Source: Dacryopinax spathularia (lineage: Eukaryota > Basidiomycota > Dacrymycetes > Dacrymycetales > Dacrymycetaceae). From it: DNA of 64,000 nt. Positions 1 through 64,000 of the stretch are shown one piece after another (position 1 is the first letter of the stretch; each line of letters starts with the position of its first letter). The DNA lies in contig JBBPFI010000015.1 in NCBI GenBank assembly GCA_037974965.1, positions 35,001 through 99,000 on the forward strand, read 5' to 3'. A program made the position numbers and the translations under genes. Under the pieces are notes generated by a model. That model saw nothing but the letters and a program-made list of their open reading frames with translations, was not told where the DNA came from and ran no database searches.

Positions 1-2935
1 ATGTTTCAGAGTAGCAATGCGAGTGTAGTTAATTCCGCTTAGTGTAGTTAACCGACCTCGTCGCCCCATTCGCGGGCCCAATACTGCTGGCGCAGGTAGG
101 AAAGTTATACCCGAATGAATGGCCCTTTGGTAGGGCCACAACTCTTTCTAAGTGACCAAGGCGAGTGGACGTGCGTGTCAGGAGTAGCAACGCGGATGCA
201 GTTGACGGCCCTTAATGTAGTTAATTCACCTCGTCTCATGTATAGCGCCTCGAATACGGACCTGGGGTGTGTAAAAGTTATATCCGGATAAACCGCCTGA
301 TCCAGGGCCACAACTCTATCTAGGTACCCAAGGTGATCGGAGGTGGTTGGTGTTCCAGAGCAGCAGCGCGAGTGTACCCAAGTGTAGTTCATGCATCTTG
401 TCGCCCCATTCGCGGGCCCAATACTGCCGGCGCAGGTAGGAAAGTTATACCCAAATGGACAGGCTCTGATAGGGCCACAACTCCCTCTAAGTGACCAAGG
501 GCAGCGGACGTGCGTGTGAGGAGTAGCAACGCGAATGTAGTAAAATCAGCCTTAATGTAGTTCATCCGCCTCGTTTCCGCTGTAGCTCCCCCAGTTCTGC
601 TCCAATCCACAGCAAACTTAGACTCGAATGGACGGTGTACACTACGTCTACAGCTCTCATTAAGTGAGCAAGGCATTCGGACGAGGTGCTTGTCCAGAGA
701 AACACGCACTGTTGTAGTGAATCCGCCTCGTTGGCCTCGCATCTCCGCCAATACTCACTTCCAGGGGGCCATTCCTATGCTCGAATGGACCATCCACACT
801 ACCTCGACAGCTCCCTGTAAGTGCCCGAGCCATTTCAGACGCGGTCGGTGTTCCCGACCTCCCCATGCACCGAGCCCATATCACCCCTTAGACCGCGCTC
901 CTCCCATCCACGGCCATAGGACACTGAAAGCACCGCATCCCGTCCGATCTGCGCAGTTAACCAGTGTGCCGCCCGGTTAGTACCACGGTGGGGGACCACG
1001 CGGGAATCCTGGGTGCTGTGGTTTTGCCCCGCATCCTTTTGGTCCGGACGACGTCACTCGCCTAGGTGAGCCCGACCCAATCCGCCTTCGTTCTGGTAGC
1101 AAGTGTACACCCGTTGACCTCGTTCATGCTATGGCACGATGGATACTGCTCCGGGCTACCCTAAAGCTATACTCGAAACACTCTCCAGCACCAGTGCACC
1201 AAGTCCTCTTAAGCGTCCAGAGCATTCGGAGCACCTTGGGTCAGAGTAACAGCACTCATGCAGAAAGTGTACAACGAATGTAGTTAATTCCCCTCAAGAC
1301 CCGCGTCTCCGACGGTATTTCGCGTTTTCCTGCCCCAGCACGGCAGCCCTCGGCCTGCAAGCGGTACGGACCGTCTCAGCACGACCAGCCCTACAGTCCG
1401 TAGTAGCACCCCAGCCCGATCCGGCCACCTTCAGTGCGGAGTAACAACGCACATGTAGCAAGTGTACACTTTGTGTAGTTAATTCATCTTGTTGCCTCCG
1501 TATCTCGCCTACTAGTGCTCCAGGGCAGGGCAAAGTTATACTGAACGCATGCATTACTACAAGTACAAGAGGTCCTATTAAGTGACCGAAGCAATCGGAC
1601 GACCTTCACTTTTGGAGTAACAACTCGAATGTAGGAAGTGTACAACGAGTGTAGTTAATTCGGCTCAAGACTCGCGTCCGGGACAGTATTTCGCCTTTTC
1701 CGCGACCAATACTGCACCTCCCGGCCTATAAGCTATACCAGCATGCTCACCATAGTCCGGCCTACAATCCATACTAATGGCCCGAGCCGATCCGGGCACC
1801 TCCGATTTTGGAGTAACAACCCGTTGTAGGAAGTGTACAACAGTTGTAGTTAATTCCCCTCGACACCTCCGTATCTCTATATATACACCTCTGGACTAGA
1901 TGAAAGTTATACCCAAATGACTGTTCTCTACTAGTCCGACAACTCGTACTAAGTGACCGAAGCAATCGGACGACCTTCACTCCCGGAGTAACAAACCGAG
2001 TGTACACTTTTGTACACTTTCCGCCCAAAGACTCGCGACTGGGTCAGTATTTCGCGATTTCCTCTATGAATACTGCACCTCCCGCCCTATAAACCATACC
2101 AGCATGCTCACCATAGTCCGGCCTACAATCCATACTAGTAGCCCGAGCCGATCCGAGCGACTTCATTTTTGGAGTAACAACCGGTTGTAGTAAGTGTACA
2201 ACTATTGTAGTTAATTCCCCCCGACACCTCCGTATCTCTATACATAGCGATCTGGACTATATAAAAGTTATACCCAAATAGCTACGCTATACCGGTCCCA
2301 CAACTCCTACTAAGTGACCGAACCAATCCGACGACCTTCACTTTCAGAGTAACAACTTGATTGTAGGAAGTGTACAAGAAATGTAGTTAATTCCGCTCAA
2401 GACTCGCGATTCCGACAGTATTTCGCGTTTTTCTCTATGGCTATTGCACCTCCCGCCCTATAAACTATACCAGCATGCTCACCATAGTCCGGCCTACAAT
2501 CCATACTAATAGCCCGAGCCGATCCGAGCACCTTGGATTTTGGAGTAACAACGCGAATGTAGTAAGTGTACAAACGTTGTAGTTAATTCACCTCGTCACC
2601 TCCGTATCTCCATCAATACCACTCTGGGCTATATCAAAGTTATACCCAAATGACTCTTCTATACTCGTCCCACAGCTCCTACTAAGTGAACGAAGCAATC
2701 GGACAACCTTCATGTCTCGAGTAACAAACCGAATGTAGGAAGTGTACAAAAAGTGTAGTTAATTCGACCCAAGACTCGCGATTCCGACAGTATTTCGCGT
2801 TTTTCTCTATGAATATTGCACCTCCCGGCCTATAAACTATACCAGCATGCTCACCATAGTCCGGGCTACAATCCCTATTAAGACCCCAACCCAATCCGAC
2901 GACATCCATTTTCGACTACTACCAAGGGTAACAAA
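1..2935. repeat. Tandem satellite array, ~372 bp higher-order unit
   Basis: The stretch is tandemly repetitive and holds no credible gene. From about 1250 to 2930 an anchor (an AAGACTCGCG-like word followed by a GTATTTCGC word) recurs at about 1293, 1669, 2026, 2398 and 2770, so the unit is close to 372 bp. Within each unit the word GAGTAACAA recurs at alternating spacings of about 175 and 197 bp (about 1440, 1616, 1812, 1986, 2173, 2348, 2545, 2719), so the unit is a dimer of two diverged half units. Each half also carries AAGTGTACAA and GTAGTTAATTC words. Positions 1-1250 hold older variants, for example a shared block at about 59 and 399 (340 bp apart). No TTAGGG-type telomere repeat is seen. 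A subtelomeric or centromere-flanking satellite is my inference. Confidence 0.85.
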
Positions 2936-3248
2936 GTGTAGTAGCCCAGGACTAGTCCCAGCGTGGACCCTAGTCCGCGAGTAACCCCCAGAGTAACAAA
3001 GTGTACACTCGCGTACTACACTTAGGGTCCCAGGGTCCTAAAAATGACGCGACAAAACGAGGGACCCTTAACGCCCCGCATCCGTGCAAATGCACGCACA
3101 CTTTGCACGCCTCATCGCAGATCGGTAGCAAACGTCGATCCCATGGGGTATTTCCTACTACATGAGGGGCGAACAGCCTACTCAGAGTAGTGGGTCGAGC
3201 CGGGCATTAGAACGGTTCGACTAGCTGCGAAGGAATGGAACTAGTGTT
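2936..3248. other. Non-coding junction between satellite and foldback
   Basis: About 310 bp without a supportable gene. It keeps a few satellite words (GTAGTA, AGTGTACAC) near 2936-3020 and then becomes unique sequence up to the foldback. I see no RNA gene or promoter here. Confidence 0.5.
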
Positions 3249-3564
3249 CCGCACGTGAAGACACGTGTACTTGATTTTCGGAGCTCGTCCCGGGAGATGA
3301 GCGAAGGGTGCGGATCGGTGGTAACAGAGAACAAGCGGGAATGCCGTGTGTGTGAGCCCGCAATGGGCGCTGTGCCTTTAGACGGATCAGAAGTCTGTAC
3401 GTCTATACCTCATGCGATGCATCTGATCCGTCTAAAGGCGCAGCGCCCATCGCGGGCTCACACACACGGCATTCCCGCTTGTTCTCTGTTACCACCGATC
3501 CGCACCCTTCGCTCATCTCCCGGGACGAGCTCCGAAAATCAAGTACACGTGTCTTCACGTGCGG
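3249..3564. repeat. 316 bp foldback: inverted repeat with 142 bp arms
   Basis: Positions 3249-3390 and 3423-3564 are reverse complements along about 142 bp with two mismatches that I can see, around a 32 bp loop. The outer ends read CCGCACGTGAAG and CTTCACGTGCGG. The structure could fold as a long hairpin RNA or extrude as a cruciform. No target-site duplication is evident, so calling it a foldback MITE is a guess. It ends 11 bp before the TATA box of the next gene and may lie in that gene's promoter. Confidence 0.9.
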
Positions 3565-3574
3565 ACACGCCCGT

Positions 3575-3580
3575 TATAAA
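3575..3580 (+). promoter_or_regulatory. TATA box of the 3638 gene
   Basis: TATAAA lies 58 bp upstream of the proposed ATG and immediately after the foldback. The neighbouring paralogue also has a TATAAA at a similar distance from its start, which supports both calls. Confidence 0.55.
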
Positions 3581-3637
3581 GACACGGTGTTGCGCCCTGC
3601 AAATCAACGTGCGCAGTACTCTTTACTCGTCAAGACG

Positions 3638-4255
3638 ATGCCCCATCAGCCGGTTCCCTGCCTACACTGGATCCGGAGGCATGAGGATGTCCTGCAGACA
3701 GTGCTCAAACCTTTGACGCTGCTCGAGACAAAAGTCATCGAGTGGGCAAGTCCTGGAAGGACCAGGGCATCACGGTAAGCACATCTTGTCCCTCCTTTCA
3801 CTCACGCCTCTTATTCTCGTCTTGCCAGGCCCTTGCAGCGACGCAAGGCGATCAGGAGGACGCTCTCCTCTCTGGCATCTGGGCTGCTCCTCCGCCAGGA
3901 CGATCCCTGGGCAGCCCTCATTCCCACGCCCTTTATATTGACGGACATCGTCAAACCGGAGGAAGAGGAGCCGTCGAACAAGCTCGCGGACCCACGCCCG
4001 GTGGGCACTGAGCAGCAACAACAGGAAGAGACTCTACCGCCCTATGTGGAGGAGGCCCCACCGCCATACGAAGTGCCCATCGGTGGGCGATTTGCGGAGG
4101 ACCCTGATGGTCTTGTGGGCCCCGGAGGAGAGGAAGTGTGGTATTTGCATCGGCGTACGGTCGGCGGCCGTCATTGTGAGGTGACGCAGCTCGGTATGGA
4201 AGATACGGCGTGCGCATTGACAACAAGACCGCTCGCGGACTGCACCCTTGAATGA
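3638..4255 (+). CDS. Orphan protein, upstream copy of a tandem paralogous pair
   Basis: Two exons (3638-3774, 3829-4255) joined by a 54 bp GTAAGC..CCAG intron give 187 residues; the frame is open only when this intron is removed. I do not recognise the family. The middle is acidic and proline-rich with two PPxY-like motifs (LPPYVE and PPPYEV), which in other proteins bind WW domains. The last ~45 residues (GPGGEE, YLHRR, QLGMEDT, DCTLE) match the end of exon 1 of the gene at 5141 (GPEENE, YLHWR, HLGVEDT, DCTLA), so the two are paralogues. DNA similarity continues past the stop, where the other copy goes on into further exons, so this copy looks C-terminally shortened. A TATA box and the foldback lie just upstream. 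It could be a decayed pseudogene. Confidence 0.45.
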
Positions 4256-5040
4256 GCCGCCTCTAGACTTTGGGAACCCACGCCCGGCGCATTCCTGATT
4301 GCCTGATTGCCGGCTCGTCGGCATGCACTGAGAAATCAACGATGTATCGTAGAGCGCGGACTACTGTGTCTTGTAGACATGGAACGCCCTAATGTATGCA
4401 CATGGAATTACCCCACATCAATCCCAGTGGGCGCCCTGTTGCTGGCTGGGGGCGGTCATAGGGGGGCGGAGGAAGCGTGTGTGGTGGGACAAATAACATG
4501 GAAGCGCAATGACCATCGGCAGCGCCATTCGAGCTGACATCGCCATGTGTGAACGGCACCCCGCAAACTCCACCCTGATCCGGCAGCGAAGGGGGAAACG
4601 AAGATCCCAAGGCTGCGTAATGGGTCCAAACCGGTGCTGACGATGATCGTCTGTCAGTCAACGCCTCCCCCTCGACGCCGCCCTCGCGTCACAGATCGCC
4701 CTTGGCTGCGTCCTCACCATATCTGTACTGCATCATCATCACACTCGTACAGCATGGCGTTTGCAACACCGCCAGTTCGCCTCCGTCCGCCTCAACGGAC
4801 GTTGCCAAGCTGGTTCGCAAGCGCACACACATTGCAGGCCGAGCGGATCAGCGGTCCTCGACGAGTTGCGAACCGCTTGGTGCGGTATTGCCCCGTATGG
4901 GGTGTTCCCAATCAACCTCTTGTAACACAGTGAAGGCGATCGCAGGGCTATGTCGCTGTGATCCGCTCAGGCGGGAGAGGAGGGCAGGCAGTGTGTGCCC
5001 GTCCCTATTGCTTGTGGGTCGGGTGATGCCTGTGCAATAG
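4256..5040. other. Intergenic; start resembles the downstream paralogue
   Basis: The first ~70 bases still align with the exon 1 end and intron 1 start of the 5141 gene (shared GCATTCCTGATTGCC-like words), which marks the edge of the duplication. The rest is unique, with no supportable gene or RNA. Confidence 0.45.
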
Positions 5041-5046
5041 TATAAA
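5041..5046 (+). promoter_or_regulatory. TATA box of the 5141 gene
   Basis: TATAAA lies 95 bp upstream of the ATG at 5141 and is followed by a pyrimidine-rich leader (CTCACTCGACC...CCTTCTACC) typical of fungal transcription starts. Confidence 0.55.
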
Positions 5047-5140
5047 GAGAGGGAGAAGAGCAGGAAGAAGGTACGCTCACTCGACCTCGCCCCTTCTACC
5101 TTGACTCAACCTTGCCTCCCGAAAGCCTCTGAAGCATACA

Positions 5141-6556
5141 ATGGCCATCTGCATCCTCAGCTTGCCTCTCATCCACGTCTGTGTATCGGATCCGACGAAT
5201 GTGACGGCCGTCCATGCGCGATTTCTCGCCGAGAAAGACGATGGGCCATTCGCCTTCTCGCAGCGCATCGACATGCGCGATTGGCAGACGCTCAAAAGCC
5301 GGCCGGTCTCACTCGTCCGCTCACTCGCCCGCCTCATGGGTCCCGAGGAGAATGAAGCATGTTATTTGCATTGGCGCATGGTCAGCGGCCATGGTTTTGA
5401 GGTGGTGCACCTTGGTGTGGAAGATACGCCAAGCGCATTGGCAACAAGCGTGATCGCAAGGCTGGACTGCACCCTCGCAGGAGCCGCTTCGAAGCGCTGG
5501 GAAGATGGCTGGGTGCGTTCCTGATCGCTGGTTACTCAACATGCTCTGACTTGCTGCTCACCAGAAAATCTTGATCGCGAAGCGTCCCGCTCCAAAGGCG
5601 ATCACGCCCAGCCCAACCGTGCCAACAGTCTCTCATCATCCCTCGCACCGGCCTGCCGTCGGGCGCCTTTCGGTATCCAGTGGGACGGAGGTGTCCTCAG
5701 ACGAGGATGACGCCATGGTGACATTGGTTGGCCCCGGGAGCCGCTACATCAAGGTTCATTCTTTCCGCTCGCATGAAGGCAGGGCTGGCGTTTGAGCTTG
5801 TGTCTAGGTCCCGAAAGACCTCTGGGCACTGATCTGCATCTTGCAGGCCAATGAGCACCTTTTGACATTCATCGTGACGGTGGAGGAGGGACGCGGGGGC
5901 TACAGACGTGTCCCGTTTGACCAGCTCCGCGACCTCCACACGCTGTCGGTCAATCTCAAGAATGCCGTACGCTCTGCGGTAAGAGGGCCTGACCTCCCGC
6001 TCTGCCTGCTGCTTACGCTCCTTCTCGACAGCGTGGTGGCCACAAACGAATGTGGCTGACCGCCACGATCGTTCTTTTGGGCGGTGGCATGGTTCACCAA
6101 GAATTTCTCCGTTGGGCGGATATTGACAAGGACACAATCACAGCCTTTGAATACACGGAGGGTAGGATGAGGGAACGAACCTGGTTTACATTCAGACAGC
6201 TGGCGGAGTTCATTAAGAGGCGGGCCGCAGGAAGAAGGCCGAGAATCCCATCTGCTGGTACTGAAGCAAGTTCAGCGTCATCAGTTGCAGCGGGGTGGGA
6301 TGTCGACGAGCTGACCGATGAGGACGACGAGATTGATGAGCCCTTCGAGACCGATGGGGGTTTGGCCAACCCCGGCGACGGTGTCTGCCCCGCTGAGAAG
6401 AAGGAAGGAGGCTTGTCTTCTCGTCCTGCATATCCACAAGCGGACTACGGCGTCCTGGAGGACAATGAGCCCACCATCATCTACCTCTCTCGGCCACCCA
6501 CGCCTTGTCCGAGGATAAAGAACAAGCGCCGGAAGCACAAGGGGGAGCTGCATTAG
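5141..6556 (+). CDS. Orphan acidic/basic-tailed protein, downstream copy of the pair
   Basis: Four exons (5141-5512, 5565-5789, 5847-5978, 6032-6556) join in phase to give 417 residues. Introns of 52, 57 and 53 bp have GTGCGT, GTTTGA and GTAAGA donors and CAG acceptors. No known domain is recognised. The first exon carries the block shared with the gene at 3638. The third exon and start of the fourth hold a compact stretch (FIVTVEEGRGGY, PFDQLRDLHTLS, MVHQEFLRWADI) with some hydrophobic runs that could form a small folded domain. The C-terminal third is acidic (DELTDEDDEIDEP) and ends with a basic cluster, KNKRRKHKG, which could be a nuclear localisation signal. An in-phase four-exon model and a TATA box argue for a live gene. 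Confidence 0.6.
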
Positions 6557-7457
6557 ATTCCTGCTGGAGAGAGGGCAGGAATATCACCCGTTACATCAAT
6601 GCCTGCCACTGTACAAGCCGTAGCTGTGCACAATTATGAGACCTTCCTTGGTGTGCAATCGCATGCTCATGCAATACTTTTCATGGACAGCCCCGTTTGC
6701 CCATGCAATTGGGAATCAACCGGCTGCATGACTATCACAACGTTGTAAGCTGGTGGCCAGCGATGATCTTCCATGTGTTCCATTAGCGGTTTCCGTCTAG
6801 TTTGCACCCAATTAGATCCCGCTGTTCGGTAGGTGGATGTGACTTTCTGGTATACAATTTTGGGTGCCTCTGGTCTCGTACATCTCTAATGTGACATGGC
6901 AGTCGGCGGTCCGGGTCAGGCAAGCATGCTCTACCCGTTTTGCCCTGAGCCTAATCATCGCCGCTGGCATGACGTTCTCTTATCCGACCCTGGACCCGCT
7001 TCCTCTTCATCTAGCTAATCCCTTCTGTCCACCGTCCCTTTCCACCCATCCCTCCCATCCCACCGCTGTTGCTCGTTTTCTGCGCCAGTCCCTCCTCATC
7101 CTCCCTAACCGCCCGTCCTCACATCTAGTGATGTGCATCTGGCCCTCCGATCCGCTTACGACCTCGTCGTCTCGTCCTCAATGTATGTGATCGGAAACCA
7201 TATGGCCTTCTGACACAAGAGCGCTGTGCTGGAGGATCATCGTGTCGAAGACCGCGGGATCCGAACAATCACCATAGGATCCTGTGTAAAGATTGAAGGG
7301 GCGTACCAAATGCACATGTGGTGACAACAGTCACGCTCAATTGGCCACATCTACTTGCGCGAAGCCCTCCTCTCCGTGCAAGCTCATGGGGAAGCATGTG
7401 TGGGCGTTGCCAGTGGACGAGATCCGATCTTTGTAGGCGGACAACACGGCAGGATCC
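6557..7457. other. Intergenic, no supported gene
   Basis: About 900 bp. A CT-rich stretch around 7020-7130 could be a promoter or leader, but I could not chain any exons. No RNA gene is recognised. Confidence 0.4.
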
Positions 7458-7823
7458 ATGATCGAAGACGGGAGGATCTGGTGTGAAATCGACCTCTGGG
7501 ACTCGGTTCCTTCTACCCAGGCCAAGCCTAGGTATCAAAGGTGGTCCCTACCAGATGAGATGTTGGACGTCCGGGCGGGATGGTTGCTGAGAGCGAGTGC
7601 AGAAGGCAGAGTCCAGTTCGACTTTGTGTACGAGGCCGAACACGGGCGGATCCACATCAAACACAGCAGCATCGCCCAACTTCAGTCGAGGGAGGGGCAG
7701 ATAGACGCGCACCTGATTCCATCAAAGGCTGTGCACCTTCTTTTCGCTTCCACCCATTCTATCGCCAATTGTGTCAAGGGGTCGGGCAACGGAGAACTCA
7801 TGGGTGGGGGAAATGGGAATTGA
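7458..7823 (+). CDS. Possible exon or short ORF, unknown
   Basis: An ATG-started ORF of 121 residues runs from GATCGAAGACGG to a stop at 7823. It contains a plausible globular stretch (WCEIDLWDSV, RVQFDFVYEAEHGRIH), but I recognise no family and found no splice chain to link it to upstream sequence. It lies directly before the LTR-like fossil. It could be a gene fragment or a chance ORF. Confidence 0.25.
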   Translation: MIEDGRIWCEIDLWDSVPSTQAKPRYQRWSLPDEMLDVRAGWLLRASAEGRVQFDFVYEAEHGRIHIKHSSIAQLQSREGQIDAHLIPSKAVHLLFASTHSIANCVKGSGNGELMGGGNGN

Positions 7824-7844
7824 GTAAGCATGCATGACCAACGA

Positions 7845-8561
7845 TGTGAGAGCACACCACAATAACAAGGCTACTGCGGGTGAACCCAGAGATGGGGTAG
7901 CGTCCAGAGAAGGTACAAGGGGTTGCTTAGAGATGATGGAGAGTGTATTGATTCGAGTGCCTAGGTAGTTACAATGGTGGAATTTCCCCAGAGACCGGAT
8001 CTAAGGGGATAGAGGCCCTAAAGGCTCTATATTTATATCCGGGAGCCCTAAAGGCTATCTCTTGCTACGGGAGGTTCTGGAAGACCTCAGAAAGCGTCAG
8101 AAAGCGTCAGAATGTGTCAGAAGATGTCAGAATGACTAGGGAATGAGTAAGGGATGAGTATAGCACAGCAGTACAGTCATCGCGTGTCAGGATGACTCCA
8201 TGGCAGTGCATGGCAGTGCATGGTGTCATGGCAGTGCATACTCAAACCTGTGTGTATGCCCCAGCCCATGGCGCTGGGTCCTGTAGCTGGTCCCTGGGCG
8301 CTTAGAATCGATAGGAAGCCCTTGGAAGATGGTGGGGTTAAGGTGGCAATCTGCCGATGGTGGCAATAATAGCATAAGCAGCACGTTCCTGACTGGTGGC
8401 ACATCTGGTCCTTGACTAGGCTTCTGGGTGGCACTGGCATTAGTCCTATCACCGGTGATCGGTGGAGATAGGTGATAGAAGCACTGGTTGAGTGGCCATA
8501 GGCATGTGGTTTGTGATCGGGAGTCCAGGCTTCAGGGTCGAAAAAGGTGCGTCCCCTGACA
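7845..8561 (-). mobile_element. LTR-like fossil (possible solo or lone LTR)
   Basis: Read on the minus strand, a 717 bp block begins TGTCAGGGG and ends CTCTCACA, so it has the TG..CA ends of long terminal repeats. It contains a TATAAATA box in mid-block and short direct repeats (GTCAGAA words at about 8095-8135, GCAGTGCAT words at about 8205-8245). No second LTR, primer-binding site or polyprotein gene is recognised next to it, and the five bases on each side do not match, so it is a lone or rearranged remnant. Family is uncertain; the size would suit a fungal retrotransposon of either main LTR superfamily. Age cannot be judged without a partner copy. Confidence 0.4.
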
Positions 8562-10009
8562 GTTGTACTGGTAGTAGTTCCCACAAAGCTGACTCACATT
8601 TGTGTTGAGCAGCATGTCAAACTCGCTGTTACGTTTGGCAAGGATAGTGGTGGGCATAGCAGGGGCAACCAAGGTAGTCAACAATGTCATAGAGACCGTT
8701 GTAGTAGAAGTGACCTCTAATGTGCTTTTATTGTGAAATAAAAGAGGGTTGCATATACACACAACATCATCTTATCCAAAGCATGTGCAGGGATTGCAAG
8801 TCATAAAACTTACAGGTAGAACTGATAGCTCAAAATTGGAGGTTTTGCAGAGTGTCACATAATATATATTACTTGATAAAATACTTGATGTATTGTGTAT
8901 GTTAATTGTGCTATTGTCACAAAGCATCATGTTGCTTTAAGACTTCTGGACTGGAGGCTCTATGTATGGGAGTTTTGGGGGGTTTCAGAAAATATCCACA
9001 TACCCTGCTCCCCAATCAATTGCCAACTATTCCTGAAAAGAGGCCTGCATTGAGCAAGCAGTGCACTGCAATCCAAGCAAAACAACACCAAAAGCCCTAG
9101 AACCTTCTTTAATGCTATTGAAAAAGAATAATGAATGCTCAGGTGATATGTGCAAATGGATGTTTGAGCAACAATATGTATACAGCTATTTTATATTTTA
9201 TTCACCGCATTTGGGTAACCTATGCCACACTATGCTGCAGAGACCCCTTAAAAGGGATTTTGGCACAAGTGAGAACCCCCCTTCTACTAGGGTCCCGGGC
9301 AGTAGGGTCGTGACCTGAGCCGCCCCCCTCCTCCGAGTGAAAGAGCACCGCACCCTGCCTGGGCGATTTTGGCTTGCAGGCGCAAACTGTACCCGTGTCG
9401 TCATTAATTCATCTGTCTGTTCCTGCCAAGCCGCTTTGATCGAGAATCGAGAATCCTGCTTGCTCATCCGCGTGTGCAAAAGGGGGGCGATGAGTTTTCT
9501 GGGCATTCTGGGAAAGCTCCGATTGGGAGGGGTACGAATATGGTGTTGATAAGGATCAGGCGTTATCAGGTGTGCCGCGGCGCCGCTCTGCATGAACTTA
9601 ACCCTCCGAAGTGACCACCATGTTCCAGATGAGGCACCTGCTTACAAGTGCAATGACGACCTTGCTATTCACTTGCCCTATCTGACGCTACTGTTACCCT
9701 CTACGGGCCGAATGCCGATACAATTCCGACCGACAGGGATCTGCTTACGTCGCCTTGCCGCCAGCGATGAATCCGGATAACAAGCAGATCTCTCACGTGT
9801 TGTTCATGATAACAACAGCGAGCAGCCTCTTACAGCAGGACGATAAGGAGACCGACTGGAAGCGCCGAACCTCTGCGCATCGCGCCATTTACTGCATCCA
9901 ATATGGGGTGCACTGTGACGAGACGTCCTGGCTACTTAAGGACAATGAGCGCTGCCTGTGAAAGTCAGGACAGCCTCCCAGAGTCTCATAGCTGCTGCTG
10001 TCGAGCATC
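8562..10009. other. AT-rich relic DNA and intergenic region
   Basis: From about 8700 to 9250 the base composition is clearly more AT-rich than the rest of the window (runs such as AATATATATTACTTG), typical of old transposon-derived DNA; no ORF is recognisable. From 9300 to 10009 composition returns to normal and this part probably contains the asparaginase promoter. No gene is supported. Confidence 0.4.
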
Positions 10010-11407
10010 ATGCTGTTTGCCTCGTTCGTCGCCGCTGTAGCTCTAGCCGGCACGGCAAGTGCTCGCTACCAGGATCTGCCACGACACTTGCGTCTGGCGT
10101 ACCGGGACGTGGTCAACACCACGGCAACAAACGGCAACAACGCGTCGCTGCCCAAGATTGTGTATTTTGGAAGTGAGCTGAGCGATGTGTATGTTTCATG
10201 AAGAGAAGGCTGACCATCTGATCAGCTGGTGGGACTATCGCGGGGAGTTCCGCTTCGTCCACGGCCGTCACTGGCTACCAAGCTGGCGCTCTGGGTGTGT
10301 GAGTGGTGGCACCGGACTGAACCCCGGGTTGTAACTCACAACTGGTACAGGCAAACCCTCATAGATGCAGTGCCCGAGTTGATCAACAGTAAGCAGTATT
10401 GCATCTCTGCGCTTGCGACAACGTCTCATGCGTGTTCAGTTACCAACATCATCGGCATTCAGTTCTCGAATGTGGCGTCAGATCAGATGAACACGACCCT
10501 GACGATGCAGCTCAGCAGGAACATTTCCGAGGTTCGTTCACTGTGTCGAAATCTCGATGATGATGTTGACAATGCGGTAGTACCTTGCTGCTGACGACGT
10601 TGTTGGCGCTGTTGTCAGCCACGGCACGGATACCCTGGAGGAGACGGCTTTGATGCTCGACCTCACCATCAAAAGCACCAAGCCTGTCGTTGTTGTGGGT
10701 GCAATGCGGCCTGCTACGGCCATTTCCGCCGATGGCCCATACAATCTTCTCCAAGCGGTCAGCTTGGCCACCTATCCCGATGCTGCGGGCCGCGGCACCA
10801 TGATTACCCTGAATGACCGCATTGGCTCTGCATTCTACACCACAAAAACCAATCCGGTGAGCAATGCTCCTGTCGAAAGTAATGTAACATCCACTAAGAT
10901 CGCTTGCAGAGGTCGCTGGATACGTTCAAAGCGTACGAGCAAGGCTATCTGGGCAACTTTGTCGGAGCCACCCCTCGGTTCTGGTACCAGCCTGCGCTCG
11001 CTGTCGGGAAACCGTACTTTGACATCTCCAACTACACGACGCTGCCCCATGTTGCGATCCTCTATGCCTACGAGGACATGGCGCTCGATGTCCCGTTGAT
11101 CAGTGCGGCGATTGCTTCTGGTGCGAAGGGGATTGTTGTCGCTGGCTCCGGTGACGGCGGCACGGACTCTGCGTGGAACAAGCAGTTCCAGGCGATGTGC
11201 CAAAATGCGAGCGTCGCGATGGTGGTGACCTCCCGCACCGGCGACGGTTCCGACGCGCCCGACCCTGACAGCAGCCCGACCATCTCTGCCAACTCGTTGA
11301 ACGCGCAGAAGGCGAAGATTCTGCTTCAGCTCTCGCTTGCAAAGAACGGCTACAACATCACCGCTATCAAGCACGACTTTGACTCTGATTATCCCACCTT
11401 TGGTTAG
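10010..11407 (+). CDS. L-asparaginase (secreted, type II-like), EC 3.5.1.1
   Basis: Hydrolyses L-asparagine to aspartate and ammonia, here probably outside the plasma membrane for nitrogen scavenging. Six exons (10010-10172, 10226-10298, 10351-10388, 10440-10531, 10581-10856, 10910-11407) join in phase to 379 residues. A signal peptide is evident ([18 protein letters not shown], cleavage near A18). Family motifs sit in order: GTGGTIAGS with the nucleophilic Thr, [10 protein letters not shown] with the second catalytic Thr, then [13 protein letters not shown] with the catalytic Lys and SADGPYNL. Several NxT/S sites (NTT, NAS) fit secretion. Introns are 49-53 bp. Length and motif order match fungal secreted asparaginases, and no residue looks missing. 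Confidence 0.93.
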
Positions 11408-12179
11408 GTATTCAGAGTAGGAAGGACTGTGTGACGGTGGAGGGATGTGTGCCCAACGTACACATAGGAGCAATTAATTGAAAGATATCGTTTGTGAACA
11501 TGGTCGAGTGTCCGTTATTATTACCAATCTGGCCGGCCTGCGAAGACATAGGTTTTCCGATGAAGGTGGATCAGGAGGAGGAGATCAAACAGGGCGGAAT
11601 AAAGAGCGAGCGAGGGCTGTGCCTCTTGCCGCGGGGATGTGGGTGGCGGTGAAGAACGGATGTATTCGCATCGGGGCGCGTTGCGGGTGTGAGACCGTCG
11701 CGTTGCTGCGTTCGTCCAATCGCCCGAAATAGCAAAGGCCACTTATGCGGGCGTTGTGTGCCAGCAAAGGCCTTCTCAGACGCTGTACTTCGGGAAATGG
11801 GGCGATCATCGCATTCCAACGGTTGCCACCGCAGCAAACGCAGCTTCGTCACACCGCCATCACACACGCACGCAATGATGCAGCCGACCTCGCTCCCCCG
11901 TCTTCCCAAACCGTCGGCACACAGTCGCCCACCAACCGATGGGACACAGCACACGCAGCCGCATATACCCACCCCCCTTCTCAACACCGCTCTCCCTCCC
12001 ATCATCCCTCACACGAACCCCCCTCCTTCTTCCACTTTTGTTTGAACTGGGCACAGCTCAGAATACCTTTTCATCCTCTTCACCCCTCTAGCAGGTCTAG
12101 CATATTTTGATATTGTGCCCCTCACTTCCCACCCTCTAGACCGGCATCTCCTCATTCCCCCTTCCGGCTCACCACACTG
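11408..12179. other. Intergenic; chitin synthase promoter/leader
   Basis: About 770 bp. From about 11820 to 12175 the plus strand is strongly pyrimidine-rich (CCACCCCCCTTCTC, CACTTCCCACCC), the usual look of a fungal core promoter and 5' leader, directly ahead of the chitin synthase ATG. No separate gene is supported. Confidence 0.45.
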
Positions 12180-15289
<3,110 letters not shown>

Positions 15290-17807
15290 GGAAGTCGGGC
15301 AAGAGGACGAAGGTCGCATGTTCCGGCAGAGCCGGATCGCGAGGGGGTGAAGGTCGGGTTAGCATGGACAATTCGCATCTCTTATGAACGGACACTTTTT
15401 CAACTTTGCACATCGTGATGACCACCATGCTGTTTCTTTAATAATGATATTTTTCTGGCTCTGACGTGTAGTGTCCTCGCCAAGCTCCGCTGAACACTTT
15501 ACTCCGTCAAGGCGTGCCAGCTAGATGACGTTTCGGCATGCTCTCTTCCTCGAGCTGCACCCTCGTTGTGGCCGAATCTCCGTCCTCATCTCGATCACCT
15601 GTCGTGTGCTCTGATATGCTCGCGCAACATGCTCCTATAGCCAGGACCGCCTGGAACACCTGAAGCTTTTGTTGTCTCAAACGGTGTGGAATCGTTTCCT
15701 TACGGTCAAGACACGATCATGCGTCAACCTGTTCGTCCCGGCCGATCGATATGCACTGGTAAAGCATGAGTGAACCAGCCACCGGGTTGATCGCGGATAC
15801 CCTCGTCAACGGAAGAGCTACCTCGCCGCAGCTCTGATGACCGCCGATGCTCGATTGTTTCGCACGTACGTGCCAAAGACACCACGATGATGTCTCCAGT
15901 TGGTCGCACCACGAAGATGCGTGAGCCGAGTTCCCCGCGCGCGCCTTCGTCCTCCCGGTCCTCCACGCAAACTCTTCACAAGGTTGGAGTGCGAAGCGTT
16001 CAAGCCTTCTTCGAGATTGTTCGCTCGGGCTAAGGACTGTCGACATATTCGCCACAGCATGAATGCGATACCAGCGGTGAGACGCCCAAGAGAAGGAGGA
16101 AGCAGCTCGAGCAGACGTGGACGTAGACGTAAGACGGGGTTTGGTAGGAAGGGAGGCGCCCACTTGCTGCGACGATTTGGTCCATGATGTTGCGTCTCGG
16201 TCCGTTGGAGAGAAGCGATGCGCCGGGCGAACCAGGCAGCAAGTAGGCAGAGATCGAAGCAGAGGCGATCGAACAGCGAGGCTGGCAGATGTAAATCGAC
16301 CGGGGTCGTTGGCCACGTAATTATCCTCGGTATGCAGCAGGCTCCCGTGATTGCTTGACTGTTGGAGGCTTGTTTGCTGCTACACGCCAGGAGGAATCTG
16401 GTTCGCCTTCCTTAGACCGTATGCGTATGCGAGCGACAGAGTCTCGCCTGGTGGTTCTCCGGCCGGTCTTTTGTGGCGTGAACATCATTTGGGTTTCTCA
16501 GAATCCCCACATGCTGTACGCTCATTGCCAGTCCCGGGCAAGGGGAAGGACCACATCTCTTCTCTTGCAGCGCGACGCGGGTGGTGGTGGAGAGCAGTGA
16601 TATTGATGAAAGGACATCGCGCTCGACTCGGCCCCGTCGGAGCCTTTGTTTGCTCAGTATCGTTTGACCAGACGACGAGAACGAGGGGGCGTGTGCTCAT
16701 CGGAAGCCACGGCTTCGGCATGCTCCATCCCTGCTTAGCGCCTCTCTGACCTCTGCGGATTAGGTGGAGATGCTTATTCTCGTGCAGGATGCGCGGGCGA
16801 CTGCCGCCTGGTTTGGCGTTCCGTTATCGATTGTGGGGGTCTTGATTTCAGCTCGTGCTTGTCGCCGTGACTGCGGATGGTATATGGTGCAGGGTTTGCC
16901 ACAGTGCCTGCTTCCCCTCCCGAGCCCTTATAGTGAGTGTATTGAGACCACGCCGCGTCCCGGAGCGAAGTGGACGCTGGGTACGAGAAGTGATGTAGCG
17001 TGCATGATCCGCCAACGATACTGTCAATGCAAGCTCGCTTTCCCCAACAGGGGACGAAAGGTTGGAAGACTCCTTCAACGCTCAGGAAGGCGAGAGGACT
17101 GACAACCTTGAGCACTCTATTCTGAACCTGTGCATGTACGAGGACCGCGGGTGGGGCGACTGCGGAGTTGCATAATGAGTTGCCGCTCACCGCTGCTTTC
17201 GGTCCTAAAAAGAGGAAATGAAATATGATAATCGTCATGATGCAATTCTCGCACAAAAGGCTAACATTGTGCTTTCTGCTTCGCCCTCTCCCAGGTTTAC
17301 AAGTGCGCGGTAATGTACTGTTCATTCCGTCGTTGGGATGTGGATGATCGACCGCGGTGGGGAGACGCTCTGTGCCGATGTTTGATCGATCGCAGTGGTT
17401 CTGGGCCCATTGGGTGATGGATTTGGGTCGAGGCCCTTGTTACTGCGCGGTTGTCCGGAATGTGCCGCGGGTTGAATAGGGGTCCGCGCTGTCCCTTGTC
17501 CCTTCCCCTCTCTTTCTCCGCGTCTGTCGGTGTGTGAATGGGTGTGATTGGACCCGGCCTTCTGTTTCCATCCCACCGTTCCCTCCTTCTTCGTCCTCGT
17601 CCTCTCACCCCCATTCCACCGTCGTCCCTCCCTCACTTCACTCATCGACGACCATCTCATTCCCCTCAACGACCATCATCCTTTCGTCCCTACATCGACT
17701 GTCACCCTACTCATCCGCTCATTTCACCCCCACCGCTCGCTCTCCGTCTACTTCACTATCCCTCTCTTCAATATCCTGCATCGACTACCTCCACTCAAAG
17801 CAGCACC
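15290..17807. other. Long intergenic region, no recognised gene
   Basis: About 2.5 kb between chitin synthase and the OPY2-like gene. A minus-strand ORF at 15717-16316 (199 codons) and another at 16774-17325 (183 codons) are open, but their predicted proteins are Ser/Arg-rich without domains and look like chance frames. From 17530 to 17800 the plus strand is strongly pyrimidine-rich and is most likely the promoter and leader of the next gene; the OPY2-like frame stays open upstream to 17538, but that part has leader-like composition. Confidence 0.45.
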
Positions 17808-19508
17808 ATGTCACTCGTACAACGATGCCTCACCTGTCCAACAGACGCACCAGCTTGTCCGGCCTGTGCATCGAACGAGCAATGTCAAATCATAGGCCAG
17901 TCATGCACACAATGCTCATACTCCATCTGCGTACCGATATCGTCCCCCACAAACGGAGATAGCGGAGGGGGAGGGGTCAGCACTGGCGCACTCGTGGGGG
18001 CCATCGTCGCCGCCATCGCCGTCCTTGTTCTTGCCGTCCTCGCGTATTTCTATTATCGAAGACGAGCAGTGGCCAAGCGCGCAAGAGACGTACGCAAGTC
18101 GACGTCGACCGGCGAAAAATCCACTCGATCAGGCAGGACGGCGAACAACCGCTCGCCTGTCGTACCGACTTCCGACGCACGCAACCCATTCAGCGACGTG
18201 CATACGGCCGAAGAGGGTGTGTCGTACATCACCCCGAATGCCAATCCTGGCCCGCCGGGAACGGGGGACGAGGCGATGCCTGATCATCCGTATGCTCTCG
18301 CACGTCCCATCTCCAACGTTCCGCCCAGGCCGCCACGGGCGCCAGAGCTGGATCTCAAAGCGCCACAACCTACGACCGCGCAGGTCGACACGTCGCCCAA
18401 GAAGGACAAGCGGCAGTCAGCACTTACGACGGGCTCGTCGATCGCATCCGACTCCGAGTCTGCTGTCATCTACGATGCGCGAACGCAGTCGGCAGTTCGG
18501 CATGTCTTTGGTGCCCCGGCCAAGGCGCTTGTCGTGCCCCTTAACGCCTCGTCCGCCAGTCTGCCCCTGCAACGATCGCCGCTGGGACAGGCCTCGTACT
18601 CGGCGGATCAGGTGGAAGATGGTGCTGCGGACGCACCGGCAGGACAAGATCCTTTTGCCGACCGGCCAGTGTCGCGCAACAGTATGAGCACGGTCGTGAC
18701 GTACGATCCGGACAATGTGCAGATCATGAACGCCACGCTGGCACCACCGCGACAGTCGGCGAGTTCATCAGGCAGCGGGCATGTCGTTGCGAAAGGACCG
18801 ATCGCTGCACGGGCCAACCTCCTGCCTATCCGCGTCCCACCGCAGGGCATGCCATCCCTGGTCGCATACCAGACCGCCATCGGTCAAGCGGCTGCACGCC
18901 CACCGCCGAGTCCGCACGACTCGTTACCGTCCCCAGGCCATGCTCGTCATATTTCCTCAGCGACAACCGCAACTACCGCATCCGGTTTCTCAACCTCATC
19001 GTCTCTCCTTTCAAGCTTCCCCTTCGTTCCGCCCAGTCCGCTCGGGATGCCGCGTCAAAGGTCGCCGGAAAGCATGACCTTCTCCGTACGCGACGGTGAT
19101 GAAGGCCTGCAGGCCATCCACGTCGAGAGGGCGACGCCTCTGCCGCCACAGTCTCGCCCGACCAGCGCATGGTCGAACGTGTCCGGCGCGTCCAGCGCAC
19201 CACCTCACCCTGCGCTGCCAGGCAGCATCCCGCCCGTGCCGGCCATCCCCGCTGGCTTGCCAAAACGGGTCGTCTCCTCCGCCTCGACAATGACGACCGG
19301 ATCCATCCTATCCGCGTTCCCCTTCCATATCCCGGCTTCGGCCCACAGCAGCGGCATGCCGCTGTCCGCTCTGCCGTCGTCTATCGCCATACCCGACCAC
19401 GACGACATGTGCGACAGCATTCCCCCAGAGGCGATGCGGTCGCAGCGCGCCAGCCTCGATTCTGCCATCCTCAGCAAGCAAGTCGGCGAGCTGGGCAATC
19501 TGGACTAA
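17808..19508 (+). CDS. OPY2: Opy2-like plasma-membrane anchor of the HOG/Ste50 pathway
   Basis: Single exon, 566 residues from the ATG at 17808 (context CAGCACCATGTC). The N-terminal ~45 residues are a Cys-rich extracellular domain with the Opy2 pattern (CLTC, ACPAC, QCQIIGQSCTQCS, CV). A Gly-rich linker leads to one transmembrane helix (ALVGAIVAAIAVLVLAVLA, residues ~62-80) followed by a basic stop-transfer run (YYRRRAVAKR). The rest is a long disordered Ser/Pro-rich cytoplasmic tail. In yeasts Opy2 recruits Ste50 and thereby Ste11 to the membrane for osmostress and filamentation signalling; that role is inferred by family. A longer in-frame start at 17538 exists but would hide the Cys-rich head behind leader-like sequence. 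Confidence 0.82.
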   Translation: MSLVQRCLTCPTDAPACPACASNEQCQIIGQSCTQCSYSICVPISSPTNGDSGGGGVSTGALVGAIVAAIAVLVLAVLAYFYYRRRAVAKRARDVRKSTSTGEKSTRSGRTANNRSPVVPTSDARNPFSDVHTAEEGVSYITPNANPGPPGTGDEAMPDHPYALARPISNVPPRPPRAPELDLKAPQPTTAQVDTSPKKDKRQSALTTGSSIASDSESAVIYDARTQSAVRHVFGAPAKALVVPLNASSASLPLQRSPLGQASYSADQVEDGAADAPAGQDPFADRPVSRNSMSTVVTYDPDNVQIMNATLAPPRQSASSSGSGHVVAKGPIAARANLLPIRVPPQGMPSLVAYQTAIGQAAARPPPSPHDSLPSPGHARHISSATTATTASGFSTSSSLLSSFPFVPPSPLGMPRQRSPESMTFSVRDGDEGLQAIHVERATPLPPQSRPTSAWSNVSGASSAPPHPALPGSIPPVPAIPAGLPKRVVSSASTMTTGSILSAFPFHIPASAHSSGMPLSALPSSIAIPDHDDMCDSIPPEAMRSQRASLDSAILSKQVGELGNLD

Positions 19509-20142
19509 ACTTTCGCCAAAAAAATTCTTCTTTCGGGACCCGCGTGTTGTTTCTACTCATTCCTCGTCTGTGCTTCAGGCAAGGCCGGCACCTTGTATAT
19601 ATCCGCATTTTTATTCCCCTGGACGGCTTCTGGTCCACCACATTTGAACCCGACGGCGCCTCCTGCGTCTTTGACATTTTCTATATTCTGCATTCCTGCC
19701 TCAGGTGGTGGCCTTGTTAGGTAGCACTCCCTCCTTCAGCTCGAGGATATTTGGATGTATCGCCAGCGCAATGATATGATTAGCAATCGGCCCGGGTTGT
19801 TTGGCCCTCTTGACGGTCCATACATCGTGTGACCGTCTTCGAATCAGCAGCAGCGGGAACCTTCGTTGCCTTCCATCCGTTCTTTGCAGACGTAAGTGCG
19901 CGTAGGCCAATGTGCCAACGACGCTGTCCGCCGTCGGTGTTTACACCTGCGGCACCGCGTGACTTTCCTCTTTGCTGAACACGGAAGCCTGCCGGGCTCT
20001 CTCCACTCGCACTGATGGTTCCGCGGCTGATAAGGCGACAAATGCTTATCAACAATCCAATGTCTGGGTTGTTCGCCCGTTCGCCCTCTGTCCCTACATA
20101 TCCCTCTAGCCCCTTTTGCAGTTCTAGCTGTCTCATCGAACC
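19509..20142. other. Intergenic, 3' end of OPY2-like and amidase promoter
   Basis: About 630 bp without a supportable gene. CTCTGTCCCTACATATCCCTC just before 20143 is a plausible amidase leader. Confidence 0.4.
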
Positions 20143-22235
20143 ATGGCTCCCAAACTTGCTGAAGCGACGGGCTCTGCGGAATACATGGAGAAGGTGGCAG
20201 CGATGAAGAAGCGGCTGGACGGCCAGATCCCCGCTTCGCTCCGGCTTCCCCAAGAGGTCATCGACCACGCTCCTCTAGACGTCACGGGTATCCCTGCTTC
20301 CAGCGGACTTCTGACCGAGAAGGAACTGGCTATCACCGAGCTCGACGCGACCGCTGTGTGCGAGAAGATCGCCGCTGGGGAGCTGACCGCCGTCGAGACG
20401 GTTACTGCGTTCGGGAAGAGGGCCGTGATCGCTCATCAGCTCGTCAACTGTTGTACGGATATCTTCTTGGAGGAAGGAATCGCTCGCGCCAAGGAGCTTG
20501 ACGAGTACTACAAGCGGGAGGGAAAGCTGGTGGGGCCGTTACATGGCCTGCCTATTTCGATCAAAGTTGGGATCTTCAACGGACCGAGGCTGCTCTGCTC
20601 ACACGCACCCAGGATCACGTCCCTCTCAAAGGACGCTGGGCATCTGCCGGATTTCTGGTGACGGTGGAAGTCTCCGATGACGACTGCCTCATGACTTCGA
20701 TTCTGAGAAAACTCGGCGCTGGTAGAAAAAGCAACCCCGACGCGCATGCTGCTGAACTTGACGTTGGTCTCTGTAGTCTTCTACGTCAAGACAAATCAAC
20801 CGCAGAGCATCATGCACTTGGAGACCCACTCCATGTACGGCCGAACGGTATGGGCACTCCTGACTCAGTGGAGAGGTGCTAAGCGTTGGCAGCTGAACCC
20901 GTGGAACACCTCGCTTACCCCCGGCGGTTCAAGCGGCGGCGAAGGTGCACTGATTGCCATGCGCGGCTCGTGCATTGGCGTCGGAACGTAAGGCGACCCA
21001 TAGCATCCTTTGCCCTTCACCGCACTGAGCCATTTGGCAGGGACATCGGCGGTTCAATCAGGGGACCATCTGCCAACAGCGGCATTTATGGGATGCGGCC
21101 CACGAGTAAAACGCTGCCTATGAAAGGCTACCTGGCGTAGTGCGTTCTGCGTTACTTCCAGCCATAGTCTCGGCACTCATAACACCAATAGCCAATTTGG
21201 GGCGGATGGTGTCATGGCATCCACTGGGCCCATGTGCAGCTCTACGAGGGACATCGACCTGTTCATTCGGAATGTCCTTTCTGCCAAACCTGACCTTGTA
21301 GATGTCTCGCTCGTTCCGCTAACGTGGAATATACCCACGACGCTCCCGAAGAAAATTCGGGTCGGTATCATGCTGCACGACGGAGTCGTTCTGCCCCATC
21401 CCCCAACCCTCCGTGCACTGTTGGCCGCCAAAGCCAAGCTAGAAGCATCCAACCTTGTGGAAGTCGTCGATTATCTCCCGTTCAAGCACGATGTAGGCTA
21501 TGACATTATCGTACGTGCCCTTATTTCGAACACGGCAGGAGAGCTGACTGCGCACCTGTTTTGAAGAGGGAGCTATACTTCGAAGATGGTGGGAAGGTCG
21601 TGCGCAACCTTCTGAAGCAGGGCGGAGAAGATATCCTTCCCTTGACAGAATGGGTCATATCCCCTCCTCACACGAAGGATCATGACGCCACCTCTTTGCG
21701 AGCAGTAAGCACAGTGCTTCCCGCTATAGCTATTACCCACCACCTTTCCCCGCAGCTTCGGAAACGCCGAGACGACTATCGCGATGATTACTCAGACCAT
21801 TGGAACAGCACTGGGTGTGATGTGGTACTTGGCCCACCATTCCCTGGTACCGCCAACCCTCACGATACGGCCAAATACTGGGCGTGAGTGTCGCAAGCGT
21901 GTGATGACCACAAGGCTCACATACCTCGCAGCTACACCGCGATCTGGAATATCCTCGATTACCCTGGCATTGTATTCCCTAGCGGTGCCAGGCTTGACCC
22001 GGCGATGGACGCACTAGAAGAGCGAACAAGCTTCTTCAGCGACGCCGACAAGTTCAATCACGAGCTCTGTAAGGTGTAGCGGTTTCCGTGATGAGCGTCA
22101 CTAACCCAACTTCTGCCAGACGATGCTCAGAAGATGGTCGGCGCACCGGTGTCTCTACAGCTTGTCGCTCGACGCTTCAATGACTGTCTTTTGTTTGCTG
22201 CTCAGAGAGTCATAGAGACTGTTTTGCGGTCTTAG
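20143..22235 (+). CDS. Amidase-signature enzyme, acetamidase-like
   Basis: Hydrolyses short or aromatic amides to acid plus ammonia in fungal relatives (AmdS-type); substrate unknown here. Ten exons: 20143-20565, 20613-20721, 20777-20847, 20893-20987, 21041-21136, 21192-21510, 21567-21704, 21756-21883, 21932-22068, 22120-22235, giving 543 residues, the usual family length. The Ser-cisSer-Lys triad is visible: Lys in GLPISIKDH, cis-Ser in LTPGGSSGGEGAL, nucleophile in GVGTDIGGSIRGPS. The C-terminal region keeps CDVVLGPPFPGTA, the YTAIWNILDYPG block and GAPVSLQLVARR. No signal peptide is seen, so it is probably cytosolic. All introns are 45-57 bp. No missing key residue. Confidence 0.92.
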
Positions 22236-22441
22236 GCGGGGCTCTGGTTCAATCAGGATCTTTGAGACGGATGATCGAACAGGTCACCGGCTTCGAAACA
22301 TTTCTGTCAACAACGCAATCCCATCGGCGCAAGCGTGATAACATTACAAGAGTCTGGTATAGCTACATCTATCCGCAATCCAAGTCAACCCTGCAGGCAT
22401 TGAGGTCCATAAATATAAAATACGATAGTCGTGCGTGTCGT

Positions 22442-25400
22442 TCACCGATCGTCTTCATCAGTAGATGCGTGCGATACGGGCCCCAAGGGAAGATTCGGGT
22501 TGCCAGGCGGAGGTTCCTCACCCTATTAATGATTAGAAGGTAGAATAAGGCCGAGCACGCTGTGCTCACCGGCACGGGCACTGTCCTGTGGAAATGCTTC
22601 GAGAGCTTCTCAATCACAAGACCGTAGTCCAGGTGGGGGGTTAGTTTTCTATCCGCAGCAGGTCAGGAGAAGTCTTGAGGATCAGAGAAAGTGACGTACT
22701 TTCTAGGTTGGACGTTCAGAGCATGCCGAGCATCCAAAGCGGAATCCAGGACGTTGGAGGAGTGCGCGCCCTCGCTCAGTGAAAGCCTGATGGAGTATTC
22801 CTTGTCGGTACCGCCTCGACCACCATTACGTTCATACAACTCGAAGCTAGAATCTCCGTCAGACAGCGTTTATGTGATCTCAGGCTAGCACGCACGTGAT
22901 ATGGGAAGCGTAGTCCAGTTCCGGGATCCTCGGAGTAGTCATCGGAAGTCCCGACAGTAGGATGAGGTTCGCAAGTGTATGGATATGGCTTTCCTTTGTG
23001 AAGTACACGGACAGCAGCGGCCTTCCGGTATTACGAGAGTTTTGCAAGTCTTCGACGACTTTCTTCAACAACGGCAGTGAGGTGAGTATACCAATTTCCT
23101 CCCTGCAACTCGGTCAGCAAGGGTGTGAGGCGAGACGAAATGATGACACACTTCTCCCAAGGCTCGATACCGTATTCTTGGGGAGCGACCAGATCAAACA
23201 GGGCCTTCGACCGAGCATACAGCTCATGAAGGCGTCTATCCGGCACTTTGCTGGGTGGCCCTTGGCCGCCCTGGGGGTCAAAGATGGCGAACAGGAAAGG
23301 CCGATGATGAAGGGCACAATACTATGCAGCCCCATTATCAGCATGCGGACATGTGCAATACCGACAGCAGACTCACCTTGATGGTATCATACAGCTCGCT
23401 CACTCTAGATGGGTCAAATTTCTCCTTCTTGACGTCGCAGAAATCCTCGAAGAGTTTCTCCCATCGTTCCCGGAAGAGAAAGGGCTCCTCTCCACAACAC
23501 CTTCAGAGAAGTGTTAGCAAAGAGGACGGCTTGGCGACAAACAGCGCACCATCTTTGCTGGATTTTATCTACATCGATGGTTGCATAATTCTTGCGCATG
23601 ATTTCCCGGAAGGACGTCAAGATGTCGATCACCTCGCCCACAACTTCCACAGGCTCCTTCTTGAGTCCCTTGGGCCACGTCAGCTCGGGCCTCTTCTCGG
23701 GCTCTCCTGGGCGGAGTAGAATTTTGAGGCGTTTTTTCACGTCATCCGTGAGATCCTTTGCAGCGTTGGAATCGTCTAGGAGATCTTTCCGAACGATCAA
23801 TGGGTGCTGGTAGTCGCCAAATTGCGAGTTTTGCCGTTTCGCAGGCGGAGGTGTTGAGGACGCACGCAGGGAGCCAGTGGAAGGCGAATGAGGCAAACGA
23901 GAAGAAGCAGTCTGTCGCGGACTCCCGTTCAGGGCATTATTCAAGAAAGTGGACGTGTAGGAAGATACCGGTGTCGGGTATGCCGTCGAACTTGCATGGG
24001 CTCGGAGAGGTTCATCCGAGCCTTGGCTTGTGTATGGCGTGCCCTCGAACAGGGCAGCTGCAAAAATGTCCGCGGAGGCCACCACACGTCGTTCGGAGGA
24101 GGTGTAGATAGTCACATTCTGCAAGAGGTCCTTGTCTGCGGAGGTTGGTCAGGACCGTGTCTGTCGGGAGGGCGGATGATACGCACTCATAATCGAGATA
24201 TCCTTCTTCAGCTGTTCTCCGAGATCCCTACTCTGATACCTCGCGGCATGCGTAAACTCTCCACCCCACTTGAAAACCAGCTGCAACTTCTCCAGCTTTC
24301 CCTTGCTTCCCTTTCCCTTCTCCAGCGTTGGCTTCAGCTGAGCCTTCGTACCCGGCATGTCGATCTTGCTGTACAATGCCTTCTCCAGCGCAGCGAGCTT
24401 CGCCAGCTCCTCTTCCGTCGGCGGTGGCTTGATTTTCTTCGATGCATTGATGGCGGTACTAATCAGCTGAAGCTGTTCCGGAGACCGGAGGATAATCTCT
24501 TCGTACGGCGCTTCGGGTGAGAGTAATGCCTGGAATGGCTTAGTCCAAGCGGCTGAAACGGGGAAGCTGAACTTGAGCTTCTGCTTTGGCGTTCGGTCGG
24601 CATGACGGAAGACGGTCACGTTCGCTTTGAGAATCCAGGAAGATGACATAGGATCGGGCTCCTCCTGGCTGACAAGCTGGCGCTTGGTCGAATGGCTGAC
24701 CCTTTGACAGAGATCTGCCAAGATTTCCGCAGCTTTGTCTACACCGGTGTCAGGCGACATAATATCGCGGACAATCATAAACGCACCATAGTAAGCGTCG
24801 TTCCCTTTAACGAAGCTCCAACCATTGACGTCGATGATTAAGCTGCGTTGCTTGCCATCGGGCCCCTCGCATCGCAGCACGTCGAATCCACAGACCCGTT
24901 GTCCGAAAGCATCGCAGATTTTCCTCGCCGCCTCCCGTTCCTCCTCGGTGAGGCTCGTAACGAAACGAATCTCCTTGCCTTCCGTATTGCGGCGCACCAC
25001 GCCGTCGACTACCGGTGACTTCCTCGTTTCGGCGTGTGTGAATTCGTGTCCTACGGTATAGACTTTGATATCTTCGGCATTCTGGGTGTTCAAAAATTCT
25101 TCGTAGATGTACGAGCCGTCTGTCCGGGGCTCATTCATGGCAGGGTCAAATTCGGAGGATTTGTTGCCGACCTGGGCAGTGCCATGAGCCTAGAATCAAT
25201 GTATCTCATGAATGACGTACCTTCCGGAACAGCCTCCGACCACCCCCTCCTCGATAATAAATGTACACATTATGGTCTTCCCCGCTGACCGGTTTCTCAA
25301 CGTACGGCTTCTCCAGCTCCTGCCCATCGATAATGATCGCGTTTCCATCTTCTCGGAGCCGCACGTCCGAGGGGCTCTTAACATCTCGGAGCTTGCCTAA

Positions 25401-25956
25401 ATCTAGACCGATCTTGTCCAGTACCTTCTTTCTCAGTTCTTCGCGGACCACTGGACCTCCGTCACGCGTGGCCACAACTCGCCTAGGCGTAGGAATTTTG
25501 TAATGGTCGAGAATGGCCAGGACGAGCCTCCGATCCCATAATAGTTCCTGGGATTCGAGGTCGTTGATGAGAACTGGATTCCGCAGCTTGGCATATTTGA
25601 TAGCTTTGGGTAAAGGGAAGTCGGTAGAGAAGAAGGAGATGAGGATATCGCAACGTGGCCAATTCTCGACCTCTGCAGGGGAGTGAATACGAACCATTCA
25701 CAAAAGCAAAAGCGGGCTGCTTACCTTCATCCAAAATGGCTTTGTCTCCAAATATTTTTATATCTATCGATCCTTGACCTCTCTGTACCAAGCGAGTGAG
25801 GATTTCGCGCATTGCCTTGCTCCTTGCCTTTACGTCCATTGCGCAAATGCCGACGATGACGCTTGGTGGTCCATGAGCGGCGGATGAAGCTGAAGTATCA
25901 TCGGAAGCTGCTGGTGAGAGGGGCCGTGATGGTGCGGTCAAGAGTGCGTCGACCAT
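22442..25956 (-). CDS. VIP1: Inositol hexakisphosphate/diphosphoinositol kinase Vip1/Asp1 (PPIP5K)
   Basis: Bifunctional enzyme: an N-terminal ATP-grasp kinase makes 1-diphosphoinositol phosphates and a C-terminal histidine-acid-phosphatase-like domain removes them. Ten exons on the minus strand: 25956-25725, 25672-25221, 25171-24187, 24135-23550, 23500-23377, 23321-23152, 23102-22896, 22846-22700, 22648-22570, 22522-22442; total 1020 residues. Kinase landmarks: [85 protein letters not shown]. Phosphatase landmarks: [14 protein letters not shown] (RHxxRxP) and, near the end, SHITFELYERN. The ATG at 25956 sits just downstream of a GGA-repeat leader; an in-frame ATG at 26256 would add a polyproline head and is less likely. 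It is divergent to the TRAPP gene at 26352. Confidence 0.94.
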
Positions 25957-25990
25957 CTCGACGGGCGAAGGGGGTAAGGTAGAAAGGGGG

Positions 25991-26025
25991 GGAGGAGGAG
26001 GAGGAGGAGGAGGAGGAGGAGGAGG
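25991..26025. repeat. (GGA)n microsatellite in VIP1 leader
   Basis: About 12 GGA units lie 35 bp upstream of the VIP1 start (CCT repeats on the mRNA strand), between two divergent genes. Read in the VIP1 frame it would encode polyproline. Confidence 0.85.
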
Positions 26026-26351
26026 GAAGGGATGAGAATGGGTGTAAGCGGCGAAGGCGGTTTGTATGAATCCGGAATAATTATTGTGTGTTCTCAGGGT
26101 TTGCAATATAATGTCAGTAAGAGACCACACCGAACAGCCACCAGAAGTTTGAGTGACGTACATATCACTGCCCCCCATCAACACCATCAACAAATCCCCT
26201 GCCTTTCCATCAGCGCGTGAATAAACCGACTGCTCGACGCCAGCTATCAATTCCAATCTCAGTTATCACTCACACTCACTTTGTTCAGCCAGACGCCTTC
26301 CAAAGCGTTGTCGTCGGTCACAACGGCGACTGAACGCGTTGGTTTACCGCG

Positions 26352-27006
26352 ATGAACGCGCAGACGCGTCTCACACTGAACGCAGTCGCACTCATCTCAC
26401 CATCAAACGCACCTATCATCGTACACGCTTATAGACATCATCCTTCACCTCTCAAATACCACTTCATAGCTCATACGGCACTCGACATCATAGACGAAAG
26501 ACGTAAGCACTACACCCGACCATACATCCCTTGCCCTCATTCGCGACTTGATTTTCTTCTTGCCTAGTTGCAAACGGTCTGGACTGCTACCTCGGCCTCC
26601 TACATACCCTCGAAGATCAGGCTGTATATGGCTACGTAACCCCGACCAGGATACGCATCGTCCTCGCACTGGCCCTCACCGATACCCTCATACGAGATGC
26701 CGACGTGATCACCGTACGTACACCACTCTTTCCTTTTCTCCCCTGGCGTCATCATCCTGCCGAAAAGGACTGCCTACGATCTCACCTCCTTGTCTGCAGA
26801 TATTTAAGACCGTCCATATGGCATACGCTCGTTCGCTCGCCAATCCATTCCTCCCATATAAGAGCCTTTCGGCCGCCATCACTCAGCACCAAAACGGCGC
26901 CTCCCCCAATCCTGCAGAACCGTCCTCCCTCCTGGTCGGAAACAGAGCTCTTCACGGCAGATTAGTGGAAATCGGTAGAGCCTTGGGAGTTGATGAACAT
27001 AGTTGA
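26352..27006 (+). CDS. TCA17: TRAPP complex subunit 2-like (Tca17/TRAPPC2L)
   Basis: Three exons (26352-26502, 26568-26713, 26800-27006) give 167 residues with a sedlin/longin-type fold. Recognisable conserved pieces: ALISPSNAPIIVHAY, HTALDIIDERL, the YLGLLHTLEDQAVYGYVTP block, and DTLIRDADVITIFKTVH. In yeast Tca17 stabilises the TRAPP II tether at the Golgi; the same role is inferred. The start is the first ATG, 395 bp from the divergent VIP1 start, so both promoters share this interval. Introns are 65 and 86 bp, longer than most here. It converges with the minus-strand gene ending at 27445. Confidence 0.9.
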
Positions 27007-27444
27007 TTGCGCTACAGAACCCGAACCGACGATGCCTTGCTCCTGGCCGAGTCCGAACCAGACTCATGTGTGCTGCTTTGACGAGAACAAAGGACAAGTA
27101 CCATGCTCGCTCTGCCTTTCTCATGGCGCTTGAGCAATATACTGTGCCGTCTCTCCGCGAGACGCGGTCCAAGAGTAGTTTCCTGCCCTTCAATGACTCG
27201 CGCTTGGCTAGGAGATCACGGCCCGCGAGACAGATACGGGGCGGACATGGTTGCCTCAGAAGGCAGACTGCGCGGCGTAGACAAATTGATATGCATGTAT
27301 TATTACGTTGCTTCTTGCATTTACTTATTGTACACTCGCATGGCTTACAAGAGTCGCATGAGGGGAGTTTGCGGGGTATCCTAGGCATTCAAGAGCTTGA
27401 AGGAATCATCATGAGCAAGTCGTTAACACCGTGGTTTGCCGTGT

Positions 27445-29350
27445 TCAGCTCCGGATGCGCCAACCATCGCCTTTGCGCTTCTTGTCAATCCCGCCAAAAC
27501 TTTCCCGCACCACCAGCCACAGGCAGGTCGAAGCAATGATATCCTTGATATCTTCCGCTGTGAGCAGAAGCCCGACTGCGTCGGTGTTGGCCACGCCTTC
27601 CACTCTTGGCAGGAACTCGCCACGCTCGACGGCAACGTCCGGCAGTGGGAAGGGGATCTTGACCTGACCCAACAGTTTGGGGTGATGGGGAGCGGGAATG
27701 AGCGCTGCTACCCGCATCTTGGCTTGGTTGGCCGAAACTCGAAGCGTGCACGTCCAGGGCGTATCATCGTCCTCAGAATCAGATTGCGAGTTATTCGAAC
27801 CCGTCTCTGCAGATGTCGAGGTGGGAGCTCGGAGCATGGCAGATGAGCGGGGTGAACTGGATCTGGGGTTGATGGACGGTGCAGGAGACCGTTCCAGCTT
27901 GATTGGAGGCGACAGCGTATTTCCATCCCCATGCGAAATCATTGAATTCCTCGCACTCGCAAGTGCCGACTCAGTCCCATCCACGAAACTCCGGCGTCTT
28001 CCTCTCTGACGATGTGGGTCTGCTTTCGTCCACTCAAAGCGAAGCTCAATACCACCCATCGGATCATTTTGATTTGCACCGCCGCCGATTCGTAGGTTGC
28101 TCAATCCCTTGTTCAGCCAATTTTCCCCTGTCGGCTTCATCCACTTCCGAACGATCCAAACATAGGAAATCGCACGATTGTGATCATGCGCAGCCATTTT
28201 GGATCCTTGGGCTGGCTGTAGACCAAGCGTGGCCGTCAGCAGCTTCTCCTCTGCTGCGCCCGCAGATGGCGATGTCATGGTCTCGGACCGCGCGGGTGAA
28301 GGTGGTGGTTGCTGGCCTACCGGTACCTCTGTGATGGAATCGTTTCTACGCTTGAAGAGCTTGCCGAAAGGCTTCTTCTGCTTCTTCGCCTCCATCGGTG
28401 GTGGGGACAGCAGCTCTGGTCTCGGTGGGACAGCTGAACCACGCCGATCCTGCGAGAGCGAGGTCCGAGCGGCGCGCTCGTCGGTCGTTTCCGTATGCGA
28501 CGTATGGCTGTTATCCGAGGCCCGGGTGCCTCGTCGGTCCAGGTGTTCATCCGAGTCGTGTTCCCAATATTCGATCGGTTCCAGATAGGCGACCTGGACG
28601 ATTTCGAGGCCCTTCTTAGAGAATTTGGCCACCTTCGCGTCTGTTCCCGCATCCAGCACAGTATTTTGCATCACATTGTGAGCAGAAAGATCTGAGCAGC
28701 ACGAGTCAACCCGGGTTCCACACTCCCCAAGATTAGCACGCACTATATAGGGGCACGACGCGCCGACCGCTGGCGGTCGAGGCAAGGGATGTGACGGAAC
28801 TCGCTGCAAATGAGTAAAGGGACGCGCTTCGATCTGAGCGGACAGAAGGCCGACGGCTGAGGGTAGAGTTGGCACTGTCCGGTGTGACTGGCGACTGGAT
28901 GTCCTCTCTGGCCAGCTCGGTGCTTCTCCGTTGCTGCTGTTCCTTCTGCAAATTAGGCGGGATGAGCTGAATCTGCAGATTCAGAGGATGGTTGTTCTTG
29001 GCCGGTGGTGGGCGAACGATGATAAAAGTCTGCAAACGGGTGTCAGCTCTCTCCCATGCAGCAAGGCGAGGTGTATATGCGCGTACCTCATGAGGCGGTT
29101 TCCTTTTTCGCGTCCCATGCTCCTCCTCATGTGTTTCGCTGTCCGACACCGCATGCTCGTGCTCATCAGCGTGTGCATGCTGTTGTTGCTGCTCGGAGAC
29201 AGGCTGAGCAAGGTGCTCAGGCCGTAGTCGAGGCGAGTCGACCCCCTCTGGAGTCTGATCCTCCTCCTGTCTTGACAGAAATGCGATGGGGTTGGGTAAA
29301 GAGGGTATATGCAGGTTTGTCGGGATGATGTTGTTGAGGAAGCTGGTCAT
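27445..29350 (-). CDS. Conserved fungal protein of unknown function
   Basis: Three exons (29350-29087, 29029-28744, 28691-27445) with 57 and 52 bp introns give 598 residues. I do not recognise a named domain. The pattern is disordered N-terminus, a conserved-looking block after intron 2 (LYNLSAHNVMQNTVLDAGTD, then KVAKFSKKGLEIVQVAYLEP, EYWEHD), a basic linker (AKKQKKPFGKLFKRRND), a second block (ISYVWIVRKWMK, IELRFEW), a Ser-rich acidic linker (SQSDSEDDD) and a well-ordered C-terminal block (PWTCTLRVS, LLGQVKIPFPLPDV, IIASTCLWLVVRE). Two or three ordered segments joined by long linkers suggest a scaffold. A strong GTACGC..GCTGAC..TTGCAG intron supports the first junction although its 57 bp would stay in frame if retained. 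Confidence 0.7.
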
Positions 29351-30358
29351 GGTTGGCTTGTTGAGGAGGAGGACAAGGTGGAGGCACGCGACCAATGTAG
29401 GGGATGAGTATGGTATGGTGAAGGGACGACGTCGGATAAATAGCCGGAGATGAGCGTTATTATCAGGGTGAAGACGTTGAGAAGGCGGCGAGTTGCGGTT
29501 GGGGTGAAGAGAGGGGGAATGAAGGAGGACTGATCGAGCTTGAATAGTCTAAGTAGAAGCAAGTATGTGATTGAATTGTGTTGGCCCGCAGTGAGCTGCG
29601 TAGTTGAACGACGAGGAGGTTGGGCTATGGTGAGGTTTGGAGTGTGGTCTATATTACATCTGCGTGCGTGTGTGTGTGTGTTGGGGTGCACTGTGTTTTG
29701 GGTTGGCACCCTTCCGCGCTTGGGGGTTGTGGCCGATGGGCGCGGCTGCCGTACAGCGCGGCTGATGTCATCACATCGCCAACACTTCCAGGTCCCCTCT
29801 CCACGAGGCCATCCAGGGAACGTGAGGTTTTGTACGGGAGCTGATATGTACGGATCCGTACAGCTCCGTACTCCATCCGTATAGCCGATTCGTATAGCCG
29901 GTAGATAGCGATAGGGACTTATTAAGCATAACGTCGTTCGATATTCTCCTCGAGCTCATCCCCCGCCCCCCTCCCCCCTTTTACACGCAAGCATCCTACG
30001 AACAGCCAACTTGTACTCTAAGCCTCCCACTACGACTTCAATCCTTCCCTGTGCCCGAGCTGTCTTGCCCACTTGATCGCCATGTTGCCCGAAGAAGTGG
30101 TCGACGTCCCGAGCGGGACGAACGATATCCATACACACAGTGAGTGAATCGTTTCATTCAATGACTACATCACTCACTGGATAGCAGATTGTCTCGCACA
30201 CAATAGAAGACGTACATCTGCCCTGCGACGGAATTGTGAGTCAATTTTGCCGCAGATACTCGATAGGGGTTGCACTCACCGAAATTCCAAGATCATCTTG
30301 GTCCCTATTCCCGTGCCACTCAGTCGCATCGCATCGCTCATCTCTCACCTCGACCACC
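29351..30358. other. Intergenic; first copy of the dispersed motif
   Basis: About 1 kb. A short ORF begins at 30083 (MLPEEVVDVPSGTNDIHTH) and runs straight into a minus-orientation copy of the dispersed motif at 30120-30138, then a GTGAGT that could be a splice donor; a tiny spliced gene or 5' leader is possible but unproven. 29860-29900 contains repeated CGTACAGCTCCGTAC-like words. Confidence 0.35.
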
Positions 30359-31509
30359 ATGGATCACTTGTACGCCATGGTATCCGAGAGCTGGCTCCAT
30401 AAGAAGACTCTGGCAAGCAAGAAAAACGACGATACATCGGAGCAAGCAACACAACGTGAGCCGGCGAACCCCGGTTTGGAGGCAAAGAAGAAGGAGGAGA
30501 AAGGTAAAGCGAGGGAAGTTGTCGCCATTCCGCTCGAACAGCTCGCCGAGGGCAGTCGTACCGCCCCAGCAATCCCTACCGCCTCGCCTTCCCTTGCCGT
30601 ATCGACCAGCTCGACCGTTCGCGAGCTTTCCGACTTCTACAAGCCCGCCGATTACGCCGAACGGCGCCTGAAGGGTTGGCTCGGCGATGGAGTCCTGTTC
30701 GCGACCCTTGGCGCGAACGAGCTGGGAGCGATGGCCGGCGGGCCAATGATCAAAGCTGAGGAAGGGCCGGATGGTGCAGACGAGAAGGTGGAAAGGGGGC
30801 GGACACAGGGGGCGGATGGTGTTGTGAGGGATGAGCACGCCGGGCTGGCGGACAGCAGGGCCACGTCTCGCGAGTTGGAAGAAGGACAGGTACGTCCTCA
30901 ACGATCGATATCCATGTGTGTATGGATATCGTTCGGCTTGCCTGTCGAAGTCTGGTGCTGACACTCGCGCAGGGCGGCCCCTTCAGTGAAGGTCCCCGCA
31001 GACGCCGCATCTTCGACCTGACGGCACGCGAGTACGATGAGGCCGTTGCTGCAGAGCGTGACGCAGGCGCTCGCCGCGGTGCAGCTGACGTCGACGCTGT
31101 GTACGACAACCTTGCGGCCATTGCTCGAGCTGGCTGGGATGACGCAGCGGAAGTTTGGTTGAGGACGTCTCGTAACTGGCCGTACGTGGTTGGAGCCGTC
31201 AAGAGGATTCGCGAGCACGGCTGTCACCCTCGCCTCTTTTGCTATGACTTGGGCGGCCATGTCTACTGGCTCGGTAAGGTGATCTATTGCATCTTCGACA
31301 CTCTCCTTCGGGCCCTCTGGGACTTCCGCCGCATCATCCTCGTTGCGATAAGTAAGTCATTTTGTTTTCACTAGTCGAGCTACTTGCTGACATATAATAT
31401 CCTAGTTTTCTATGTCGTCCTTCTCAAGGTCTACCATGTGGATGCTGTCAAGCTGGCGATTGGCATCTTGAAGGCAGCGCCTGGGTGGATTCAGAAGAAG
31501 ATCGAATAA
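30359..31509 (+). CDS. Orphan protein with C-terminal hydrophobic segments
   Basis: Three exons (30359-30889, 30973-31351, 31406-31509) give 337 residues; phase is exact at both joins. No family is recognised. The N-terminal half is charged and disordered (AKKKEEKGKARE, VERGRTQGADG). The second exon has a helical charged part (EGPRRRRIFDLTAREYDEAV, AADVDAVYDNLAAIARAGW) and the end has two hydrophobic stretches (WLGKVIYCIFDTLLRALW; RRIILVAIIFYVVLLKVYHV), so a tail-anchored or two-pass membrane protein is plausible. Intron 1 (30890-30972, 83 bp) contains a copy of the dispersed ~20 bp motif inside a perfect short inverted repeat, the only copy inside an intron I consider certain. Confidence 0.65.
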
Positions 31510-31666
31510 GGTACTCGTTCCTACGCGCAATAGCATTCCCCTGTCACTGTATATCCGAGATCCCTGCACGTCAATAGATTCTTGTGTTCTTGACTTGAGA
31601 AACTGCCGATCGATTCGCGAATCCTCATAGCTGTCCTCATTTGACTGCTTGACCGAGTGAGCACGC

Positions 31667-32001
31667 CGTTCGATATCCATACACACGTTCATATTGATCT
31701 CGCCTTGGGGACCGAACTCGTCCTTGTCCGTCTGCTGCCCAGAAGCAGAACGGACAATATCCATACACACATCAAAGTCGCCTGCCCTTGTCCGTCTGCT
31801 GCACAGGATAATGCTGTCATAGTGCTGCGACCGGTCCAACAACAATTCCTATTGTCACTTTCGGTCCATTAACATTTAGTAGGGACTTGCGTTTCTCGCT
31901 ATGGGTACGGCTAAGCAAGCCGACCGATATCCATCCACACCTCTAGGCCGAACGATATCCATACATACACGTCGGACACGCCGAGCGTTATCCATACACA
32001 C
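31667..32001 (-). repeat. Cluster of five dispersed-motif copies
   Basis: Five minus-orientation copies of the motif (CCGAACGATATCCATACACA and variants) lie at about 31667, 31751, 31921, 31948 and 31981, all downstream of the stop at 31509. Between the first two pairs the word CTTGTCCGTCTGCTG appears twice (about 31720 and 31790); its reverse complement is part of the 60 bp minisatellite at 45305-45522, so the two loci share a longer unit than the motif alone. Confidence 0.8.
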
Positions 32002-32319
32002 AACGCGGCTCCGAGTGGACTCCTATCGCGCCGTCATTGTGCCAGGCGCAATATACAGGGGAAAATAATGATTATTAAAGACTTTAGTTAGGGATAACAT
32101 ATATAACGGGGTGAAGGATGAGGTCAAGTGAGAAACTTGAAAAGGAACGTGGGACTGACACCTAACGAGGCGGTGTGCGCAGGTAAACAATGGTAACGCG
32201 CGCGGGCATCTTGCCAAATCAAAACACAGAGAAATCGCATAGGTGATAAAAGGTGATTAGCTTAAGAGTGCTGATGACCATGTCGACGAAGGTATAAACA
32301 TGACATCTTGATATAACCA

Positions 32320-34376
32320 TCACTTCTTGATCTTCTTGGGGCGGCGCTTTTCGCTTGATCTCGGGTTATCTTTCTTGCCATTCATCTTCATCACTCCCGG
32401 CTGACGAGCATCCTTCTCTTCACCGACCTTGATCCGGAACGACGACCAGCTTTTCGCAGGGGTTTTCTTGAAGCTGTCGAGAAGGCTGCTGCTAGCTTCT
32501 TGAAGAACGTGGACTTGATCGTACCACGTTTGGCGAGGAACACGATGACCAACCACTTTAGCCAGAGCAACTTCTAACGACTTCCGTTCTTCATTCATTT
32601 TTTGCGTGATCTCGCTAATCTGATGATGGACGACGCCGAAGGATGCGTTGCCAGGCCAGGCCCCACGGATCATAGCTCCATCTTCTGTTGGTGTACTCGC
32701 TGAAGGACCATTCCGGGGGTTGCGCTCGGCTGCAGAAGCGGAGGTCGAGGGGGTGCTCGGCTTGTGTATTATCTCGCCGAAAGATGGAAGGGAGTCATCT
32801 GTCCCAGTGGATCGCGAGCGCTTTCGATTCGGGGGCTCATCATCATCCGATGATATCATGATGATCTCTCGCTCCTTCATCACATCACGCTCCTTCCTCA
32901 TCTCTCTCTCCTTCAACACCACTCCATTTAAGGAAGTCCCTTTTTGGCTAGGGGCCCCTTTGGTAGTGCCAGGGCTGATGCTTCGTGTGGAATCGATATC
33001 TTGGGCGGTGAGCTTAGGTCGCGTAGTCGCCTTCTTCGGTGACGCAGCAGACCTGCGATGAGCGTCTCGCAAGGGGGTGGCATACGCGAGACGTAGCATC
33101 TCCTCCTGGACATGCGGAAGATCGACTTGCACCCCTGGCAGGCAACATAGCAGTCTCTCGTCTCTTTTGACATTACGCAGGGCATCGAGGCCATAGACTT
33201 CCCAGCGATTTGACTCCGGATTGAAGAGCTCGAGTGACCCATAAGGCTTCCCAAGCCTGCCTCGAATCCATTCGTGAATATGGGCGTCCCATTCCTTCAC
33301 GCGCGTTGTGAGGCCACTCAAGCCCGCTTTAGCACGTACGCCTGGGAAAGACAGGGCATCGTCCTGCCATTGTATACTTAGGTCAGTATGCTTGTTGTAC
33401 TGAGAACATGGGACGTTACACACCTCTGTCAAGATGACCACGGTAAACTGTCTCCCTCTCTCCTCTTCTCTTTCTCTCGCTTCTTTCTCCTGTAGCTCAA
33501 TGCGTGCTTTCTCATCCCTTCCTCTCTCTCTCTCGAGATCATAGCTCTCGGGTACAAGACGTCCCAATGGACGGGCCTGCCGCGGTGTAGCTGGGCCTTG
33601 GAAAGCGCGAGGCAATCTGGTCGGAGTTGGAGATTCCATTCGCCAGTGGGGTGTACGACGCTGCTGAGTCGACGTTGGTTGGGCATTGTCATCTGCATCC
33701 AACACTATGACGTCGATACCAGCAGGAGTTCCTGCTTGAAGCCGCTCACTCCTAACAGCTGGCTTGCTCTCGACCCAGGGTGAGCGGGAAAGCTTGTGCT
33801 TCGAACATTCATAGCGCTCTCCGTCTTCCGCGTTCTCCTGAGCGATCAAGCAACACGTTCGGCAGTACAGCTTCGGGCAGTCGGCGTTCAGCGGTTTCGT
33901 GCAGCCGTTCTTGCAAGTATTCTTGACCTTCCGGGGAAGCTGCGATGGCCTTGCACTATACGAGTCGGTGTAGAAGGGTTTCTCTGGACTGCCACGAGGT
34001 GGACTGGATGGGTAGTCATAGAGGGGATGGCCGGCCAGCGCACCCTGTACGTGTGCAAGGTAAGAGGATGGAACGGGGTTGGAGATCCAAGTGAAACTGT
34101 TATCGAAGTGCCCGATGTCCGCACACTGTTAACCATGTCAGATAGGCACATACATGAGCATGATTTCCTACTCACGCGGACAAATATCTTGTATTTATTA
34201 AGGGGGTACTTGCCCTTCCGATTGTATGCAACAAAGGGTATGCACAAGGCGCCGCATGCCTCACAGTTATGTGGCGCAATTTCGCTCAATCCCCAGAGGT
34301 CCATCATGATAGTCACATCCCTTGGGTAACTGTTGCTGTCAAGCTCGGGCTTCACATCCGGTGTGAAGGCGGACAT
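32320..34376 (-). CDS. Orphan cysteine-cluster protein
   Basis: Three exons (34376-34176, 34125-33424, 33363-32320) with 50 and 60 bp introns give 648 residues. No named family is assigned. Exon 1 has a CEACGALCIPF pair (possible zinc site). Exon 2 carries a compact cluster: NTCKNGCTKPLNADCPKLYC then RTCC, ending CSKHK. That Cys/His spacing resembles short cysteine-rich modules common in orphan families of mushroom-forming fungi and suggests zinc binding; DNA binding would be a guess. A charged coiled stretch follows (ERERGRDEKARIELQEKEAR), then a domain-like region (RVKEWDAHIHEWIRGRLGKP, NRWEVYGLDAL) and a basic tail (EKRRPKKIKK) fitting a nuclear protein. A ~60 bp piece of exon 2 recurs at about 37500. 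Confidence 0.62.
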
Positions 34377-34609
34377 GTTGTAGCTTGGGAGACAATTCAA
34401 AGTTAAAGTAATAGTGGAAATAATGAGAGAGCAAGTACGTCTACCCGCGTAGGAAAAAAGCGACGACCAAACCATCAAGGGATTTTAGGTTCCTTGTTGA
34501 TGCGCACCGACATCATTAATCCATGCTACAATGGATGTGCAACGCATGGGACACACATTATTTTATTATAAGATTCCAACACAAAATACGAGCCTTTCGA
34601 TACGAGCGC

Positions 34610-34790
34610 CGCCCCTTGTGAGGACCACCAGAAACTGGCGCCATAAGAAACTAGCGCCATCAGATATGGGCGCCAGTATAATCTGGCGCCCATAGATACT
34701 GGCGCCATTCGAAACTGGCGCCATCCGAAACTGGCGCCATCCGAAGTAAGCGTCATCCGAAACGAGGTCCATTCAAACGATCCCCATTCG
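34610..34790. repeat. Short tandem repeat around GGCGCCA
   Basis: A ~16 bp unit close to GAAACTGGCGCCATCC repeats about ten times with drift (third positions and spacing vary). Similar units recur at 39290-39450. The core GGCGCC is palindromic. Confidence 0.8.
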
Positions 34791-36040
34791 AGACTAGAAC
34801 CGACTGATCTGGGTACCTGCAACCTGATTCTGTGTCAGGCGTCCCGAAGTTCGTTTAGAAGAGCACATCAGCACATTTTATTAAGAGATGTAGCCGCACA
34901 AATGAACTAGATATAAATTGGCGGAGAATGTGTATAGCTGTTCGGCCTGAGTTCTTCTCCGAACGTGCCTTCATAATTTGAGCTCGGCCTGCAGCTCAAA
35001 TTATTAATCGCCAAGATCAAGTAGCCAGGACAAACATTCAACCCTGAGTCTGTACCAGGTCGTTGCGAGCGCTCGCATCGAGGCTGCGAGAGGACCGCAT
35101 GGTGGGTATGGATGTCGCTTGGCTTGGCTTGGCTTGGGGTCGTCTTTGGAACGCATGGGACGCGTCCAAGATCGTACGTTCGACCGAGCTGGCAATGTGC
35201 AATTAATTATAGTGAGCCGCACAAACACCGAGAGCGCACTCACTATGGGTATGGGCATCGATCAGCCTGTCCGGCTTGCGAGAAATGCATGATCTGATTT
35301 CAAGCTGACATCCGGTGGTATATAAAGACTTGCGGTGTGCAGTTAGCTATAGCCGCACTAGCCCAATACAGAAGTGAACAAGACGTACTGTGCAGGTATT
35401 TCGATAGGCTTGAGGAGATATGTGTATGGATATCGCTAGGCGCTCCTCTGGCCAAGCTGTGCTTCGCCGCTCCACTTGATGGCTCGCTTTTGCTACACAT
35501 TGCCAGAGGGTTGCTCAGTTGGAACCAGCACGCATGCAAGAATGCAAGACGAGCGCACTGTGAGTATGGATATCGCTCGAGTTGCATGGCTCATTGGCAG
35601 TAATTGAAGCGAAGCATGCAGTCGAATGAAGTCTTCCTGCTCTCAGGGATTTTGGTGGCATCCAAAAGACCTGCCTACATGTAGTTGACATCCAGTAGGC
35701 GTAGCAGCTTGGTGTGTTGAGCATTAGTCGTGGCAGTTCTAGAATGCGTATAAGTGAGCAGACAGACAAGTTGTGTGTGTGGATATCGGTCGGCCTGTTC
35801 AGGACGTGTGTATGGATATGGTTCGGCCTAGATGTGTGTATGGATATGGTTCGGCCTGGACGTGTGCAGGATATCGTTCGGCGATCTCATTCACAGTCCT
35901 ATTGAGAGCGCGACTGAATGTGCTTCTCCTCAACTTGCCCAAGCTTGCAATGGAGTGAACTCTTCCATCTTGGATAGATCATGAGGGACTCTATATAGAC
36001 ATTTCAGTATGTAGTCAAGCCAGCCTAGTAACACACATAC
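34791..36040. repeat. Accessory non-coding region with motif copies
   Basis: No gene is supported. Plus-orientation copies of the dispersed motif lie at about 35421, 35561, 35774, 35807, 35835 and (partial) 35863, with weaker forms near 35103 and 35243. A (CTTGG)n run occurs at about 35121-35140. Confidence 0.65.
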
Positions 36041-36044
36041 CTCA

Positions 36045-36720
36045 CGACTGTCGACGGCACATATGCGGTAGGATGCGCGATGAGGGTGATATGAGAAGGT
36101 GAGAGACAAAGGATAGAACGAAGGAGGGCGATATGATGAAGGTGAAATGATGAAGGTAAGTGTGAGGATGAAGTATCAAGAGATGAAAAAGGAGACAGAT
36201 ACGAGACGAAGAAGGGGAGAGATAGATAGAAGGAGAGATAGAAAGTAGGAGCAAGAGAATATGAAGGAGCGAGAGACGCAGAAGGAGAGTGTGATGAAGA
36301 AGAAGAGAGAGAGGGAGAAGTGGAGAGACGCACAAGGAGCGAGAGATGCAGAAGGAGAGAGTAATGAAGAAGAAGAGAGAGATGAAGAAGGAGCGAGAGA
36401 TGCAGAAGGAGCGAGAGATGCAGAAGGAGAGAGTGATGAAAAGTGGAGAGAGATGAAGGAGCGAGAGATGGAGAAGGAGAGTGAGATGAAGGAGAGAGAG
36501 ATGAAGAAGGAGAGAGAGATGAAGAAGGAGAGAGAGGTCAAGGAGGAGAGATGAAGAGGCGAGCGATGCGGTAGGATAAATAGGGATTGACGAGAAGTAA
36601 GGTTGTGGATGTGAGAGAATTGCAGAGCTGGAAAGGGATACCGGCCCACACAGCTTGGGTGAAGAAGCGAATAAAAAGGAATAGCCAACGCGCGAGAGAG
36701 CAAGGGTCTGCAGGGAAGCA
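36045..36720. repeat. Purine-rich GA minisatellite
   Basis: The plus strand is almost purely A/G with repeats of AGAGAGATGAAGAAGGAG type, strongest from 36240 to 36555. Both the plus frame (Lys/Glu/Arg-rich) and the minus frame (Ser/Leu-rich) stay open for this reason, so the ORFs are not evidence for genes. Shorter relatives lie at 46945-47080 and 47870-47900. Confidence 0.85.
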
Positions 36721-37392
36721 AACGAAAAGATATCAGCGGCGATGAAGAGAGTCTCAGAAACAGAAGCACGTACAGAACGAGCGGGGCAGTAACAGCTACA
36801 GATGACAGCGATACTGTAGGGATGAGACCAGACTGACTACAGACGCGTTAGTGCCTTACACCCCGGGTAGAATGAGAAACAAGCAAGTGAACTCCGATAG
36901 CGTCAGGAAAGCAGAAGGAGGACAAAGGTAGAGGATTGGACGAGGTAGGCATACTTAATTGACGGAGAGTAAGTCCACGCCGCGCGAGTTGGAAGAGAGC
37001 CGAGCCCTTACCCTATCCGTGTGTATGGATATCGTTCGACCAGGTCGCTCAGGGATGCAGGTATGCGCGCGGCGAATGTGTGTATGGATATTGTTCGGTC
37101 TGTCTGCCTGCAGGGTGGTGTGCTGTGGGAGGCGAAGCAAGCCAAGCACATGCCGAGGACTTTAGGACCAGTTCGTGCGCATACAGGATGCGTCTGGGTG
37201 TCGAATACAGGGATGTAGGGATGGGCGACGCGAATGTGTGTATGGATATTGTTCGGCCTGTCTGCCTGCTGGGTGGTGTAGTGTGGAAGGGGAAGCAACC
37301 CAAGCGCCTATCGAGCACTTTAACGCGAGTTCGCGCGCATACAGGTTGTGTATGGATATCGTCTGGCTTGCCTGTACAGCGAGCGATGCGGA
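36721..37392. repeat. ~157 bp tandem duplication built on the motif
   Basis: Motif copies at 37020, 37079, 37237 and 37347 head units that continue with a shared body (GTCTGCCTGC, GAGG/AGGGGAAGCAA, GTGCGCATACAGG). The unit from 37079 to 37236 (158 bp) is repeated from 37237 with about 75-80% identity by eye. No gene is supported between 36721 and 37392. Confidence 0.7.
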
Positions 37393-38613
37393 CTACAGCA
37401 CTAGTGTCAACCATGATAGATACGGGCACTTGAAAGAAAGCGCACGGGAAGAGAATGGCGGACACAAAGCCATGAGGGTGTTGTGTGCTTGCCCGAAGCC
37501 TTTCACACCTAACAGCTGGTTTGCATTCGACCCGAGTAGGGTCCCAGTCTTTGGAGCAAGCCCCTTCGCTTTGGGTGAGTGGGCCTTGCAGGGCTGTAGT
37601 TGTTCACTCGTGCACGTCGGCATGTGCTCATACGGGATGTTCAGTTCGCAGTCGATATTGATAACTGTGATGATGAGATCTGCTTGGATTAGGGTGAAAG
37701 GGTCGCCTTCGGTGTAGTGTACAGCGAGAGTATCGGACTAGGTCAGTACGTTAGAGTGCGGCGAGTACGCTTTCCATGGAGACGTACAACGGCTAAGCGG
37801 ACATTGGCGAGCCACTTGTCAACACCCCCTTCGTGATCGTGGAGAGGCGACTCGACGTTATTGACAAGGCGTAGCATTCTTGTTATGTACAGAGGAGAGT
37901 AAAGGCGTCCGGCGCGCAAGTCTCTCTCTTGATCATCGTCAGCTCGACTTGTCCGACCTGCGGAAGGCGAGCGCGAGATATGCTTGGTGCACCGCAGGTT
38001 CGTACGCCTCCTTCGCCCTGTCCAGCATGCGTGCTCTCCTCAGTTTACGATGCTTCCCCAAGGGAGGCGCTAAGCGGATCTTGCAAGCAGCTACAGCCTG
38101 GCGGGCTTCTTCAGCCTGGCGAGCTTCTTCAGCCTGGCGAGCCATCTCGTGGCATTGATGGTCTTCAGTAGAGCGCGTATCTTCCAATGCTATAGACCTG
38201 ACCTCCCCTGCAGGGTCTCCTAGTGTGCTGTCTCCTGGGATCGGCTGACATACCGAAGGATCGTCTGGACATAAGATTGTTGACATTGTCGGTTCCCCAC
38301 CACGAAGTCCTACAAGTGCCTGTGAAGTGCCGCCTCCTATTGATGGATTCGTTTGGTAGGGCAGTTTTCGCGGAGCCCGTTTGAGGAGGTATTCTGGTGG
38401 ACACCAACCCCCAGATTGCAGCGGCCTTGAATGCTTTGTTAAGTCGATTCGTGAAGGACGGAGCTGAGGCGGGGCACTCCTTCTGAATCGATGACGCGAA
38501 CCTCGCTGAAGGGAGTGGGAGTGCGCGGGAGAATGCATTGGGGAGTCTTCCGCGGAGGATGCGGACAGGTATCTGCAGCCGCCGTCTGCGAGGTCCTCGT
38601 CGTCGAATGGCAT
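37393..38613 (-). pseudogene. Shortened inverted paralogue of the gene at 42001-45102
   Basis: ATG at 38613 opens a 224-codon frame ending at 37939 with a RQAEEARQAEEARQA stretch like the longer RQAEAARQAEAA repeats of the 42001 gene. Further on, in another frame, 37900-37560 reads LYITRMLRLV and VDKWLANVRLAV, then after an intron-like GTACGT..CTAG gap YTEGDPFTLIQADLII; these match the other gene's LYIEGVLRTV, VDKWFANVRLTV and YTEGVPFTLNQAELII. The middle (about 1.2 kb in the other copy) is absent and the two parts are not in one frame, so I call it a truncated paralogue or pseudogene. A fragment near 37500 instead resembles exon 2 of the 32320-34376 gene. Confidence 0.55.
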
Positions 38614-38870
38614 CGTATGGAATGTGAGTGAACGGACGAGGGCAGCGAATACTTGGTATATGCTCAGTACACGCGGAGGCGGCAGGCACAAACACTTAAC
38701 GTACGCACCTATGAGAGGTAGAAGACTGAACTTCTCCTCGTTCACCTCGGGCTCCCTTTCCCCGCACTATCGCGGCTCCTTCCCTAACTTGCTAGCAGAA
38801 TAGTTGGAATCGTGGCCGCGAGTAAACGAGGACGGGATGGGATGGGCTTCGGGTTGAATTGCCGATGTAA
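38614..38870 (-). promoter_or_regulatory. Leader/promoter block shared with the 42001 gene
   Basis: Read on the minus strand, this block contains AACCCGAAGCCCATCCCATC, TTCTGCTAGC, the GAGGTGAACGAGGAGAAGTT word and TTAAGTGTTTGTGCCTGCCG. The same words in the same order lie upstream of the plus-strand gene at 41740-41955, so the two loci share their 5' region. Whether it is promoter, untranslated leader or a first exon (the frame stays open from a GTG) is unresolved. Confidence 0.6.
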
Positions 38871-39961
38871 GTCTTGGACACAAAGGATTGGTGGAATTGC
38901 GGTGTATATGGAGGGAGGCTCAGTGATAGCAAACCTCGCGCTGTTGGCTCACACCAGTGAGATTACTGGAGCTGGGTTTATGAGACCTTGAGCTACAGTG
39001 CTGCAATGGGTTTCGCTGGACGAAGAGGAGATAACGACAGATCAGATGCAACGTGTGGCGTGTCACCCTAGGGATAAACATGCAACACGTAATCAGCACG
39101 TGACACCGCGCGTATCTTCCCATCATAATGCAGGCGTATAGCGAGCGCAATACTCCTTTATAAATAAGCGTGGTCGTTCTTGTTTGCGATCTAATGGCTG
39201 AGGTGACGATTACTATTGTGGCTGATTTAAAATAGTATCCATATCTGCCGGCTACTGTTTCCAATGACTACCGTTTCTTCTGTCGACCGTTTCTTGTGGC
39301 TCCCATATCTTATGCCTCTCACTTCCGACGGCGCCGGTTGGAAACGGTTCTGGTTATTGATGGCTCACAGATCGGATGGCTCTCAAATCAGAAGGCGCTC
39401 ATATCGGACGGCGCCAAGATCGGACGGCTGTGGAATCGAATGACGGTCAGATCGAAAGGTGGGTGCCTACCAGTCTTGACCGCACTTTCATGGCTAGAAT
39501 GAAGACTGAACTGAACATAGGAACACTTACACACCGGATTATTAGGGTGGGCCTTGGCACTTCTCGGTGGTGCAAGGCATCAACACCAGCGCGCAAGAAC
39601 CTCAGACCTTTCTCATGATTCCACCGACTCTCAAATCACAGAAGAACTCCAATCACAGAAGAATCTGCTGTGAAAACCACAGAACAGCGGTACAAGCAAT
39701 GAATGCATTATAGTGATCGGATAGCCGATAACGGCTGAATACAGAGGTAGTATGGATCCACATCACCATACTACGCAGCCAGAGACAAGGACAGTGCGTG
39801 AATACAAACATTCCGAGATGCTACCTACGAACTCCGACTAACTACACAGGGATGCCGGTTGAAGAGGCGCATGGATTGAGGAACTTGGGCAAGAAGTCGC
39901 AGAAGCGAGCATAGATTGTCGTCAACCCACGCTCTTCACGGTAGCGCCTGCGATCTTCCGC
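38871..39961. other. Intergenic, includes a short tandem repeat at 39290-39450
   Basis: No gene is supported. At 39290-39450 about ten units of ~16 bp around GATCGGACGGCGCC/TCA-like words repeat with drift and resemble the 34610 array. The rest is unique, with mild AT-richness near 39650-39840. Confidence 0.5.
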
Positions 39962-41344
39962 TCAAGCCTTCCGGTACGCGTCCAAGGCCGCGCTGCTCCT
40001 ATATACTTCATCGTTATATATCCAAGGACGCGAGTCCAAAGCGTTTGGCTGTACGGAGGGAGGAGTCTTCGTCTTTGTAAGTGCATGTGCGGCTCCAGCG
40101 GCGCACAAATCGAGTTCCCCATCAGGGTAGAGCAGACTACGGATAGTCTGCTCACGAAAAGGGTCCATTCGCATGTACGGGGGAGGATAGGCGTCCAATT
40201 CGCAAGCCTCGTCAGGGCCGCCAACGCTGGCATTGGCTGCATCATAGCCCGTCTGGTCCGCTTGCATGGTGCCAACCGGATTCATCCCTCTTTCTTCTGC
40301 ATCCTGCTCATCCACCGCACGACGCAAGGCAGCGACCTCTGCAAGACGCCCTTGCACAGCAACCTGCAGGGGTAGAGAGTCACAGTGAAACGCACGTAGG
40401 TAATCAGCATATGCATCAAGCCGGCGTTGGGTGATTGCGAGATTGGGATTGCGAGAGTAACCACGTGCTCGGCGCGAAGACCCTTTGGTGACAACTGCGG
40501 TCCTTGCAGAGCTAGGCAGAGCATGGCGGGGCGCGGAACGAGTGTCTTCGCATCCTGGCACAGGGTCGTGTGCGAGTGTATGGATGTCGTTCGGCTTGGC
40601 CTGTCCTGCAGAAGAACCGAGGATAGACGGCGCAGTTCCGGCGCCTTCCAACCCCCCAGCAGGAGTGGCAATGTGTGTATGGATATTGTTTGGCTTGTCT
40701 TCTCCCGCAGAAGAAGCGAGGACGCCCCCAGCAGGAGTGGCAATGTGTGTATGGATATTGTTCGGCTTGTCTTCTCCCGCAGAAGAAGCGAGGACGCCCC
40801 CAGCAGGAGTGGCAAGGTGTGTATGGATATCGTTCGGCTTGGCCTGTCCTGCAGAAGAACCGAGGATGGATGGCGCAGTTCCGGCGCCCTCCAACACCCC
40901 AGCAGGAGTGGCAATGTGTGTATGGATATTGTTCGGCTTGTCTTCTCCCGCAGAAGAAGCGAGGATGCCCCCAGCAGGAGTGGCAAGGTGTGTATGGATA
41001 TCGTTCGGCTTGGCCTGTCCTGCAGAAGAACCGAGGATGGATGGCGCAGTTCCGGCGCCTTCAACCCTCGCAACAGGAGTGGCAATGCGTGTATGGATAT
41101 CGTTCGGCTTGGCTTCTCCTGCAGAAGAAGCGAGGACGGATGGCGCAGTTCCGAGCCTCTCACGGAAGTCGACGTCGATGGTCGAGCGTGTATCGGTATC
41201 GATCAGACTGTCTCTCTCCGCAGACAGAGTATTCATAACAGAGAAGGGGCGGCGATACGGGGCGTCCATACTGCAGTTGTATCTTGATAGATAAGACTGA
41301 AGTGCGGTGGTTGCTTCACAACTGGTCGAGAAGTAAGCTCGCAT
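39962..41344 (-). CDS. Orphan protein with IHTH tandem repeats
   Basis: A 460-residue ORF on the minus strand from the ATG at 41344. No domain is recognised. Residues ~85-265 are a tandem array of 33- and 24-residue units in the order 33-24-33-24-24-33, each with a KPNDIHTH or KPNNIHTH core followed by ATPAGG and SSAGED/SSAGQA. The codons of PNDIHTH are exactly the dispersed motif. The C-terminal part is non-repetitive (NLAITQRRLDAYADYLRAF, PLQVAVQGRLAEVAALRRA, YPPPYMRMDP) and looks like real protein, so I favour a gene over a chance frame, but the repeat is open in several other frames too and the 5' end is uncertain. Confidence 0.5.
   Translation of the reverse strand: MRAYFSTSCEATTALQSYLSRYNCSMDAPYRRPFSVMNTLSAERDSLIDTDTRSTIDVDFRERLGTAPSVLASSAGEAKPNDIHTRIATPVARVEGAGTAPSILGSSAGQAKPNDIHTHLATPAGGILASSAGEDKPNNIHTHIATPAGVLEGAGTAPSILGSSAGQAKPNDIHTHLATPAGGVLASSAGEDKPNNIHTHIATPAGGVLASSAGEDKPNNIHTHIATPAGGLEGAGTAPSILGSSAGQAKPNDIHTLAHDPVPGCEDTRSAPRHALPSSARTAVVTKGSSRRARGYSRNPNLAITQRRLDAYADYLRAFHCDSLPLQVAVQGRLAEVAALRRAVDEQDAEERGMNPVGTMQADQTGYDAANASVGGPDEACELDAYPPPYMRMDPFREQTIRSLLYPDGELDLCAAGAAHALTKTKTPPSVQPNALDSRPWIYNDEVYRSSAALDAYRKA
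40575..41107. repeat. 72/99 bp minisatellite carrying seven motif copies
   Basis: Plus-orientation motif starts at 40575, 40674, 40746, 40818, 40917, 40989 and 41088: spacings 99, 72, 72, 99, 72, 99. The 99 bp unit contains an extra GGCGCAGTTCCGGCGCC block. All spacings are multiples of three and the units lack stops in most frames, so long ORFs appear on both strands. Confidence 0.92.
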
Positions 41345-42000
41345 ACTTGAGCTAGTCCTCCCACTCACGGATGCTGCAATTCTTCAATGAGCTTCACGAG
41401 ATACTGGATGGGTTTCTGAGGAAGATGGTCGTAGGATGATGAGGAGGAGGTGGATGAGTTTGAATGACAGGGGGTATTTGGCTCCGCAGAGCGGTGCTGA
41501 CGAAGGCGTCAGAGATGCATGTGACAGTCACTGGGTGGCGTTGTTACGGGGATGCAGTGGCGTTGTAGATCAAGCCAATGTCAGAATCAGGCGTGGTGTA
41601 CTCTAATGACAAGACCGCCATAGAGATTAGACTGTGTCAGAACATCATCCATATCCGCACATTAATACCCAAACTTTACCTTTATTCATAGGCTTTCTCA
41701 GCCACATACCTCCACTGCCAATATCCTTGCAACTCACATTACCTCCCAACGTACATCCGCAACTCAACCCAAAGCCCATCCCATCCTGTCCTCGTTTATT
41801 CGCAGCTGTTCACCCAACTGTTCTGCTAGCCAAGTTAGGAGGAACCGTGATAGTGAGGGTGAAAGGAAGCCGAGGTGAACGAGGAGAAGTTCAGCCTGCT
41901 ACCTCTCATAGGTGCATACGTTAAGTGTTTGTGCCTGCCGCCTCCGCGTGTACTGAGCAGGTATGCAGTCTTCCTCCTTCGACATATCGAAGTTTTCACA
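41345..42000 (+). promoter_or_regulatory. Intergenic; shared leader block at 41740-41955
   Basis: Holds the second copy of the leader block described at 38614-38870 in opposite orientation, ending 45 bp before the proposed ATG at 42001. The 41345-41740 part has no recognisable gene. Confidence 0.55.
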
Positions 42001-45000
42001 ATGGCCAATCCTAACAGAGGACTACACTACTGGCACACCAGCAGCTGGTACAGCCAGCAACAGCATCAGCAAGAAGCCCAGCAGATATCACGGCCCGCTA
42101 CCCCCAGATATGCGCCTCCCCCCGAGCGTACCGACGCATATAGGAGCTCTTCCGGCTGTTCATCCCATCTGGCTCAGCACCAATACTACGCATACACCAA
42201 TCCAAGCAATATTGATCGAGGATACACCGCTTCCAACAATTCGCTCGCTTACCAGCCTCGTCGCCCGATGTACCCAATCCCGTCCCCGAACCAGCAACCA
42301 AGGTACAACGGACACGCCGAACAGGATCGCCAGAGGAGAGCTGCTGCGCCGCGGAAGGACCAGGCGAGGGTGCGAGACAAGGGGCAGGGTGAGGCGTCGG
42401 ACCCGGTACGGTATTCGCAACTGTCAGAGGAGGAGAAGCTGGCAAGACATCTGAGAGCGCAAGAGGCTTGGAGGCAAAGGCAAAAGGCTGAAGAACAAGC
42501 TCGTCAGGCCGAAGCTGAGCGTCGGGCCGCAGCTAGACAACGGGAAGAAGCTCGACAGGCCGAAGCAGCTCGACAGGCCGAAGCAGCTCGACAGGCTGAA
42601 GCAGCTCGACAGGCTGCCGAGCTTGATCGTCAAGCCCGAGCCCGCATGGAAGAAGATGCCCTGAGAGCTGCACGACAGCAGAAGGCTCGCGAAGCTCAGG
42701 ATGCGTTTAAGGCACGGAAGGCTGAAGAGGCCCAACTCGCTGAGGAGAAACGCAAGGCTGAAGCGATGCGGGCTGAAGCAGAACGCCGAGCCGAAGCAGA
42801 ACGTCAGGCTGAAGCAGAACGGCAGGCTGAAGCAGAACGGCAGGCTGAAGCAGAACGGCAGGCTGAAGCAGAACGTCGGGCTGAAGCAGAACGTCGGGCG
42901 GGTGCTATTCAATCTGCTGCGCATGAAGGAGGCGACTTGGAGGGAGAAAACGCCCCTGGTGGCTCAGAGGCTCCTTCCCCCGTCCAGGATATTCCTTGGG
43001 ACACTTCGCTGGATTGCACTCCTCTGCAATTCTGGGCGAAGGGCACTCACACGCCACAGAACAGTGCTGAGGAAGAACTGGAAGAACTTCTCTACTCTCG
43101 GCTTAACGAATTACACATTCTCATACTCGAAGTGCCCGAAGAAAGTGACTCGGATGAGGCTATCAGTTCCTGGTTTACGAAGGCCGCTGACTTCATGGTA
43201 AGTATGACATAATGTCGGCATTGTATTGCGCTGATGATATTCTAGAGCAAGATGGCCGGCTTTGACCTCACGAGCGGGAGACTGGCCTACCGCTATCTTC
43301 AGCATGCAATGGAGAAACTCTTCCAGCTTGCCGAGGGACTCCCTGGTCATGGCAACGATCTTCAAGTCAGGCCGGCTGACTTCAAGCTCCCTTACATTGA
43401 AAATCGAACGGAAGAGCTGCTGCGGCAGGAAGTATCCCGAATCCTCCCGCATTGGCAGGCCGATCCCGAAACCCTCATTCTTTCTCTGAAGACTCCTCAG
43501 CAAGTCGTGGACGAAATCGCTCGCAATCGGACCGCCCCTCTTCCTTGGTTCGGAGAATATGGTGATATTACGCGACCGGGGGTACAATGGCTTCTTAATA
43601 AGCGAGGCGAGTTTCTAGTGAGTGACAACCCACGGGCGAGCAACATGTATGCTAAGGCGCATCATAGCAATGCTTTCTCGACATGTGGGATGACCCTCGT
43701 ATCCCTCAACCCAACGGGGTATCCATCTTGGAAGAAGCGTACGCACTGGTGAAAGATGAAGCAGTTCATCTTTTGGCTTTCCACGTCATGGAAGGGTTCG
43801 ATGACCCTTTGCCCCGGAGGGCGACAGCTGGCGGACACTTCGCTTGGGATGAATTAGAACGCCGTATACCGAAAACGAAGGCGGATAGGCTATTTAACTG
43901 GGATCGCTACTCGTCACTCTACATTGAAGGTGTGCTACGCACTGTGGACACCAATAAGCCCAAGCCACCTCTCCATAACAATGAAGAGCGGGTTGACAAG
44001 TGGTTCGCCAATGTCCGCCTAACTGTGGTATGTGTTTATGGAAAGAATACTCGCCGCACTCTAACGTTCTGATCTAGGCTGACACTCTCGCTGTACACTA
44101 CACCGAAGGCGTCCCTTTCACCCTAAATCAAGCAGAACTTATCATCTCTATTCTTCAAAATGTCTTCGATTGGGTCATCTCCGAGGAACGGTACAAACTG
44201 GAGATCGAGTATCGGCACATTCCGAGATGGGCGCTTGAACGACTACAGGTCTTCGTGGGCGGTCGCTGGCGTCAGAAGCCGGCTGGTCCCATTAAGCGTG
44301 CGCACCTCATAGGAGAAGATCAGAACCCAATGACATTTGAGGAATTCGATCGCCGCTATCTCATGCATACCAAAGCTAGGCGTAAGCAGCTTGCGGCTCA
44401 TCTGGACCAGCAACCAGACGGCTGGCAAACAGTGGACGACAATCTGAAGCGAATGAGACGATCGAAGAACAGGATCGACCCTTTCCCTCGCCATGTCCTG
44501 CGATGCGCTTTCTTTGAAATGCCCGTATATTCGCTGAGCAACTTCCCTACTTTCGATGAAGTCAAAACTCAAGGGGAAGTTATCATAGAAGATCCAGGAC
44601 TTCCAGCCAAAATTTTCGTAAGCCGCTCGATCCGCAGGGCTAGAAACTGTCTGACTACGCATTGGTATAGCTCGCTTACGGAGAGAAAGCCTGCCACACC
44701 TGTCAAATACATAAGGAGGCACGCGTGGGCGTAAACCGAGTTTGCAGACGCTGGGAGCGCCAATGCTGCATCAGATGTAGGGATAAAAAAGCGGTCTGCA
44801 TGTGGCATAACAACGTCTACGGGAATAGTAAGTGCTTTTCTGCTTGGATCTCCCAGACACTAACCGTCATAGTCTCCTACAAGTATTACGACCTCGAAGG
44901 GCCGCGAAATCGCGGAATTCCGCTGCACGTCCTCGACAATCTCATTCGTGAACGCTGGTTCGAGGGGAATCTGGATTTCCCCGGTCCTCCCCCTCCAGAG

Positions 45001-45102
45001 ACGCGCAGGGAGCCGAACTATACAGGTCTTATCAATGCCAAAGGGAGCAAGGTTCTTTCCGAGAGTGCTTACTTTCGCAAAAACAAAGCTGTTCCCTTTT
45101 GA
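42001..45102 (+). CDS. Orphan coiled-coil protein with C-terminal cysteine cluster
   Basis: Six exons (42001-43197, 43246-43617, 43668-44027, 44078-44617, 44671-44827, 44873-45102) join in exact phase to 951 residues. No family is recognised. Residues ~1-120 are Gln/Pro-rich and disordered; ~140-300 form a long charged helix with RQAEAA and AERQAEAE heptad-like repeats. The middle is an apparently folded alpha/beta region (YRYLQHAMEKLFQLAEGLP, EELLRQEVSRILPHW, VDKWFANVRLTV). Near the end is a Cys cluster, ACHTCQ..VCRRW..QCCIRCRDKKAVC, reminiscent of zinc-binding modules in fungal orphan proteins. Its leader and part of its body are duplicated in inverted orientation at 37.4-38.9 kb. Introns of 46-53 bp with CTGAT/CTAAC branch sites make it a credible expressed gene. 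Confidence 0.65.
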
Positions 45103-45545
45103 GACTTTAGAGGGCTGGAAGCAGTGTGAGATACGCACGTCAGGCATGTGTACAGATATTGTTCGGCCTGCCTGTACCCAGTAGACTGACGAAATGGAAT
45201 ATCGGGTGAACTGCTATGTAGGCGTATGTCGAGCGAAGGGGCCGAGCTCACGTCCTCCTCCGTTTCTGATAGCAACGCTAGCCTGGATGTCTTAAGAGTG
45301 GTTTCAATGCGTGTATGGATAGTGTTCGGTCTGCTTATTTGCAGCAGATAGACAAGGCCGACTTCAATGTGTGTATGGATAGTGTTCGGCCTGCTCTTGC
45401 GCAGCAGACGGACAAGAACAACCTCAATGTGTGTATGGATATTGGCCGGTCTGCTCTTGCGCAGCAGACGGACAAGAACAACCTCAATGTGTGTATGGAT
45501 ATTGGCCGGTCTGCTGTACAAATGTAAAACGAGTACAACAAGTGA
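45103..45545 (+). repeat. 60 bp minisatellite, ~3.6 copies, plus one lone motif
   Basis: Units start at 45305, 45365, 45425 and 45485 (exactly 60 bp apart). Each has the motif (TGTGTATGGATAnTG...) and then GTCTGCTCTTGCGCAGCAGA, CGGACAAG. A lone diverged motif is at about 45147, 45 bp after the stop of the preceding gene. The array fills the gap between two convergent genes. The same longer unit occurs inverted at 31.7-31.8 kb. Confidence 0.9.
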
Positions 45546-47825
45546 CTAGATCAAAGCTGCAGAGGGAATGAGATGTGGGGACTGTCCGCGCTTAGCCAGC
45601 TCGCTGACAAGAAAGCGATTGTGGACCTTGATAACCTCATCCAAAAAGAACTCGTAACGAACCGGCGTCATCTCCCGGACGATGGGATGAAAGTTGTTGA
45701 GCCATGCGTTGATTTGTTCGCATTTCGAGGAGTTAAACGTCCATACTTGATTCTCCTCGTCGACTAATTCGGGATACGCAGCCGCATTGCAGTGCAGGCC
45801 GCAGTACCAGTCCTTTTCAGAGTGCTTCGACTTGAAATGGAAGATATCAACAACGAGCGCAGTGTCCTTGAAGTACTCCTTCAGCAGGGGCCGTTCGTGA
45901 ATGTATTTGTGAAGCTGACAGTTATTGTCATAGAATAACACGTCAGGGAGGGATGCAGCTGAAGGAAAGACGGTGCACAGAAAATCCTAAAAAAGAGTAA
46001 GTCAATGGGGCAAGAAGAGGGAGGGAGGTACGAACAGCTACAGATGCCAGCGACTCAGCTCCGTAGAATGTACCTCGAGCCAGGATAATGCCGCACGGCC
46101 GTACCACCAGTTGCTCATTATGCGTCCTTCGGCGAGTGAACCGTGCACGCAATTTTCTGTGGGGCTGAGAAGAGGATTGGGAAGGCAGCCGGCTACCAAG
46201 AGAAGTTTCACCGCCTTCTATCTCTCCTTCTATGTCCATATCGCCAGCGAGCTCGTCATGTAAAGGCGGATTTGCACCTTGGAAGTAGGCATGAGTCCGG
46301 TTAAGGCGTCTCTTAAGTAACTGGAAGGACTCCTTCTCGGACCGGAACTTGGATTCAAGAGCGGCATGGCTGCGGATCGAGCATGTTTGATATCCGTCTC
46401 GTGCCCGTGCCGAACAACCTTCAACAGCGCAAGCCACTTCCAGATGAGCGTGCATCAGGCAATGGCGGGCACGATTGGTGATGAGAGGATTGGCGCAGTT
46501 GTGTTGAGCACAACATGGCCTTCCTATAGCCACACCATCGGTAATGGCGCAGGATAACATATCTGGTAGACGAAATTGAGCTAAAGCACAGGGAATGGAA
46601 GACTGGCTTACACTGGCGTCCGTCGCGTTCAAAAAATTTCCTGCAGATGTCGCAAGCATGCGGCCATTGCTCCTGCCCTTTCTCGGCAATGAATATATTT
46701 CGCTCAAGCATTGCCCTCATGAGTCGCTCCGTTTGTGTGAGTCCGGGGAGGTGCGGAAGCCGGAGGCGGCTACCTTGCTCGTTATGATGTAATAGTAGGG
46801 CGTATAAATCGAACAGGTCTGCGATATACTCTGCGCGCAGGAGAGGAGGTTTGTAAGCGCCTTTTTCAGGGTATCGGGGTGTGCCAAGAGTACTATTATA
46901 TACGAGAGCATTTGCGCTCATCGACGAACTGCACAGAGTGTGAGTTAGCAGAACAGGAGCGATACAGAAGGAGGGAGAGATACAGAAGGAGAAAGAGATA
47001 CAGGAGGAGGTATTGAGATAGAAGGGGAGAGTGAGACAGAAGGAGAGGGAGACAGAAGGAGAGCGCGATGCAGAGATGATGAACGTACTGGGAAAAGACG
47101 GTCATAGATCGGAATAGCTCGCAAAGTTTGTCTTCAAACAGAAAGTGTTTTTCCCCTTGAATTACTTGGGGTACGCCAGGGTAGTATATTCGATACATAT
47201 GGCCGGACGCGTCAGGTTGACAGGCGTAGTTCATGTGGTAGGTGCAGGGACAGGAGGGGCACCGGAGCGAGGTTATGATCACCGGGAGTGCGCCTTGGGA
47301 AACGGTGTAAAGAGTGGCCCTGTACCTGCGTGGATCGTATAAACGAGCCTGTCGGTGATGGTTGACGAATTCGGGACAGTAGGAGTACGTGCAGACGCAA
47401 GTGGGCGGATAGAACTCCTCAACAGCTGGGCACAGTGAGCAGAAAGAACGAGCTCCGAAGGCATGAGGCTAACCGAGATCGAAAGACTGTCCGTGCTCTG
47501 CAAAGATGCGATGATGGTGAACAAGCGGCGGGCATAGGGTAGTGAAGTCCCTGTCGGCAACCCACGCCGTATCCCGGAAGATATCCCAGAGAGCGATGGC
47601 TTGTGCGCGGCTGACTTTAAGACCAATGGCAAGAAGTCCGATCACGGATATCGGCAGCTCAGTTGGTGGATCTTCAAATCCGGCTACACCAGTGTCTTGT
47701 TGCCAGCAGATTCGATTTTGCAGACTGCGCGCAGCGAAGACGAACTCGATTGCTTGCTCAACAGTAATGTCGCCTATAGCTGGTCGAAAGCGTTTCAGAA
47801 GTTTGTAGAGCTGAGTCAAGTGCAT
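45546..47825 (-). CDS. KDZ-associated protein: CxC5/CxC6-like clusters plus transposase-like core
   Basis: Five exons (47825-47474, 47425-47089, 46928-46612, 46562-46036, 45986-45546) join in phase to 657 residues. The cysteine clusters are CVCTYSYC..CPSCPCTYHMNYAC (exon 2), HACDICRKFF (exon 3) and GRPCCAQHNCANPL..CLMHAHLEVACAVEGC (exon 4). They match the layout of CxC5/CxC6 modules attached to KDZ-type transposases. The C-terminal part has RRTHNEQLVVRPCGIILARG, DVLFYDNNCQLHKYI, VVDIFHFKSKH and WTFNSSKCEQINAWL, like the catalytic-core region seen in such fungal proteins. It may be a domesticated or immobile relative of a KDZ DNA transposon; I see no clear terminal inverted repeats. Intron 2 (46929-47088, 160 bp) is enlarged by GA-rich repeats. 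A start upstream of 47825 cannot be excluded. Confidence 0.8.
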
Positions 47826-48741
47826 CCCTCGGCGAGACAGATCGATACCAGATGCAGACGAAGTGAGAGATATAGAAGGAGAGAGATAGAAGGAGAGAGA
47901 TAAGCGCTGGCCGATAATAATGTTCCCACGGAAAGGTAACAGTCATGGGACCAGGAAAGTTTATGATTACGCATGTAGCTTAAGTGAAGCGGACCCTTAT
48001 CGGCTTAGACGCGTCGCAGTGGCGGTACCGGCTATTGGGAGTGTACGGCCCTGTACGGACGCCGTACATTTGGCTCCGTACAAAAGCGCACGGAACCTGG
48101 AGGTACTGCTCTCCACCACCCCCTGTATCCCCCCGGTCCATCCCAACATCGCAAGCCATCCTACACATATCCACTGTCGGCCCCCGGTTCGTCCCCTTCA
48201 ATCCAGGCCCTACATAACTGAACTGCTTTGTCTATCAGCGACAGCAATTTTCAGCGGGTCTGCTAACCGCTCCGCGACCAGCTTTTGCATACACGGTCGA
48301 ACATCATCCCAGACATTATTATACTCCGGCATAGCATGTCTATTCACTGAGGTGTGTACCTACCTCACCGGGGTTCTTCCTGAGTGAGAATCGATTCCCA
48401 CGGCCGGTCCCAATCCGGTTCCCTGACGCGCTTGGCAGTCGCGCCGCAGTGAGGGAGTTGGTCGTCCCTGAGTCTCGCGACCTTCCTCGCGACTTTCATA
48501 TGCCTTTGGGCGGGAGACGAGCCGCTTGTCTTTATGCTGCGGACATCCTGCATATATGCGCCTTGCACTGCGCGACTGCTTCGGAACTGCGCCGTCTACC
48601 TCTCACAAGGATGAGACTACACTTGCAAACGCGTTTGAGACTGTAACCATGCAGCCGGTTCACAATTCTTTCATTATTCATTCAGGCGGTACACTTGATT
48701 GATAGCGGCATAAGAACAGCGAGACACTCGGCGAGATTGCC
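47826..48741. other. Intergenic, no recognised gene
   Basis: About 900 bp. A short GA repeat at 47870-47900 continues the AGAAGGAGAGAGAT family. Nothing else is supportable; I checked 48375-48450 for a tRNA and found no cloverleaf. Confidence 0.4.
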
Positions 48742-49524
48742 TCACAGCTTGGTCAGAACATTGTCGACCGAGGTAACGGTCACCTTGCTCGGATCTTCCT
48801 CCACGATAACATCTTCCACCTTCCCGTTCTTCACGATAATCGCGCTGCGCTGCGAGACGTTCTATCAGCTATCCGAGGCAAGCAAGATAGCAAAAGATAC
48901 ACACTTTGAGGCGGGGTCCCCCAAGTAGGGGCGTAGCATCGAATATCAGACCGAGCGCAGAGGAGAAGGCGCCGGTGTCATCCGCAATCTATCCACTATC
49001 AGGGTGCTTCCTGCATATTTTGATGATCATGCTTACAAAGTGAACGACTTGATTGCAGTCAATTAGCTGACATACAGGGTATTCGCACGTAAGGGCCACG
49101 TACGTGTTCCTCCCGAGCGAGAAGCGGCCAGCTTCTGCTTCCACGCCTGCATGACGAACACGTCATTTACTGCGACTACCCAGATGCCCTGTACCCCTTT
49201 CGCCTCCAGTTCAGAATACTTTTCGATGTACCCTGGAACCTGGTACGCGTCAGTATGTGCCAACGCCAACCGGTCGTGTAGGGGGGGGGGGGGGGGGGGG
49301 GGGGGGCAATGCACCTGTTCGGAACACGACGGGCTGAACGCCGCGGGAACCCCGACGATTATATGGGTGCCCGTAGCCAGCTTGTCAGCGAGTGAGAAGG
49401 TCTTGGTCGGATCGTCCTCCTTCACAGGACCGGAAGGGACCTCGGCGCCTGGTTTAACTTGGGAAAGGAGGGTAGCGAAGGCGCTGTGAGCGGCCGTAGC
49501 AGCAGCGGTGACGAGAGATGCCAT
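48742..49524 (-). CDS. Peroxiredoxin, Prx5/Ahp1 type
   Basis: Reduces hydroperoxides using a peroxidatic cysteine. Five exons (49524-49315, 49239-49104, 49047-49037, 48988-48905, 48861-48742) give 186 residues, near the family norm. VPAAFSPSCSEQ holds the active-site Cys, and the VPGYIEKYSEL, VVAVNDVFVMQAW, DTGAFSSALGL and ATPLLGG blocks follow in family order; PAAF replaces the usual PGAF. No clear organelle signal is seen. Two oddities: exon 3 is only 11 bp, encoding the VHF part of the strand before IADD, and intron 1 contains a run of 26 G on the plus strand. Confidence 0.9.
49281..49306. repeat. G26 homopolymer (C26 on the mRNA strand) in intron 1
   Basis: Twenty-six consecutive G lie 8 bp inside the donor side of the peroxiredoxin intron. 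The tract is prone to length change and assembly error. Confidence 0.9.
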
Positions 49525-50048
49525 TGTTGCGAGTGGGGATCCAAAGTCACAGTTTGAGGTTAAACAGAGGAACCTTTGTCAGTCCTTGGTGTTTGTGGTC
49601 GAGGAGGGAGAGACTGAACGCATTGATGGGATCGAGCAGTCAAGGGATAATATGGAGAAAGTAGCAGAGGCGATGACATCATAGCACGATCGAACCATTC
49701 GACGATCGCGCTTCTTTTCACTCGACATGGAGACGCGGGGTTTTTGAGTCTAAATGTACATTATGTGCGAACTCATAAAATAGCATCACTTTGGAGCAAC
49801 ATCCGCTCCGGCATCCCTGTAGAATGTCCATACACGATACCCAAAAGAGAGCCACTCCCCGCAACACGCCCAACCAGCAAGATCGCATGGCAGCCGGATT
49901 CGCACCCACCCCCAATCATCGATTTTTTCGCGTTTCAACCACCGCTCGCCCTGGAAGGCCCTTCCCAATGATAGGCTCTTCTGACCCACTAGAGGCACGC
50001 CGTCAGAGAACCATTGAAATAGATATACGAGAGAGTATGTCAAACCAC
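49525..50048. other. Intergenic between two minus-strand genes
   Basis: About 520 bp containing the peroxiredoxin promoter side and the 3' region of the ceramide synthase gene. No gene is supported. Confidence 0.4.
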
Positions 50049-51302
50049 TCACCCATCGTCCTCCTCATCACTACGCACGTCCTCAGCACCTTCACCGAAA
50101 ACCACCTTGAGAGCGACAACAACGATCATTGAGAACCATAACAGCAACAGCATTTGAAGGGCCAATAGTAACGCAATGAATGTGAGATAAGCATTATGAG
50201 TCAGGTAGAGGCCGGTCGAAGGGGACCATCGGAATGGAATGAGATTCGGTGCATCGCGATAGGCGGAATAGATGATGGCCCCAAACAGCAAATGGCGCGT
50301 AAGGAGCCAGGAAATTAAGAACACCACAAATGCAGCGTCCTTGGCCCTCTCGTACCCAAGGTAACGTAGCATCTTGGCGGCCTACAAAATTGTGAGCACA
50401 ACAACGCGCCGGGGCGGAACGCCACACTCACTGGCAAGATGTAGTCGGTCAAATCCATGAGGAAGAGAATCATAGTACCGACTCGGGTGAAGTTGGTGAC
50501 ATAGCTCGCAATCATCAATGATATGGTAATGATGTGATGGGAGAACATCTGCCAATGATCCTTCCTTCGCTCTTCGATATTGATGATAATGAGCTGGTGG
50601 AACCATTCCGCCAGTTGAGTCAGATAGTAGAACTTGACGGGACCGGGGAGTGGCGTATGGGGATAGCCTCTCCAGAACTCTTGCGGATTGAAGGGTGCCC
50701 ACGGACTGTTTAGATAGATGTACTAGTCCGAAGTCAGTCTCACCGGCGAGGTGAAGGGGGACAATGGACTCACGAGGCCAAAGGACCAGTACACAACATA
50801 GTATATTACACTGAAACCTTGCTCCGAGAAACGCGTTACTCCTCGTTCTCGTCGCCTCTGTTCCTGTTTGGAGACCACTCGCCCCGCATGTCCATTCCCT
50901 ACACCATTTCCATTCGCAATGGCACCACCCTTTGCGCCTGCCTTTTCTGCAGAAGCGTCGCTGTAAAGGACTCGGTGGGCGATGGGGGCGAGAACGTAGG
51001 ACATGGCGACTTCACGGACGATGATGAAAAAAACGATCCATGTGAGCACGAAGCAAGCATCCAGATAGCCTTTCCCGTAATGTTGCCATTCGGGGAAGAA
51101 ATTGGTGTTTGGAGGGGTTGACACTGGATATGACAGCGTAAAGAAGGGCCGTATACGATCTGCCAAGCCCGGGTAATGTGGCAGAGAGTCGTTAACAAAG
51201 TTCATTAGGGGAGTTAGTCGGTCTGGAAAAAGCCGAGAGATGTGAGCTTGAGCGTGAGACGCGACGGGTTGAAATTGGCAGGTGCATACCTGCCCCATGC
51301 AT
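50049..51302 (-). CDS. LAG1: Ceramide synthase, Lag1/TLC family
   Basis: Joins a fatty acyl-CoA to a sphingoid base in the ER membrane. Four exons (51302-51290, 51222-50774, 50722-50432, 50381-50049) give 361 residues. The Lag1 signature is intact: DHWQMFSHHIITISLM with the paired His and, later, LMDLTDYILP. TLC helices are visible (ACFVLTWIVFFIIVREVAM, GFSVIYYVVYWSFGLY, DAAFVVFLISWLLTRHLLF, AYLTFIALLLALQMLLLLW). The tail is acidic (EDVRSDEEDDG). The 5' end is the weak point: a 13 bp first exon joined across a strong GTATGC..TTTTTCCAG intron gives an in-phase start, while an unspliced ATG at 51298 would add an unlikely N-terminus. The N-terminus is short for the family. Confidence 0.9.
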
Positions 51303-51686
51303 TTCTGCGAGTGTGTTCTAGCCGGTATTGGAGTAGGGATTGGGTTGTGTAGAGTGCGCGTGTGAGGTCAGTTATAGAGATGGAATGGCTATGATTTGAG
51401 TGAGAAATAAGTTGATGGGCTCGAGCCAAATGAAGGAGGGGCTGCGTTATGAATATCTGTCGGGTGTCGCCGTCGTTGTCGATGAAGAAAGCAGCGACGG
51501 ACGGTGTCGTTAATCGTTTCTGGTCGCCCCCAAACGGGGGCATACATCGCCCCTCCGAAAACGGCCACCACGCGATCACAGCGTCGCGACACCCGATCAT
51601 TCATTCACCCAGACCCTACTGCCTCAAACTGAGCAGTACTCCCTTTCATCACCCACATCGGACACTACAGTACACCTGGTGTCAGC
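51303..51686. other. Divergent promoter interval
   Basis: 384 bp between the minus-strand ceramide synthase start and the plus-strand snRNP gene; promoters of both should lie here. No other gene is supported. Confidence 0.45.
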
Positions 51687-52481
51687 ATGTCTATACCGCC
51701 AAACACATGCATTTATATCAATAACCTCAATGATAAGATAAATAAGGAAGGTAGGGAACTCAATCCAACTACATATGGACCGATTGAACGGACTGAATTC
51801 ACTTACACGTCCTCGCAGAATTGCGGGCCCAACTCTATGCACTGTTCACCCCATACGGCAAGGTCATCGACATCGTTGCGAGAAAAGGCCCAAAGATGAA
51901 GGGACAAGCATTTGTCGTTTTCGGGGACCTCGCGGGAGCTACAACGGCTATGCGGGCAATGGACGGAGAGTTCTTTTATGACAAGCCTATGGTACGTCCT
52001 TTGCCTTGTTCCCCTACTAGGCAGGTGCCCGAGGTCCCACATGCGAGAGGACTTTCTCCTCCTTCTGCTCTTTTTCGGCGTGGCGAAAGCCAACTGGTTG
52101 TTCAGTGAACCGCGTGGGAATGTCATCGTTCTATCTGCGTTTTGGCATCTCGCTCCCTCTCTTACGCAGACGCTGACAAACGCGCAGCATATACAATACG
52201 GTAAATCAAAATCACACGCGACCATTCGGTTAGAGCAAGGGGCAGACGCTGTACCCTTCGGGGCGAAGACAGGCGAGAGTATGAACGGCAAGGCTGACAA
52301 GGTGGTCATGTCAAGAGCAGAGGGTGAAGCTGCAGATCGAGAACGGGAAAAGAAGGAGGAGATGGAAGGAATCAAGCGAGCCAGAGAAGACGGTACGGAG
52401 GATGGTGCACCACAGGCTAAGAAGAGCCGGACGGAAGATGACGACGATGCCGTGGAGATGGAGATTGAGGACGATGAATGA
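51687..52481 (+). CDS. U1A/U2B''-type snRNP protein
   Basis: Binds stem-loop RNA of U1 or U2 snRNA in the spliceosome. Three exons (51687-51750, 51819-51991, 52188-52481) give 176 residues with one N-terminal RRM: NTCIYINNLNDKINKEELRA fits the family's RNP2 region (TIYINNLNEKI) and KGQAFVVFGD is RNP1. It is followed by YDKPMHIQYGKSKS and a charged Lys/Glu-rich tail with a basic signal (KREDG..AKKSRTEDDDD). No second RRM is present, as in yeast Msl1 (U2B''), whereas metazoan U1A/U2B'' have two. Intron 2 is 196 bp, much longer than the ~50 bp norm here, without a recognisable embedded element. Confidence 0.88.
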
Positions 52482-53157
52482 CCGCGATCTGTCCTCGCTT
52501 CTCGACTGCCCAAGGCAGACCCCCGCCGTGGACGTACTCGGCCGAAAGGTCCTGCTTTGCTTAGTTGCGAGTGCTACCGACCCATCATCGCCGGCTCTGA
52601 GAGCGGAGGACTGTTTGACGATTCTCAGAATGGCTTCAACTTGGCCTGGGCGGGTGCTAGGACCTGATGGGACCGTAATATGTACCAACAGATGTGCCTG
52701 CAGTAGGATATTTGTGCGTATCTACTAAACCTAAAAGAAACTCGGCGAAAAGCGGTGCAGGGATAAAGGCACGTGGCAAAAGCACGTGGCCTCAGTGTGC
52801 GTTAGAATGCGTCGCGACGCATTCTAACGCACAGCCACTAAGCTGTGCAGGGGACCTGTGTCTCAGAACCAATGGGCCCGGTCCGAAGGTCTTTCCCCTT
52901 AGTCCCTAACTGCTACCTGAGATCGGTAACTCCCAATTGCGTGCAGTGGCAGTGCTCCCCCTCTTTCGCATCTTCTGTTCACTTTTGTTTTGGCCAAGCC
53001 CTTTAAGAAGTTAATAAGCATATGTAAGGGATGGATATTTCTAGGAGCTTTTTGCGCTAATTTGAAGATAATAGACTGTAGGCTTATATTGTTGTGGAAT
53101 CTGCATATTCTGATATAAAGTCAACTGTGCAAGCATGTGTGCTATTTTGCTTGATTT
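52482..53157. other. Junction between snRNP gene and Helitron
   Basis: Contains the 3' region of the snRNP gene, then A|TCTACTAAAC at 52720/52721, which would fit a Helitron 5' end (TC after A), a GCACGTGGC direct repeat (about 52769 and 52782) and the palindrome at 52796-52833. From about 52980 the sequence is AT-rich and probably belongs to the element. The true 5' end is not resolved. Confidence 0.4.
52796..52833. repeat. 38 bp perfect palindrome
   Basis: TGTGCGTTAGAATGCGTCG is followed directly by its exact reverse complement, with no loop. It lies about 425 bp upstream of the Helitron Rep frame and could be a subterminal hairpin of that element, a transcription terminator or a protein-binding palindrome. 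Confidence 0.95.
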
Positions 53158-56100
53158 TTGAGGACTTTCTGCTCATACTTTGTTTTCAGGCCTGACCCAA
53201 CTACCCCTCGATCGTCTCAACGTAGTGAAGAGCGCTTACGGAGAGAACAGCAAATGACCTCACCAAGCGAGCGCCACACCCGTCAACCACTTTCCCGTGC
53301 ACCTATACCTCAGCCTGTGTTTGCTTTACCCCATGCTGCACCTTTCCAACAGCAGGACACACCAATTGCACCAACATCTCAGGAGCGTTTTGAAGATTTG
53401 CAGGCTCGGGCTGCTGCCCTCCTTGGTGATCAACCTCTGATCCAACCAATGACTCATGCTGAGCGCCTTGCACAACGACGACAAAGCAGGCGTGAGCGTG
53501 GGAGCCGACCTGAGCAACAAGCAGCTCCTGAAGCACGGCCACCTGCTATTTTAGTCCTGCCTGCACAACCTCCACAGGAAGAACCCATTCAACCTGTTCA
53601 AATCCTGTCATATGCAGATTGCCTTGCCCAACGAGTTCAAAACCGTACCACTGCACAACAAAATCGCCGGCAAGGAGAGGCTGCTCAAAGTACTGCTCTT
53701 GATGCACTCGCAGGTCTCCAATTGCAAGACCCAGAGGAAGACCTTAACCAGGAAAGAATTCACACCTTGGAAGAAGAAGCGAATGAAGCGCAACAGGCTT
53801 CACAACAACCCCGACAATGGAACCCAGATGGAATCCATCGATATGCAGCAAATGCTGCACGGCACCGTGACAAGAAAATCTCTCTTGGTCCATGCAACCA
53901 GGTATGTGCATTCTGTGGTGCCCTGCACTTTATCAAGGAGCGAGAAAGTGGGTCAAGCATGGCTGCACCAACCTTTATGAAGTGCTGTGGTCGTGGTAGC
54001 ATCCAACTTCCACCTTTTGGTGATATTCCTCCCTATTTGGCCAACCTCATGCGCTCCAATGATGAACTAGCCAAGCACTTTCGCGAAAACATCCAGCAGT
54101 ACAACCACGCTTTTTCATTTGTTTCACTTGGTACCCAGCAGGACCGTACCGTTCTGAATGGTGGAGGGGTTTACACATACCGCATTTGCGGTGCACTTTA
54201 CCACCGCTATGGAGGCATACAACCACGCGATGGTCAGGCCCCATCATACAACCAGCTTTCTTTTCTGGACCCCCAACTAGCCCGGCTGGAGCGAGAGAAA
54301 CGGAATACGAACCTGAGACCACAGCTGTTGTGGGAGCTGGGACAGATGCTGCAAGAAAGCCATGGATACACGCGCATCTTCAAGCATGCATATGAAAGGT
54401 TGCAAGAACAGGCAGCCAAAAACCTGCAAGCAGGACAACCTGCAAGCAGGACAACCTGCAGAAGCACCGGTGGCAGTTGCACTGCACTTTGACCCACGCA
54501 AGGACCAGCGCCGCTACAACAAACAAACGGTGGAGGAGGTTGCTGTCATCATGCCCAATGATGAGAACACAAAACGCAGGGATATCCTCCTTCACAATCG
54601 CACCGATGGACAGCTCAAGATCATGAGCACGGGTAACCCAGCCTACATGGCTTTGCATTATGTGCTCGCTTTCCCCAATGGTGAGCATGGCTGGCATTGG
54701 GCCATTCCAAAGGTGGGCCAGGTCATGGAGAGGGAATGTGAGGAACTGGAGGATGCAGATGACATTGGAGAAGATGATGATGCTGGCCCTGCTCAACGCC
54801 GGACCAGAACTGTGACTGAAATGGAGTACTACCAATATCGTCTCCATTACCGTCCACAACCTTCAGCACAGCATCTTTTCCGACTAGGACACCTTTTCCA
54901 GCAGCTTATTGTGGATGCATGGGCGTGTGTAGAGCAGGACCGGCTGGAGTGGATCAAGCATAACCAGAAGACGCTCCGTGCCGATCTCTACAATGGCCTC
55001 ATGGATGCAAGATCAGCCAACGATGACAATCCACAGCTGTCCGAGTTGGGGAAACGGATCATCCTGCCTTCATCCTTCACTGCAAGTGGCCGGTACATGG
55101 CCCAGCTGTACCAAGACTCGATGGCCATTGTTCGCTGGGCTGGCCGACCCGACATTTTCCTCACCCTGACTGCCAATCCAAAATGGCCCGAGATCATTGA
55201 GAACCTGCTTCCCGGTCAGACTGCCTCCGATCGACCTGATATTGTTGCACGTGTCTTCAACCTGAAACGTGCAGAAGTATTGGACCTGATCTATAAAGGA
55301 AACATCTTTGGCAAGGCCATTGCAAGGGTCTACACCATTGAATACCAGAAGCGAGGGCTGCCACACATGCACCTTCTTATCTTCCTTGATCAGTCATCCA
55401 AACTGCGCTCACCTCAAGAGGTCGACCTCCACATCTCGGCAGAGATCCCATCCCAACAGGAGGAGCCTGACCTTTATGAGCTGGTGACCTCACACATGAT
55501 CCATGGACCCTGTGGGGCAGCCTTCCCCAATGCACCATGCATGAAAGATGGGAAATGCAGCAAAGGGTTCCCCAAGGCCTTCTCTCCAGAGACCCGGATG
55601 GACACGGACTCCTATGTGCAGCTCCGGCGCCCCAACAATGGCCGGTCTGTTGAGAAAGGAGGAGTCCCGCTGGATAACAGATGGGTGGTGCCTTATCCAA
55701 AGTGTGCAAACTGTTCCCCCTTTCTGATCAGTGCTAACCAGCTTGGTTTTAGGAACCTTCTCAGACGCATCCAGGCTCACTGCAATGCAGAATTCTGCTT
55801 CACTGTGGGTGCAGTAAAGTACATCCACAAGTATGTGTACAAGGGCCAGGATCGCATCACCTTAGAGGTCACCGATGAGGTTAAGAGCTACCTGGATGCA
55901 CGGTATGTGGGACCGGTTGAGGCCGTATGGCGCCTCTTTCGCTTCCGCATGCATGACAAGAAGCCCTCTGTCTATCGGCTCCCTGTGCACCTTCCCGATG
56001 AGCAGCAAATCTATTTCCGGGAGGAAGATCAGCTTGATGCAGTGATCGATCGCGCTTCCAGCACACGCACCACGCTCACCAAGTTCTTTGCAATGAATGC

Positions 56101-58186
56101 ATCTTTGGAGCCTGCCCAGCGCATACACACCTACCAGGAATTCCCCGCCTACTATGTATGGAAGAAGACAGCTCGCCGCTGGGACTTCCACCGGTCACAG
56201 TATGCTATTGGACGGATGTACTTCATACAGCCAACCGCTGGAGAGCGCTTCTACCTCCGCACCCTGCTTGCTCATGTGCCCGGCCCTACCTCTTTCGAGG
56301 ATCTGCGCACTGTGGGCGGTGTTGTGCACCCCACCTTCAAAGCTGCATGCTGTGCCCTGGGATTGCTGGAGGACGATGGTGAGTGGATGGGGTGCTTGCA
56401 AGAGGCATGCAACATGCAGACCGGAGCACAACTTCGCTTGCTCTTTGCCACCATGCTGCAGCATTGCAACCCAACCTCCCCTGGAGCCTTATGGACCGAA
56501 TTCAAGAACCACATTTGTGATGATCTGCTACGGTGCCTCCAGCGACAGAGCCCTGATATGATGCAAGAGGATGCCCTGGACTATGGCCTCTTCCTCATTG
56601 ACCAGCTCTTGCGCAGCCAAGGGGCCAGCCTGACCGATGAACGGTTCAATGGCGAATTCCCTGCTTTCCGCACCGACTGGGATGCACGACTTGCTCAGCA
56701 TGCCAACCGCCAAATTGCAGAGCAGCTGGACTATGATCGGGTGGAGATGGCAGAGATGGCAACAGAGATGACAACATGCTTCAACCAAGAACAGAAAGCA
56801 GCATTTGATGCAATTGTCCACCATCCAGAGCGGGGCGGAATGTTCTGGCTGCAAGGTCCAGGTGGCACTGGGAAGACCTTTGTCTACAAGGCAGTGTGTG
56901 CTCATCTGCGCTCCGAGGGTAGGATTGTCCTCTGTGTTGCCTCCTCTGGCATTGCAGCACTGTTGCTCCCTGGTGGCCGCACGGCACACTCCACGTTCAA
57001 GATCCCGATCCCAATCAATGAGACATCATCCTGCAATGTGGCCAAGAACAGCCAATTGGCAGAGCTGCTCCGCAAGGCTGAGCTCACCATCTGGGATGAA
57101 GCCACCGCTCAGCACAAGCACTGCATTGAGGCAGTAGATCGCACCTTGCGGGATGTGCGGAACCAGCCCAACAAGCCTTTTGGAGGGATGCGGATGGTGT
57201 TCGGAGGAGACTGGCAACAGACCTTGCCTGTGGAGCCGCGGTGTGAGCGGGAGAACATTGTGGATGCCTGTCTGCAACGCTCCCACCTGTGGAAGGCTAT
57301 CCAAGTGCTACGCCTGACACGCAACATGCGACTGGATGCAGCAGATCCCCAGAGTGCCCAGTTTGCAGCATGGTTGTTAACAGTGGGGACAGGGCAGGCC
57401 ACCCGGCCAGATGGGATGGTCCAGTTGCGGGATGGTATGCGATGTGGACCTGAAGTGCAGCATCTGATCTCTGCTATCTATCGGGACATCAGAAATCCTA
57501 ACCTGTCCGGTCAAGAAGGGGATGACTACTTCCTGCATCGCACTATCCTGGCAGCACGAAACACTGAGGTCAATGATTTGAATGCGCAAGTCCTGGATCT
57601 GCTCCCAGGGGAGCCAAACATCTTTCTTTCAGCCGATTCTGTTGTTCAGGAGCCTACTGCAGCACCACTGGACCTTCCTGTTGAATACCTCAATTCCCTC
57701 AAGGTTCCAGGACTCCCGCTAAGCAAGCTCATCCTCAAGCCAGGCTGCACCCTGATGTTGTTACGCAACCTGGCTCCAACCCAGGGCCTTTGCAATGGCA
57801 CCCGCATGCGTCTTATTTAAGCCCATCGCCATGTCCTTCAAGTTCGACTGCTTGGGGGTGAACATGGTGGTGAAATGGCCTTCATTCCAAGAATTACGCT
57901 CACACCCTCCGAAGAGGAGCTTCCATTCACGCTCAAGCGGTGCCAGTTCCCGGTGCAACTTGCCTTTGCAATGTCCATCAACAAAGCACAGGGACAGTCG
58001 GTTCAGAATGTAGGTCTTGACCTCCGCATGCCTGTTTTCTCCCATGGTCAGCTCTATGTTGCACTATCACGCTGTACCACAGCAGGTGCCGTAAAGGTCC
58101 TTTTGCCCCCACAGCCTTGCAACCTACCCCCACAATCCATTACCCCCAATGTTGTGTATCCCGAAGTCCTTACAGGTCTTACCTAA
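53158..58186 (+). mobile_element. Helitron (rolling-circle DNA transposon), coding core
   Basis: The span covers the Rep/helicase coding region; outer ends are uncertain (5' candidate 52721; no clear 3' hairpin plus CTRR end is seen by 58300). Base composition and codon use are more AT-rich and Gln/His-rich than flanking genes, fitting an intruder. It lies between the 3' side of the U1A/U2B''-type gene and the SNF7 promoter without interrupting either coding region. The single 16 bp duplication and single stop in an otherwise open ~1.6 kb codon frame point to recent activity. Confidence 0.9.
53254..58186 (+). pseudogene. Helitron Rep/Pif1-helicase gene, recently inactivated
   Basis: From the ATG at 53254 the frame covers a Gln-rich head, a Cys cluster (QVCAFCGALHF..MKCCGRG), the Helitron-like N domain (EYYQYRLHYRP, FRLGHLFQQLIVDAW), the HUH/Rep part (GLPHMHLLIFLD with two His; KYIHKYVYKG with two Tyr) and a Pif1-type helicase (Walker A GPGGTGKTF, Walker B IWDEAT, FGGDWQQTLPV). 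The end carries FAMSINKAQGQSV and LYVALSRCTTAG. Two breaks: a 16 bp tandem duplication (CTGCAAGCAGGACAAC twice, about 54424-54455) shifts the frame, and a TAA at 57818-57820 interrupts the same frame that continues to 58186. All catalytic motifs are otherwise intact. Confidence 0.9.
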
Positions 58187-58627
58187 GCATTCTTTTTGCT
58201 TCCTGTACATTTTTGAGAATTAGAGCGCAATAAATGAAATCACGGAATGATGAGCGAAGCGAGACGGGTTAACCTCGTATACATAATAAGCTGATCTGAA
58301 AAGAATGTTTGATGGGCGAGAGAGCGAGAATGGACCACGTGACATGACGATGTGATCTCAGAGAGTCGTCGATTTCTGACTCCGTCCGACGGTTCGTTCC
58401 CCTTTCCGTTCGCTGTGCAATCCAAACGCCGCCGTATCGCAGCATACACTCAGTCACTTCGACCACCAAAGTGTTTATTATCCAACTCATACAACAGTAA
58501 CAACAGGCGCTATATTAACCCCTACGAATCGAATCACTCGACTGACTCACTGCTTCTTGTTCATCATCTTGTAATCCGAGTGTGGTCGCTTTATCCTCTG
58601 TCTGACCGCCTTCACTCCGGGTCAACC
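58187..58627. other. Helitron 3' flank and SNF7 promoter
   Basis: 440 bp. The element's 3' end is probably within 58187-58300 but no convincing terminus is seen. The rest should hold the SNF7 promoter and leader. Confidence 0.4.
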
Positions 58628-59450
58628 ATGTCCTCCTGGCTCAACCTCTTCGGTGGACGCAAAGACCCGAAGGCAACCGCAAGGGATGCTATCGTTAACT
58701 TGCGGCAACAGCTGGGAATGCTGGAGAAGAAGGAGGAGTATCTACAGAAGAAGATAGAGGAGGAGATGAAGAAAGCGAGGGCGAACGCCGTAACGAACAA
58801 GCTAGGTACGTGACGGGACTGGAAGGGGGCCGGCCCTGTCGCTGAACATCTGTAACAGCTGCGACCGGTGCTTTACGGCGAAAGAAGGCACTGGAAACGG
58901 AAATGGAGCGCATTGCGAATACCCGATTAACGCTCGAGACACAAGTGAACGCCCTTGAAAGCGCGAACATCAACCACGAGACCATGATCGCGATGAAGCG
59001 GGGTTCAGAGGCTTTGAAGACTATTCACCAAGGATTGTGCGTTCATTTCCTCTTCCCCGCATGTGGATATGCCCTCAACTTCTCGCTTCACAGAACCATC
59101 GACAAAGTCGATGCTACTATGGATTCTATCCGAGAACAGATGGAACTCACGAACGAGATATCCGACGCCATTGCGAATCCGATTAACATGGGCGTTGATT
59201 TGGATGAGGTAAGTTCGATCATCTAAACACCACGTCTGTGTGCTGACTTGTGGCGATCTAGGATGAGCTCAAGGAGCAGCTAGCAGAACTGGAGCAGGAA
59301 GAGCTGGACAATAAGCTTATGGGTGCAGAACGTGCACCCGTGCACGCGCCGAGTGAGCCCTCTCGTGTCGCCTCTGCGCCCACCACCACCGCGGAGGAGG
59401 ACGAGGAAGAGGCGCAGCTTCGGGCCCTGCAAGCGGAGATGGCGATGTAG
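58628..59450 (+). CDS. SNF7: ESCRT-III subunit Snf7 (Vps32/CHMP4)
   Basis: Main filament-forming ESCRT-III protein for multivesicular-body sorting and membrane scission at endosomes. Four exons (58628-58805, 58859-59036, 59094-59208, 59262-59450) give 219 residues. The family pattern is clear: amphipathic N-terminus MSSWLNLFGG, then KDPKATARDAIVNLRQQLGM, EKKEEYLQKKI, NKLAATGALRRKKALE, LETQVNALESANIN, GLTIDKVDATMDSIREQ, and an acidic C-terminal half (DELKEQLAELEQEELD) with a terminal helix EEAQLRALQAEMAM resembling an MIT-interacting/Bro1-binding end. Introns of 53-57 bp. Confidence 0.94.
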
Positions 59451-60797
59451 TGCTCGTGTGCTCTTATAGGAGAATTGGCTCGTTCGGCTGGCGCTATGGT
59501 CTGCGCACATGGTTGGCCTCTCGTACCTGGTATTCCACATTGTATTTTTCTACTCTCTATACACTCCCTCTCTCTGTTTTTTGTCACCATGTGCACTATA
59601 CATAATGAATGAAACCCGAAGGTACCGTTTGCAGTCATTGTTATGACTATGACTTGACATGTTCGCGGTTCCTAGAAAGACCCTCACTTGCTTATCGTGT
59701 TACACAGCGTGCAGAAACAAATCGTGAAAGAATCATGGGAAGTACCTAAAGGATGCTCCGCTGCAAAAAGTCCATGCACCGTGCGACGGTATCCCTGAAC
59801 AGCCAGACGTCGTGGAACAGTGCTCTCTCGACGGGCACACGACGCCGACGGCTTATTGCGGAATAGTCGCTGAAATCTCAATGGCCCTCACATTGATCCC
59901 ACAGACACTCCTGGCCATCCCAACAGTTCAAGCGTGGCGCGGGGATCGACTAGTTGGTCTCTCCCGTTGCTATGACACCACTTGTAATGCTAAGGTCAAC
60001 AATAAGCCCGCTCAAATGCAAGACGGCTGCTGAAGCGCAGTATAACAATATCGCGTGGCGGGTTTCAGACCCAGATACGCTAGTTCGGCGCCCAACGAGC
60101 AGCGTTGATAGCGTCAGCCTGCGCTGCCCCTGAGCCGCACCAAGAGCACGTAGGCACATTGTGTTGTTCTTCCTACATATTGACTCCAGCAGGCAAGAGC
60201 AGAAATCAATGAGCCGTATTGACTCTGCTGTTGGAAGCCGGACAGACGGTGAAGTGGGCTCCTCATACGAACACTGCTGGAAATTTTGTCCGGCCACTTG
60301 GCCCGGCGTCAGCCGTCTACAAGAACCCCACGACGGCATGATACCCCAAGATGCCAGTGCGCCATAAGGAAAAGACTCGGCATGCCCAGATCGAAACCCG
60401 CCATGTGCACTCAGTCGCGGCGAGCATAACAATCACTTTGCCTTGCGGCATCATTGTTCTTCCTGGTGAAGCTTGCTTCGGCTGTCTCTTTCACCCTCAG
60501 CTGTCAGAGCTTGACCACCCCTCCCCTGCCAGTCAGTGAGTGCAGCCCTCGACAGGAGGGGATAAAGCTGGGTGGGAACCGTACAGGATGAGTATGGGAT
60601 GTAGGCGAGACAATCGACGACTGCCCTGCGTTAGCAGGAGGACGCGCGAAATTGAGGGGAATGGGCCGGCCGACAGAATGCCGACACTCGGCACTGAGGG
60701 TGGATGGTATTCGTGCTTGCAAGGTAGTGCGAAACAATCGTGCATGAAGGTGAAGAAAACTAGACACGATACGGGTCTGGCGACATCGGGGTATGGC
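59451..60797. other. Intergenic, no recognised gene
   Basis: About 1.35 kb between SNF7 and MOB1 stop. The 60540-61334 plus-strand ORF is an antisense shadow of MOB1 in its second half. A minus-strand ORF at 59950-60432 has no recognisable features. Nothing else is supportable. Confidence 0.4.
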
Positions 60798-61853
60798 CTA
60801 TCTGACTTTCTCCTCGCTGAGAATGGAATCATTCAGGTCTTCCAATGGTCCGAGCTCCCTCTTATCGATGAGGTCAAACTTCCAGAGGTTAGCATGGCGC
60901 TCGCCCAGGGTTGTGGTGCGGCCTACCTCGTGCACGAAAAGGAAGAAATGCCGGTAGCTAGTATTCAGGTGGGCTGTGCCACGATCAGAAATGAGAAAAG
61001 GATGGCGGCTGTCGACGTACCGTCAATCCCCAGAGCGGCAATTTGGTCCAAATGGTTCGTGTACAGGTGTGCATATACTCGGAACAAGCGCCTGGTGATG
61101 GTGCGGACCGTATCCCGGAAATGCTTTGGAAAGGGTACACCTGCAAAGCTCAATACGACATTCTCGGTCGATATGGGGGTGGACCGTACCGAGCTTTGTA
61201 GGAAACAAGGCCTCATCGTCCAATCGCTCCTGAATCCAATTCATGAGAAGGTCCACGTATTTAGGAGCAGACACCTTCGTCGGGCGCTTGTAATCCTGTC
61301 CGTCCTCCCAGAGGTATTCGTAGCTAGTAGGTAGATCAGCCGATTGCCGTGTCAGCGATGCAGGGCTTTGCTACCGAGGCCCCGCCGACATTGTCGGACA
61401 CTGGGTACACGCGTTCAGCGACAAGATATTCAGCAGCATGTACGCGAATCTCTGACCTCTTGAGGCGTGCAGAACTCCGTGATAGTTCCGTACAACATGT
61501 TGACGTGGTTGAAGAAATCAACAGCTGTGAGATATCTTCAGCCCAATCCGGCATAGAGAAACAGGTGAACACACTGTGGACCGCGAGCCACTCATTCACG
61601 TCTTCTCCTTCAGGTAATTGCACTGCAGTTCTTAGATTCCCGGACCCCTTCGAAGTATGAGCGAGCGAATATATGGCCAAAGACTAGCGTACCAGCGTAG
61701 CCTGAGCATACTTCCTGAGCTGGTATTGTGGGGTGCCTTCCGGAACGTCTTTCTTTGGCTTGAATGTCCGAGTTTTCCCGCTAAATCGCCGTGAAACGTT
61801 TTTCTACGGGAACCATCGAGTGCGCCAGCTTACAGGTTGAAGAAGGAGGACAT
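60798..61853 (-). CDS. MOB1: Mob1/phocein kinase activator
   Basis: Co-activator of NDR/LATS kinases in mitotic exit and septation. Nine small exons (61853-61834, 61780-61693, 61647-61575, 61524-61457, 61400-61375, 61323-61190, 61140-61021, 60973-60927, 60878-60798) join in phase to 218 residues, the usual Mob1 length. Landmarks: GKTRTFKPKKDVPEGTPQY, ATLGSGNLRTAVQLPEGED, NEWLAVHTVDFFNHVNMLYG, FCTPQECPTMSAGPRYEYLW (zinc-site cysteines), LFPTKLGVPFPKHF, RLFRVYAHLYTNHLD. The Cys pair and the two His of the zinc site are present. Introns of 45-56 bp. Nine exons in about 1 kb is the densest intron load in the window. Exon 1 is only 20 bp; its join uses the CTAAAT-side acceptor, the one that keeps the frame. 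Confidence 0.94.
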
Positions 61854-62117
61854 GGCAAATTACAAGTACAGGAGATATTTGAGGGAAGAAGTACGGAGAA
61901 AGAAAGGAGGTGAAAGCAAGGACGGGCGTAGAGAGGTTGGGATGTAGGCCAACGTCAGGGGCACGCGTCGCGCGGCGAAGTCCAACGCGAGAAAACGCGG
62001 GGGACAGCGCGCCACAGTTCCCTTGTCAATTCACGCTCACTCATCCCCTTGCAATCTGCGTGGTATTTTATTAGGGATCCTGCGTCCCATTCACCCCCAA
62101 TCTGGATCCTGTTGAAA
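61854..62117. other. Short intergenic interval
   Basis: 264 bp between the MOB1 start and the NEM1 stop; contains the MOB1 promoter. Nothing else seen. Confidence 0.4.
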
Positions 62118-63674
62118 TTAGAATCCTCGGATTCCCAATATTCTCCGGACATCTGTCGCGAATCGAAGGCTATCGAGTACAGGTAAAAGGTCTAGCAACG
62201 CTTCATCTGACGGGTCCGAAATCCAGCCTTCGATAGGGATACCGTTGGCTGACCACCAATGTCAGCGTCCACAACGAATCTCGTAAAAGCGGCTCACCAG
62301 GATGATTGCTGTAACTGATGGGAGAATTGTCGATTAGGCAAATGCGGCTTAGATCTTCATCCACAAGAGCCAGATCTTTGCTATATGATCCTCCCTGCTG
62401 CTGCGTACAGGACTAGGATAGAAGCGCCATGAATGACAAGTGGTTGAAGCCGATCCACAGCACTTACTTCGCGAAAGAAGCGGCGAGCGAACAAACCACG
62501 CCCGCCATCCAACCAATCAATAACTGGATCCGCATACTCTTGCATGGAAGCGGTGAAGATCACCAATGTATACCATCCCGACACCTAACAAGTAAGGTTA
62601 GCTATAGCTCCACGCTTTTTCAATGCTGCACACTTTTCGCAAGAAGTAATCCACGAAAGGTCGCTTGTACACATGATACAGCGTGCTCCGTCCATTAAGT
62701 ATAACTTCAACCATATGGCCGGGCCCTTGTGACCTCTTCCCGAAGAGGCCGCCCAGCCCCAGGACACCGGTGCCGCCGGTGGAAGAGGAGAGGGGCCGAG
62801 AAGTCGAGTGGATGAGGGTTTCGTCCAAATCAAGAACGAGCGTCTTCTTTGGCGGGAATGCGGACGTCCTTGTTGAGGATTTGCGATCGACGGTCACGGG
62901 AACGGGGGATGATGTAAGAAGTGACATGGAAAATGGATTCGGCAAGAGGGATTGGGAGCTCGAGGTTGGAGTAGACGAGGTGGGTTGAAACAGGCGCAAT
63001 GGTGGAATGCCGAAAGAGGTTGCGAGGGATCGTGCTGCGGTTTCTTCGACAGGTGTCGGAGGGGTAACATGGACAACAGCGGGTGGCACTGACGCCGGAT
63101 CTGGAGGTCGCTCATCCTGTTCGACGAGAGAAGCCGATGTTTCCAGCTTGATGGTCGTAACGCGAGACAGAAGGGCAGCATCGGCGAGCACGGTGTGACC
63201 ATGTGGATCCCCCACTCCGCCTAACATTGTCTCCCCGCCATCCTCTGAACCAGTATCCTCTGCAGCGTCCAGTTTGTCACCTCTGTCCATCTGCACGCGT
63301 TGCACGGCACGAGCTGCCGTAGGAAGTGCCCAAACCAGGGCCTCCTGCATGGCACGTCGGAGAACAGCGTAGCATTGCGCTATGAATTTGTTCCTCGCCT
63401 TCATGGTAGCTGGGGTGGACGAAGATGGTATAGATAGCATTGGGGTAGTCACATCCATCAGCGGACTCGAGAGTCTTGTAGAGGGAGCTGCTGGAAGAGG
63501 AGCGGCGCGTGTGGCATGAGCGGGTCCGGCTACTGGCACAGGCGGCTGGAACGCTCGCCTGGGAGGCCTGGTCGACAGGGCATCGCTGGAAGATGCCGGC
63601 GCCCGCGATGTGGAAGCGAATGATGAGAGAGCGCGTGCATCATATCTGCGTGCAAGCAAAGCAAGCGAGTTCAT
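62118..63674 (-). CDS. NEM1: Nem1-like phosphatase (lipin/Pah1 activator)
   Basis: HAD-family CTD-like phosphatase which, with Spo7, dephosphorylates the phosphatidate phosphatase Pah1 at the nuclear/ER membrane. Four exons (63674-62634, 62584-62468, 62412-62298, 62248-62118) give 467 residues. The catalytic DxDx(T/V) motif is [69 protein letters not shown] and [19 protein letters not shown] follow in family order. The N-terminal ~300 residues are low-complexity Ser/Pro-rich with one helix-rich stretch ([20 protein letters not shown]) that may sit at the membrane. The ATG at 63674 is chosen as the first after a leader; the frame stays open upstream to 63983 through a C-rich stretch that looks untranslated. 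Confidence 0.92.
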
Positions 63675-64000
63675 TGCCAGTGCTGCCAAATGGGCCGTGT
63701 GCGAATAAGGAGGATCCCTGCCGAACACCGACAGAGGCCCAAGCACCGGGAGTGCCTTGTCGAGCTGGTGAGCGAAGCGTAGGAAGCCAAGGTATGTGGG
63801 GAGAAATAGCGATGGAGGCGGGACGAGGGGGAGAGGGGGAGGGGGGGGGGGGTAGATGGGCAAGGGAGAGTGGCAGCCAACCTGTTGGGGAGAGCGACGT
63901 GGGCCGATGACCGGAAGGGGCGAACCCGCACTCGCCGGATGATGATGGCACACCGCCGTCGCACCCCTTTTGGGAACCGGCACAGCTTTCGATGATTCAC
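63675..64000 (-). promoter_or_regulatory. NEM1 5' leader/promoter with a G12 run
   Basis: Upstream of the NEM1 ATG. A run of 12 G (63841-63852; C-run on the mRNA strand) lies in pyrimidine-rich DNA typical of a fungal leader. The window ends here. Confidence 0.45.

Follow-up and report, generated by a model that had tools for sequence, protein, structure and literature searches.

The locus described here raises the question of why a motif of about 20 bp should recur about 29 times within 15 kb, in an intron, in intergenic DNA and in coding sequence. It lies in a window of 64,000 nucleotides from Dacryopinax spathularia (assembly GCA_037974965.1, contig JBBPFI010000015.1, positions 35,001 to 99,000), and coordinates given below without a contig are positions in this window. 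The preliminary description had placed the motif at 30120-45510, with no copy noticed elsewhere, and had proposed either selection on the DNA or RNA itself or a very short mobile repeat.

Distribution of the motif

Scanning with the pattern TGTGTATGGATATCGTTCGG (~20 bp; up to three mismatches unless stated) confirmed the dispersed repeat, with 28 matches between 30118 and 45509 and 0 in 100 dinucleotide shuffles. Weaker copies lie at 35103 (four mismatches) and at 35246 and 41187 (five each), and the copy at 35863 is partial and absent from the matches at up to six mismatches. Beyond 30.1-45.5 kb, the window holds just four matches, each with six mismatches.

A genome-wide search, which had been proposed together with the motif, gave 132 matches in 29.2 Mb (24 contigs) and 0 for the reversed control. 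Among the 100 matches listed, 99 lie in five related elements and 1 outside them (C6:979754). The preliminary remark that no copy was noticed outside 30120-45510 agrees with the window, apart from the four weak matches; in the genome, copies occur in related elements. The interval itself contains a real motif, but it is actually part of one mobile element that has copies, as well as relatives with motifs of their own. The natural unit around the motif is a transposon at 29805-48108, rather than the interval first described.

The family I transposon and its genes

The borders of this transposon, which we call family I, are as follows.

29797-29804: left target-site duplication, CTCTCCAC (border comparison)
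29805-48108 (C15:64805-83108): KDZ-type DNA transposon, family I, 18,304 bp (sharp homology borders, differing flanks)
29805-29875, plus strand: left imperfect terminal inverted repeat, GAGGCCATCCAGG...TTTTGTACGG (compared by eye)
48038-48108, minus strand: right imperfect terminal inverted repeat, CAGTACCTCCAGG...TTTTGTACGG inward (compared by eye)
48109-48116: right target-site duplication, CTCTCCAC (border comparison)

Two further copies of family I, at C14:101561-120144 and C6:1054834-1073606, also have sharp borders and unlike flanks. They differ from each other at 11 positions in 18,566 aligned bases, and the window copy is about 0.8% divergent from both. Imperfect terminal inverted repeats of about 70 bp (by eye) are present. 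The target duplications of the three copies, read as 8 bp, are CTCTCCAC, CAAGGGGC and CATGCCCG; a length of 7 bp is also possible in family I, as the first C may instead belong to the element as its last base. Target duplications of 8 bp, as for Zisupton, were read in 5/5 elements with both ends in hand.

The following genes were recognized within the element.

30359-31509, plus strand: gene A (homologues in families II and III, weaker ones elsewhere in the genome)
32320-34397, minus strand: gene B (tblastx between families; cysteine-rich stretch)
39965-41344, minus strand: gene D (open frame, 473 aa)
41863-45102, plus strand: gene E (several exons, start uncertain; tblastx between families)
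45546-47942, minus strand: transposase gene with CxC5, CxC6 and the C-terminal part of KDZ (Pfam profile search)

In the transposase, CxC5 scored 79.1 bits (cut-off 26.9) and CxC6 78.6 bits (cut-off 27.5); the KDZ domain (PF18758) was matched by its C-terminal part alone, at 25.9 bits and E 9.7e-6 (cut-off 26.6). The elements are filed under KDZ because of CxC5/CxC6, this near-threshold KDZ match and their ends. A genome-wide profile search for PF18758 listed 52 matches, none within elements of families I-III, and a genome search for TET/JBP profiles gave four weak matches, all below the cut-off and none in these elements.

Genes A, B and E are backed by tblastx between families. No Pfam match was obtained for A and E in the frames tested, and the cysteine-rich stretch of gene B resembled DUF702 below the threshold (E 0.0024, 18.8 bits, cut-off 20.6). 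A PDB sequence search with the gene B protein returned 0 sequences up to E 1, and a structure predicted from its single sequence was unusable (mean pLDDT 41). Gene D is an open frame of 473-570 aa in 6/6 copies of families I, II and III, with 473 aa in the window copy and 513 and 570 aa in its sister copies. The window copy of gene D stops ~40 codons before that of the C14 copy, at an equal number of repeats.

Other repeats were observed in and around the element. Upstream of gene B, a 16-bp tandem repeat, CCATCAGAAACTGGCG, occupies 34625-34763, and a BLAST-similar sequence is present in family III (C5:705327-705484). A second dispersed repeat of these elements, purine-rich on one strand and with an 18-bp, GAAGGAGCGAGAGATGCA-like unit, was seen at 36203-36557, 32870-32919, 46956-47062 and 47860-47902, in some cases in or near the transposase gene, and also at C14:120.5-129.7k. 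The 5' sides of gene E (41863 onward) and of a reading frame at 38 kb (37939-38766) form an inverted duplication with a near-identical peptide, VNEEKFSLLPLIGAYVKCLCLPPPRVLS, in opposite orientation. Outside the element, 3.6 copies of a ~370-bp unit form a tandem array at 1573-2899.

Placement of the sites relative to genes

The motif copies are distributed over the element as listed here.

30118-30137, minus strand: one copy upstream of gene A, at a distance of 313 bp to the left end (scan)
30917-30936, plus strand: one copy within the predicted gene A intron (about 30890-30972, by eye), with an aligned site in families II and III
31666-32000, minus strand: left cluster, five copies, in the gap where genes A and B converge with their 3' ends; left inversion breakpoint region
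35103-35882, plus strand: motif cluster upstream of gene B (scan)
37020-37366, plus strand: cluster of four copies, where no reading frame is well conserved
40575-41107, plus strand: array of 7 copies inside gene D, antisense to the gene
45147-45509, plus strand: right cluster, five copies, in the gap where gene E and the transposase gene converge with their 3' ends; right inversion breakpoint region

Intronic, intergenic and coding contexts were thus all found again, in the predicted gene A intron, in intergenic stretches and in gene D, respectively. The conserved tblastx spans that we took as exons of the four genes A, B, E and transposase amount to 7,377 bp, and they contain 0 of the 29 sites and 0 of the nine clusters; by cluster, the chance of such a lack of overlap is 0.01. 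The left-end site lies 308 bp from the end in family II and 343 bp in family III, on the same strand as in family I.

Coding sequence holds seven of the 29 sites, all in gene D, where the antisense array is translated as PN(D/N)IHTH in most of its seven copies. The array spacings are divisible by 3 in all three families (I, II and III), and the peptide differs between families in parallel with the DNA motif: it is PNDIHTH or PNNIHTH in family I, mostly SIDIHTH in family II, and PNDINTN alternating with PNVFNTN in family III. We rejected selection on this peptide as the cause of the motif, since 22/29 sites are located elsewhere than in gene D, and within it peptide and DNA differ together.

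Two further observations concern the surroundings of single copies. The intron copy is adjoined on the minus strand by CATGGATATCGATCG (30902-30916), which makes an inverted pair with it, has one mismatch to the core pattern and carries the family II base. By eye, a hairpin was noticed beside several copies (45.3, 40.7 and 31.7 kb) but not beside many others, and it was discarded as a common feature.

Sister families and change of the motif by family

Families II and III were found in the genome through the motif. The family II element lies at C14:478979-497571 (target duplication GCGGGCGG) and a family III element at C5:692299-711174 (target duplication CAAACCAC), both duplications being read as 8 bp; a second family III element is located on C17. 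The motif has the version ATCGTTCGG in family I, ATCGATCGG in family II and TTGGTATTGATATCGTTCGG in family III, and it has changed in step at most sites, including isolated single ones. At up to four mismatches to the consensus of their own family, the three copies of family I have 29, 29 and 31 sites, the family II element 38, and the family III elements 21 and 20, and the reversed-motif controls gave 0 in all six elements. A genome search with the family III version gave 50 matches (control 1), of which 18 are in C5, 17 in C17, 13 in family I copies and 2 elsewhere.

For the comparison of bases, sites and cluster representatives were chosen by their closeness to the own-family consensus, which favours a contrast between families; on this basis, position 16 is T in 20/29 and A in 1/29 sites of the window copy, but A in 34/38 sites of family II, and by cluster representative it is A in 0/9 in family I versus 9/10 in family II (Fisher p 1e-4). 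Specific to family III, and counted in the same way, are the bases at position 2 (19/21 sites), position 3 (21/21) and position 8 (21/21). The same family-specific bases were recovered when families II and III were scanned with the family I motif at up to five mismatches. The family III motif is looser, and a variant that reads A, G and A at positions 11-13 occurs often.

The interior of the element (31686-45532 versus C14:480896-495044; about 31.7-45.4 kb) is inverted in family I as compared with families II and III. Its breakpoints are at the left and right motif clusters, whose orientations are opposite. All three family I copies share one orientation of the interior. The inversion is probably derived in family I, because motif orientations in three other groups of CxC elements (see below) fit the arrangement of families II and III.

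After the interior of family I had been turned, 25/31 of its sites (up to five mismatches) aligned to a site in family II and 11/31 to one in family III. The earlier remark that the core is kept while flanks differ holds in this comparison: identity between families I and II is 444/543 in motif columns versus 539/811 in flanks, and between I and III 297/515 versus 352/744, with the reservation that the alignment defining the sites may be drawn together by the motifs, so that these figures lean towards the claim. Conservation ends sharply in families I and II, after about 22-28 columns, and family III retains a few extra flank columns.

Motifs in other CxC elements

Profile searches of the genome gave 28 matches to CxC6 and 29 to CxC5. 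Four other CxC elements were sampled over the 0.8-1 kb that separates the end of gene B from that of the transposase gene. Candidate motifs were picked by eye as repeated words in these fragments, and three of them were searched genome-wide; each proved to be dispersed through its own elements.

The first, TTTGTGGAGGATTCGCAGACGC, has 40 matches (control 0), with 20 in C1:2184.7-2199.3k, 18 in C17:124.8-139.2k and 2 in the C2 element. The second, GGTGGATTCYCAGGYGACGYC, has 59 (control 1), with 23 in C4:1090-1105k and 23 in C12:171-186k; of the remaining ones, 8 are in or beside sister elements (C1, C17, C3 and C4:2135k) and 5 elsewhere (4 on C10, 1 on C13). The third, GATGTTTGTGGGGTATTCGT, has 23 (control 0), with 21 in C2:1031-1047k and 2 elsewhere. 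Matches outside CxC elements thus number 0/40, 5/59 and 2/23, respectively. Those of the GGTGGATTCYCAGGYGACGYC type on C10 (216403, 227952, 234257 and 245806) form two pairs on opposite strands with an equal spacing of 11,549 bp, which suggests a duplicated unit.

In the TTTGTGGAGGATTCGCAGACGC and GGTGGATTCYCAGGYGACGYC elements, the left part has sites in the order minus, plus, minus, as in families I-III, with spacings of 752-845 bp; in the GATGTTTGTGGGGTATTCGT element (C2), the plus site of this layout is absent among the matches. A period of 102 bp is common to the TTTGTGGAGGATTCGCAGACGC, GGTGGATTCYCAGGYGACGYC and GATGTTTGTGGGGTATTCGT elements and family III.

One CxC element, at C14:120.2-135k (borders not established), has matches to gene B, gene E and the transposase. 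Two repeat scans, of which the first recovered the motif of element I as a positive control and the second was run without a control, revealed no comparable motif in it, but just pyrimidine-rich repeats of the 18-bp type and three-copy words. A family-specific motif may therefore not be universal among CxC elements.

What the motif is likely to do

Among the uses envisaged in the preliminary description, selection on the DNA itself, through a putative protein-binding site, is the one favoured by the pattern of sites. Based on these comparisons, we consider that the motif array represents family-specific binding sites for a protein encoded by the element, with anti-silencing as its most likely role, and we would give this reading a probability of roughly 0.6. 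The transposon, the motif arrays, the in-step difference between families and the lack of sites in conserved exon spans of four genes are shown directly by the sequences, whereas protein binding of the motif, the encoding of the binder by the element and the anti-silencing purpose are parts that we infer.

According to this reading, an element-encoded protein would bind the motif of its own family at 20-40 sites per element, located in upstream regions, in an intron, in gaps between convergent genes and in one tolerant coding repeat. It would coat copies of its own family alone and act across the whole element, not just at the ends. Its most likely role would be to hold the chromatin of the element open against host silencing, as VANC does for VANDAL in Arabidopsis. 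New sites would arise through the growth of small tandem arrays, and as families split, the protein would change along with its sites.

The main rival, which we regard as unlikely yet worth serious attention, is that the transposase or an accessory protein binds the sites for transposition itself (synapsis, target immunity or pairing of the ends), much as TnpA does at its sites in En/Spm, except that the sites here are spread inward. A change of the motif along with the element would be expected here as well, the transposase gene has two cysteine clusters, and in all three families (I, II and III) one site keeps a distance of 308-343 bp to the left end. However, the sites span 15 kb and leave the final 2.6 kb on the right free, and a scan of the terminal repeats of the family I element revealed no motif copy.

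We find it still less probable that the copies are minisatellite units devoid of binding function, kept alike by gene conversion and slippage. Local tandem growth of the copies is clear, and their number varies among the close copies of family I (29, 29 and 31). Moreover, a comparison of the three family I copies shows no lower variability in motif sites than in the remaining sequence, with 4/579 motif columns varying versus 147/17,665 others (p 1.0). Conversion, however, should drag the flanks along, yet the edges of the motif are sharp in families I and II; furthermore, isolated single sites differ in step too, and similar layouts occur with unlike motifs in other elements.

A role at the RNA level, as an element or a small-RNA target within transcripts of the transposon, seems improbable to us. 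The copy in the gene A intron and those downstream of genes E and B read in the sense direction, but the motif is antisense to gene D and on the opposite strand upstream of genes B and A. Explanations of this kind, including the small-RNA target suggested earlier, fit poorly because the motif faces either way with respect to the genes.

A use of the sites in recombination that turns the interior of the element around is the least credible of these alternatives: the interior inversion of family I relative to families II and III does have its breakpoints at oppositely oriented clusters, but all three family I copies are in one orientation, the motif orientations of other elements fit families II and III, most sites are distant from the breakpoints, and ordinary recombination between inverted repeats would be enough. 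The short mobile repeat or insertion target of the preliminary description was abandoned, and so was an introner, as nearly all listed matches are internal to one kind of transposon and many align between families.

Possible host silencing

In a comparison of the three family I copies made without an outgroup, and with the C14 and C6 copies being nearly one lineage, 52 positions have CpG in both of these copies but TpG/CpA in the window copy, as opposed to 4 in the reverse direction and 85 other. The rate of differences per CpG base is about four times the rate elsewhere in this comparison. Methylation by the host, with ensuing decay of the window copy, would be expected to give such an imbalance of CpG losses (52 versus 4), and a silencing conflict between host and element is therefore plausible; this pattern bears on host methylation, not on anti-silencing.

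Comparison with known systems

The closest parallel to binding by an element-encoded protein is the VANDAL/VANC system. In the parts of the source covered here, VANC21 is described to bind YAGTATTAY, a motif that occurs densely and in one orientation in the non-coding DNA of VANDAL21, and the targets of VANC6 carry other motifs (PMC5735166). The elements studied here are similar to VANDAL, as far as it is described in the portions covered, in having a short motif that is dense in non-coding DNA including introns, same-oriented arrays, tandem growth, a motif that differs per family and high density confined to the element family (PMC5735166, PMC10398659). They differ in that VANDAL is a plant element with a motif of 8-9 bp, whereas here a KDZ transposon carries a motif of 20-28 bp (same portions of PMC5735166 and PMC10398659). 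In contrast to the VANC pattern of non-coding sites, gene D also contains a coding array. The resemblance would thus lie in how the system works; we do not claim membership, and the binder is putative.

In En/Spm, the element protein TnpA binds several short subterminal repeats. Several short sites and, in our case, a predicted binder are common to both, but the TnpA sites are subterminal, whereas those of the present elements occur throughout.

The covered parts of a study on KDZ elements give target duplications of 8 bp for Zisupton and 7 bp for Kyakuja, the latter without inverted repeats (PMC12730594). In accordance with that description, our elements have the KDZ-associated CxC domains and a Zisupton-like 8-bp duplication, besides a KDZ match just below the cut-off, and, unlike Kyakuja, they have inverted ends together with a duplication read as 8 bp (PMC12730594). 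The word "subterminal" appears 0 times in that study, and internal motif arrays are unmentioned in the parts covered (PMC12730594). Among the titles and abstract openings listed in literature searches, which took in few subscription papers, none describes family-specific motifs scattered through KDZ elements.

An insert in MSH4 of Pleurotus ostreatus with CxC5/CxC6 was linked by its authors to a Copia retrotransposon, according to the part of the paper covered (PMC7641404). Going by that partial description, it resembles the present elements in having a CxC5/CxC6 frame within a multi-copy insert that holds small repeats; unlike the proposed Copia link, the domains are found here within a DNA transposon that is complete, including its inverted ends and target duplications (PMC7641404).

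Significance

The present comparison assigns CxC5/CxC6 genes to a complete DNA transposon, and the motif provides a family-level tag for classifying these elements. In the literature covered here, in part, the described case of a protein recognising a transposon family along its whole length through a scattered motif is the plant system VANDAL/VANC. If an unrelated class of transposons had a comparable arrangement, this would suggest convergent evolution. We offer only tentatively, and with the odds somewhat against it, the broader idea that fungal KDZ transposons may have independently evolved a VANC-like code, in which each family would have its own address of 20-28 bp, spread over its non-coding DNA, and an encoded reader, and new families would arise as these pairs diverge. 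With at least six motif-family pairs (I, II, III, TTTGTGGAGGATTCGCAGACGC, GGTGGATTCYCAGGYGACGYC and GATGTTTGTGGGGTATTCGT), the genome of D. spathularia offers a test set for this idea.
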